Of a stretch of DNA of 64,000 nucleotides, positions 1 to 64,000 are shown piece after piece. The position numbers and the translations under genes were made by a program. Positions within the stretch are counted from its first letter, which is position 1, and each line of letters starts with the position of its first letter. Below the pieces are notes generated by a model. That model saw nothing but the letters and a program-made list of their open reading frames with translations, was not told the DNA's origin and did no database searches. Origin of the DNA: Glandiceps talaboti. Lineage: Eukaryota > Hemichordata > Enteropneusta > Spengelidae. The DNA lies in contig NC_135555.1 in NCBI RefSeq assembly GCF_964340395.1, positions 6,569,931-6,633,930 on the forward strand, in the 5' to 3' direction.

Positions 1-2295
1 GACATGCTAATTTATTTTTTCAATTTTGTATCATTTTCTTGTATTCTTGTCTATAACCATAAATATTTTACAATATATAAAAATATTTATACCGTACCTA
101 AAAAGTACCTGAACCTTCCTACAGATAATACACATTTATTAATATTGCACAATCTGCGCTATAAATCCTGATTTTGTCATTTTAATTACAAATAATTTGA
201 TAAAATAGAGGATGTGATTGCCTAAGAGTAAGTTAATAATGTTACCAGTAATGTCATTATAGTACTTCATTTCATCTGCCAAGTCTACTGGGATGTGTGC
301 TTGATTAACAGCTGTATACATTATTATACTGCTGAGATACTAAATTACTTTTTGTGATGCAGTGCCGTCTTCTAGTCATTTCCTATTCTTAATAATAATG
401 TTTTCAGATGGAATACATTTCATTTAGACAGTGATCAATTTGTCGTTGTTTGCACTCCACGATGCAGAACGCAAACAACAAGTAATCTTACAGTTTAGGG
501 TTTCATTATACATATACATGTAGCAACTACCAAACTGAATGTACACATACTTATCAGCATATAGAAAATATTGCTAAGTGCTAGAACGTAGTTGATTGAT
601 TTCAGGGAAAGAGAGTTGTAGTATTTGTGAGGCAAAGGTATCATAAGCTTGCCACCTGTTTGTCTATTCCCTTTACCGACTGCCTTTTTTTCCTTTTTTT
701 TTTGTATTTATATTTGTTTGTTTGTCATTAGTGTTTCAGGTATATTTATGGTCTTTTTGTCCTGTTGTAGTCTATTGTACATGTTACTTGTTACTTTAAT
801 TATTATTAATATTGTGTAATGTTGACTTGCCTGTGAAGAAAGAATAATAAATAAATAAAAATAACTAAATAAATAAAATGAAATACTTTAATATTTTTCA
901 TTTCAGTTAAATGGAGATGTGGTATTTTTGTGAGATTAATTAAAGCTATCATAAACATTTTTTGAAATTTTGCTTATTTCCTACCTTTCAAAACACACTT
1001 CATATTACTACTCAACACACATACACTATAAATTAAAGAAATGTGTCTTCTAATTACTATAAACACATTAAGTGCTAAAACAGTTTATTACAGTAATCTG
1101 GGGAATTAACCTCTTGACCTATAAAACAGAACATTAGTCAACGACTCACATTACTTTTAATAGCCTGAATGACATTGCAGGTTCTTTCACTTGCTGTCAA
1201 AAATTAACCTGAAATCTGGCCTACACGTATCCTATTTCTGAAGAACATGTAAATGGAAAGAACATGCAGAGAAGATGTGCTTTGTCACTAACTTCAGTTT
1301 CTTTTGAGCATTTAAAAAAAAATCTAGTCACACTTTTAAATGAAATGAAGACTACACTCAAAGTTTTATTACAACATTTTATTGAGATCAAACGTTTAGT
1401 GATCTCAATTCTGAAAAACATTTTGAAAAATTCTGAAAAAATTCTGTAAATACATGTCAGTGTTCTCATGGTGATGACCAATTAGCATAATTATTTACAT
1501 ATAAATAACAGTGATTTGCATAAAGTTTGCATAATGTATGCATGTTTTCAACACTGAAGCACATCATTACTTGTTTATCATTACCCATACCATACACATA
1601 AATGCAACAGGGATAAGGTACATCTCTTCATGTAAAATTAATAAAATAATTATATTGTCATTTATACAGGGAATATCACTACAGGTCAAAGATGGTAGAA
1701 CACAATATATCATATGTCCATCCAAAAAACTATAGACAACAAACACAAACTGTAATTGGTTAATAGTAGCAAGTAAATAAAGTATATTATGTTTTGGGAA
1801 AATGGTATGAGTATGTAAAATCTACTGTCGGATTTTCCGTTTTTATCAAATACGATTTTTAAAAGAAACTTTCCCGCAAATTGTTAAATCATTATGTAAA
1901 ATTTAAAAAAAACACACCATGTATTTCATTAGCCCCCCCCCCCCCCCCACCAAAAAAAAAGAAGAAAGAAAATCAAGTTACTGACAATGATGGCGCTACA
2001 CGCGATCGGTTTACTAAGAATACCGCTTTTCGAATGGCCAGGTCTGCGTAAAGATTGTCTTTTAGATCTGAGAAAAATGTGTACAAGCTACTTTAAATCA
2101 TATTCATCAAACAAAATAAATGTTTACGTAAGTTTTTATTGAGCGACGTGGACCAGTTTTAAAACAACAGTCACATGCGTTTAAATTACATCACAATTCA
2201 CATACACGGTACCACGCGTGTGCATCATCGCATGCGGCGATATCTGGTCACTAAAGCCGATATTATGCTACTTGCCTAATAATATAGATGCTTAC
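1..2295. other. Probable LYRM4 intron, no supported exons
   Basis: This AT-rich stretch lies inside or beyond the LYRM4 gene on the minus strand. I looked for the second LYRM4 exon (the part after the YNYR motif) and did not find it. It contains a poly-C run next to poly-A near 1934-1965, and an (AATA)-rich segment near 845-880. Short ORFs at 139-321 and 1221-1735 have no recognisable similarity and AT-biased composition. Confidence 0.5.
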
Positions 2296-2375
2296 CTATA
2301 ATTGTAACCCGTAAATTTCTTTGATTCTCGTAGCATCTGTTTGTACAGAGTTAGTACTTTCGTCCGCGATGCCAT
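2296..2375 (-). CDS. LYRM4: LYRM4 (ISD11) first coding exon, gene runs off the left edge
   Basis: Read on the minus strand, this 80-nt exon encodes 26 residues plus two bases, beginning MASRTKVLTLYKQMLRESKK and continuing FTGYNY. This is the LYR-motif N-terminus of ISD11: the Leu-Tyr-Lys variant of the LYR tripeptide is followed by the conserved MLRESK. The exon ends in AG followed by a GTAAGC donor at 2295-2290. ISD11 stabilises the cysteine desulfurase NFS1 and binds acyl carrier protein in mitochondrial Fe-S cluster assembly. The remaining exons were not found between 1 and 2290 and probably lie outside the window. Its start faces FARS2 about 1 kb away. Identification rests on one short but distinctive exon. 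Confidence 0.88.
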
Positions 2376-3420
2376 GACTTCTGTGTTGTGAGAGCTACCG
2401 ATTTGTTCCCAGAGATCATTGCAATTAACACCCTAACTTGGTTGTTTTTGAATTATAAAATGCATGTCAATTCATCTTCATTAACTGAAAAAACACACTA
2501 CTTTCTGGAACAAATTAGGAATTGATATTCCAAATTAATCACGAATATGACTAAATCAGTCGCTATAAAAGAGTCGCGGAGATTTCATAACCATTTCATA
2601 CAATTTTCATCTAGCTAGGGAATCAAAAAATGGCTGCGCCCAGCGACATGTGAAACCACCGAATCGCTGTTTTGCAGGTATGATCAAAGTGTGCGATTTG
2701 TAAGTACATATGGTGATTGAGGATGGTATTCATGACCTCCAACATATCTACCTCATTTTCTTCATATAATTATGAAAAAGGTTAACATTTGAACTGGACA
2801 CCGCCACCAGCGTAGGAATTGAGAACTAGAATTCTGCTTGCAACTTGCAAGTTGCAGATTACAGCTGTGGACATCAAAGTGTATGAATCCCCTTGTGTAA
2901 CTAGTCAGACTAAATTGATTGTATAAGGTGGATTTCAGTCAGTAAATGACAAGTGGTACCATATATTGGCATGACTTGACCCCATACTGAAGTCAGAGCT
3001 TCCTCGGACTAAAGATAACATTTTTTCGAACATGCAAAAATTCCCAAATGATTTACTATAAATTATAATCATGTTAGTATTGTTACAAAACTCAAATGAA
3101 GAGAAATAAGTAAAATAGAACTAAAAGGATTATACGGAAAATTCAAATTCAAATTCAAATGAGATGAGGATAGAAAATATCGGCAGAAAATCCATAACTA
3201 GTACTTATTTAAATATGTTATTCAAAACATAGGATAATGATAATTATTATTGTATGATTATATGGGATTATAAAGATACTATTATTTTTGCTATTGGATT
3301 TTGACAAATGTTTTTTGAAAGGTAGCATAAACTTTCAATTTTTCTGATCCAGCTTACAGACACTGAAGGATACTCCAGAGCAGGATAAGGTTCACACCAA
3401 AAGTGCCTTTTGATAATTGA
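2376..3420. promoter_or_regulatory. Divergent LYRM4/FARS2 intergenic region with likely shared promoter
   Basis: The LYRM4 start (2375, minus) and FARS2 start (3421, plus) face each other. A possible non-coding first exon of FARS2 ends near 2677 before a GTATGA donor, and it carries a short upstream ORF of seven codons (ATG at 2630). A likely acceptor for the first coding exon is the AG at 3358-3359. No TATA box was identified. The promoter role is inferred from geometry only. Confidence 0.45.
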
Positions 3421-6400
3421 ATGCATGCTATCTTACTAAAGATGTTGACTTTGAGGAGCAAAGCAATGTGGTATAAAACCTGCAGAAACTACCATCATTT
3501 GATGAGGATCTCCAGGAAACCTCAGTTGTCATGGCAACCACTACACACCTCATCTTATCTACATCATCCTCAGTCTTCCGTACAGGAGAATAACAATATT
3601 TTGATACAAGGGAAATCGTTCCATAGAGATGACATGACCACAGTCTCTCCAAAAATTCTCTCAAAGATTGGCCGAGATTTGCACAACCTCAAACACCACC
3701 CAGTTTGCCTGATCAAAGAACAAATACGTGACTTCTTTTATAAACGATTTGCTACTTCCCGTGGTAACCCTATCTTCTCTATTTATGACAACTTGAGTCC
3801 GATTGTCAGTTCGGAACAAAATTTTGATTCAGTGCTTGTACCAAAAGACCACATCAGTCGGCAGAAACAGGACAACTATTACTTGAATACAGACACAATA
3901 TTACGTACACATACGTCAGCTCATCAGTATGATTTGGTGAGATCAGGACTAGATGCCTTCCTAGTGGTAGGTGATGTCTACCGTAGAGATACCGTAGATG
4001 CTAGCCATTATCCTGTATTTCATCAAATGGAAGGTGTTAGATTGTATCATGAACATGAGGTAAGATACAATGGACCAGAGGGGTTTCTTGAAACCATGGA
4101 TGTATTAATGAACATAATATATCCATGTTTTAAAAACCCAAATGAAAAGTGCATGTCTCAGCAAAACTCATCCCCAAAAGGGTTTCCTAAAGTTCTGACT
4201 AGCATTTGCCAGGTTAACAGAGCATCATCTGGTCAGTTCCATGTATATAGAAAGTGTGTGAACTAATGTGAGTGCTTGATCACATATATGGAGTGATATA
4301 TGCATGATTCAGGATGCTACTGATATATTTTTCTCACAGTAACTAGACAAATAAAAACAGCCATGTAAAATTTATATATGCTCAAGGCTGTAGATTACTT
4401 TGTCTGAGTGTAATGCCTTTGGTCTGACATACAAAGATATGCATTTTACTTAATACACTTATACAATACAGGATATCCCGTTATGGATGTATTACAAGTT
4501 CTTAAGAGTGTGTTCATATGTTCTCTCTCTTATTCTTGGGTAATTTTATCCACATCAAAAACTGTTTTGTTAGACCTTGTTGAAGTGTTTTGTCACCAAT
4601 TTGACTGTTTTTATCTTTCTAAATTAGCTAGCCAAGCACACTTAATGCAAATCTGTGCTAAACTCTAAATTTGTCTGTCAAAGGATACTATACCATACGT
4701 CCCTATGGAGATATGGAATTTGTAGTAGGAATGATAGAAACAGAATCATATTGTAATAATTATCAACATTCATGGTGGTAGAGGAAATATTAGTTTGATT
4801 TTGTGTGGAATATTTTTATAATAATGACATCTACACATCTGTCAGATGAAATGATTGCAAGCAGGATTCAAAATTCAAATACAGGAATGTTTATTTGTGT
4901 TCACAGTGAGATAAAATGTAACATTTCATGTGTGTGCATGCTGTCAATACATTTGTACCTGTATTTTATTTGTGTAATTCATAGCAAAAACTGTGTGAGA
5001 TGTAAAAACATTGTGTCGCCTAATTGAAATTTTATAATCTTTCAGGTTTGGTAGTAAGTCGGGTATGTTATGAAGTGTACATTATAGTAAATGATGAAAA
5101 ATTCCTACAATTATAAAATTATGTACTAATAATTGTCCTCTTTCCCTATATTCTAGTTGTTTAAAGACTGCAACGATCCGTCGTTTCTCAGTCTCTTTGA
5201 GATTGGAAAGAAGTCTCCTGTCAAACAAGAGCACCACACTCTAGAAGCAGTCAAACTTGTAGAATTCCAGTTAAAACAGACTCTGACAGAACTTATAGAA
5301 CATCTATTTGGCAAAGGTAAAAAAAAAAGCATTTCAAGTTTTGTGTAATAGTAAACTACTGTATACGTATAGTGCAGCTGGAGAACTGCATATAGTATAC
5401 TCTATCAGGCAATCTCAGTACTGCTAACACTGTACCTTCCCAGTGTTAAAACCTAGCTATCCCAGTTTTACATCATCTTCAAGGGCAAGCAAGGGATTCT
5501 TGAGCTGAACTACATGAGAAAGAAAACTGTGAAATCTTGATAGTGCAGGTTTTAGTGGTTTCATTTCATATGATTATGTTTATCAAAATGAATATCTGGG
5601 GATTGATAAAACCCATGGCATCTCCCATAATTTTGGTGGTAACAGAAGACTACAAGGTAAATTCAGCCTACGATATGTACCAAATACTAATACATGGAAG
5701 ATGATGTGGTTAGATCAACATAGACAGAATCTCAGTGTCAGTTTTTGCTGCTTTCATGCTTCAATCTATGAAGGATTGTTCAACACTCATATCAGACATT
5801 GACATTGTATTTAAATATTTTCACCTTTGTGAAGTACTTGTAGGATACAGAATATAATGTATAGTATTATTCCACTATAACAGCAAATTCACCAGGCAAT
5901 TTATATGATCAATTTATTTCTTGTCAGAAGAAAATTTTACTCGATTGTCATCTTACATAATGTATATATTTTCTAGATATTGAGACTAAATGGGTTGATG
6001 TATACTTTCCATTTACTCATCCATCCTGGGAACTGGAGATCAAATTCCAAGGAGAATGGTTAGAGGTACTAGGCAGTGGAATCATGGAACAAGAAATTCT
6101 CAACAGAGGTACAGTGTAATATAACGAGTTTTATTTTCAAGTTATTAAAATTTTTGTTAAAATGATTGGAAGGTTTTGTGTTGTATTAGTTTATTTGGCA
6201 TTTTCATTGAAATGAGGTAAAATCTCATGATCACACTGTATTCCTTAAAACTCATTCTGTGATACATACAGTATGATTTATATAGAATATCGCTGTCTCG
6301 GATAAACATGTAATGATAACGGAACCCCATTACATGTGAGTGCCAGTTTGGGTACATTTGTGTTTGGGTGTTTTCTGCTCCCCTTTCACTCCATGTGAAA

Positions 6401-7890
6401 GTATAGCATCAGAAAATACAACCAGCACTAATGCAAATAATCCAAGTACAACAAACCTGCACTAATGCATCATGGGATTTTGTTATACTACTTACCATAT
6501 ATGTATGTCAAATTTCTGTAATGAAAGTTCTGAATCCTATTTCTAAAAGACAAAAGTATTGACAAGACAATGAATGCTTACCAGACAATTAGCACCACAC
6601 ATGTACAGTGACATTAGATATGGTAGAAATCTCCATTTATGGCAGCAACCTTCACTCTCAAACTAACATTGGTTTATTTTCTTTTTTTCAGCTGGTGCCA
6701 CTAACAAGATTGGATATGCCTTTGGTTTGGGATTAGAACGCCTCGCAATGATTCTATTTAATATTCCAGATATTAGATTATTCTGGAGTGAAGATGATAG
6801 GTTTCTGTCTCAGTTTAGAAAAGAGAATCCATTCAGTATTCAATTCCAGGTAAATGACGATCATTCCTTAAGTGGTCATATGGATGAGGATTTGGTATTT
6901 ATTTTGGATTTATAAAACAATTTTATCATGGCTTCTTACTTGAAACATCAATGTGAAACAACATTGACCAAGTCTGTGTTTGTGACTCAATAAATTGCAA
7001 AAAGCTAAAAGATGTGTAAACATTTTACACATTTATCAATCTATGGCAATTTATTTAGCTAGTTACAAACAAGGACTTGGCATATGTTGTTTCACATTGA
7101 TTTTTCAACGAGGAAGCCATGATAAAATAGTTTTATAAATCCAAATTGAAAAACAAATACCCAATCCTCATCCACATGGCCACTTTAATGAACGCTAGTA
7201 TTTTTGAAAACACAGTTTTCACAATGTGATGATTTATTACCTTCCCAAGGAATGGTACTCATTCCATGCTAACACTGATGATGTCACAGTGAAGGCCAAG
7301 GGTATCAATGCTATAGTTATGTGCACAAACCTGAAGGATGGCATGTTATTTATTTTCATACACTGAACAATAATAATTGAATCAAAGTTGAGTTTAATAT
7401 CAAAGTCAAGTGGAAATGTTTCCCTGCCCGTGAAGGTTAAGTTTACCCAAATTTACAGATCGCAAAGGTTTTGAAATCTATTACAGCACTCCTCACTCCT
7501 AGTGGCTAATCTCAAGGCCCTTTGTAGCAAATGATGTCTCTAGCATAAGTGAGCTATAATAATATAAGTTACATATCTTGATCTTACCTTGTATTTCAGC
7601 CTTTCAGCAAATATCCACTACTACGAAATGATATTTCATTCTGGTGTCCATCAGGATATCAACCCAATGATTTTTACGACATTGTACGCAGTGTTGGCGG
7701 CGACTTGGTAGAGCAAGTGACATTGATTGATGAGTTCGTTCATCCTAAGACACAAAGACTGAGTCATTGTTACAGGATAGACTACAGACACATGGAGAAA
7801 ACACTCACCAAGACAGAAGTCAGCACAATACACTGGAAGATAGCCGAAGCTGCAGAGAATGAGCTTAATATTGAAGTTAGAAAAATCTAA
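3421..7890 (+). CDS. FARS2: Mitochondrial phenylalanine-tRNA ligase (FARS2), 5 coding exons
   Basis: Exons: 3421-4059, 5157-5316, 5977-6108, 6692-6849 and 7600-7890, giving 459 residues (human is about 451). All junctions are GT-AG and the phases agree. An in-frame TGA directly upstream fixes the start at 3421 or a later Met. The enzyme charges mitochondrial tRNA-Phe as a monomer. The basic N-terminus fits a mitochondrial presequence. The class II core holds the HTSAHQ segment, GDVYRRD, the motif 2 stretch [11 protein letters not shown] near residues 197-209, and motif 3 [11 protein letters not shown] at about 322-332. The C-terminal 95 residues form the ferredoxin-fold anticodon-binding domain ([20 protein letters not shown]). 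The predicted 281-residue ORF reads 207 nt past the true exon 1 donor. Confidence 0.96.
6868..7188. mobile_element. Foldback MITE-like element, family A copy 1
   Basis: Both ends read TTAAGTGG...CCACTTTAA in inverted orientation, and the similarity continues inward through the whole element. Left-arm GGATTTATAAAAC and ATCATGGCTTCTTACTTG recur inverted in the right arm, so the element is a long imperfect palindrome of about 320 bp. It starts 18 nt downstream of the FARS2 exon 4 donor. It has no coding capacity. Two other copies lie at 9954-10323 and 61626-61835. Confidence 0.8.
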
Positions 7891-8566
7891 TATCAAATAC
7901 AGCTTCAAAACAGTTTTTGAAAAGTGCTGTTTTCAAAGAATGGTTGGTAAAGATGCAGAAATCAGCAAAATTGCCTGGAGCCTCAAGCTTGAGGTGGAAA
8001 TGAAAGTTGGCAAAAATTAAATCAAAGACTGTGGACTTCTCAATACAGTTATGAAAATTGCAATTAAAACCAAAAATGAGATTGATATCGAAACAAAAAA
8101 TCAGGATTACAGTTCGGGTACCTGTAGTTATGGATTTTTCAAGTTTTAAAGTTTGAAGTAAATTTCTGACACCTGTGATAATACTTTCATAAATATATTA
8201 CAGTCAATAGCTCACTCGTATATATCCTTGTGTGACCTATGATTTACATGTACATCTAGTAGGTGTGTCGGTAGATCAGAGAAATCCAAACAAAAATTTT
8301 GATTTCAAAACTTTACCTTGCCTTTGTAGCTAATAAAATGTACATGGTTTGTATTTTAAAGACTTGGTGTGGGCATTTAACACACATTTTAGAGCATTCT
8401 TGGAGGAGGGACTGTCATCGGCCCATTTTAATGGGTAAACGTTCATGTAACCGTGCATTGTTTTTTTTCAAACTGGCCATGCAGCTAGACTAGGTACTTA
8501 GTAGCCATTTCAGATTTTGAATAAACTTGACAAAGATTTGAAATGAACAATGTGTGTTAAAATATG

Positions 8567-8572
8567 AATAAA
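8567..8572 (+). terminator. Possible FARS2 polyadenylation signal (AATAAA)
   Basis: An AATAAA hexamer lies about 680 nt after the FARS2 stop codon. It is the best hexamer I saw before the next repeats. The assignment is by position only. Confidence 0.35.
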
Positions 8573-9035
8573 GTGATGGATGAATGAGGCAAGTATCAAT
8601 TTCATCAAATACGTGAGTAACGGCTGTTTTTTACAGAAATGCACTACTCTACAATATACATGTAGAAGACAGAGGTCAAGGTCTCATTAGAAAACCCATT
8701 ATGGATCAAATGGGTGTAGACAATCAAATAAGGTCACTTTTTATTAAACTTTCATAGTGGGCAAAATGTGAAGTTTTATGACACGTTGTGCCTATTTGAC
8801 CTTGAATGTCAAGGTCAAAGGTACAGATATCACTACCAAGCTTGTTATTGATAACATGGGTGTAGACACATGAATACAGTCTACTGTATTTAATGAGCTT
8901 GTGGTGTCAATGGGCAAAATGTAAATTTTTTACATTATCTTGAAGGTCATGAAACAAAGTGATATGACTATGGCACCTGACATTTGTTGAAGGTTTGATT
9001 GAAATTGGCCTATTCATGTTTGAGTTACAGGTAGA

Positions 9036-9071
<36 letters not shown>

Positions 9072-9953
9072 ACCCAACATAGTAGGTCTGTTAGGGCTAA
9101 TAAACGACAGCTTTAGAGTATTCTCGAATAGTATCCACATCATAGTACATACATATTTCTATGACATCATTTATTGATATTTTTCACAATAATTTACATC
9201 TTTGTACATAATTTCTGTGATATCATTGGACATTAAAACAAGACACTCATTTCAAAATATACACTTATTATACAAATAAAAAACTATCAGAGATATTCAT
9301 ATACAAATACAGTTGTAATAGACTAGGTACCATTACATGTATTAAATCTGGTGTCAGATTCAGATGGTCTCAAATTCAGCCTCATATAGTGTCATATTCG
9401 AAAAAATCATGACGACACTAAACAAAAACAGTCACACAGTCGAGGCTAAAGGACATATTCTCTATTCACATCCACATGACGGGAGAGGGAATAACTGGGC
9501 TTACACAGGTGAAAAACGACTGGAAAAGAAAGATACTATCTTGTCACTGAAACATTTGTAGTAGGTCAAAGTTCATCTGATTTATGTTGATTGGTAGGCA
9601 CTATTCCAGCCGTTTAGAAAGATTTTGATCTTATTGAGAAATCTTTAGAAGTATCATTTTATGGTGGATGTGAAGTGGGGGCCACTTCCTGTAGTCTCCA
9701 TGGTGATAGTTCTTGTTTGACAGCTTGTGTTGGGTGTTATCTTAATTTTCCATACATGTGAATATGTAAGGCTGAACCTGAGGCTCGATATGAGACTAGT
9801 CTCATGTTGTCCTCCAATGTGAATCTGATTCTGAATCTGATACCAGGTTTATACACATGGCATCATTGCCAGACATTTCTTGTAATCTCTATCATACAGT
9901 AATCTCATTCTAAGTGGAATATTCAAAATAACATTATTTTTGTCTGATCAACA

Positions 9954-10323
9954 TTAAAGTGGCCATATGGATGATGACCGGGTATTTATTTTGGATTTTG
10001 GATTTATAAAAACATTTTATCATGGCTTCCTACTTGAAAAATTAGTGTGAAACAACATATTACAAGTCCTTGTTTGTAACTCAATAAATTGGAAAACATT
10101 AATAAATGTGCAAAATGTTTGTTATTGTATTGTACAATAACAACTTTTTTTTTTCTTTTTTTTTAAAAACATTTTTAGCATTTTGCAATGTATTGAGTTA
10201 CAAACACAGACTTGGCATATGTTGTTTCACATTAATTTTGCAAGTAGGAAACCATGATAAAATGTTTTATGAATTAAAAGATCCAAAATAAATATCCAGT
10301 CGTCATCCATATGACCACTTTAA
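9954..10323. mobile_element. Foldback MITE-like element, family A copy 2
   Basis: The termini TTAAAGTGGCCATATGGATG and the inverted CATCCATATGACCACTTTAA bound a palindromic element of about 370 bp. The internal segments (ATCATGGCTTCCTACTTG, GTGAAACAACATAT) match copy 1 at 6868-7188. A T-rich insert sits at the loop. It is non-coding and would need transposase supplied in trans. Confidence 0.82.
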
Positions 10324-10766
10324 TACCTGTTTTAAAAAACAAGCTGATATTTAAGTTTTACTGAAAATATTGGTGGGACTGAAATATGAAAGCTGTTACC
10401 TGTATTCTCTTATTCATCATTCTTTTTGCCATTTTTACTTGTCTTTGTTCACAATATAAATAAATCTTGATGCAATAATGCCAAATTTTGGTTGCTATAT
10501 TTGATTTAAATGTTCAAACACATTTAATTTTCATTTTATCTAGTTCAGGGCCCCGCTGTCATACACACCGAGCTTTCATAAGTGTAAATTTTTGTCTGAA
10601 AAAGTCAACTTTTGTGGCAAGAGTAGTAAATGTGATACATTAGCTATGAAAGTAGTCGCTAAGAGTTTAAGGATTACAATATTACCGTCTGATGATGGTA
10701 ACATCTGTTATTTATTATCTAAGTTTTACAAGGTCGAAAGTTGTTGCGCTAGTTCTCTGTGTTTGT

Positions 10767-11300
10767 TGTGATTCATGTCTTGGTGATACACTTCATGTCT
10801 GTCAGTATGTCTAGATTCATGGCTTGGTGATACACTTCATGTCTGTCAGTATGTCTAGATTCATGGCTTGGTGATACACTTCATGTCTGTCAGTATGTCT
10901 TGATTCATGTCTTGGTGATACACTTCATGTGTGTCAGTATGTCTTGATTCATGTCATGGTGATAGACTTCATGTCTGTCAGTATGTCTAGATTCATGGCT
11001 TGGTGATACACTTCATGTCTGTCAGTATGTCTTGATTCATGACTTGGTGATACAAGTCATGTCTGTCAGTATGTCTTGATTCAAGGTTTGGTGATACACT
11101 TCATGTCTGTCAGTATGTCTTGATTCATGGTTTGGTGATACACTTCATGTCTGTCAGTATGTTGTGATTCATGACTTGGTGATACACTTCATGTCTGTCG
11201 GTATGTCTTGATTCATGACTTGGTGATACACTTCATGTCTGTCGGTATGTCTTGATTCAAGGTTTGGTGATACACTTCATGTCTGTCAGTACAAGGTATC
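10767..11300 (+). repeat. 44-bp minisatellite, about 12 copies, truncated by assembly gap
   Basis: The unit begins GATTCATGGCTTGGTGATAC and continues ACTTCATGTCTGTCAGTATGTCTT. It is repeated head to tail with few substitutions up to the N run. Unit length is constant at 44 bp. There are no spacers, so this is not a CRISPR array. The gap beginning exactly here suggests the array is longer than assembled. Confidence 0.93.
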
Positions 11301-11500
11301 NNNNNNNNNNNNNNNNNNNNNNNNNNNNNNNNNNNNNNNNNNNNNNNNNNNNNNNNNNNNNNNNNNNNNNNNNNNNNNNNNNNNNNNNNNNNNNNNNNNN
11401 NNNNNNNNNNNNNNNNNNNNNNNNNNNNNNNNNNNNNNNNNNNNNNNNNNNNNNNNNNNNNNNNNNNNNNNNNNNNNNNNNNNNNNNNNNNNNNNNNNNN
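11301..11500. other. Assembly gap of 200 Ns
   Basis: Exactly 200 Ns follow the minisatellite, which is a placeholder length rather than a measured distance. ORFs spanning it are artefacts. Confidence 0.99.
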
Positions 11501-11873
11501 TCCTCCCATCAGGAACCTGGACAGAACATGAAAATGGTTCACTGACAAAAATCGAAATTATTCAGCAAGTCTGCATCAACTTCACTACCTCCATGTATGT
11601 CATGAGGGATTTACTTGGATTTGCTGGAAACAAGTTTTAGCATATGTTGTGATAGCTCCCATCTTACTAGAAAGAAGGTTTCAGTTTAGACTGTCCATCT
11701 GTACTTGCTTTCACACATGCACACACAGACACATGTAGACGTGCATGTGTCTGTGCATGCATACATACATGTACAACTGTCAATAAGTGTTCAAACACAA
11801 GAGAACAATTATTTTGCCAATTTTCTTTATCAGAAACTTACGAAAATGTCAGCTATATCAATCCCACAATGCA

Positions 11874-12455
11874 ATGGAGAGGACAGAAGATATCAACCAT
11901 GAAAACAAACATACTACATTGCCTGCTGAGGAAAGACAAGATCAATCCACACGTAGGAAATCCAGATTATCTTTGAAAAAAGCTGAGAAACAAACCATGG
12001 CACCTCCAAAGGTAATCACGTCCTCAAAACATTCAACGACGCTGCAACAGAATAAAATCAGTAAAGATAAAGCACATCAAAAACAGATGAAAACTGCTGT
12101 ACAGAAAAATGACATCAACCAAAAAGAACATGGTCACATTTCAGACATTGCAGTGAAGAAGAGAAATATTGGTGTTTGTAAGCCACGAAAACGGAAACTT
12201 CATGATGAAGAATGTGAGGAGCCTGTTATACTGCTCAGTCCAGCAACAAAACCTAGTAAGAAGGGACGGTTAGAGAGAAAGCGAAGTACAGAGATTCAGT
12301 CGGGGACACAAGTACAACGTGGTGATATTTATCATAGGTATTCACGTAAAAGTCTTCAAGATACTGCGATGGATTCAGTTCCAGAGTTGTTCAGTTCTGG
12401 GAAAAATACAGGCCATTGTGGCCAAGTATGGAAATCTATTTTACATGAAAAGTAA
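11874..12455 (+). CDS. Unrecognised Lys/Arg-rich protein (single or last exon)
   Basis: From the ATG at 11874, in a good context with G at +4, the frame encodes 193 residues (MERTEDINHENKHT to WKSILHEK). I do not recognise the family. It is strongly basic and hydrophilic. Clusters such as TRRKSRLSLKK, KPRKRKL and KKGRLERKR look like nuclear localisation signals, and no membrane segment or fold is obvious. The frame is also open upstream to about 11787. A good acceptor (polypyrimidine tract then CAG) ends at 11833, so this may be the last exon of a longer gene whose upstream part is in or before the assembly gap. An AATAAA at 13178 would close a 3'UTR of about 720 nt. Expression and function are unknown. 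Confidence 0.5.
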   Translation: MERTEDINHENKHTTLPAEERQDQSTRRKSRLSLKKAEKQTMAPPKVITSSKHSTTLQQNKISKDKAHQKQMKTAVQKNDINQKEHGHISDIAVKKRNIGVCKPRKRKLHDEECEEPVILLSPATKPSKKGRLERKRSTEIQSGTQVQRGDIYHRYSRKSLQDTAMDSVPELFSSGKNTGHCGQVWKSILHEK

Positions 12456-15388
12456 CAAATATAGATATCTCATGGCTTTGACTATATTCTTTTATTTCAC
12501 TTTCCCTGATATAATATGAGACAACAACCACCAGCCACCAGAGTCAATTTCTGAAAGTACAAGTATGACCAGACAATATATTCTATTACACATCAAATAT
12601 TGGAATATTTGATAGGTATTTTTATCATATAAATGCTAGGATATTTATTCTGATTATTTGGAATTGTAGGAATTTCATATGGTAAATACTGGTATTAATA
12701 TTAGTAATTTGTTTCTTTATGGCATCATCAGTCATTGTCCAGTTTTACTTTTTTCTTTCTTTCAAATCCAAAGATTCAACTTCAAGTAAATGATCTGTGA
12801 ATTTTTTTCAACTCTTTACAAAATGATACAGTTCATGAGATTGATCATTATTCTTTTTTTTTAGTTCACAAACCAGTAGATCCCTAGAAGGGATATGGAT
12901 TTACAGTCCCAGTGAGGGACTTAGTCTGCACCTTTATGGTTTAAAACTAAACCACTGCCGTTGTAGATGGTCACCATGGTCACTAAGTCAGTAGTATACT
13001 TTTGTATAATCATGTGTATATGATTATGTTTTTATGTTATTTTTAGTTATTAAGTAATTTGTAATTAATAATCCTGAGTGACAGGAAAAGCAGCACTAAA
13101 TCTAAAAAGTTGTGTTAGGTTGCTTTTTGTTGCTTGTATTGTTGTATTTCAATCATATTTTGTTGATGTGACATACAAATAAACTCTGCCATGTACATGT
13201 ATTACATGTTTGTATTTGCCATGAATCTTGTAACAAATATTACATTTACTTCATAAACTTATAAGTATATTTGCAGTGCTGAATTGGTAACACCACATGC
13301 AAACTAAGTTCTACACATTCAAACAGAAAACATGGGATATATCTTCTACTCCTCATTGGTTCAGTTTGCTCAAAAAATGGGTCACAACATTCAAAATCGG
13401 TATTACTTTTCTCAATTGTCCATAAATTAGGCTTGCAGAAGTATAATTATTCACCAATATTTCTCTCTAAGCTGGAAAATACTGTAAACCTGGAGAATTT
13501 GATCACATTTCATTTTTGTCTTCAGCTAGATTTCAAAGACAACTTTTCGCTAATTACAGACTGGTATATTGCGTTCATGTACAAGAAGGCATTTACATAT
13601 TTTTCATGTTTTTGTTGTCCAGTAAAATAAGCAAAAATAACTCCTAAGTGAAGATTTCCAGGTTTACAATACTCATGACCTAAGGGTTTTGTCACTACTC
13701 ATCTTTCAAATACTCGTAGTGACAAGGCTGCCTAGGTCACTTGTATTTTCCTTCGCTGAACCAAGAAAAATATTGGTAAATGATATCCAATTAATCCCCA
13801 ATAGTTTTTTCACTCGGCAGAAAATTCCTTGCAACAAGAATTTTGTTATTACTTGTCGACTCATCTTTTACATGTAGTTGTATTCCCCTATGTGACTCAC
13901 ACTTTCTTTGACTGAACAGAGAAAAAATATTGGGGACTAAGTTGATATACAAATGTCAGCACAAAATATGGGAATTTCCAACTAAATTTCTTCATGCATG
14001 AGCTTTATAAATACTATAATATACTATATATATGGAACAATACTACCGGTAAATTGTTACAATAATGCAAGAAGTTGATGGTGTATGTATGATCCATGCA
14101 AGTCTAGCTTGGAATCCATGCAGATTGGGATTTTAAATTTTGCTTTCCAAATAGCCTGGAATCCATGCTTTTTTGCTTTAAAATTTGCAATTGGAGAGCT
14201 AACAAACTTTAAAATCACAATCCACATGGGTTCCAGGGCTAATGCAATTCTGTGTATTCCCTTACGATGAGTAAAGGGACAGTGAGTTCCCTAGTCTGTA
14301 AAAATGTGTTGTGTCACTCTATCAGCTGTGATTGAGAAGCCTGATAGGGGCTGAACAACAAGTATCTTACAGTGTGTATGAGTTAACTGATAATTCAGAA
14401 TACCATTTTGATGAAATGAAACCCACATTTCAAACCACTGCAGTCATGGTATGAATACAATCGCCACACTACATCTCATCTTTTAGAAGTGACTACATTT
14501 ATTCATTTATGAGAAATTCAGACTACTATTAAATTCATATTAAATGGCAAATCAGTAATATGGCAGTACATATAAATGAAATACATTTCTGTGCTTTTTT
14601 TTGCAAATTTGAAAAATACCTGTAACTTGACAAGACATGACTCAAATGTTTTCTCTAACGATGATTTGGTCATGAGATAGTGAACAACTGTTTGTTTTAT
14701 TTAACAAAGTCTACTAAATACTTTATGTTCAGGATTGACTGCCACCCGAGTCAGCTGTTAATTAGTACATCTTGGTTGGAAAAGGGTTGACCTCTGCCAA
14801 CAATGGCTGACAATGTTAAGAAAGTTAGGTTATGTGACAAAGAAAACTTTCCTCACAGACGTAGAAACAGAATTCACTGCACTAAAATCCTTCCACAACA
14901 ACATAGTTTTTCTTTGTATCATCCACATGCTGCATTATTTATCCCACACAAGGTTGTCAACAGAAACCTAACACTTAATAACAAGTATTGTACATAAGAT
15001 GTACTTGACCATTTGTCATGACACAATTTACATGTTTCCTTTGGTACAAAAAAACATTGTTATCTTTATACACATCAGTATTTCACCTGATTATACCCTG
15101 TATAAGCACACTTGTTGTGGTGACAATAATGCTCTTCCTTTAAACTAGTGGTAAAAATTTTAAAATTCACTTCTTCCAAAATATATATGACTTCAAGTCA
15201 TTAATGATATGATATGATAACCACCACCCCCCCCCCCCCAAAAAAAAAAAAATCAAAAAAAAAAATCAAAAAGAAAATCAGAAGCGCTGTCCTCATTGCA
15301 GGGAATACATTTTAATTTGATGCAAGTCAAAATCCGTATCTTTTCCTAACGACTGGTGATAGACTTTATACAGTCTGTCATTACCATA
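12456..15388. other. Intergenic stretch between the basic ORF and NIPSNAP
   Basis: The first part is the presumed 3'UTR of the basic ORF. The rest is AT-rich with short ORFs (13433-13630, 13689-13877, 14085-14270, 14803-14997) that show no homology or consistent splice structure. A poly-C tract followed by poly-A lies at 15227-15265. The two flanking genes are convergent here. Confidence 0.5.
13178..13183 (+). terminator. Possible polyadenylation signal after the basic ORF
   Basis: An AATAAA hexamer about 720 nt past the stop at 12455, followed by GT-rich sequence. It supports a plus-strand transcript ending near 13200. Confidence 0.35.
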
Positions 15389-18300
15389 CTACTTCATAGG
15401 TGAGAAAGATGTTGGTAGAAGTATCTTGCTGTTCATTTCAGCTACATTCTGCCAGAAGTCAACACCTGTAGGATACAGATACAAGGGTTGAGTAAAATGA
15501 AAAGTTAAACAAAAAAATTCATTACATTGGGCACAAAAATGTATTGATTGTGGAAATCATTGAGAAAAGTCACCACAAAGATAAGCATGAAAATTAAAAC
15601 GGGGTTGGTTTTTTACATCTAAACATCTCAAGAACACATTGCTTCTTTAGTACATAAATTTAGTACATAAATACACTGTGGATTATAAAGCAACTCTTAC
15701 ACAACTGACTTTTTTAAAAAGGAAGACAAAATGTGAGACATCCCTAACATAATCTCTCTCATATAGTTTACACAGTACTTTGTAAAACTGAGTAGTTGGT
15801 ACTGAGAACCACTTGTTATCAGAGAATTCTAAATCAATTCTCATTAATAACTTAGTAGATATAGGCTCCAAACTAGACAAATATACAGTCAATGTACTTG
15901 TTCCGATCAGTGAAGATTTCCATGGTAACTATAAATTTTTATCTAAATTTTAAAAGGAGACAAGTTTGAAGTTCTACTCCAAAGTGTATGACTATCAGCT
16001 TTATTCACAAAGGTACTGAAATATATATTTTTTTTCATTCCATGACGGTGATTTGTTTGGAAAATGCAATGAAATGATAAGTCTCCCATTCTTTTCTAAA
16101 TACGATAAGCTGAGAGGGCAGTCGAAATCAACCAACCAAAAACTCCTACACTAGATACTTACTTGCATCTCTGACTTGCTGTGTTGAGTTACAGATAGCT
16201 CTGCCTTCATGTCTATGATCTAAACTCTTCCAATTCCAGATGTGATACACTAGAATCAACCAATATCAAACATTCTGTAAGCCTTTACAAACAGACTGTT
16301 ATATATCTCTTAACACAGCCTTTACAGGTTGAGCATGTAGTCTGGCTTGAACAAGATGTCAAATTCAGTGAGACGTACTGTCCACAAAGTTTTGTGTTAA
16401 CTTTTTTACTTTAAGCTCATAATACAGCCGTTAGAAGATGAGCATGCCATTTAGATAAGATGAGATATCAAGTTCAGTGAGACTGGTCACAAAGTTGAAA
16501 GTTAACGAAAAAGGAATACCTTGTGAATTCACCATGTTTTAATACAATCTTGGATTTACAACATAAGATGTGTTTATAGTTGCTGTCACTTCATTTGCAT
16601 CGATCAGTACTAACAGGTGGAAGTGACATATAGGCCTTGCTTGGCAATACATTTAAATGGGAGTTCCCTAGCAAAGTCTCATTGTCACTTCCAAGTTATG
16701 CCCAATGTCAGCTCCATACTGATAAGTAAAAGATACTAAAACCAATGTATTTTATTCTGATGTTAGCAATACCAACTGAAATGTGTCACTGGAAAATTAC
16801 TACATGTAAATGGGAGATAGATACTGGTCTGAATAAGCAAATAATTGTCAAAGAACTAATGTGATGATATTAATTGTCAGATCATACCATGGTTTAATGG
16901 ACCAATGTCTGTCACAAAGACTCCAAGAATTTTACAATAATCAGTCTTGTTGTATGCTGCAACTCTGGCATCTAATGCTTTCTTCACAGAATCTAACCAA
17001 GCCATGTCAGCAGCTGGCTTCATTTTATACCATCTCAGTTCATAAACACCTGTAAGATAAATCAGAATGGTATTACCACCCTCAGATAGAGGGTGTTTGT
17101 TAATATTATTATTATACACTTACCCCCACCCCCACCCCTCTCTGGTACCACCCTTGCCTAGGGGGTTTATTAGAATATATTTATCACCCAGGTGACCCTC
17201 AGTTAGGGGGTTTAGGATGGACTTATACCACCCTAAGTTAGGGGGTTTAATACAATAGATTTGCCACCCTCTGCAAGGTAGTTTATTACAATAGACACCA
17301 TCCTCAGCTAGGAGGTTTATTACAATGGCCTTACCACCCTCAGATAAGGGGTCTTTTACAAGAGACTTACCACCCTCAGCTAGTGGGTTTTCATACACTG
17401 GATACCATGGTACACTTCTCAACACCACATTGTCCTGTTTGGTCAACATTGGAGTCATTTTTGACAAATAACGACTGATCCATTCTGGATCTTCTGATAA
17501 GGCCTTCCTGACACCAGTACGATGTGCAAAATTATCTGAAAGAGCAAAAATCAATTCACATTTACTGCTTTACAATAGAAGAATGGGTGATGGAGTTTTG
17601 TGGAGGCTCACTGGATCCAGAGACTTTTAATACCTTCATTGCTAAAGTACTCCCTACTCAGTACTGTGCTACTTTCAGCTTCTTTCTTTTTCATATCGCT
17701 CCTACAAATAAAATGCTGTTTACTCATTTTATTCATTCCTATATACATATCATGATGCCCTGCATATTTTCATCCACAAATTGTGCACACTTTGTTGGTA
17801 GGTTATATTGCACCTTTTGACAGAGTGAGACAAGAACACATAAATGGTATGTGTCATTGTCAAATTATCAACATATCCCATTTCACACTTATATCGAAAT
17901 GTTCCTCGTTATTTCAAGCCTTGATAAGTTGGATCCACACATAACTCAATCCTCACAATAACTCAATAAGGAAGTCTTATACATACGTGTAAATACCGAA
18001 AACAGAAGGCTTAATTACCATATTCCCACAAGTGTACCATTTCACCCAGCCCTCCTAACTCTGCAGTCCAATAGCCAAGCAGCTTGGAATGATTGGTTCG
18101 AAGGTGAAAATTGTCCTTGGTCAGTGCTAAAAACTCCCCAATTCTGGATGTTTGTACAGAATAGGTCCTCAATTCATACACTTTGTCAGATTGTTGATTT
18201 GGTTGACTGTTGGAGAACTTCCTGGCAACATGTACACATGGCAGGGATTGTCTACCTTGAAGGTACTAAAGGAATGGAAGTTCAGAGTTCAAATCAATGG

Positions 18301-19719
18301 ATTTTTTTACCAATTTCATCTACAGGTTACTCTGAAAAGACTCGTGCATCAATAATTCAAACCAGGCTTGTCTAAGTCATATTCAAAAAAATGAAATAAT
18401 ACCAAGACCTATCATTTAAAGCAAAGGTGACTTTAACTTAACTATTGAGTTCTGGGTATATTTTCCAAGTGATACTGTGAAGAATAAAAAAAATCCTATG
18501 ATTCCAGGGACCTGTACTTTAATACTGCAGTGATTGTCAGCTGTCTATACAATGAATATAGGAAATACTTGCTTGCAGCCTCATTACCTGTTGCTCTTTG
18601 TGATAACTCAAAAAATACATTTATATTTACTAAAGTTAAACAACACACTAACTAAATTATTTACATTTTATTTCTATGATGATTCAACGTTTGCCCAACA
18701 ATTAAAAAAAGTGAGAGGGTCTATTAAAGAGGTCTTGGATAATTATGCAAATGATGGTCATGTGATATTATAACTTATAAGAAATGGGATTGAGTAGTTG
18801 TTTACAATGTAAGCTATTAATGGTAAAAGGATGATAGTGAAAATAATTGACAAATCAGTAGGAATGCAATAATACTGAAGTAGCAGTTACTTTGCTCAAT
18901 ATTCTGATATACTAGTATTTGTGTTGAGTGTTTCCTTTTGGTTTGCTTATACATATGGTCAGCAAAACGAGGACTTTAGAGACTCAACAGACAGTCACTT
19001 GACCAATTGTAATTAATCGTTTCTCAGCGGTACTACCGGGTTACTTATTTTGGATATAACTGACTGACTGCTGAAGTCTTTAGTTTAATCCTGTACTATC
19101 TGTTAGTAAGTGTTACAGTGTTGCATAGCCTCCGTCAATTATTAAATTTATGAATGAATGAACAACTATTTATTGATATATTGATTAACTGTGGTCGTTT
19201 GACTTGGTGGTTTTGTCTGTATTACGACTATAATGTCACTTCCTAGTTGTAATATTTACACAACACGCAACATTTAGTGAATTATATAGGTAATCTCGAG
19301 GTGACTGTTGGCTCAGCTTGAGTTGGACGCGTACCTATCACTAGTCCTGCTTGCATACGGAGTAATCGGGGACTCACTAGCAGACATTTTCATATCTAAT
19401 GAATTATAACATGGCTATCGGGACAATATGGACTCAATGCTACTATTAAATTACTGGTGATACTTCGATCTATAAACATGAAAAACATATCAAAATTTAC
19501 CACTGGTTAAAATGTGTCACTGTGACATTTACACATCGCTCGCTTTGGATACAAAAATGAGTTCATGATCTTGACACAGAAACAAAGTTTGACACGTGAA
19601 CTCGTCAACATTTCAAGAGAAGTTAGAACTCTGGTTAGAATCAGGTGTAGAGGACTTACGGTGGCAGTGAACGGAATTCGAACACCCCGAATTCGTTGCA
19701 TGACATTGGCAGCTAACAT
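15389..19719 (-). CDS. NIPSNAP3: NIPSNAP3-like mitochondrial protein, 6 exons
   Basis: Minus-strand exons: 19719-19660, 18265-18019, 17535-17371, 17049-16888, 16249-16163 and 15465-15389. They give 265 residues, and all junctions are GT-AG with matching phase. Two NIPSNAP repeats are visible. The first starts VYELRTYSV near residue 49 and includes HLRTNHSKLLGYW and DNFAHRTGVRKAL. The second starts VYELRWYKMKP near 159. The C-terminus KILLPTSFSPMK closely matches vertebrate NIPSNAP3A/B. The N-terminus is basic and fits mitochondrial import. Family members are mitochondrial proteins, and NIPSNAP1/2 are tied to mitophagy; the molecular activity of NIPSNAP3 is unclear. The start is the ATG at 19719; an upstream GTG is not credible. 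The intron after exon 3 is unusual (see the repeat entry). Confidence 0.93.
17050..17370 (-). repeat. NIPSNAP intron 3 composed of tandem copies of the exon-intron junction
   Basis: On the minus strand the end of exon 3 reads CCACTAGCTGAGGGTG then GTAAGT. Diverged copies of this segment follow about every 36-46 bp through most of the intron, with about eight units including one (CTCTATCTGAGGGTGG) just before the acceptor. One perfect alternative donor (GAGGGTG, then GTAAGG) begins at 17334, exactly 36 nt from the used donor at 17370. The intron is 321 nt, a multiple of three. It is in frame with both flanking exons and broken by a single TAA at 17122-17120. Confidence 0.85.
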
Positions 19720-21839
19720 GATCAAAACTTCGGTTCCGCGCCTCAGCACTGCAGTACTTGCTAGCCAGGGTAGACACTTTTGACCTTTAACCTTTGGCGT
19801 TTACATAGAAGAAGCCATACAACAAGGCTCAGTACCATGTAAATAGTACATTATGTCACAAATCATACTATCGGAAACATACTGTACCGTGTCTTTAGTA
19901 ACTTTCGACCCCGGCCTTTCAGTACGCGGAGTGTTAGCTGCAATGGTTTTAGCGTTAGTTTTTGATTCAGCAATTTTCTTCTGTTTTTGATCTTTTTTTC
20001 GAAAACAAACTGTACTGAGTAGTACTACGGTGTATATATACTATACAAACACAGTATAACTGTATATTACATATATACAGGGTTGTATATGCATATATAC
20101 ATGTATATAGTTATCCATGAGTTTAAAATGACACATCATTTAACCCCCCCCCCCCGCATAGTTTGTTTGTCTGTCTGTCTGTCTGTTTATTTATTTATTT
20201 ATTTATTTATTTACTTACCCGTTTCTGGGCTCCCTGTGTTTAAAAACTTTTTCTCGGTTAACTTGGTGACAAAACTGGTCCACAAAATAGTTCAGATTCG
20301 TCTAATTTTCACAATATTACTTGAAAACCATATTTTCCAATGTCTACGAGGATGTTGGTAAAAGCCATTTTGTTACTATAGGTCCGCGCCATGGGTAATA
20401 ATTGTCAAGCGATATGAGCACAGTATGGGAAATAAAGCAATAGATAAAACTGACATTGTTATTTTCATTATTAGTAATATTTAAAAATAACTTCATATAG
20501 CAAAAATGATATACATTGAGTCGATCATTCAAACACCAGCTATTTACTGGCACTTTTTGTCACTTACATTTGGATAAATGTATGTGACACCAGACTAGTT
20601 GTTACTAGCTATGCAAAAATCTATATTCCAAATAGGTGATATATATGTGATCCCAAATGTGATATTTTCAGAAATTCATCAATGTTTATTCACATTTCTC
20701 CACTATATCAACTGAGATGCCATGGTATGCTGAGCTCACAAATTTCTCAATTAATTTGTATTGTCATTTTTTTAAATTCTGCTTCATCTAAATTTTCAAT
20801 ATTTTGATATTTTTATTTTTTATTTTTATTGGCTTTTTGTTTTAATTTTATTTTGAATGTCATAGAAATATTCATCAATAATCATTTGTTTGTAGTTTCA
20901 CTGAAACTTTTTCAATTTTTAACTACCTTACTTTGAATAGCACTTTCTTTTTGATCATTTTATTTAGATTTTAAAATATAAAGACAAAAAACAATCCTTC
21001 CCATATATTGAAGCAAAACATTTTTGTGAGATCTTTGATATTTAAAATCTTTACTCAAAATTTGTGTTCATTGTTGCATTCCATGTTTTATTAGATTTTT
21101 TAGTTTATATTGCAATACATACAAAAACACTGGTCAAAGACTCAATTAATTTGTAACTTATCTTATCATTGACATTAGAAAAAGATATCTAAATCAGTGA
21201 CAGAATCAACAAACAACAACACAAAACGGGTTTCTTTCATATTTCCATTTTTGCTTTGAGGGTTTTACACAGCAGTATGTAATATCACTAAGGCTCCTTT
21301 TTGTTGGGGGGTGGAGGTGGTGGTGTCTGTTTGTTTGTTTACTTGTTTAGATATGACAACTACACTTTGATCCATATTTTGCTTGGTGGACCTAATTCTA
21401 AACCATTGCTATGGAAACAGTCACGGCCCAGTTGCAACAGTTCTTGTGACCCACTTCTGGTCTACAAAATATTTGTTAGTAATTTATCAGTTACTGTTTG
21501 GTATCATTGACTTGTGACCAAAGTCCTCTTGGACGATAATACCACATGTACATGTGATCATACACGTACACATGCATATATAAAGCCAAAACTTGCATTA
21601 TATTCAAATCTGATTTCATACAATGATGCAAGATATACTGTAGATGAAATTCTCAACTTGGATGGCCAACCTCTCCCAGATACAACACATTGTACAAAGC
21701 TCTCCTCTCAAATTGAATGATGTATATAATATACATCATTCAAACACAAATACAGAACACGCCAGTACACACATAATCTCACCCCACATATGATTTGACC
21801 ACAGATTATATTGCGCAAAATGTCCTTTCAAGACAATTA

Positions 21840-22370
21840 AAATATACACTACTATGCTGTACTGTACTGTACTGTACCATACCACACTACCCCACACCAC
21901 ACTGCACTACACTACACTCCACTACACTACATGTATACTATACTATACTATACTATACTATACTACATTCCACTACACTATACAACACTACACTACACTA
22001 CACGACATGTATACTATACTACACTACATTATGCTATACTACATGTATGCTACACTGCACTGCACTGCACTACACTACACTACACTACACTATACTATAC
22101 TATACTATCTATACTATACTACACTACACTACACTACACTACACTATACTATATTATACTATATACTATACTACACTATACTACACTATACTGCACTACA
22201 CTACACTACACTACACTATACTATACTATACTATACTATACTATACTATACTATACTATACTATACTATACTATACTATACTATACTATACTATACTATA
22301 CTATACTATACACTATACTATACTATACTACACTATACTACACTACACTACACTACACTATACTAATTAC
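21840..22370 (+). repeat. Pentanucleotide satellite (CACTA/TACTA)n, about 530 bp
   Basis: The tract consists almost wholly of 5-bp units, ACTAC and ACTAT, arranged in blocks. A 5-bp unit without stops leaves three plus-strand frames open at once, which produces long Tyr/Thr/Leu ORFs that are not genes. Confidence 0.97.
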
Positions 22371-23833
22371 TATGATTTCACAAATAGATATTGATGACTG
22401 ACACTATTTCAAGACATAAATGAACAGCACAAATACACTTGCAGGGAGCCCATTTATACAGTGTATATCATTTCATATACAATAGGTTAGGACAACATGA
22501 ATCCTGTACGACACCTCACACTGATTCAATGTGAACAAAAAATATTGAAAACACAAAAACTTCAATTGTAATCACTTCTCACATTTATTTACCTAGTAGT
22601 GATGATATGCTGGCAAAATCAGAAGACTGTATACTTCTACTTAAAACTACACCATACCCAGAGTGCAGTGTTTACACTTACATTCATTTAAATAGACATG
22701 TATACAGAATTACAGACCATGATAATCAAAAAATTGAAAATGATAATATCACATTAAAATTTTACAGAAACTACTGAAGTAGGTCTGTGTATCTTACTGC
22801 CTGATCCGTTATCAAAGCACCACTCTGGTAAAACAATTTTTTTCTGAAATTTTCATGATGATTTGACTAACAATGTATCAATAGACACAAAGACATCATC
22901 AATGAGTTCAAAGTACATTGATTATACTTTGCTAGCTGGCTGGAAAATGGAAAACTTCGACTCTTTTTTTTTTATTTATGTAAAAGTGCACTGAATCAGC
23001 ATGTTTGGCAAATGTTAATGTTAAAGGTAGGTGACTGTAGTGGGTTTTGAAACCATCACATCACATAGATTGAAATGACAAATATGGCAATATTTTTTCC
23101 ATTTGTTCATATCTCGTATATAACCACAACATATATATCATGTTACATTACATAACTATGCAAATTTGGTTTGTTGAAACTTCATTTCATCCATCACTCA
23201 CTCACTCACTCACTCAAAATGCCTAATTTTTTTCAGAAAATCCATCACTTGCATTCAGTAAGGTTGAAACTTAAATATCTTTACAAGGACATTCACAGAT
23301 CATTTCTGTAACACTGGTTGTACACAGAATGGAAACCACATGATCTCTAGCTACCACACAGTATACAACTAAAGTTTCTTGTCAAGACTTGCATTCCAGT
23401 ACTGTGAAAAAGATACCTGATAGTTTTAAAACAAATTTGAAATCAATTTTGTTTCCAAATAAAATTTCACAAAAAGATATTTTTGCTCCTTTTTTGAGAA
23501 AATATTGCCAAGACATATACATGTAATTATAATTATAAGATGTTGATGACTGACATACACACTGAGTTGATAACTATATACAGCTGTATATGTTTTAGTG
23601 CAAAGTTTCCTAGTGTGCGAAAGTGGTCCAAAAATGTGCTGTGCAGATAAACCTGAATTCTATCACATCATGTAGGATTGCAACAGTACTCACAAAAAGT
23701 CACACAAGTTTCTGTCAATTTCTGCATGTTTGTAATCTGCTAAGTGTGCATTTTCAGAAAGTGGAATATATGACAACAGCAAATCAACTATTGGCAAGCT
23801 AACACAGACTCAAACTAAACTGTTGTTGCGAGA

Positions 23834-24070
23834 CATTAATGTTCATTTCACTTACAGTAGGGTTGTGTCTCTGTTAGCAAATTTTTCTTGACTGATGACA
23901 TATTTAACCTCATCCAGTGTTTTACACTATCTTGATTACAGGGTGATGATATCCACACAATCATAATGCATCTGGATCTCCATCACCCACTTGTGTAATC
24001 TACCACATACAACAACAGTTTTAGTTCTTGTATATCTTGTGTCGATAGCTTGTTTTCCATAGTAATATTA
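23834..24070 (+). repeat. Dispersed repeat, family H copy 1
   Basis: The segment shares ordered blocks with 45592-45830: ACAGTAGGGT, GTCTCTG, TATCTTGATTACA, TACCACATAC, AACAACAGTTTAG or close to it, CGATAGC and TTTTCCATA. The orientation is the same. It looks like an old dispersed element of about 240 bp of unknown class. Confidence 0.6.
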
Positions 24071-24691
24071 TGAAAACAAATACAAATAAAAATTCAGAAG
24101 CATTTATGGAATCACTACCACTAGAAGTTTAGCATGAATTTTTATAAAATAGTGCAATATCAATATTTACATCTCAAAAACATTCGTGTTTAAAAAAAAA
24201 AAAGTCATGATGGGAATTTAATAATCACAGGTTTTGAATTCCTTGCATTTAGAGTTTTCCAAGGTTTAAATATCAATTTTCAATTCGACCTTTCATGTCT
24301 TAAATCAAAACCACTACTCGCGGATGACCAGTACAAGACAATAATTCAATGTATACCACAGGACAAAAAAATTTGAATTTTTTCTCCAAAATTTCACAAA
24401 TTGTAACATTATCAAAAAGCCCACTTATATTATTATGGGATGAATTGCATACTTTCCAAAGCTTAAATCAACAAATTCCAAAAGCTGGAGATATTATTTC
24501 TCTGTAAATATGAGGTCAAAAGTAAACCTCTGTTTTAACTTGTCCCCCCCCCCCCCCCCCCCCCCCCCCCGCATCATGCGCAATCTACACAATAACTTAC
24601 TAATACTACATTCAAGCATTATGCAAATCTTAATTTTGGAGTTTATGCAATTTAAATTCAGTTACACTGAAGTATAGATGTCTGCTTTAAT

Positions 24692-24927
24692 TAGGGAACT
24701 TGCAATCCAGACTAAATATGCTCAGATGCAAAGGACTATGGGATTATCTGTGGTTATCATAATACCTAATCTGGAGCTACTGATAAAATTAACAGCCCAC
24801 AATTGTTAGGGTCACTATGAATTGATTATTTGTGGTTACAAACAATGTATCAACATTGTTTGATTAGTATTTATTATCACATTTCCCATGATGCAACATT
24901 CAACATGGCGGGTTTGCAAGTTCCCTA
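24692..24927. mobile_element. MITE-like element, family B, full copy
   Basis: It is bounded by TAGGGAACTTGCAA and its exact inverted copy TTGCAAGTTCCCTA, giving about 236 bp with TA at the edges. No ORF is present. Part of the same sequence lies in reverse orientation at 44476-44579. Confidence 0.82.
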
Positions 24928-25324
24928 TTACTAACATTACTATTACTATATTATTAAAAAAAAAATCCAGAAAACATTTCACTCTAACAATGTTTCACTA
25001 TTAGTTTTAGTTTTAGTTTTATGTATCAAAACTTGTGTAGGTTTCTCTTAGATAAAACATACCTTTCCAGGGATATTACTTGGTCTCATGATAACTATAT
25101 ATTCAACAATCTTACTGTCCATATTCTTCGATCAAAATTATATCATTAATAATTGGACAAGGGTGGTGTTCAACATAAAGTTGAAATGAGCACTGAATTA
25201 AGGTCAAATATCATGATTGAATAAACAGACACAAAATCTCATTTTCAATGTATTGTTTTTTGCATTGATGAGCAGTGGGGAAAATGCCTTATTTTTTATG
25301 CATTGAGAGGGAATAAGGGGACTT

Positions 25325-28300
25325 CTATTTTGATTTACCGGCCCATTTCATGTCATCAGATCTTGGTTTGCTGCCAGATGCTTGCTCGATCATCCACTCG
25401 CACGCCCTCCAGAATTTAATCACCTCCAGTGGATAATTAAGCCAACCAGTGGTAATACAGTAATAGGTTTCATGGGGGGAGACATGGTGGATTCGGTGAT
25501 GCTGTCGTGGAAGAATAATATGCCAATCTTGAAGAAAAGTAACCCACTTTGGTAGACCAAAGTAAGTATGGGACCACTTATGAAACTGATTGGTCAAGGT
25601 GACAAATATGGCCATAGCGATTAAGAAACAATCAAAGTTATAATTTTCTTGTATCTGTTCTGGTGTTTGTGTCATGTACTTGTATGTTAGCCATACAAGA
25701 CCTGGAAGAGTTACTGCACAGTTGTCACCATTCACTTCAATGAAATCGTGTCTTGTGATAGAGGTTGGGTCAATGTGATGTTCTCTAAATGGCCGAATGA
25801 ATCCCTGTGAATTACAAAAGTAGTAAGCATGTATAAGAAAAAGTATATTCACTATTTCATTTTTTTTTTCATTTTTTTTTTCATTTTTATGCTGGGAATT
25901 GCTCCCAGCAATTTCTATTTTACAGTGTTACAAATTGGTCACTTTACACTAGACAACTTTTCTAAAATCAGTAAAACACCATGGTAAAAAAGCATTATTG
26001 ACAGAAAGCTCAGTCAAATCCTTTTCAGATAATCAGAACAACACTGAAATTAAAATTAATTGATCAAAGTTTACAGATAACCATTTGTTTTTCTTTCAGT
26101 GGGACACCTGCTTTGCTAAATTGTGTACAAAGTATGTAGCAATAGCTATCTTGTGGCCAATGTTCACAAAGTGTTCTGCCATTTTCATTTCTCAGTTATG
26201 CTTCTGAAGTGGGTAAGTTATGAATCAATTGACTGCATCAATTTCCATCAATAATTTCAATTCATATTTATATTATATTACAGTTTGCACTTTTATTGGT
26301 ATGATCGATATACACAATGTTAATACTTACAGCACCAACTATAGGCATATCTACTGAACCCCATGTGTCTGCACCCCAGTGGACAATACCAGAAGCAAAA
26401 TCTGCAGCTATAATACCCAAAACTGTAAAAAAAAGTCAATAAATGTCAGCAAAGATCAATGATGTTACCTAAACACACAACATTTTATGCCACATATTTT
26501 ATTCTATCCAGCATCAGTTATTGTACAATATCACAACACATACATAGGATCTTGACAACAGTAACAAGTTCTTTTCCCATGCACATAGATCAGTGTCCAC
26601 TCCTTCGACAATGATGCAAATCAGGTTTATGCTAGGGAGTCTAACACTAATCCCATGAGCTTGTGGCTATGTAGAAATCCATTTCATAGTTTACTTAACT
26701 CCCTAGTTGAGTATAGATATGTACATATTTTACAGGTAGTCCATTGTTCTCCTTTCTTGCCAGCATATTCTGACTACATGTACTGTAAATTCTTATTTTC
26801 ATTTCATTTGTAAATAAAAACATTCTTTGCAGAGGTGGCTAGATTCCCATGTGGGGTGGGGGGGATTAGGATTTTGCGAACGTTGCTTGTATATTTTGAG
26901 ATACAAATAGTATATTAGACTGTCGACAGTCGTTTGTGCCTTTTTTGCCACGTTTCATCTAAATCAAAGTCGTCGCCTCGCTCCGTAGCACTAGATAATG
27001 CATACTGATAGAAACTGCGATTGCCGAAGGTACGCAAACTGGCACTCGCTGATCAGTATGTGGTTATGGTATTGCTCCAGATCGGAGCGAGGCAACGACT
27101 TTAGTTTTAAATAAAACATAGCAAAAAGGCATGAATGACTGTCGACAGTCTAATAGTATATTGATGTTATAAAAATGCATATATAGTTATGTAAAATGAT
27201 CATGATCAAAACTTTCACCATGAAACCACTAAAGGATTAATTCAATCATTTACTACAACCAATTTGTTACTTTTGAACACAAAGCTGGAAAGGAATAAGT
27301 TTCTCTGTTGGTATGTTGTGATCTGATGTTTCATAAGATGGTTACATAAAAACAACCACATAGATTAAGTACACAGCAAATAGATCAGAGTAAACAAGAT
27401 TTGGGATATCCGGAATAATTATTGAAGTATATAAAAACAGCTTGTATGTTTCAAACCTATCATGTTTTCAGGAATAGATTGATTGAAACCAAAGTGCGGT
27501 TACAACTCACAGAAAAAAAAGAATATTTTTAGGAATTGGTGACAAAAACTACAGGGATAAACATGTTGTAGATGACATGTACATATGAAATAGCACTCCA
27601 TTACAATGTGATACAAATTGAACTAAATCATCCATTAGTGGTAATTGCCTAGTAGTCAATGTAAATGAATGGTAAACATCCCTACCTGCATTTATACAGG
27701 TGAAGAGTTTAACAGTTCAGATCTATAGCAATAAATGCATAATTCTAAGAATAACTGTAACACCACAGCAAATCAATATGTCAAGTGTGAGATACATGCG
27801 GTCACTTTTTTATCTTATCCTATTCAAATTTCTGGGCCAATAACACATTTTTATCATTCTGTAATATTCATATATCTGTATTAGTAATATTGAAACATTA
27901 TTTACACCATTAATATTCCATCCACAGCCATCACCCATCTGTATGCACACAGCTATTGTTCTTGTTACATTAAATATTTTACTATTCATTTATTGGTATA
28001 TGATAGTATATGTACTCACTTATGGAAGGCAATACATATCCTGAGTTTTCAAACTTGAAATGTGCACCAAGCTGGTAAAAGCAGAACGCCATTAGGACTA
28101 AATATACGGCTACACAGAGAATTTCTTGTGTACGTTTACCTGCCCGTGTAAATGAAAAAACAAAGTTGTTATCCTAAAATAGTTTACATGAACAAATAAA
28201 TTCAAAGCTAGAAATTACTCACAGAAAGAAAGATCTCTTTTCTTCCAACTGTTTCCGAAGACAATACAAGGCTTTGTATTGTCAAAGGCTAGAAAGGTAC

Positions 28301-28734
28301 CATGGACGTTGCTATTCATGTATTGTCATGCAAGGTTCGGGCAAGGTCACGGTTCAGGGATCACAATTATCGATGGCTACAATTTGACAAATGATATTCG
28401 CAACAAAGTAACGACTAATATTGTAATGAGGTTCAGAACGTTGTCGTTGATTAGTTGAACAACAATAACGAAGCGAAAAATTCTTTCTCCTGGTGGTGGC
28501 ATAACGGGTATATGTCGGACACGTACCTTTTATTCAATATTAAACCGATCACACCCATTGAACGTGACAACGAAAACATATTTTTTTTGTTTTCTTACCG
28601 TTAGAATATAATCCTGCTAGTTCTTTTGCTCCGGCATGACTTGGACCCCACCTTGCTTTCCCACTGTCAACATTAGCGTTTGGATCGTCCTCTGCCATGC
28701 AGTCAATTTCTTCCTTAGTGCCCGGCTTCGCCAT
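25325..28734 (-). CDS. PEDS1: Plasmanylethanolamine desaturase (PEDS1/TMEM189, CarF-like), 4 exons
   Basis: Minus-strand exons: 28734-28599, 28139-28020, 26422-26331 and 25804-25325. They give 275 residues (human is 270). The enzyme introduces the vinyl-ether double bond that turns plasmanyl into plasmenyl lipids (plasmalogens), in the ER membrane. The N-terminus aligns with the human RWG..HAGA.ELA.LYS segment. Membrane segments follow near residues 51-70 and 80-95. His-rich metal-binding motifs are all present: H100 in [17 protein letters not shown] at 123-129, HKWSH at 191-195, HHRIHH at 218-223, and [15 protein letters not shown] from 227. The C-terminus DDMKWA matches human. I prefer the start at 28734 (MAKPGTKEE) to an in-frame ATG at 28833. 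There is no fusion to a ubiquitin-conjugating domain. Confidence 0.96.
26916..27152. mobile_element. MITE-like element, family C, with palindromic termini (PEDS1 intron 2)
   Basis: It is bounded by TAGACTGTCGACAGTC and the inverted GACTGTCGACAGTCTA. The 14-bp core GACTGTCGACAGTC is itself a perfect palindrome, so each end can form a small hairpin alone. The subterminal arms also match inverted (GCCTCGCTCCG with CGGAGCGAGGC). Length is 237 bp. A related partial copy ends at 41285. Confidence 0.85.
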
Positions 28735-29260
28735 TGTCGAGGATCGCCTGATCTTGCGTGATCGTTCACCCGGTCTGCGGTACAGTAACACTCGGTATAT
28801 ATGGTATGGTATAGTATGACACTCTCTGGTCATGTAACGAACGCACTATGCGCTTGCGCAATTGATTAACATGACCTAGTTCATCAACCTCAGTGTGACC
28901 CCGTATTATCTCACTTGCTATGTCACTTTAATGCATAAATTGTGATTTTATTCACTCCACTTCATCAGAAATTTCATGCTATGTAAAATAATTATTTTAG
29001 TATCATCGAAATGATAATATGTTATAGTGAATTTGCTCACTCAGAAATCACAATGACCATTTATATGGCTTCTTCTAATTGGTCAAATCCTTCTATTCGC
29101 ATGGTAGACGGTTAAATTGATCCAATGACTGCGCTTCACATAGTTCATTGACGACCGATTATCACCTTTCACCTTTCCTTGCAAATTGTTTATATTCTCG
29201 TCGGCACTATACACCTCGACATGTGCTTTATGAAGTCGAAACTCAAATTTCAATCCCAAA
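28735..29260. promoter_or_regulatory. Divergent PEDS1/MTG2 intergenic region
   Basis: The two start codons are 526 bp apart on opposite strands, so the promoters must overlap or be shared. The left part has several CpG sites and is less AT-rich than its surroundings. No TATA element was recognised at a convincing position. Confidence 0.5.
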
Positions 29261-32200
29261 ATGAGATTTTTGAAATTCAGCAATTTCTTTCGCATATTAC
29301 GACCGCCAGAAATCATAGAGACCATTAATTTCAGATCTCCGTCACACAGCGCTGTCGATTTGCAAGTATGCAAGTTCTCAACCAAGGCGAGAAAGACGAA
29401 AAGGAAATTGACTGAGAAACAATTGGTACGTTTATAGTATAAATCGTCTGATTTTAACTATTTATAGCAAATATTATTATTATTATTATTATTATTTATT
29501 TATTACGGTGCAGACGTAAAAGACAACTTTATTATAAATGATATTATTTTAGAAAAATAAGCTATTTATAGTTGTGACAAAAATTATACAGTCAGTACTA
29601 CTAGATAAGTTAACATTATCATAATATCACCGTGTAAACCATGAATTCTTTTAAGAATCGTTGAAATAATTAGAGATTGACTTGAATAGCTAGATTTGGA
29701 TAGCAGGATCATAACATTTTGTGAAAATATTGAAATCTAAAAGTTTGACTAGACACATTTTTAGCCAACCATACCTTTAAACTTGTACCTTGTCCTGTGT
29801 AACAAATTATTTTAGTGCCTTTGACATTTTACACGAGCAGTTTATTAATTAATTAATTAATTAATTAAATAAATAAGAACTGAGTATTAATTTAGACATA
29901 TACAATCAATCTTGGTGCTATACCAATATTTGTTAGTTGTCATGCCAACACACCACCAGGTGTTTTTTTTAAATCTTGTCACTTAAATCACCTTACATAG
30001 AACATGGAATGCAACGATTCATTAGATCGAACCCTCCAATCTAATTCATCAACATAGACATGTATGTTTGCATTTGTGTGTAAGGAAACGACATCAGTCA
30101 GAAAAATTCTTCACATAATCCAAGTATATAAGCAGTGCTGTCAACAACAATAATAATGGAAGTGTGTGACATAACATTTACTGCACTATTCTGATGTTAA
30201 TAGTTATTTTTCCTTTCTCTACAACTAGAGTAGACATTTCATAGATTGGCGTCGTGTGCGTGTGGTTGGTGGTAAAGGTGGAGATGGATGTATTGCAATG
30301 TCACATACCAACCGTAGTGAGTTTGGTTCTCCTGATGGTGGTAGTGGAGGCAATGGTGGTCACGTCATTTTCAGAGGTAAGGAAGAATGGTTGTTCAAAT
30401 AGCAATATATATGAACTCAGCGGCATGGTAAACAGATTCCTAAGGTTGGAACTTCAATAATAGTGTTCTTTGATACACAACCAATGTGACTTTTGCCTTC
30501 TTCAGGACAAACTGATGATGATGACTGTTCACTTATTATTACTGATGGTACGGTGTATCAAATAACAGTACAGTAATTAGCAAAATATGAAGATTATTGG
30601 GCAGAATAAAACCAAATTCCCCATCAACTACCTATTTTCATCAGGATGCACTGGCTCTGTATTAAGCATACTATATTAAGCACAAACCATTGGTGCAAAA
30701 ATCCCTTTAAAAACAAACAAAAAAACAACAACACATATTTCCTTACATATTTATGTACAGATGTGCTGGTATTTTGGTAAGATGAAACACTAGTGTGTAC
30801 AAGGGTATCTTTATTGCATCCAAATTTTTTATTTAGAAGTTCAGACTCATTAGAATGGCAAATAACCATTCCAACAATGCACAGTAACTTTTTTTCATGG
30901 CTATTTATTTATCACCCAACTTGTCAAGATAATAAGAACCTTGTCATATATTAAACTCTTGTAGATGCTAAACAGTTCAATTAAAAATTCAAATCTTTTA
31001 ATAAAATGAAAAATTTAGAATTTCAAATTTGAAGTTTTTCCGTGTATCTTTTGTAAGTTTGTTAATTTCTTCCACAGCACAGAAAATACTTGTTTCCCTA
31101 GAATCATTACGTCATCAGTTTATAGGAGAAGAAGGAACTAGAGGTGGAAAGCAAAACTGTGATGGTAAAAATGCAAAACATACTATTGTTAAGGTAATGA
31201 AAGTTATTAGTTGACATACATTGACGTAAAGTGCTTAGATAAACTTTATGTTTCAGGAGTCAGAACTGAAAATCATAAGAGTGTTTGTGAACTATACACT
31301 GGTATGCACTAAGCAACCCTTTTCCTAAACAAGCAGTGTGTAAGGGTGTCCCAGGTAAGGGAGAATGTTGGTTAATATTTGGTCTTGAATAGCAATTACG
31401 TAGCAGTACGTGATGCAGTCAACACAATGATCTCTCTTGTCTAGCACAACTCCTAAAAATTACAGCATTTTTTAAAATAGAAATATTTAGAATGACTGAG
31501 AATGTAACTGACTACAATAATGATGACACTAGGAATGAGAATTTTCAGAGATGCAAATAGTATAGTACTCCTCAATGGTATGACCATTGCTGCTTTTGAA
31601 CAGCACTCCTAGTGTTTGAACTCTGCAATCTTTTGTTTTCCATATAACCACAATATTATGTATGGAAAACACCTAGTGTCAATGGTCAACTTCTTGTTAG
31701 TATTCTCATGTATGTTAAGTACTTTTATATGCAGTTATAAATAAGCTCAATGTGTCAAAAGTAAGGAAATGACTTCTTACGAAATCACACCATGAACAGT
31801 TATTGATTCATCATTAAACCAGCTGTTTGACGAGTAGCCTTCAAAATGTGATAGTACCATTGTCTGTAAGGTACGCCATGACAGGGCGCCCTCACACATT
31901 GATCAACCTCTTTGACATTGAATACAGCAGACCAGTGAAGGTGGAGCGACATGACGTATCTTACACTGTTACAGTTTAACATTGCCAAAAATACTCCAGA
32001 AATATAGTAAGAGAGAAAATCAAGGTTTTCTCTTCATATAAGTTTTATAACTTCTTGTCAGTGCATAAAGTACTTAATACATAATTTCAATTTTTCTTAA
32101 GAATTGAATGGACTATTTTTCTCAAAATATAAAGATCTTGATCTACTTGATGTTTCATACAAAGCCCTTCTCCAACAGCTTTACTTTATCAGATGGAATA

Positions 32201-34393
32201 GTATCATCTAAACTTGCCATTATCTGTGTTATCTGTCATATGTCATTTACAGGTTCCTCTTGGTACTATTGTCAAAGAAAATGAAGTTTTAGTGGTAGAT
32301 TTAAAGAAAGAAGGAGATCAAGTAAGTCATTGAAGAGTACTTGTCGAGGTATGGCAGTAATACTTTCTTTGCGCAGTGTAATATTTTCCTTTGTTTACAC
32401 GCTTTAAATTTATTTCAGCCTAGAATTTAGATTATCAACAAAATGTTCTTGTAACATTTTCCTGAAGTTTGTTGTTGTTACAGTGCAGTAATTTTGTGTG
32501 TTCTTGGTGTGTTTGTGTTACTGTTGAAGCAGTGAAACTCCACAACAAAGAAAAACATTGCACTGTGTGCAAAGAATGTATACTAGCATAATACATGCAA
32601 GTTAGGTACTCACCCCAACATCCCACCTCCCTTCTACTAAAGTTTGTAAGGTAATATCATACAGTGTTCAAAATTGAGGACTTTTCAAGTGTGTGACGCA
32701 CACGAAATGAAAGTAGAATTTTATGAGTAAACCTAAGTAAACACAATATAATGATGGATGCATTCCAGGTGAACTGGTAGGGGATCATGGGAAAAAAACA
32801 TAGAAATGCATATCCCATGATCCCTTGCCAGTTTACTTTGAATGTACCCATCATCATATTATCATATCTATTGAGGTTTGCGATATCAAACTACATATGT
32901 AGACATCATACAGAAACTGCAGACAATGAACTGTTCCGCAAAGGACAAATTTCAGAAGTACAAAAACTGGCTGCTCCTTCCTGATTACTATGGTAGGCAT
33001 AAGTGACAATGCTCATTGAACATTGTAAGTAAAGCCTAAAGTGTGATCGTGTATCATTCATATATAATATTCTGATAGACCTCGTTATTTTGCTATTCTA
33101 TGTTTCATTTTCACTAGTTTATAGCAGCCCGTGGAGGCATCGGTGGAAAAGGTAACTCATTCTTTGTATCCAATGACAACAAGTCACCCATGTTAGCAAC
33201 GAAAGGATCACCGGGCGAAGAGAGGATTTTAGAAGTGGAACTACGAATAATTGCACATGCTGGCTTGGTTAGTTGATTTATAAATTGTATTTTCTTTCTC
33301 ACTGAATGTATATTTGGTTTTGTTGTTCATTCTAACCTCTCTGTACTGCTAATGTATAAGTTTTTTGCTGAAGGTGACATATAAGCCCAATGGGCTGGGA
33401 AGGATTACCTCATATCTCAAGAATAAAATAATTTCCTACAACTATGATGACGACAACAACAACGTCAAGGATGACGACTATAAATACTTTCCATATCTGA
33501 TGTCAGTTGTTGACTTATACACATGGAGCTCCAAACAAGACAGGAGAGTCATTAGACCAGTTGCAAAATAATTTTAAAAATATAAATGACCACTGAGAAT
33601 CACGATATACCTAAAGCAGACATCACACTACATCTGCTATGCTTTGATATTATTACAGTGTTCTCAATCGAAAGTATGAATGATGAAGTACTGCCAACAT
33701 GTTGATACTTTACTGAACTTGTCTTGATGTATTGACAGATTTAGCGATAGTAGTCACAATATTGCTTACTCAGTGGCAAAGTTGTGAATAACAGTTTACT
33801 TTGATAATACCACCGAACGGGCATGCAATATTCATAGTTGGAAATCAACCTCATCTATTGGTAGATATCATCATGGCTAGATGTACAGAGTGACATATTA
33901 GACAACATACTTTGGTAACTGTAAGCAGAATAGTCACCAAATTTGAAATTTGTTATGATTGAAGTTATCAGTAATCACAAGCACAATTGCGGCACATCTA
34001 TGATCTGACCATACTAAATTCTGTACAAAGACACGGACCCATTTTGGTAGTGTATCAATATGTTGCAGTACTTTATCGTTCATACTTTGATTGGGAAGCA
34101 CTCTTAGAAATAAAGACAAATCACTTCCTGCAAAAAGGTAGTACTTAGTGTTTTTGCATTGTGATGCATCTTTCTGGAATATGAATATTTTGAAGAAAGC
34201 ACAGCTTCTACAATTTTTTGCCAAAACTTCTCCAGAATTGCATTTGTCATTCAACAATATCACAAACCATTCAATTTACATACCATCACTATTCTAGTCA
34301 TGTTGATAATGCATACATTTACCTTGGACTTGGAGTGGAGTCTACAGTCTTGTGTGAACATTACTGAAAAAAATGGTTACAGACAAACAAACG

Positions 34394-34449
<56 letters not shown>

Positions 34450-35335
34450 TACAATATTATGTATAGAGAACTTTTTTATATCTGATAATTTTACTTATTT
34501 TCATGATGAACTATTATAGATAGGATTTCCAAATGCTGGCAAGTCATCATTACTGAGAGCGTTATCTCGTGCCAAACCTGCTGTGGCAGCATATCCATTT
34601 ACAACATTGAATCCACATGTAGGCATTGTAGAATATGAAGACTTGGAACAGGTAGCAGGTAAGGGGCAAGGCCTAATTAAAAGGATTTACTCTTTTTTAT
34701 CCTACATTGATATATTAATCCCACCCTTAACATACATCCGAATCATCAAATTGGAAAGAGTGTAATCATTTTAAACAATTTAAAGAATCACAAGCTGAGT
34801 TTATACAAGTTTTGGGGCAGTGGGTAGTGTTTGTTGATGATGTTTATTGATGATTTGAAAATACTGAAAAAGAGAAGTCATGTGTTCCTAGTTGACCCAA
34901 ATGTTGATACAATAATAAATAAATTTGTAATATTTAGTTTTTTTCTTTATCATCATTTCAGTTGCAGATATCCCAGGGCTTATAGCTGGTGCTCATCTAA
35001 ATCGAGGACTTGGGCATTCTTTCCTGAAACACATAGAACGTTGTCAGTGTTTATTGTACGTCCTAGATCTATCAGCTGATGAACCTTGGCATCAGCTGGC
35101 TAACTTGAAGTTTGAACTTGAACAATATGCTGCAGGACTGTCAGAAAGACCACATGCTGTACTAGGCAATAAAATTGATATGCCCGGGGCTGTTGATAAT
35201 TTGGAAAGACTTCAAGATCATGTACAATTACCAGTGCTTCCTATTTCAGCTCTACATGGAACTAATATTAATCAACTAAAAGAACATCTTAGAGAATTAT
35301 ATGATGCTAACATTGCTAAAATTGAGGAGACATAA
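29261..35335 (+). CDS. MTG2: Mitochondrial ribosome-associated Obg GTPase (MTG2/GTPBP5), 7 exons
   Basis: Exons: 29261-29425, 30229-30376, 31078-31193, 32253-32321, 33118-33267, 34520-34658 and 34962-35335. They give 386 residues (human is 406). An in-frame TGA upstream fixes the start. The first 55 residues are basic and hydrophobic, as expected for a mitochondrial presequence. The Obg domain follows with Gly-rich stretches ([32 protein letters not shown]). The G domain shows G1 GFPNAGKSS at 218-226, switch I YPFTT, G3 DIPG at 265-268, G4 NKID at 332-335 and G5 SAL at 358-360. MTG2 takes part in late assembly of the mitochondrial large ribosomal subunit. No part of the bacterial-type C-terminal Obg extension is present, as in animal orthologues. 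Confidence 0.96.
32751..32856. repeat. Foldback repeat in MTG2 intron 4
   Basis: ATGATGGATGCATTCCAGG through GGGATCATGGG is followed, after a short loop, by the inverted CCCATGATCCC through ACCCATCATCAT. The imperfect hairpin is about 106 bp and non-coding. Confidence 0.7.
34379..34449 (+). repeat. (GACA)n microsatellite
   Basis: A tetranucleotide GACA tract of about 65 bp in MTG2 intron 5, 70 nt before exon 6. The small ORF across it is an artefact. Confidence 0.95.
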
Positions 35336-36275
35336 ATACTTTGCCATGCGCTTGCCAGGTTGTACATGTTTGAACAGAAAATACAGAATTTATACCCTGG
35401 TTGTTCTATGATACAGGAAAGTGCATTTACGCCATTGGCTCTGTGGTGCTCAAAGAATCAAAGCACTCAGAATCATCATTATTTTACCACATTTTTTCTT
35501 AAATTATTCTTGTGCAGGAACAATTATATTATTCTCCAATGTTTTGTTCTTCTGTCAGCTGGAAAATACACAGAATAATTCTCTCCCTACCTCTCTCTCT
35601 ATCTCTCTCTCTCCCTCCCTCCCTCCCTTCCTCTCTCTCTCCCTCCGTACCTCCCTCTCTTGCTCTTTGTCTCTCCCTCTCTCCCACCCTCTACTACACC
35701 TGCAACTTTGCCTGCAGGGAAAAGATTTATTATGAGTCATTTTATTGCTATTATCAATGGTACGCCTGCTATAATGGACCAGCATGATAGCCAGCGTGTT
35801 CATCCATGTGGATTTTCTAGTAAAGTATATCTTTCTGATTTGGGGGAATCAATGTACATGTATTTACTGTATAATGTAATACATTCATTAGAACATCATC
35901 TGTATGCCTTACTATCTGTATAGATGTATAATGTTATTAATTAAAATACATGATGTGTATTTAATACATAGCTTCATCAAGTCGATAGTGTACTAGATGC
36001 TTGCAACCAGTAGTACTATTCACAGACAAGCTGAATCATCAATGTTAATGTGCAAATAGCACTTTAAGACACAGTACATCTTGAGAAATCTGTTTCCCAA
36101 ATACTAGTAGTTCAAGTACACTTGCAGTAGTACAAAAGACTGCTCATTTACAATATTACACAGCAGTGATACTTTAAAAACTTGTTATGTTAAAATGTCC
36201 TTGGTCTAAAAAAAAAGTTGAAAACAGCTGAAGTTTGGATTAACTCTTTGAAAAGTGTCTAAGTCTCACACATAT
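35336..36275. other. Convergent 3' flanks of MTG2 and bestrophin
   Basis: The two genes end tail to tail with 940 bp between stop codons. A CT-rich microsatellite lies at 35580-35690 and yields Ser/Leu-rich or Arg/Glu-rich ORFs that are not genes. No other feature was seen. Confidence 0.6.
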
Positions 36276-39200
36276 TTACTCTGTATAGTTGTCTCCACCC
36301 TCGTCAATAAACTGTGTAATTTTTCCAAGTGGAGATACAGCCAGTAAAGACGCTTCCTGTTCAGACTCTTCTCTACTGTCAATGACTGCTATGTTTGTTT
36401 CCCTGTTTGTGTTTCTATTGTGAAGTTCTCCTCGATGACTTAGTAATGAAGTGTCTATTCCATCCTCCTGTTGTATATTTCCACTATTTCCTGAATTTAT
36501 GCATTCAGAGATATCTTCAATGATGACACCATCTTCAGCTGTTGTTTCCAGCTGCTTTTCAGTTACAAAATTTTCTGACCTCCGCCTATGGAACAGAGAA
36601 ATGTGATCTGTTTAAAAGCATCATTGTGTGAATGAAATTACATCAGTTACACTAGTCTTACATCGAGGCATATGCCTTAGGAGACATTTAATTGTCATCT
36701 TCTGGCATTGTTAGCAAAGATGATGGCATAAGTATTTCCTCAATAGTTACGTACACATATACATGGAGGTCATCAGATGATTTAGGTGTCCTGTCTGTAT
36801 ACTAGTTTTGGGTTCTGTCAAGAGCAACAGATGGTTATGTAGGCTTCAGAAATTAGTAGAATACTACAGGAACCTTGAAAAAAACAGCAAAATTATGCCA
36901 AAACATGTATATTCATGCACCCAAGGAAAAGTCTACATGTAGTCAGACCTATTTCTGCCTTTAGTAAGCTTGTACTGTTTAGTACTATCATAATTACGAT
37001 TTGTTGGTATTTATCAAGACAAAGAGATTGCAGTGTATATGACCCTCGCAAGAAATTCCAAAAATTTCCTGGAATGACTCTCTAGAACCCAAAAGATTAT
37101 GAAAATATGTTTATTTCCTGGAGTGGTGATCCCCTTTAATAACTAAAACATTATTTTACCTCTTGGGACTGTCACAAAGGTACTTGACTACATTTTGGTG
37201 TACGGCACTTTTTCATGGGAAAGTTGCGAATTACAACATCTAAAGTGGATGGATATCTACTAGGCTATTGATGGCACTGAGTACACTGGTTTACATCCAT
37301 GGACTATTTCTCTATTTTTCATGAAACTGTGATTTTCTATTACTGTTACCAAGTGTAATACTTACACTGAGACTCTGTTAGTAGATCCATACCAAGCACG
37401 TCTTTTCCTGTATTTCATTGATGACTTGGTGTAAGGCAGTTCCACAATCAATTGATCCCAGTTTTTATCTTTCTCTAGATTTGGTATTTGCCTATGTAGT
37501 GCATCTACAATTGAGAAACCTACCTAGAATAAGAAAATTATGGAGCAAATTCATTATAACAGGACTACTGCAAAACTAAAGAGGACATACTGTCTACAGT
37601 CTAGGAACATTGGAAATTGAGTGACTTTTAGTTTAGTGAAGTGCAACAGTAGCCAATCTTAAAGTTGCACAAGCTGAGTTTATGCTCTTTTTAACTCAAG
37701 TGAATATGCTTCAATAAAACTACATTCTAGTATAATGTTAATGTTAATGCAAGTAATAAGTGTTGTTTAGTATTACAATTGTCTTCTGACATTGTTAGAA
37801 CAGTTGATTGCATAGGGATTTCCTGTACATTTTTTGGTACGTATGATAAATTACATCATCACATCATCATGGGTTATACCTTAATACCATGTTTGAGTTC
37901 AGTCAATTTAAGTGGTGTTTAAGTATGCTTAGTATGTACAATATTGTGCATATCTGTGCATTAAAAACTATGCCAAAATATGTATAAACTCAGCATTTAC
38001 CTCTTTAAGAAACTATGATATGAAAATAACTAGTTATATGAAAGTTTTATTTTGATATTCACACTATAGCTTTCCAAAATAACATTCACTTCTAAACTGT
38101 TTCTGCCTGGTATTCTGTAGCACTTATTTTCTGATGAACTTACCTCTGATGACAGAAAAATCATCACTTTATTTTGATATCCAAATCATTGATTTTTCAA
38201 CATAAATATTTACTTCTAAACTGTTTCTGACTGAAGTTCATGCTACCTTCTTTTGAGGTACTTACCTGGACATTTCTGTCTATAATATAGTTGAGTTCAA
38301 AATCATCGTCATCGCCACCATAAGGGTTTAGTATCGCTTGGGCTACCTATATGGATTATAATGTAAACAAGCTGAGTTTGGTATTAATTTCAATGTTTTA
38401 CAATTAAGTAGGTTTGAACATTTAAAAAAAAAAAGAGACTATGTCACTGGTTCTGTGATACTCCAAAAATTAGTCAAAATGTTCCAAAGTCGCCATTATT
38501 TTTCCCATTGTTTAAATAAATTATGCGTAAGAGGGTATAAATATTTAGTATTTCGCAATATTTTTTCATTCAGCCAGAAAGTACTTGTGACATGAAGGAT
38601 TTGTCACTATGACTTGCTACACAAGTAGTGGCAATTTGCAAGGCCCATACATCATCATAGATTCCTTGGCAGAACAAAGAAAAATATCATGAATAATATG
38701 CAAGTAGAATACATGGCATTTCAGTGTATTGCTAATGAGAGTTGTGATGTCATCAGTTTGTGGGGGTGAAGGCAACTTCAACTTTGCCAAAATATATATA
38801 ACATATAAAAACAGGTCTTAATGATACTTATAAATAATCAGAAATATGTGTTCATCCTTACCTTAAGCCATCCAAAGTAAAAGAAGAATTCTAAAGTTGC
38901 AATTACTGGGAAATATAAATCAACTTTGTAACCATCATATCCCTTGGATGGGTCTAGAAACTGTCTTCCAAATATACTAGCCACAAAGTAGGACAAACAT
39001 GCAATAGTCACTACCTGTTGACAGAGATGATACGTACCAGATTTGATCTGAATGCCTCCTGTAAGGTACATGTATGTACCATTGTAATATTTTCAAATGA
39101 GCTGGCTGTTTTTGAGAAAATGATGACACAGATGGACAGACAGGCAGATAGAGAGACAGATAGACAGACAGACACAGAATTCATAACCAAAATGACCTCC

Positions 39201-42047
39201 CCCTCAAATGTCTTTGGGTACCCACCTGAAATATGGTACATTAAAATATATGGAAATCAAGTTATGCCAGAATCACCCCACCCCCCCCCCCCCCCCATTA
39301 TTAGGGTTTGAAAACCTGTACATGTTAAATAAGTAAAGGTACTATAGCTGACTTCAGTGTCTGTGTTATTAGTACATGTAACTGTAAGGAGGTATTTGAC
39401 ATCGTACCTGCATTCCCCAGGGTTTTTACCAAGGTCCCCCCCCCCCTCCAAAAAAGTAATCATTATGGTATACATGTATGGTATGAAAATCTATGATAAT
39501 TTACCCAATTGCCCTTGTTTGTTACTGGATTTCCCAAGCCATATCAAGAACTTACTGTTTGTATATATTCATGAGTTTTCCGATGTAAACAGACTGACCT
39601 GAGTATAAACAATAGGAATACTGATCCAATCAAAAGATATGAGGTCTTGACATGACTGCCTATGAGCTTGTATTCGCTGAAAGAAGAAGAAAAAAGTACT
39701 GAGTAATTACTTGCATCAGTACATGTGCATTACTGCTAGTACTTGCATTGCAGTGCAATGCCAGAAACGTTATTGCATTATCTGTATGCAAACGAGCGTG
39801 TGATCATTCCATGAAAACATGAACACCTCATGATGTGTGCATGTCAGTGATGTGGATATCCGGGGTGTTTCTCTTGTGCTTGACGGCTTGTAACAGTGAA
39901 GGTTTACATTTGTTAGCTTGAAAATAACACAATAACGGCAAAAACATAAATTTTACATACCTCCAGTAAATATCTATGGCTCAGATCCATCCTAATTCTG
40001 CCCTCTTCACGTAATTGAGACACTAGGTTACATGCCCACAGACAAGGTAACCAAAACTTAGTGTGTGCGGTCGGAAGCTGTTCAAATTTACTATATTCCT
40101 CATCTGTTAAAAGTCCTAGAAAAGAAAACAATAAATTTCCTAACTTTGAATGATTTCTACAGTTCTTGGATACAGGGATATGTTGAGAATTTTATTTTCA
40201 AATACCTTTGGAATGTTATTTTCATTTTGCATTTAGGTTGCACTCATTCTTAGTCCTGGACAAGGGTATTTTATTTTTGTTTCTCTTGGAGAACTCTTCA
40301 GGGGCCACAAAGATGCTATGGAATGTTACAATGATGGAAGCTATGTGTTCAGGAACACAAAATGTCTGTTCATCATAAAAAACAATTTTACTGCACTGCG
40401 CACACACTCCCACACACGGTTTATGATTTTATATGATTTGAAATGAGCAAATGATTGAGTCAAACATGTCAGTGGTCAAGACCACTGCTAAATTCAAATT
40501 GTGGCACAAAAGAGCCTCAAAATAATTATATAAAAACTCTACTACTTTTCAAGAAAAAATCCAAGAGCTATACCTCTAAAAAAAAATTGCCAAATGATTG
40601 CCTCACCTGCATCTTGTAAATGCTTTAATGTGGGGAACCGTGTCAGTACTGGTATGGACACTGCCCTTGATACAATGACAAAAGTAACATTTAGCCATCG
40701 CACAAGGGTGCGTCGTGCAAGGCGCCCTCTATCATCCTCACCATGTACATTGCTGGCAACTAATTGAGCAAATTCATCAATCCAAGGTATTGCTGTGTAC
40801 ATGGTCCACCATCGTCCAATTACAAGAGAGACATAAAAACCAAGGATGAAACTGAGAGGTATGACACTGAGACCTTCCTTGGCATAAAGACAGATCTGGG
40901 GTAGAAAGCATGAATTTGATAACAAAGCGTTTGTCAATACATGTAGTTTGTGATGAAATGGATGAATCGTCATGGTAATCAATACAAAATAATACTGAGA
41001 AAAATTATCACCACACAGTTTGATTTGTACATGGAAAATGTTACTTAACTAACATCATTTCTTCAATTGACAAAATACAAGGCACAAACTTAGCTGAAAG
41101 GTCTATCAATATTAAAAGTATCTAAAACTTTTTTTGTGAATCTTTTAAAATAGGGATGTGTACCTGTGTACCTTCGCAATACGGCCCTCGATATCAGTTT
41201 GCGATTATACTATTACTAGTGTTGCGCCGGACCGGAGTTTAGATAAAACGTAGGGAAAAAGGCGCGAGCGACTGTCGACAGTCTAGATCTACCTGTACAT
41301 GTACTAAATGTATATGGTATATTACATGTTTTGTTTTTATGTTGACATAATGCTATAAAGTTATGTGTTTAGCAGAACATTACCTTGCATAACACTCATT
41401 GTTGAAAGAGATGAAACAAACAGTTTGTGAAATATTGCCTCTTATTGAAACAAACAGTTCGTGAAATATTGCCTCTTATTTGTTTATGCAAATTAAACCA
41501 AGTAAATGCTAATATAATGATCATATAAATGGGATTACAAATCAAATTGTGTTGTTGTGGATGAGTGGAAACTGTTACACATTTTATGAATGATTCATTC
41601 AGACATGACTTATGTCGAAAGAATGTTGCTTAAATGTAAACAATACAACTATGTGGGGGGGGGGGGTGGTGTTAAAGGTGCACTTGAAGTCTTCGGATTA
41701 GAAATAATATCCAGGTGTGGAAAATAAGTCTGGCAGAACTATCGAAAAAAAGCAGTCTGGATGCCAACGTGGTATAATTTCATCTGATGAATGATTCGAT
41801 ACCATGCACGTTGGCATCCAGACTAAGATAATGTACGACAGGGAAGGATACTTACATTTTCAAACGTTTTCCTACCTTCCTCATCAAGAGCAAGTCTGTA
41901 CAACAAGCTAAGTGAGTAGTACGAGACGATGAACAGGACAACCTCTTGCCACAATAGTTTGTAAATGCTGCCTCGCCACACCGCAAGTAAACGGGTAAAA
42001 CTAAAAAACCTCGCCTCACTAACTCTCAACGAGTAACTGACTGTCAT
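36276..42047 (-). CDS. Bestrophin-family Ca2+-activated Cl- channel, 8 exons
   Basis: Minus-strand exons: 42047-41856, 40895-40607, 40115-39961, 39676-39599, 39014-38862, 38346-38266, 37523-37366 and 36585-36276. They give 471 residues. Bestrophins form pentameric plasma-membrane anion channels gated by Ca2+. The start MTVSYSLRV matches the family. Neck residues I76, F80 and F84 ([11 protein letters not shown]) and the Ca2+-clasp acidic run GDDDDF, with D301 and D304, fall at the same residue numbers as in human BEST1. Other hallmarks are [28 protein letters not shown] and GRQFLDP. After about residue 350 the tail is divergent, hydrophilic and acidic, ending GGDNYTE. An in-frame ATG also exists at 42071. 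I cannot assign a vertebrate paralogue number. Confidence 0.96.
37063..37139. mobile_element. Partial MITE-like element, family D (bestrophin intron 7)
   Basis: The segment matches the right end of the full copy at 57988-58356: ATGACTCTC.AGAA, then TTATGAAAATA.., then GAGTGGTG.TCCCCTTTAA. Only one end is recognisable. Confidence 0.65.
37658..38009. mobile_element. MITE-like element, family F (bestrophin intron 6)
   Basis: The left end CTTAAAGTTGCACAAGCTGA and the inverted right end (ATAAACTCAGCATTTACCTC then TTTAAG) bound about 350 bp. A fragment of the left end recurs at 34780-34812 in MTG2 intron 6 (TAAAGAATCACAAGCTGAGT then TTAT). Confidence 0.65.
41164..41285. mobile_element. Partial MITE-like element, family C (bestrophin intron 1)
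   Basis: It ends with the palindromic GACTGTCGACAGTCTA terminus and carries a subterminal GGAAAAAGGC block next to it, like the right end of the full copy at 26916-27152. The left terminus is degraded. Confidence 0.7.
41754..41824. mobile_element. Short foldback element, family E (bestrophin intron 1)
   Basis: AGTCTGGATGCCAACGTGGT and its inverted counterpart (CACGTTGGCATCCAGACT) form a 71-bp near-perfect hairpin starting about 30 nt inside intron 1. A solo end recurs at 59693. Confidence 0.8.
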
Positions 42048-42639
42048 GGCTGTACTTTGTTTACCATGCACAGAACTAGAACGTTGTTTACATTAATATT
42101 GCCTTCGCATCACATTTCTGGTTGTCTACATTTTACACGAAAACAGCGATCTTCTCCAGGTTTGCTATCCGTAAAATGGTTACATTAGGCCAATGTGGAA
42201 GAAATGGCTGCCCTCCCTCGACACAGTTAGCTATAATGCTCTTGCACCTGTAAAGTAATCAATCATAACACGTACGTAGACATTCCACCTGCGTGTTGTC
42301 GACTGCTAGTCTTTGTGAACTTTGACCACTTAACGTAAAACGGTAACATAAAAGACAGCAGCGGGAATGAAGGTTGTTCATATCTATTCGTTAAGAAAAT
42401 TGTCAATGGACAGAAAAAATACTTATCTTAATCTAATTTTTGGTAAAAGTAAAAAAAAGTGGAAAACAATTCAATAGGCTTTTTAAGACAGTAGACCTTG
42501 AACAATTTATACTTTTTTACGGCAATTATTCAATCATGGCGGATAGGTGAAGTGAGCTGAATGAATGTACGCGATGTGATATTTATAAATTCGACTATTT
42601 TATGTGGGGCGCGAGTGACAAGTCAAGTGCAAATTGTTA
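42048..42639. promoter_or_regulatory. Divergent bestrophin/FG-GAP intergenic region
   Basis: The two start codons are 592 bp apart on opposite strands. The stretch must contain both promoters. No specific element was identified. Confidence 0.45.
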
Positions 42640-45600
42640 ATGGTGCAACACATTATGCAAGGAGATATGATGGAGCAAATTGGAAAAAGATTGAGTGCAC
42701 TAACAGTACGCGATTTGTGGCTGGTTGTGGTATGTGGCATTGCAGTGTACTTGCTAAGAGTTCGTGATAGCTACAGTCTGCAACCAGTATGGAGATGGGA
42801 TATTGAGACTTCACTTTACGAAAACAAACATTATGCAAAGATATGGGAAAAAATGTAAGTAAATTGTGCAGTGATTGAATAAATACATTTTAAAAAATGT
42901 AGGAAAGTACAGACTTTTCTGGCATCTGCATATGTATACAATTTATAAGAATCATAGATAATGTATTCTAATTTTCACAATCATATTCTGTTTGCACTCA
43001 ATTGTCACATGGGGTGATCATTACCATCATCATGATCATCGCCATCTTCATTATCAAATGAGTCAAGCTACCTTGAAATCAGGATTTAATGAACTGTTAT
43101 TTTTTTTCATTTTTTTTTTACAGTACTCCACCAGTAATTACTGACATAGAAAGTGATGGCATAAATGGTAAGAACAAAGTCAGTGTACTTTATTTCTTCA
43201 CCTATGTTTAGCACTCTTCAAGATAAATTAATAACATACAAATGTACCTGTATACAATAACCTATGCATGCGCACCTACACTGTACATACATACTATCCA
43301 GTAACCATAAATGTCATGTCAGTGCAATAAGGTCATATCTACAACACAATTATAGCAGATATGACCTTTTTTTGTCACAACGTGCTGACGTGCTGACATG
43401 CTGAAATTGCTTCAGCAATATATTTAGCACAATCATACAAGTGGAATCCATGCTTGAAGATGAATTTAACTCTTATTCCTTGGAACAGTTTAATGCAACA
43501 TATTGAGATACATATTTGTAAATTACATTTGTTAGTTGCTAGGTTTGTAACTGTTAACCATTATTTATATATACCCATTTGATACTTTGTTACTAAATCC
43601 AGACATGTAAATGTTTAGATTCATCTTTGCCTGTGACTTTCATAAACCAGTGTCTGATTGTCACAGAATGCTGCATGTCATACGTACGTACATACGTACT
43701 TGATGTAATTCAACTGTAATCAACAATTTTTCTCACAAATAAAGTTCCTTACTTTCAGAAATTGTCATCACCACAAATGAACCAAAGCTCATCTTAGCCG
43801 TTGCACCGGAAGTCAAGTCCAACAAAGCAGTGCTGGCATATCTCAATGTACTACATGAAGTTCCACTTGGGGAGAAAGGCAATGTAAACAAACACCCTGT
43901 TGCTATGACAACAGGGTTTCTGGTGGAGTATCAGTCAATGCTCCAAATAAGGAAACAGGTATGTTAGAGATTCTAGTTATACTAGATTTCATTAGAATCC
44001 AAATAAATTTACAGAAAACAAAGGAGAGACCATCTTTGAATAACTGTAGTAAGACATACTGTAGATAATAGACAATATTTCAAGGCAAAAAGAATAAACA
44101 CAATTTGGTTGGTGTCTTTTAGGCTAATGAGAATGCTGTTAACTTAACACATGATATTGAGACAGTGAGAGAGAAAATACCAATTAATCCAATAATCTCA
44201 TTAAAACAGCTTGTGCTGTTGTAGACTCCGACTGAATGAAACAGTCTTAAAGTTAATGGCCCACTTCAGATTAGGATTAAAATCTTGGTGCGAAAAATCA
44301 TTTGTTTTGTAGAGCTATAGAAAAAGTTAGTCTGCAAAAACACAATGATTCCATGTAATCTTTATTGAGATAACATACTAGTGTCATGACCCAGGTTTGA
44401 AACAAGGCCCTTTAAGTGCATGGAGCATATAGGAGTGACATCGATGTCTGTATCTGACAATAGTCAATCATTGCTAGCTCCAGATTAGGTATTATGATAA
44501 TACAGATAATCCTTGGCCATAGTCCATTGTGATTGAGTATGCGAGTCAGTATGGATTGTAAGTTCTGTATTCTCCCTAAAGTGAACTGGCACTACTTTAC
44601 AGGTAGAGACGAAGACACAAGGATTTTCACACCCATTTTTGAGTTGATCACCCCGATCTATTTTGAAATGGGAACTGGCTAATTTAAAACATAATTTATT
44701 GGAGTTAAAATGATAATATGAGCAAACTGTGATTACTTTATCAACAGGTGATAGTCGTTCTAACAGCTGATTGGACAGTGATGTGTTATGATAACGAATT
44801 AAATCTGATCTGGGAAAATCAACTGATGAAAGACATTGATCCTAAGTATTACATCAAGTAAGTAGTGTGTATCTGTCACAGTTTAATGAATGTAATCAGG
44901 CTTAAAGTGAAATGAGTCTCAGAAATAAAATATTTGAACTTTTTCCTAATATTGCTTTGTTCAAGAAACTCCAACTGATTCTCAATTAAACTCAAGAAGA
45001 AATATCACTATCGAGGTATGTAAGGGTACCTAAAACATTAAATTGAGACCATGAACTGAGTCTCAGTTTGCAAAAAATAGCCATCTGAGACCAGTCGTGA
45101 TCTGAGACTATACTATACTAAGATCGTGATCTGAGACTATACTATTGAGACCGTGTTGTGAACACTGAAGACTTTATCAAACAAAGTGAAATTTGTCTTG
45201 TAATCAAAACTCAAATTGAAAACCAATTTTTCATGTTGAATTCTGCGCAGGGAGGCAGCCATTTTGGTGACATCACACAATCTAAAAAAAAAAGATGGTG
45301 GCACAGTGATTGTTGGTGCTAGTATGACGGATAAACACCACCATGAAAGAAAATTAGTGTAAGTATAATTATGTACCAAAGAAAGAAAGTTGTGACAAAG
45401 GACAAAAGTGATCAATATAGAAATGTCATTACTATCATGACACATTTCAGGACAAACTTTGACAGATGTTTGTCACAGTTACCCAAACACCAATCTGATT
45501 AAAATCAGATTTGGTGAGAGTAGTGGGATGTCTTTATTTACCTCACTTTGTGTCATGTGTTTTGTTCCTGGTGATCGGCTAACTGCACATTTGATGTAAT

Positions 45601-47203
45601 TACACTCACAGTAGGGTGGAGTCTCTGATAGAAATGTTTTTTTCTAGATTACTTGCACAGTCAAACTCATTCAGTGATTATGCTGCCTAGTATCTTGATT
45701 ACAACTAAGGCTACCCTATCATTCACTTATGTTACCACATACCAGTAACAACAGTTTAGTTATAATGTGTGGCTATCATACTTTGCCGATAGCACATTTT
45801 CCATAATGATACGATAACAGTTTGTGTTATTCTTTGACAGACATGATCATCATAAAAGAGTAGAGGATATCAATCCAAGTGATGTGAACAATGATGAAGA
45901 TGAAGAAGAATATTCTGAAAGAATGAAACAGGTAACCATGCCATCATTCAGCACTGTGCAACCCATGTTGGGAGATGTAGACATAGAAGTTGTGAATAGG
46001 AGTGAAGGTCATGATTCTGTCTTGTAGTTTTTACCCATGGCACTTGTTTCTAGTTTGGATTGTAGACATAATAACTAAGAAACCTTTTCAATCCTGTATT
46101 GTAGGTTTTTTGTCATTGTTAAGACGTAAAATTGCAGGAATGGGCATCAAAGCATCAACAAGACATAGGCAGCCAGATTTAATCCTTGTTTTTCTACAAG
46201 ATTAACAACTTGATTAACAACTTGTTGAAGTACGCCTGTCCATTTTATACAAGAAATATTAATCATTTTATTAAATGCATGTATTCATTTATGATTTTTG
46301 TGTGTACATGTATATGTATATGTATATGTATGTGTGATATATATATTCTGATGTACAGGAAGGTGATGCTGAAATCAATCATTTCTCAACTTATGCTCTA
46401 AGTGGTAAAGATGGCAGTTTACGATGGCATCACCTACCGGGGGATTTTGATGAAGGTGTTAACACAGAGGAGGTTGGCTTTATTAGATTGTTTTCTAGAT
46501 GGGTGGGGGAGGGGGGATGAGGGTGCTGAGATTAATCTGATTGAAATCTGATCTAGGAATATGACTTGATTGCTTTATTTACCTCTATTTCCTTAAATGT
46601 ATGTTGTTTGTTTTCAATTTTTTTTAGTTTTGGGAGTGAGCATGAGGAGAGGCGTTCACTCCATGAACTAAACAAAATTGAGAAAAGCTTTATACATAAT
46701 AGGGACCAAGAGTGTATATTTGTATAGAGAATGAAATGACTTCAAAATTTATCTTTACTATACTTCACAATGAGCACTATTGGGAAAAATAGTCTGATGA
46801 TTTGCAGTGGTTCCCTGAGGAAACATGAAGATGAACATCCAAATTTCTGCAAGGTGGTTTCAAGAGAATCAGCAAATTTGGGATGATTCAAGATATTTTC
46901 AAACAATTTAAAATTGGTTCCTGAAGCACATTCTGCATATGTAGCTCATTGATTGTATATCATCTATGTGTTTTATTTGTGTTGTCTCAAAACTCAGAGT
47001 TAGGATTTTAAAACTGATTACTCACTGTACATAATGTTATTTTTCAGCTTCTATTTGCTGCCCATCATTTCAAACTAGGTTTGAGAAAAGGACTGACTCA
47101 CAAAGGAGAATCTCATTGGTCTCAGTACAATATTCCTATGTTGAGATCTCTGGTAAGGACAATCAATCCAATAAATCAATCAATCCATCAATCAATGAAT
47201 CAG

Positions 47204-47238
<35 letters not shown>

Positions 47239-47658
47239 GTCAATCCATCCATCAATCAAACAATCAATCAGTCAATCTATCCATCAATCAATTCATTCAT
47301 CCATACATTAGATAAGCACAGTCAATCAATCAATCATTATTCAATATATCCATTTTTCCATCTATTTTATCCAACTACCTACTCATCCACCTATCTGTCC
47401 ATGATCCATCTATGCATTCATCTTATCACACCATCCAACTAACCAAACTATGTAAACTCCATAAACACTGTTCTGTTGAACTGCATCAGATAGTAAATGC
47501 AAAAGGAAAGCCATCAACTAAATTTGGTGTTAATAGCTGTCAGAAAATTAGCATAGCCTTTAAATTTCACTTTAACATTGGTGTCTAGTTGCACTACTTC
47601 CAAACTCAAGATTCGTAGTTCTATAGGCATGGCAGAATGTCTGTCTGTTTTTTCTTCC

Positions 47659-47709
<51 letters not shown>

Positions 47710-50700
47710 ATGTCTGTCTGTCTGTCTGTCTGTCTGTGTGGTTGTTATGTTTAAATGCTGTCTTTTAATCATTTTGGTCTGTAGCCACATTCATGGCAGA
47801 GACGCAGTGATACCAGGATGGAAATAAATCGATTTGTGAAAAGCCGAGGCAGCAAGTCCAAGGATTATGAAGACAGTGGGGAGGAAGGTGTTTTAGATTG
47901 TAAGTAGCTTTTATGTATGTTTATGTAAAGGAAACACAGTGATGCCTTTCTACAATAGACATGTTCAGGAAGTACCAATCTGTCAATCAAACCAACCTAT
48001 ATTTCAATTTCTGAATCATGATGTAATAAGAATTGAAAATTGAAGAAACAGAACTACTTCAATTAACCAGAACTGCTATCAAGCTTTACCATGAAACATT
48101 GAAAAAAAGGTTGATTTTCAAAGTACACTCAGTGCTGAACAAGTCTGGCCTAAAGTTTTGGCCAAATACTGTGCGGTCGAATAGCACCCCTAGTGGCCAA
48201 AGTACACAATCTTTTATCGTTATGGGTATCCAGAATATATAATATATTACTCGCCTAACAATTTTGATTTTCTAATACTTACAGTCATTGGACTTGATGA
48301 GGAGCATCTAGTAGGCTATGCATTTGGTGGTCTTAGACCACACAGTGCATCTGAACACATCAAGAATCCAAATGCTGTAGTTTTACATATGCAAGAGGTA
48401 GGCTATACCAGAGTACTACTGTTTATTTTGGCATATGAAAAATTTGGCAGAATGGCAATGTAGGACATATCAGGTTTATTTGAATTTGATGGACAGTGCA
48501 AGGGCAAAGTAGACACTACTTGTAAATAACTTGTCCAGTTGGCCTGCTGTATGTAGCACAACTGTTGGTGATACCTTTAATATACATTAGTTGACTATAG
48601 GAATATGACAACTCATAAAGTACAATGTATGTTAGCAGGGTGTATATTTCCATGGGAAAAGCTTTTGTGCGTATTCAACTGAAATGATTCCAGCTCCAAA
48701 ATATATACAACCACAGTATAACAGAACACGATGACACACATGCCACCAATGTGATGCACTTCTGATGTTTGCATGATTGCTTGTGATGTTTGCTGCAGTC
48801 ATACTTTCAAAAACAAAGAGATTGCACGTACATTAGAGAATACGAATATGCAGCCAAAGTTGCATTCATTTGACATGAGGTTATGTTATTGTTACACATG
48901 TTTATTCAAAACAGCAAATTATGCACAAAATACTATTGGCCCTTCACATGATTTCAGGCACCTGGACTAATTTACATATTCATTTGCATACAGGTATGAA
49001 ATAAACTTTCAGTATTGCAGTGCAGTGCAAATATTAAATAGTTTGCACACATAATCAATGCTAGTAATCAGTGGTGCATATGTAATAAAACTTGTAACAG
49101 TATTGGTTGTTGCGATGGCAACCAGTAATATTAGTACACTAACTCTTTTGTCATTCTTTCAGGGAATTGAAGTCTTGGGTCTTTCTACTGGTCAACCATT
49201 GTGTAGACTGAAGCTGCAGCAAGATAAAGGTGTTTATGCTGATATCAACCAGGATACTATTATAGACCATGTCAAAGGTAGGTTGGAAATACAATTTGAA
49301 TGGACTATTAAAAAGGAACTAAATAACTAATGAGCTAAAGGCCCATGTCATGTTAATATTAACATTTGGGAGAGAAAAATACTGTTTTTGGTAGAAATGT
49401 AGTAAAATTTTACTATTGAAGGCCCCTGTTCGATTAAGATTAATAATGGTTGTCTACCAGGGCTAAAGAAAATAGGTGATACAGAACAAAAGAGTGAGTC
49501 TATCTAATCGCTCTGGTCCACTGATAAGATAGTATTATACCCTGGGATTGAAACATTGGCCTTTAACGGTTTCCATTGGCTTAGGATTAATATTTGGCTC
49601 CACTGATAAGATAGCACTAGTGTGAGAATGTGAATTCAAACATGATGCTTTTAAAGCATTACAGACTGTGACTCTTTACTATAGAAAAAACTAGAATTTA
49701 TCTTTGATTTTTTCCTTATAATGTCTTTAAATTTCAGGCCATTTCACTGAAAACCCCAACAATATAGACAACTGTTTGGCTGTTGTGAAATCTGGACACC
49801 CTCCCCATGTATTACTCTTCAACACATCAATCTGTGACCCACCTGGATTACATACAATGTTCTCCTTCACAGGTAAGTTTATTGATAGATAAGTTTTGGA
49901 ACAACTGTCACAATTTCCTGTCAGAATTGTTAGCTCAAGAAAGAGAAAGAACATGATTTTGAAGAAAATAGTTAATTAAGTACGTTTATGACAGTTTTCC
50001 TCCCAATTAGCTCTGCTTTGCCAGACAGAAACAACCGTAGTTCATTAACACACACTCCAAACGCTGGTGGCACTCTTTACCATCATACACTTCATCTCTG
50101 CTACAGTTTATTCACCGCAAAGCCTAGGTTTTAATTTTGATGAACCATCTTTGTCAAGAATCATCGATTGTTTCCAAGAAACAACTGTGATTTAATAAAT
50201 AAAAAACGTTGTCATCATCAAATTCTTCAAAGAAAATGAAGAACTACATTATGGTGGCAGCACATCAGTGTGAAATTTAAGCAAAATGGCAACAACATCT
50301 CTTGAAATGTGTGTATTCATGTGCAGTAAATCCCTCTACTGTGCCTGTGATAGAAGAGAAAACCTGAGAAGTATTTCTGCCGGGACCAGCACCATATTTT
50401 TTGTTCTCCCCATCCCAACAAGCACCACCCCAACAGGTGAACAATCCATCACATAATTATCACCACTGTTATTTTTGTCTCCCATCACTTTCAGGTTCTC
50501 TCCTTGGTCATGATAGTAATGAACATTATGAAGCTGGACCCCACACTGTACCACCAGTTGTTGTCAGAAGGTCAGATTTTTTTACATTCCTCTTTTGTTT
50601 TCAAATACTGTAAGAATTGCTGTATAATCTTGTCAGTTAAATTGGTTTATAATGTGAAGCCTTTCAAAAGGTACACACACTCTTTGGCTACACAGTAGAA

Positions 50701-53633
50701 AGCAATAGAGAAAACGACAAGTGTTGTCTGTGTTGTGTACATTTTCCAACCCATGGAACCATTATGGGGATTTCACATGTAAGTTTGAATTTGGTTAAGA
50801 GTCACACAAATTTAATCGCACAGCACTTTGTCAATGCTCCTTTTGAGTACAGATTTGAATCTGATTAAGTGTTGTGACTTATCACATCAAGTGTGATATT
50901 AGAAATAAACTAAAGATCCAATTTTGGCGCTGATACTTTTTTTTGAAAGAGAAGTCTTAACAAACATTACAAAAAAAATAGAATAAATATGAATTGTAAA
51001 TGATAGTATTAAAGAAAAAATACAGCCAGAATTATTTCAGCCTTTAGTACACATGTATTGTTATGCTGTCGATGTACATATGATTATGTGTGATAAAAAA
51101 GTACCTTGGTAAATTACTCAACTTAGAAATCTTGTAATGAAGCTCTTCTTCACTTGACAAGTGTTCAGCCATTTTTTTGGATTTCCTGCATGGGTTTACA
51201 GGAAAACCTCTTGTGATGATGTCACATCTACCCCAATCTCTCAATCTAGATATATGATGAGTGTCAAGACAAATGATTGGGGTAAATGTGATGTGATCAC
51301 CCTGACAACCGACTGCTATGACCTGGTTTGAATGTAAATACAAGTGTATATGTGAAAATAAGAGATGAGGATGTAGTTGCATTATGAACGTCATCATCAC
51401 AAAGGGAGGCATGGTATTAGTAGGAAATGCAACTCAGCACTAACAGACCTACTAGGTGTATTTCTTTTACTTAAAACTTACTTGTTTTATATTTTAAATT
51501 TCACTTTATTTTAACACAACAGTGTGGCCGAGCGGAGAGGTATATGGAATCATTTAAGTGGAGAGTCACATACACCCACATCAAGTAAAGGATATGATAG
51601 TATATTTCTACTAAGTAATGGTAAAGTAACCAGTTTTGGACCAAATGGGCAAACACATTGGCAGGTAAGGATAAACTAACCAGTTTTAGACCAAATGGCA
51701 GGTAACGGCAATTGCGGCAAACTAACAATTTTAAGTGGCACAATCTTAGTTTAGAAGTCTTTTCTTTTTTGTGTGTAAAAGTGCTTTCTTTAAACCTCCA
51801 AAAAACTTTTCTAGAATAATAATGTTGATTTATGTCTGTATTAACCTTAAAGATTGTCTTCCAGTGTTAACATGTTGTTGATGACATGTCTGAGCTTTTC
51901 CTCCACATTGTAGTATACATGCACTAAATGATGTCTTCAAATATAGTATTCACAATAATCGTGTATGTATTATTCTGAATACCAGATTTCAGTTCTGCAA
52001 TAAGTTCTGAATACTACAGGTACCTATTGAATATTTCACAAAGAACAAATGGATTGGTTTACTCATTTGCCTGCCACACACCTAAATTTATCGACACCAA
52101 TTCCGGTCCTTTTGGGTGGGGGTATAAAGACTGGAAAATTTACGGAAACGTTTGATCTTGAACAACTTATAAACCAATGATAAATTTATCTAGTATGTCT
52201 CATGATTCAAATAATATTTTGGTTTTGCTATATTCTTTACACAGGTTGAAACATCTGCGCAATGGTCTCAAGTAGATAATCTTTATTGGGGTGGGAATCA
52301 GCACTCTGAGTTTGTACAGCAAGTCAAAGATGCGTTTGTACCCAGTATGCAGCATTTGTCATTACAAATCTTTGGAAAAGAGGTAAAAATTCAGTTTATC
52401 GTTTTACGTCTGTTTCAGGATAGCTTCCGTGGTAGGCTTGGTGGTGAATCAGCAGGCATGTGTTCACTCCAGCCTGTGAATGTGGTAGTATCAATTTTAA
52501 TATATATGGCCACGCCTTCTATATCTTTCTAATGGTTGAACTACCTGTCTTATGGTAATGAGTACATTGCTCCCAAAAGACATCTCATACAGACATACTA
52601 TACACATTTCTAAAGATTTACAATTAGGGTCTAGGTGGGTGGGTTACATGATATATTATGCACTCTTCTGTCATTCCACTGTCTATACTTGAATCACCCA
52701 GGCCAATGCATAGCACCTATGGGTATCATCCCTGACTGCTCATATGACTCCAGGAGGACCCCCTAGGTTTGCACTTTTTTGTGAGTGAAACATGGCTGAG
52801 TGATACAGCCTACCCATCAAATCTAGAGAACACCCTGTGTCAGCCATGGAAATCCCCTGCCATGACCAATGACCTCATGACTGCTAGATTTGAGCTATAA
52901 TATTTAATAACTACACCACAGGGAGCCATATCAAAGTCCAAAATCTTACTCCTTATAATTATAGTATTTATATCTCTCTCCATGTATCATAGAATACTGT
53001 TGTGCTGACTGGCTTGGATTCAATAGTTCTTGTTTCATTAAAAGATGGCCGTATCTTGGCTGAACACTCATTGCCATGCCAACCAACAGCCCCTGTTGTG
53101 ATTGGTGACTTTGATAACAATGGATGGAATGACATCATCCTACACTGCCCAGCAAGGTAACAATAACAATTACAATAAATATTACTGCTGTGAATGTCAT
53201 TGGTATGTTAATGACACTTTTTTTGCTAGATTGCATCCCATGACACCAAATCCTGTTATACTGTTATGTATGTCATTTATATGCAAATAATGTCATTAGC
53301 ATGCAATTAATTATGACACTGTTAGAACAATACATCTCATGACAGCCAGACTGCAATGCCTTCATTTGCGTAGCCAAAACATTGGATGAAACCACAGGGG
53401 GCAGGAAGCATTGAATATTTGCACAGATGTTTGTTTGACACTATATAATATCTTATTATTACTTTTCTGCCTGTAGCTATATTGGATTTTCACTTCAGAG
53501 ATACACAGGCTACTGGTCCACAGCTATGATTGCAGCAGCCATAATTTTTGTTGTCACAGGCCTGACTTCCATCTTCAGTAATCTTGAAGAAGAAGCACGA
53601 ACTGAACATGAAACACAAGACCATGTTAGCTGA
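42640..53633 (+). CDS. FG-GAP repeat transmembrane protein resembling plant AT3G51050, 17 exons
   Basis: Exons: 42640-42854, 43124-43167, 43759-43958, 44748-44857, 45251-45358, 45841-45931, 46359-46472, 47048-47152, 47785-47899, 48285-48397, 49163-49277, 49738-49872, 50495-50570, 51523-51664, 52245-52382, 52993-53156 and 53477-53633. They give 713 residues in phase. An in-frame TGA at 42616 limits the start. A membrane anchor lies at about residues 25-40, and a second hydrophobic helix (STAMIAAAIIFVVTGLTSIF) at 676-695, with a short polar tail after it. Between them is a beta-propeller-like region with FG-GAP/Ca2+-loop motifs: ADINQDTIIDHV, and GDFDNNGWND at 645-654. From memory it resembles the Arabidopsis FG-GAP protein AT3G51050 along its length, including QEGIEVLGL.TG and the C-terminal helix. 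The function is unknown. The weakest donor is GTTGGC after exon 7. Confidence 0.88.
44476..44579. mobile_element. Fragment of MITE-like family B, reversed
   Basis: GCTCCAGATTAGGTATTATG and the following ATAATCC..GGCCATAGTCC..TG block match the reverse complement of the left half of the element at 24692-24927, ending in a diverged CCCTAA terminus. It lies in intron 3 of the FG-GAP gene. Confidence 0.65.
45592..45830 (+). repeat. Dispersed repeat, family H copy 2
   Basis: It is homologous to 23834-24070 in the same orientation and ends about 10 nt before the acceptor of exon 6 of the FG-GAP gene, so the polypyrimidine tract may derive from the insertion. Confidence 0.55.
47160..47345 (+). repeat. 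(AATC)n microsatellite
   Basis: An ATCA/CAAT tetranucleotide tract with interruptions, starting 8 nt after the donor of FG-GAP exon 8. The ORFs rich in Asn, Gln, Ser and Ile across it are artefacts. Confidence 0.93.
47639..47739 (+). repeat. (CTGT)n microsatellite
   Basis: A CTGT tetranucleotide tract of about 100 bp in the same intron as the (AATC)n tract, ending about 45 nt before exon 9. The complementary-strand ORF is an artefact. Confidence 0.95.
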
Positions 53634-53795
53634 CAGAAGCTTCCAATCAAGTTTATTTTCCATTTAATGTATAATTCAGAGTATATATTTCTATATTGTA
53701 TGCTGACTATGCTCTTAGTTTATGTTTCTGTTGTTGTTTTTTATCTCTTTGTACTGTACCATCGATAAATATGTATGTGTAATTGTGTTTGGGGT

Positions 53796-53820
53796 GATGA
53801 TAATGATGATGATGATGATC

Positions 53821-53875
<55 letters not shown>

Positions 53876-53885
53876 GGTGGTGGTA

Positions 53886-53920
<35 letters not shown>

Positions 53921-54070
53921 CTGTTGTTGTTATTGTTGTTGTTGTTGGTGGTGGTGATGGTGGTGGTGGTGATTATGATAACGACAATGATGGTGATGGT
54001 GGTGATGATGACATTGACGAAAATTATGATGGTGATGATGACAGTGTGATAATGATGATGGGGATAATTA
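53796..54070 (+). repeat. Compound trinucleotide tract in the FG-GAP 3'UTR
   Basis: Alternating blocks of GAT, TTG and TGG triplets run for about 270 bp starting about 160 nt after the stop codon. The order GAT-TTG-TGG-GAT-TTG-TGG is itself repeated, so the compound unit was duplicated. Confidence 0.9.
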
Positions 54071-54521
54071 CGATGTCAATATCTTGAGAAATGATGATTA
54101 CCATGTAATAAAAATTGAGAACTTGTGAACTCTACAATACAAAAGTGTGATAACATAGAGTATGATAATTTATTATGTAATTCAATTCAACATGGCACAG
54201 TGAGATGATATATGTTATATATGATATGATATGATATGATATAGTACGATATGACATTGACAATACAATACAATAGGATAGGATAGGATAGATTATGGTA
54301 CTTTGAATGATTGAACCATGCCCAACGATATCAGTTCTAATATCTTATTGGTACATTTCTGTAGATTTCCTTTTCTTTTGTCATGTTCATATATGGTCTG
54401 GAAAGAGATGTTTTCATCAACAAGTGATCTCAGCTTAAACAGGCTGTATCACCTGACGATCATGTGACATTGAGTCAAATGATAGAACAATATATTTCAC
54501 ATTTCTCTGTTGAAGTGCTTG

Positions 54522-54527
54522 AAATAA
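54522..54527 (+). terminator. Likely polyadenylation signal of the FG-GAP gene
   Basis: AATAAA about 890 nt past the stop codon, followed by a GT/T-rich stretch (CTTTCGTTTCTTGTTAG). No better hexamer was noted between. Confidence 0.5.
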
Positions 54528-54626
54528 AGGCATTTTTCTAAACTTTCGTTTCTTGTTAGTCACTGAATGATTTTACAGCATGTATGTTTGGCATTTGATT
54601 TTGGAGTATTTAATTGCTTTCGCATG

Positions 54627-54694
54627 TATGTATGTATGTATGTATGTATGTATGTATGTATGTATGTATGTATGTATGTATGTATGTATGTATA
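54627..54694 (+). repeat. (TGTA)n microsatellite
   Basis: About 17 copies of ATGT. The Met-Tyr-Val-Cys ORF across it is an artefact. Confidence 0.97.
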
Positions 54695-55537
54695 CATGCA
54701 TACAATTACATTAACACGCACACACACAGCTTCAGCGCCATGCGTATAGCCTTTGTACTAAAGAAATACTCATAAATACTCATAAATAATAAGTTTCTGT
54801 GTATAAACTTTTACAGGGTAAATAATTTAGTTCCAATGCTGGTTTGTGTTGCTCAGCTTGTCAACAGTGCAAGTATAAATGTGAACATTTTTATTGTTGG
54901 AAGGAATAGTCAAAAACGTTCCAGAAATAATTTAACTATCAACATTTTTGTTCGGTATGCTTTGACTGATATATAAGTTTAACTTCTATTTCCAGTATAA
55001 GGTGATTTCGCAAACACAAACCAAACTGTAGATGACTTCCAACCCCATGCCAACATAAAAGGCTGTATGCATCAAACAATTACATGATGAAATTTCTATA
55101 TCCCGTTTTGCAGAGAAATATATTGTCAGTATAAGTGTTGTCAACAACTACAATGAATATCTGAAAAATTTGGAGAGAGTAAAAATCATTAGATCCAAAC
55201 ATCAGGAAGAACAACAGAAAAAAAAGAGAAAACAAGAAATATAATGACTATGACTGTTGAAGTTGTTCTTGAGTGGAACTCTTGAAAAACTGAATGTGAA
55301 AGAGTTAGACAAATATCTTGATGAGCATAAATTACCAAAACAGAGAAAATTAAAAAGAGAAAAATTAGTCCACTCACATAGTAGGAACCCCAGAATTTAG
55401 ATCTACTAAATTGACTGCAAAATTAATTAAATTAAAACTTTGTTTACATTTTATAAAAAATATATGACACTAAAAAAAAAACACTTTAAAAATTCCAGTC
55501 CAAGAGGAAAATTGAAATTTTATAAAAAGAAAAGAAA

Positions 55538-55546
55538 AAAAGATGA
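55538..55546 (-). terminator. Pol III terminator of the 7SL RNA gene
   Basis: Seven Ts on the minus strand directly after the 3' end of the RNA. Exact RNA end is uncertain by a few bases. Confidence 0.75.
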
Positions 55547-55835
55547 AGTCCCACTATGTTGATTGGGCTACCAGCCGTCGCCTATTCACGGACGCGATCC
55601 CACTACTGCTCCACACGGAGACTTTTGCCTGCTGCGTTTCCGCCCTGGGCCAGTGCGTCTCTCATTATACGACCTGGTCGTCCCGGCCTCCGCCAAGGCG
55701 ACCATATCGATGCCGAGCTTAGCACGGACGTCCGATCTCCATAGAACAACGTCTGGCAGAACTCCCAATCTCAAACAGTCCAACATCCAGGCCTCCGAGT
55801 AACTAGATTACAGGCGCACGCCACAACGCCCAGCC
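55538..55835 (-). ncRNA. RN7SL: 7SL / signal recognition particle RNA gene
   Basis: Read on the minus strand, the sequence aligns from end to end with metazoan 7SL RNA, about 298 nt. The 5' Alu domain shows GGCTGGGCGTTGTGGCG.. then GCCTGTAATC.AGTTACTCGGAGGC, the SRP9/14-binding fold. The S domain shows GCTAAGCTCGGCATCGATATGG and the helix 8 motif GGCGGAAACGCAGCAGG bound by SRP54. Next comes GTAGTGGGATCGCGTCCGTG, and the 3' end pairs back as GCCCAATCAACATAGTGGGAC. A run of seven Ts follows directly, as expected for a Pol III terminator. The RNA scaffolds the particle that docks ribosomes translating secretory proteins at the ER. Full length, with intact motifs and terminator, it looks functional rather than a pseudogene. 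Three short ORFs overlapping it are artefacts. Confidence 0.95.
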
Positions 55836-57987
55836 GTTCGTTCAACGATTTCTTCTGGCTAGAAAATTAACGAGCATGCGTACATTAGCGTAGAATACAT
55901 GACGTAATTTTATTTTGTTCTACACAATAATGAGCATGCGTACTTAAATTACGTGACAAGGCAAATGTTAGCCTGCTTTCTTGGAAAATTACCCAATTCA
56001 TATAGATGGAACCTGTTTTAGCATGTGACACAGTAATCCCTTCCACATATCATTAGCAAAGATTAAACTGTCCAAATTTCACTTGAAAAGTGTAAATGAA
56101 AAGGTATTTGTTATTGCTGTATACATCAGAAAGACTAAATGTAAACACTTACGTATCAAAAATCCTAGACTGTTAAAATGCTAGACTGATATCGATCATA
56201 GAAGAAACTGGTAAATACTCACTACAGTATTTTCAGTTGTGTTTTCCCTTTCAAAAAAAGTAGATTTACCAAAACGTTTGATATTTTACGTGTGATGTTC
56301 TGATCAGAAGGGAATGTTATATGTTACTCTAGTCATGCTAGTTTCTTTTCCTCTTCTTTCATAATATATGTAATATAAATATTTACAAAGCGACACTGGT
56401 CAAGCGAAACGCATGAATGTCTACAAGCTTCTACTTCTAGTCCATGCCGGCAAAATGCTAAGACTCTAGAAGATTGTTTTACAGGCGGGGGGGGGGGGGG
56501 TAGCTTGTAGTTCCATTTTATTTTTATTTTTGAACATTTTTGCATCCCCGGCTTCCATCGCCGAACGGGATTTACGATAGATCACGCACGTGCATCCCTT
56601 GAGTGAAAGCACGAGCTACCATAGACACGTCAGCGATGTGCACCAGCTAGCTAGGCAAAGATAACTCACTGACTGTGTGAAATTTTTGTTCACTGCATGT
56701 ACTGTACACAGGGCCGTAGCCTGACCAAATTGCCGGGGGGGGGGGGGGGCAGAACTTTGTCATGGTGCAATCAGGCATTTAAAATTTAGAAATGTGCTAA
56801 TTTACATAAATTTACATGCAATTTACATAATATCTATTTTAAAATACGCTATAATTAAATACCATATGTAAGGCCAGAAAAAATAAAAAATACTGGTCAA
56901 CGGGTAACCTAACCGGTAGGTAGGTCGATTACATTTTTTCACAATGCTTGACAAGGATAATACAAACTATATACTAGTATAATGATAGCAAAATATCTCA
57001 GGTCGAGTTTAGATAGAACTTATTCAGTCATCTTGATACTATCTCTTGCAATTTGTCTTCATAGCTACAATTAGGAAATGTACACAATTTACGGTTAAAC
57101 AAATAGTGTAGTTCCTCTCACCCTCTCTTCTAAAAAAATGTTAAGTCCCGCCAAATGAAACTCAAGCATTATTTTAGCCACCCCTTCTGTCACCTATACT
57201 ACAGTGGAGATATAAAATCATATGGTACAACAATGATGCATAAAAATATCGGTGATAGCCAACTACAATAGTACTCCGAACGAGATTACACGTACGTACT
57301 TTACAGAGGATGTGGATTTCACATGCATAAGGAGATGTCTCTATAATTAGCTCTAACCTGTACAGGGAGGTACTTAGCCAGACACCGTCCATCTTGTTTT
57401 GGGAGAGAGAAAAAATTATCACCTTGATTGCTACTGATTGGAAGGAGACAACTCCAAAGGTGAAAACAAATTGAAAATAAGACAGTGTAGGAGGCCATTT
57501 AGAGGCATAAAATACCAAACCATAGACATAATTTAAGACAACGTTGAACACAATTATTGAAAGTGGATCTTCAAAGAGTGGATCTTAAACTGCGTACCTA
57601 GTTTAATAGTTTTTCAGGGAAATCCACAGTAAATGTGCGCATTTCTTTTGTACCTTCCCGTACAAAGAATCTTTAATTTGCTGCAAAAAGTTACAATTTT
57701 GAACTGGACACATTTGTATTTAAAGTTAAGCCAGCGTACAATAGAGATATAAGATATACATATTAGCGAGGAGGAGCTGCCCCCTTGCCCCCCCCCCCCC
57801 CACAGGCTACGGTATTGGTAGAGGACAGAGTCAGAGTACAGGAAGTAATTAGTCTAGTTCCAGACGGACCACTTATAAATGTAAATTTTGTAAACAAATT
57901 TGGTAAACACAGTCAAGTAATCATTTTTAATGATTAGTAAACAATTTAAACAGCTTAGATCCAATTTTTGTGTACGATATATGATTT

Positions 57988-58356
57988 AAAGGGGAATGCC
58001 ACTCCAGAAATAAACGTTGTATATAATCATTGCATGATTTCACATAATTTCACTCGATTGCCAAGAAACACCAAATTGAAACTGTTTCATCTCTATATAT
58101 GTTCTAACAGGTAGTAGTACACTGTTGCCTGATATGTCTTACATGTATCTGTATTAGATGAACAGTGGCCGTCTTAAGCACTTTGGTCTCATGAATATTC
58201 TTTGCTCATCTAATACATATTCATGTATGTTAACATCCATGATGATGAGGAAACAGTGTGTCGAGCGAAATGTGTATGTGATGTGACTTCGTGAAATGAC
58301 TCTCCAGAAACCAAAGTTTATGAAAATAACTTTATTCCGCAGAGTGGTGTTCCCCT
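57988..58356. mobile_element. MITE-like element, family D, full copy
   Basis: The left end AAAGGGGAATGCCACTCCAG and the inverted right end (GCAGAGTGGTGTTCCCCTT) bound about 370 bp. The inverted match continues inward (AAATAAACGTT with AACTTTATT). Solo right ends occur at 37063-37139 and at about 58797-58838. Confidence 0.78.
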
Positions 58357-58796
58357 TCATAAGTAAAAACAAACTGACATGCACAGATTTAACGTAAAAA
58401 ATGGCCACTCGTCAATTATATGGAAAAAGAGAACAAAGTTGTCTATCATTAATTTTAACCAATATCTCATAGTTCTCTAGTCATAAAATCGAATTACGAT
58501 GATACAGATGTGATTCATTCACATGCACAGACCGTCCTGATAGCAGTCCATGTCAAAGGTCAAATTGGACTATCAGTTCACCCTAGCAACGGATGACGTT
58601 GTTCATGTAGTCCTTGACCAAAATTTATACAACTTGGAGAAATGTTTTCAAGTGTGACCAAAAATCAGCCAGCCGTTCTCGAAGATAGGATTTGACAACA
58701 ATACTAGTATATGATACTAAAATCTTACGATATATTTTATCTACGAAGGATAAACACAGGTACGCTGCCATCGTCGACAAATCCAGGTAGGTGACA

Positions 58797-58838
58797 AGGT
58801 ATAGCCGTTTTATTTCCCAAAGTGGCATTCTCCTTAAA
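58797..58838. mobile_element. Solo end of MITE-like family D
   Basis: TTTTATTTCCCAAAGTGGCA then TTCTCCTT resembles the right end of the element at 57988-58356. The flanking AAACTGACAT.CACA also recurs after that copy, which suggests a local duplication. Confidence 0.5.
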
Positions 58839-59692
58839 ATCAAACTGACATTCACAAATTTATTAACAGAGTGGTTACTTGCGTCTGCTGGGTTTATTTA
58901 TAAATCCCTTCTTTTCAGTATTTTTTCTCTCATAATTTCAACACAAAATTTGTAACATATACTTTTTTATAGAACAATTTTGTTGAGATCGCAAAATTAT
59001 GGGTGTAAATGTTTATGAGATCGAGAGACCCTTTCTGTACGGTTATACAAAAATGTATGTATTGTCGACGTGACATCACAAACCTAGTAACGTGTACGAC
59101 ACGACGATCGCGTGTGCGCTACAAATCACAATCCTGGCCTGGTCAGACACCGTGGCATTGCAGAGTGCAAAACTCAGTGGAAATTCGAGGCGAAATCTAA
59201 ATTGAAATAAATGGACCAAAGATTAAAAAATTTGCCATGCCCGATTTTTCCTCGGAAATATCCAGACATAGCTCATCTAAAAGATCGAGTCATGGCCGGT
59301 CTTTGGTCAGACGATATCAGAGATCGTATCCGTAACAACACAAATATGTAGCAGGCATCTCAATCTAAATTATTCGCCCATGTTGTCAAATAAACTTTAT
59401 CACGTAACCATTCTTGCACTATTTGTACTTCTTGCTAATGGCAGTTGTAGTGGGGGATCAAATTTGAAAGTACACATATATGTTACACTCTTTCGTCAGT
59501 GCTTTTATCAATGATGTCAACACCGAGTTTTGCAAATCGTAAATCGAACCTTCCCTAAACTTTTTTTCCTGTGATTTTCACCATGCTTTACCATGTCTCA
59601 TCATCAAATCATTTCAACATGAAATATGAAATATATCAATTCAACGGCTGTGGACACAATGATGACGATAGGGGGGGGGGGGGGGGTTCACT

Positions 59693-59722
59693 AGTCTGGA
59701 TGCCAACTGTGGTTTCTACCCA
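59693..59722. mobile_element. Solo end of foldback family E
   Basis: AGTCTGGATGCCAACTGTGG matches the end of the hairpin at 41754-41824, and sits beside a poly-G tract. Confidence 0.5.
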
Positions 59723-61625
59723 CGGACAGTTGTGAGTGAAGGTATAAATCATAACGAAACTGTATAGGAACAAGACTAGGGGGTCACCATCACACACAAA
59801 AGGGTTTAATAATGGCCAGACATGCTCTTCATTTACACTTATTAGGATTTAAGAAGCATAGTTTTTCTTGTGGGAATTTAATACGAGTATAAGCTTATTG
59901 TTGTAAAGGACTAGTACGGTTGTTCTATCACATATCGGCTCTCAACGTTACGCATCATTAAGTTGTAATCGCAGTCTTGCGTTCTTTCCATGTTCAGAGA
60001 GTAGGCACCTGAAAACGTTACGCTACAAACTCTAATAAAAGATTACGTCTGTAGACTTGTTTAGCGTTCAGGCAGTGTGGTAACTCGAAATGAATTTGTC
60101 TGAAATACGAACTCTGTATGCACACTGACAATACCCAGTGCATACTAGTATAACTTGTAATACAGTATGTGCAAAAAGGCGACCTAGTTTAGACCTGTTA
60201 ACTGTATCCAGACTCCATACCAGATATTGTTGAAGCGCATCATAATTTATAAATCTAATATAATGAATAGTAATTAGAATATTATTAAATGTTCTAAGCG
60301 ACAACCAATTATCTTAATTAATTTAATTAAATTTTGACCGCGGCTCGATAATTAATAATCCTCAATATGTTGTGTAACATGGATATTTTATTGCACAATA
60401 TCCAGACTTCGTGACTGTCAACACGTTACTCACATACATGTATGTTCTAAAACTACCGATGTAACAAGTAAGTTGCGCATATTTGATTATCGACTATATA
60501 GCGTTAGTTTTGATAGTTCTATATCATTCTCCCAGGGTCATATCATTTACGCGGTCACGGTGACGTCCCGGGAGTGAAGTTACATGAATTTACTATCTTG
60601 TTCTATATGTTTGACCTCCGTTGAGTTACCAATTATGTGAGATATAATGAACTTTTTGCTCGGCCTCGTACTGAGCCTGTATGCGACAAAAATGTCAAAA
60701 ATCTGACGTATGTCCTCGAACTTGAAGAAACTTAAAACAGGCACAAACATAACTCATGTGTTATCTCGCCATATCGGACTTTAACTGTGGTCCATTTAAC
60801 TTGGTATGCCTTAATAAGTTCCTTCATTAAACATGTATTCAGTCCGTGGAAATAAGCAATGCTCGAAACAAAAACAGACATCCTTCCACGGTTTGGTTAC
60901 GACAAACCTCTCTCGCACACGGATAACACATTTGTTTCACGGGCAGAATTTCTCACATGTTTCACGTCAGTGAACTGCATCTCAAATTTGGCATTTGCCA
61001 GCTGAAAAAATGGTCTTTTAGTGAGCACGCAGATTTAGGTCAGTAGTTATTTTATTGCCTGCAATCCAGCACGGTTGATTCTTTATACCAGACGTTTATG
61101 TTCATTCGTCATTAGGCCACAGGCCAAAAATGACAATTACATAATTTAATGAAAAAACAGAATACACTGTATAACAGTTTTGTAAAATGTTGCAAAAGTT
61201 ATTCTTTATACGATAAATATTGTGGTAAGAAGGGAAAGCGCTTTTGGGTATTGCGAGTTGTACGATTGATATGAACTGCTTGATTAAAATCTGCCAGGCT
61301 TTTCAAGGCCGACAGTAATTCGTAGTCGGATAAGAACTAGCTGCTTAGAGGCAAAACTGATGACATGTGGAAGTGGTTAAATGTGTCAGAGGCACTTTCA
61401 AGTTAAGTGGTTGTCTACACGGAAAGCAATTCGTAATGAACAATACCTATCTTTGTTTATAGTCTGTTTTTCATCAAGTTCACTAAAATGTACGTACGTA
61501 TACAACTTTTCTCGATCAACCAGTACAACTTTTATGTAATCCTCCCCCATCCATCTACGTGCGTGCGTGCGCGCGTATACAGAGCTACCATGGACAGCAG
61601 GCTCTAACACTATTGATTTATAATT

Positions 61626-61835
61626 TTAAAGTGGCCATATTGAAAACAAGTTTGTTGTTATACGTACAGGAAGTGATTTCAAAACAGACCTTTTGTCACA
61701 AATCTTATTTTTGTTGTTGTTGTAATTATGACTTGGTGTAGGTCGTTTCCTATTGGTTATTAAAACCTTAGGAAGAAAAACAAAGTGACGTTGTTTCATC
61801 ATCCATAAGGTCAATCATCCATTAGGTCACTTTAA
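61626..61835. mobile_element. Foldback MITE-like element, family A copy 3 (short)
   Basis: TTAAAGTGGCCATAT and the inverted ATTAGGTCACTTTAA bound about 210 bp. The interior differs from the other two copies, so only the tips are shared. Confidence 0.6.
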
Positions 61836-62360
61836 AGAGAGCGATATTTCGTATTTAATTCGATGAGTATTACTAGTAACATTTGACAATAACAGTTTTC
61901 GAACTAGTATTGTAAGTTTTGAAAAGTTTATTTGGCAAAACGCTCTTCCATTGGAGAACACGTTGTAATCGCAGTTTACAAGTATTTGAAATTCTAAGAT
62001 AAAGTTATCGGCTAATTATATGAGCCGAGTCATCACAAAGCTGTAACAGTGTAGCGAGAATATAGCTGTAGAACTTTGGTATTTTGCATACCAGCTGAGT
62101 ATTTTGTAGACGGACTTTCATAGCATAGGAAGCAGACGTCCCACACACATCATCATCATCAATACCTTTATGCTCATCCTTTACATGTAACTGGATTTCC
62201 TGTGGTTTCATTTCAAGGTAACAGTCTGTATACACACACCAACGTAAGATTGTAATCTGATTCTTCGAGCCTGTGTTTCCGCAGAGTGCGACGGCGATAG
62301 CAGTGTCAAGTTAACCGTCGCACAGCGTACAGGGCTGAGCTTTTGTTCGTCCAACATACT

Positions 62361-62592
62361 ATGAAGTCGAAGTATCAACTCCGTTTCTTAGTCTTAACTT
62401 TACTTTTACTCTGTCACCAAATTTCATCGATTGACTTTGTACACCATCGATATCAGGATTTGGTGAATGTGCTACAAAACGTGACTTCAGAATGTCCAAA
62501 CATCACCAGACTCTACGATATCGGGAAGAGCGTGGAGGGGAGAAAGTTATGGGTTTTGGAGATGACGGACAATCCGGGTAGCCATGAATCTG
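62361..62592 (+). CDS. M14 metallocarboxypeptidase (CPD/CPM/CPN-like), first coding exon, partial
   Basis: The ATG at 62361 opens a 77-residue exon ending with a GTAAGC donor after phase 1. Residues 1-23 form a signal peptide (LRFLVLTLLLLCHQISS core). The mature part begins IDFVHHRYQDLVNVLQNVT and continues to YDIGKSVEGRKLWVLEMTDN, the typical N-terminal segment of the N/E subfamily of M14 zinc carboxypeptidases. The family removes C-terminal Lys or Arg from secreted peptides. Zinc ligands and catalytic residues lie in later exons, which I did not find before the end of the window. Whether it is a single-domain or a multi-domain (carboxypeptidase D) enzyme cannot be told. Confidence 0.85.
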
Positions 62593-64000
62593 GTAAGCTA
62601 CAGCTACTAACAGTGTTATTGTTTGGATTTAATTATACGCATCATTCATTTCACGTCATTTCCTATTAAAGGTCAGTTGACATCCCATATTATGTTCGAA
62701 TAGTAATAGTCACACCATAACATATCCATGTATACATCAAATAGAATACGTGTACTAGGAACAGAGGAAGTATGACATGTTCATTATAATACCTCTTGGA
62801 CAATCATTATGTCTTCATCTCACATTAGAGTCCATGCCACAGACAATGCATGCAATACAATCATAGTCTTACAATGTAAAATGACCTGTAAACCATAACA
62901 TAGACACAGCATGGAAGTACTACAAATATCAGTTTTAGTTTGTAAGCTAGTCCACAGTTAAAACGAGCTTTTTGAATATGTGTGATTTTGTACAATTTCC
63001 CCCTCACTCTTGATGTACATACGCAAAGAGGTTCAATACGCTTTCCCTAAGGCGTATCGAAATCCCGTCGCGTATACATCCCGAGTTTAATTTCCTCGAC
63101 CCTGCCCGAGGCGGTTATACTTGCAAGCACTTCTTTATACTACACAAAAACAACACATTACATGTACTAGTAAAACGTTCAGCATGTCTATGAAAACACA
63201 GAATCATAAATTACACATTGTAAACGATTATGGTAATTTTGATGACCCAATTTGCGATCATGTATTATAAGCAGTCCATGGAAAAAAATTATAGGATATA
63301 CTTTGTGAAACAATTAGGTTGCTATAATAACAGCTCGAAACATCTATTTATAGAGGCAAATGATTAATGATCTGTAACTTAGAAACAACAATAATCTCAC
63401 AAAAAACTCTACAAGATGTTCAAAATAGATAAGTTTAGCGGACAATTGGTAACAACTCAATGCATGATCCATGGAATTGGTTATAACTAGCCCCATTTCG
63501 AATTTGGCACTTTCATGTTAGAACTTTCAGACAGGGGAATGCAATATTTCTAATGAAGAATGATTGATTGAAATAATTGAAGTCTCACATTATGCGTCAT
63601 AATAACATTTGACCACTAAATATCGGGGCGTCTTCTCTGTTGCCGTATTAATTTAAAGCGGTTGGAATGGTTTACGACGTGACTTTTCCCACTCCAGCCT
63701 ATTTCTTCTACCGTATGGGAAACCAAGCACATGGGTGGTATTTCTTATCAGAATTTATCTTTCATTAGCCTCAGCATATTCCGAAATTCGCAAGAGATTG
63801 TAACTTAAGTTGCTTTTAAGATTATTGTTCCATTCTACATGTACACAGGACTGTACATAGTCTAGAATTCTAAACTGGTACAGTAATTTACGTTTAGAAT
63901 TCTAGACTAACAGGATGGTACAATCAGAGAATTTTTCAGTAGGCGGGCAATTTTTTTTTTCGATGGGTAGCGGGAGAAAGAATTACGGCAGGGAAGTCCT
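62593..64000. other. Intron 1 of the carboxypeptidase gene (continues off the window)
   Basis: No exon encoding the expected HGNE zinc-binding segment was found. The stretch includes a short inverted repeat around 63862-63908 (GTCTAGAATTCTAAACT and GTTTAGAATTCTAGACT). Confidence 0.5.

Follow-up and report, generated by a model that had tools for sequence, protein, structure and literature searches.

The 321-nt intron of a NIPSNAP gene in this hemichordate genome is very probably a minisatellite that spans its own 5' splice junction, an intron of the kind called a 'mirage' in lancelets. Nearly all of this intron is made up of decayed tandem repeats of the upstream exon's end, donor included. 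The unit was found at this one place in the genome, arrays of the same architecture recur at other donors, and tandem repeats are frequent throughout the sampled sequence. The gene lies in a stretch of 64,000 nt, referred to below as the window (G000:C8:6569931-6633930), of a 590-Mb assembly in 47 contigs.

We propose that tandem duplication acted more than once on a segment of about 36 nt reaching across the exon end and donor, in part on double units of 70 nt, by slippage or unequal exchange as for the minisatellites found throughout the genome. Copying would have proceeded from exon to intron. Selection on the protein and on the splice site would preserve the copy next to the exon, and the inner copies, being intronic, would drift. 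By comparison with the human sequence, the exonic part would be older than the intronic copies.

The NIPSNAP gene and its intron

The gene is on the minus strand of the window and was identified as a NIPSNAP by Pfam: joining exons 18019-18190 (5' end provisional), 17371-17535 and 16888-17049 gives an open frame that matches PF07978 with an E-value of 5.8e-31. By comparison with the human protein it is putatively NIPSNAP3 rather than another NIPSNAP. Frame and splice-site sequences suggest that the spliceosome uses donor 17370 and acceptor 17050, and with the boundary so placed, a tandem unit spans the junction of exon and intron. Coordinates are given in Table 1.

Table 1. Features of the NIPSNAP locus, in window coordinates. 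Slashes mark borders.
Feature	Position	Strand	Remarks
Coding exon upstream of the intron	17371..17535	-	ends ...PWYPVYENPLAEG/G; Pfam, frame, borders
Exon stretch TGGTATCCAGTGTATGA, like intronic half of unit TGGTAAGTCTATTGTAAT in register	17391..17407	-	17-mer comparison, post hoc
Exonic part of repeat unit (last 20 nt of upstream exon)	17371-17390	-	repeat comparison
Intron	17050..17370	-	321 nt, phase 1, GTAAGT...TTACAG; seven units in tandem, then a decayed end
Predicted donor in use, GTG/GTAAGT	17365..17370	-	score 5.9
Second donor, GTG/GTAAGG	17329..17334	-	+36, in frame, score 4.7
Third donor, GGG/GTAAGT	17118..17123	-	+247, out of frame, score 5.6
Unit 1	17334..17369	-	36 nt
Unit 2	17298..17333	-	36 nt
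Unit 3	17264..17297	-	34 nt
Unit 4	17228..17263	-	36 nt
Unit 5	17193..17227	-	35 nt
Unit 6	17148..17192	-	45 nt, 9-nt insertion
Unit 7	17076..17147	-	72 nt, enlarged by G-rich and AT-rich runs
Last 26 nt of intron, with acceptor TTATCTTACAG	17050..17075	-	unit likeness borderline
Coding exon downstream of the intron	16888..17049	-	(G)VYELRWYKMKPAADMAW...; frame, borders
Donor GTATGATC after the downstream exon	at 16887	-	

Seven diverged copies of a unit of about 36 nt, comprising exon end and donor, make up the intron to within 26 nt of its 3' end. Each unit begins with the copy of the donor region, often decayed, and ends with the copy of the exon end. Scored against the unit consensus TAAGTCTATTGTAATAAACCCCCTAGCTGAGGGTGG, units 1 to 4 reach 50 to 58 out of a maximum of 72, and the 20-nt core is present in eight copies (one exonic and seven intronic) that are 75-100% like the reference copy. 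TRF reports periods of 36 and 70 in the array, and the autocorrelation of the intron has z-values of 5.5 at 70, 4.8 at 150, and 4.7 at 36, where the maxima of 1000 shuffles have a median of 2.7, a 99th percentile of 3.95, and a largest value of 5.1. The exon tail aligns to the intron with a local score of 28, the maximum of 500 shuffles being 20-24 according to tail length; in a second test the 48-mer spanning the junction has a z of 8.0, a value that none of 300 shuffles equals. At three or fewer mismatches the unit pattern has six matches in the 64-kb window, all of them in the array and the exon copy, with 0.19 expected. The seven intronic copies do not become more decayed with distance from the exon, the matches to a 26-mer being 21, 20, 19, 20, 18, 19, and 21 at +36, +72, +106, +142, +177, +222, and +294; this counts against the proposed history. 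For the 26 nt at the acceptor end, a proportion of 0.015-0.08 of window stretches, depending on the length compared, equal its score against the unit.

An earlier note on this DNA had described the intron as mostly diverged copies of the upstream exon end with its donor, with a length divisible by three and a flanking frame that runs through it with one TAA, and had proposed a self-comparison for repeat periodicity. The periodicity and the likeness of exon and intron, both above shuffles, agree with this description; the length is 107 x 3, and exactly one stop would be present if the intron were retained. The note had further called the donor 36 nt downstream perfect and had credited it with adding two PL.EGGK segments. 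Its position, its frame, and the 12 residues that its use would insert (GKSLVKDPLSEG) stand, but the site is good rather than perfect (GTAAGG, 4.7 against 5.9), and the insert provides one PL.EGG beside the one already in the exon, not two. The length variants that the note thought the intron may still give would arise from this weaker donor. Donor copies are decayed in most other units.

Junction arrays at other genes

A coordinate-chosen sample of 150 kb (15 existing regions of 20) was scanned together with the window for repeated donor contexts. One coding exon, at L015:7029, is followed by copies of ...AGAACCAGGAGGTTCAGCTGAAAG/GTAAG; its junction copies have a z of 23. The exon and the diverged copies of its end and donor in the intron are at L015:6745-7065 (minus strand). 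The gene is assigned as a PDZ gene by the Pfam match of the next exon, the exon at 7029 being itself without a match, and is presumably GRIP-like. The same scan flagged L011:6574 and L012:8288, with no long open frame before them; the simple repeats L011:319, L013:463, L014, and L023:2879; and L022:2950 on the plus strand. On the minus strand of L022, at 2991-3351, a probable coding exon is immediately followed by 12 repeats of a 29-nt unit in which GTAAGT occurs, and WD40 exons are present on the same strand. This array (L022:3334) was left out of the counts because the probable exon has no Pfam match.

A sample blind to repeats was drawn from internal protein kinase exons, of which 20 were obtained and 17 have a credible donor (L033, L036, and L043 were dropped for having none). 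The junction 48-mer is copied in the next 392 nt at three of the 17 donors, those of L046, L034, and L044, and in each case none of 300 shuffles does as well; all three exons are kinase by Pfam. At locus L046 (G000:C11:10676194-10677527) the exon, from a presumably NEK-like kinase, is followed by eight copies of its own end and donor (z 38), in an array of 84-nt units that are 96% alike (TRF 555-1229) and each contain GTAAGTTTGT; the copies are in frame, and the frame is open throughout. L034 has about two copies of a 60-nt unit (z 10; TRF 611-725, reverse strand), and L044 has two to three copies of a 77-nt unit (z 8; TRF 575-776, reverse strand). At the 20 acceptors of the kinase exons no junction copies were seen (largest z 1.7).

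A second sample of 20 exons was taken from the same loci and the window. Thirty frames were scanned and 21 have a Pfam E-value of 0.05 or less; 19 of these were used, a few of them under Pfam's cut-off, and the weak matches L017:4597 and L020:7290 were left out; the twentieth exon is L015:7029. No strong case appeared at its 16 further donors, and no case at all at its 20 acceptors (largest z 1.5). Below the array cases rank the donors L012:7969 (z 3.0), L041 (z 2.5), window 7876 (z 2.4), and NIPSNAP 16887 (z 2.2), which are not counted as arrays. The scores of NIPSNAP and the four other array cases range from 32 to 96.

Donors, acceptors, and the genomic background

Junction copies were compared with random places in the same 214 kb. 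A copy scoring at least 32 in the next 392 nt is found for 492 of 4000 random 48-mers (12.3%) and for 9.3% of 3428 complex ones. The rate varies by locus from 0 to 78%, is 2.5% of 1148 in the window, and falls to 235/3639 (6.5%) when the satellite-rich L012 and L021 are removed. These two, among the 15 coordinate-chosen 10-kb pieces, are mostly tandem repeat, with near copies of 78% and 65% of their sampled 48-mers. Within the window, a 44-nt minisatellite of 11.9 copies (93%) at 10769-11291 adjoins a run of N.

The two samples together provide 33 donors, comprising the 17 from kinase exons and 16 from the second sample with a score above 3. Dropped from the latter were window 7876, 26330, 33268, and NIPSNAP 16887 (score below 3) and window:34931-35332 (none found); the 33 also exclude NIPSNAP 17370 and L015:7029, since it was the arrays that had led to these two. 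The 40 acceptors (20 kinase and 20 from the second sample) were assigned by a simple score, by which some may be wrong, and the NIPSNAP acceptor (z -0.1) is outside them. The donor contexts of L035, L038, and L039 are almost identical, and L035 shares its acceptor context with L039, so that these are not independent.

Junction copies are present at 3/33 donors as against 0/40 acceptors (Fisher p 0.09). The probability of at least three among 17 donors is 0.21 at a background of 9.3% and 0.09 at 6.5%; that of none among 40 acceptors is 0.02 and 0.07, respectively. We had first read the 3/17 as showing arrays special to donors, and dropped this claim because of the random-place control (12.3%, or 9.3% for complex 48-mers). 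The donor figure is near background and not clearly enriched, minisatellites crossing donors about as often as other places; given the low rate in the window and the probability of 0.09 at the 6.5% background, a mild preference for donors is compatible with the counts. Acceptors may fall below background, and the asymmetry between donors and acceptors is only suggestive. It would make sense if extra AGs upstream compete with the true acceptor and extra donors behind the true one are merely intronic. In a genome so rich in minisatellites, junction arrays would be expected whenever a duplication straddles a donor. That minisatellites are common enough for donors to be no clearly preferred sites was a point the earlier note had missed.

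Origin of the intronic copies

The NIPSNAP intron, searched against the 590-Mb genome, matches itself only, and the 24-mer of the unit core, allowing up to three mismatches, occurs at two places in the whole genome, both in the NIPSNAP array. Such searches score the best candidates only, and absence elsewhere holds at the sensitivity used; a whole-genome search with a 38-mer has little force, as it gave no match, even in the NIPSNAP array. The copies are local, as in mirages, with no sign of a dispersed element within search sensitivity, and a dispersed element was rejected on the intron and 24-mer searches. Introns made of repeated units can be mobile elements or introners. We consider this source extremely improbable for the NIPSNAP intron, since within search sensitivity the 590 Mb contain the unit at no other site, other donors have arrays of different units, and near-identical copies at many loci, the mark of introners, did not appear in the whole-genome searches. 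Minisatellites are common enough in the genome that the exon end might resemble an unrelated intronic one by chance, but the array continues the register of the exon copy, and both shuffle tests (28 against maxima of 20-24; z 8.0, 0/300) leave this reading with next to no credibility. The array might be kept for two protein lengths, the second donor being in frame and scoring 4.7 to the first donor's 5.9. This seems very improbable to us in view of the decayed donors of most other units, the strong third donor at 17123, which is out of frame, and the units of 77 and 29 nt elsewhere, which are not multiples of three. The earlier note's suggestion that tandem duplication of a segment containing the donor gave rise to the intron, or enlarged it, is supported: the copies are tandem, were found at no other genomic site, and have counterparts of the same architecture elsewhere at much higher identity.

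A special case of the mirage reading would make the NIPSNAP intron a gain rather than the takeover of an older intron. A wholly exonic segment of 36 nt (12 codons, WYPVYENPLAEG) would have been duplicated within one exon, TGGTAT of its Trp-Tyr codons becoming the G/GTAAGT donor and an AG/GT near the last copy the acceptor; we hold such a gain to be possible but rather unlikely. In its favour, only the last 26 nt of the intron lie outside the repeats, whereas the arrays of L015, L034, L044, and L046 are followed, as far as fetched, by sequence without the unit, and the 36-nt unit and the 321-nt intron both keep the frame. With the intron removed, GAG GGT GTT TAT would read E-G-V-Y, as in the human KEGVYEL. 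The exon stretch upstream of the core, TGGTATCCAGTGTATGA, is also similar, in register, to TGGTAAGTCTATTGTAAT from the intronic half of the unit; an equal score is reached by 0.0069 of the window 17-mers (about 20,000 compared) and by 0.0057 of the coding 17-mers (2794 compared). If this likeness is true, the whole unit would be exonic (12 codons) and the donor would come from the Trp-Tyr codons, and it weakly suggests as much; the register test was chosen after the likeness had been seen and so carries little weight, a search not confined to that register is equalled by 144 to 561 of 1000 shuffles and has no significance, and the similarity on the acceptor side is borderline (0.015-0.08). As in intron gain by AGGT duplication, the source of the intron is duplicated neighbouring sequence, by the local score and the junction 48-mer.

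Applied to the genome at large, tandem duplication across 5' splice junctions would be a running source of intron growth and birth. A 12-codon stretch of exon would have given rise to the entire NIPSNAP intron, its TGGTAT changing to the donor; the NEK-like kinase would represent a young stage and NIPSNAP an old one, and donor-spanning copies would be tolerated and acceptor-spanning ones purged. We offer this combined scenario as a speculation that is more doubtful still.

A search for relatives in viral and prokaryote collections confirmed none. A second NIPSNAP gene (PF07978) on contig C19 is a distant paralogue, and its domain-boundary exon is outside L032. One exon of the paralogue is present in two tandem versions (L032:6150-6551 and 6777-6959, minus strand; ..GLFTQIGQLYMVHHIF and ..GLFTQIGDLYQVHHVW), which are perhaps mutually exclusive exons. 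Repetitive open frames near the paralogue, at about 4392-5090 and 6975-7990 of L032, point to large arrays.

Relationship to known systems

The phenomenon, as the earlier note failed to recognise, has been described in lancelets, where 'mirages' are minisatellite-like tandem duplications of exon/intron boundaries in the globin genes BflGb6 and BflGb9 and in Adh3, with units of 10-160 bp and AG/GT signals in many copies; they splice regularly by RT-PCR and are proposed as a source of introns (PMC3087553). PGBD5, with cases of 60 and 108 bp, and TnC are further lancelet examples (PMC3902484). The NIPSNAP intron resembles these in having tandem copies of an exon end and splice site with similar unit lengths. 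It differs in that the array fills nearly the whole intron, in that only 5' junctions were found here (0/40 acceptors) where lancelets have both kinds, and in that splicing is predicted from frame and sites, in a hemichordate, whereas the lancelet splicing comes from RT-PCR. The open-licence literature gave lancelet cases and a paper on pines but no hemichordate report of mirages, and this is apparently a known kind of intron in a new lineage.

In the fission yeast genes SPOG_01682 and SOCG_00815 an exonic segment of 24 bp is repeated several times, and introns run across the copies (Zhu and Niu 2013, as told in PMC4974935, where Hellsten 2011 is cited alongside for intron gain by tandem duplication). 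The NIPSNAP array is similar in having multiple tandem copies of a short exon-end segment, one of which supplies the donor. The tandem-duplication model has both splice sites coming from the duplicated segment and relatives that are intronless, and NIPSNAP is likened to it by the donor side only. With ordinary intronic minisatellites the array would share the process of copying, 12.3% of the 4000 random 48-mers having a near tandem copy, but unlike them it has its first copy in coding sequence, where it holds the donor.

How new introns originate has long been asked, and few cases have been dated. NIPSNAP and the other arrays would extend mirages beyond lancelets, with arrays on perhaps a tenth of the sampled 5' splice junctions (3/33) and of ages from 96% identical to decayed. 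Such a genome would allow measurement of the rate of array formation, of the tolerance of donors as against acceptors, and of how often an array ends as an ordinary intron.

The mitochondrial contig

Contig C40 of the same assembly is mitochondrial. As far as the open frames were read, its protein order is vertebrate-like apart from cob, which is placed between atp6 and cox3. In alignments with mammalian chains, read by eye, 32 ATA codons from cox1, cob, nad4, and nad1 (13 of nad2 being left out) face Ile in 19 cases, Met in 2, and other residues in 11. ATA coding for Ile is common to echinoderms and hemichordates, and echinoderm mitochondrial orders are very different from the vertebrate order (PMC2697986). 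According to the same source nd5 adjoins cob in two hemichordates; in C40 it does not. By the use of ATA as Ile and the gene order the animal is likely to be a hemichordate; the place of cob speaks against this. The contig (G000:C40, 51,222 bp) contains the 15,435-bp mitochondrial genome head to tail about 3.3 times, with cox1 at 12741, 28176, and 43611, and this repetition is probably an assembly artefact.
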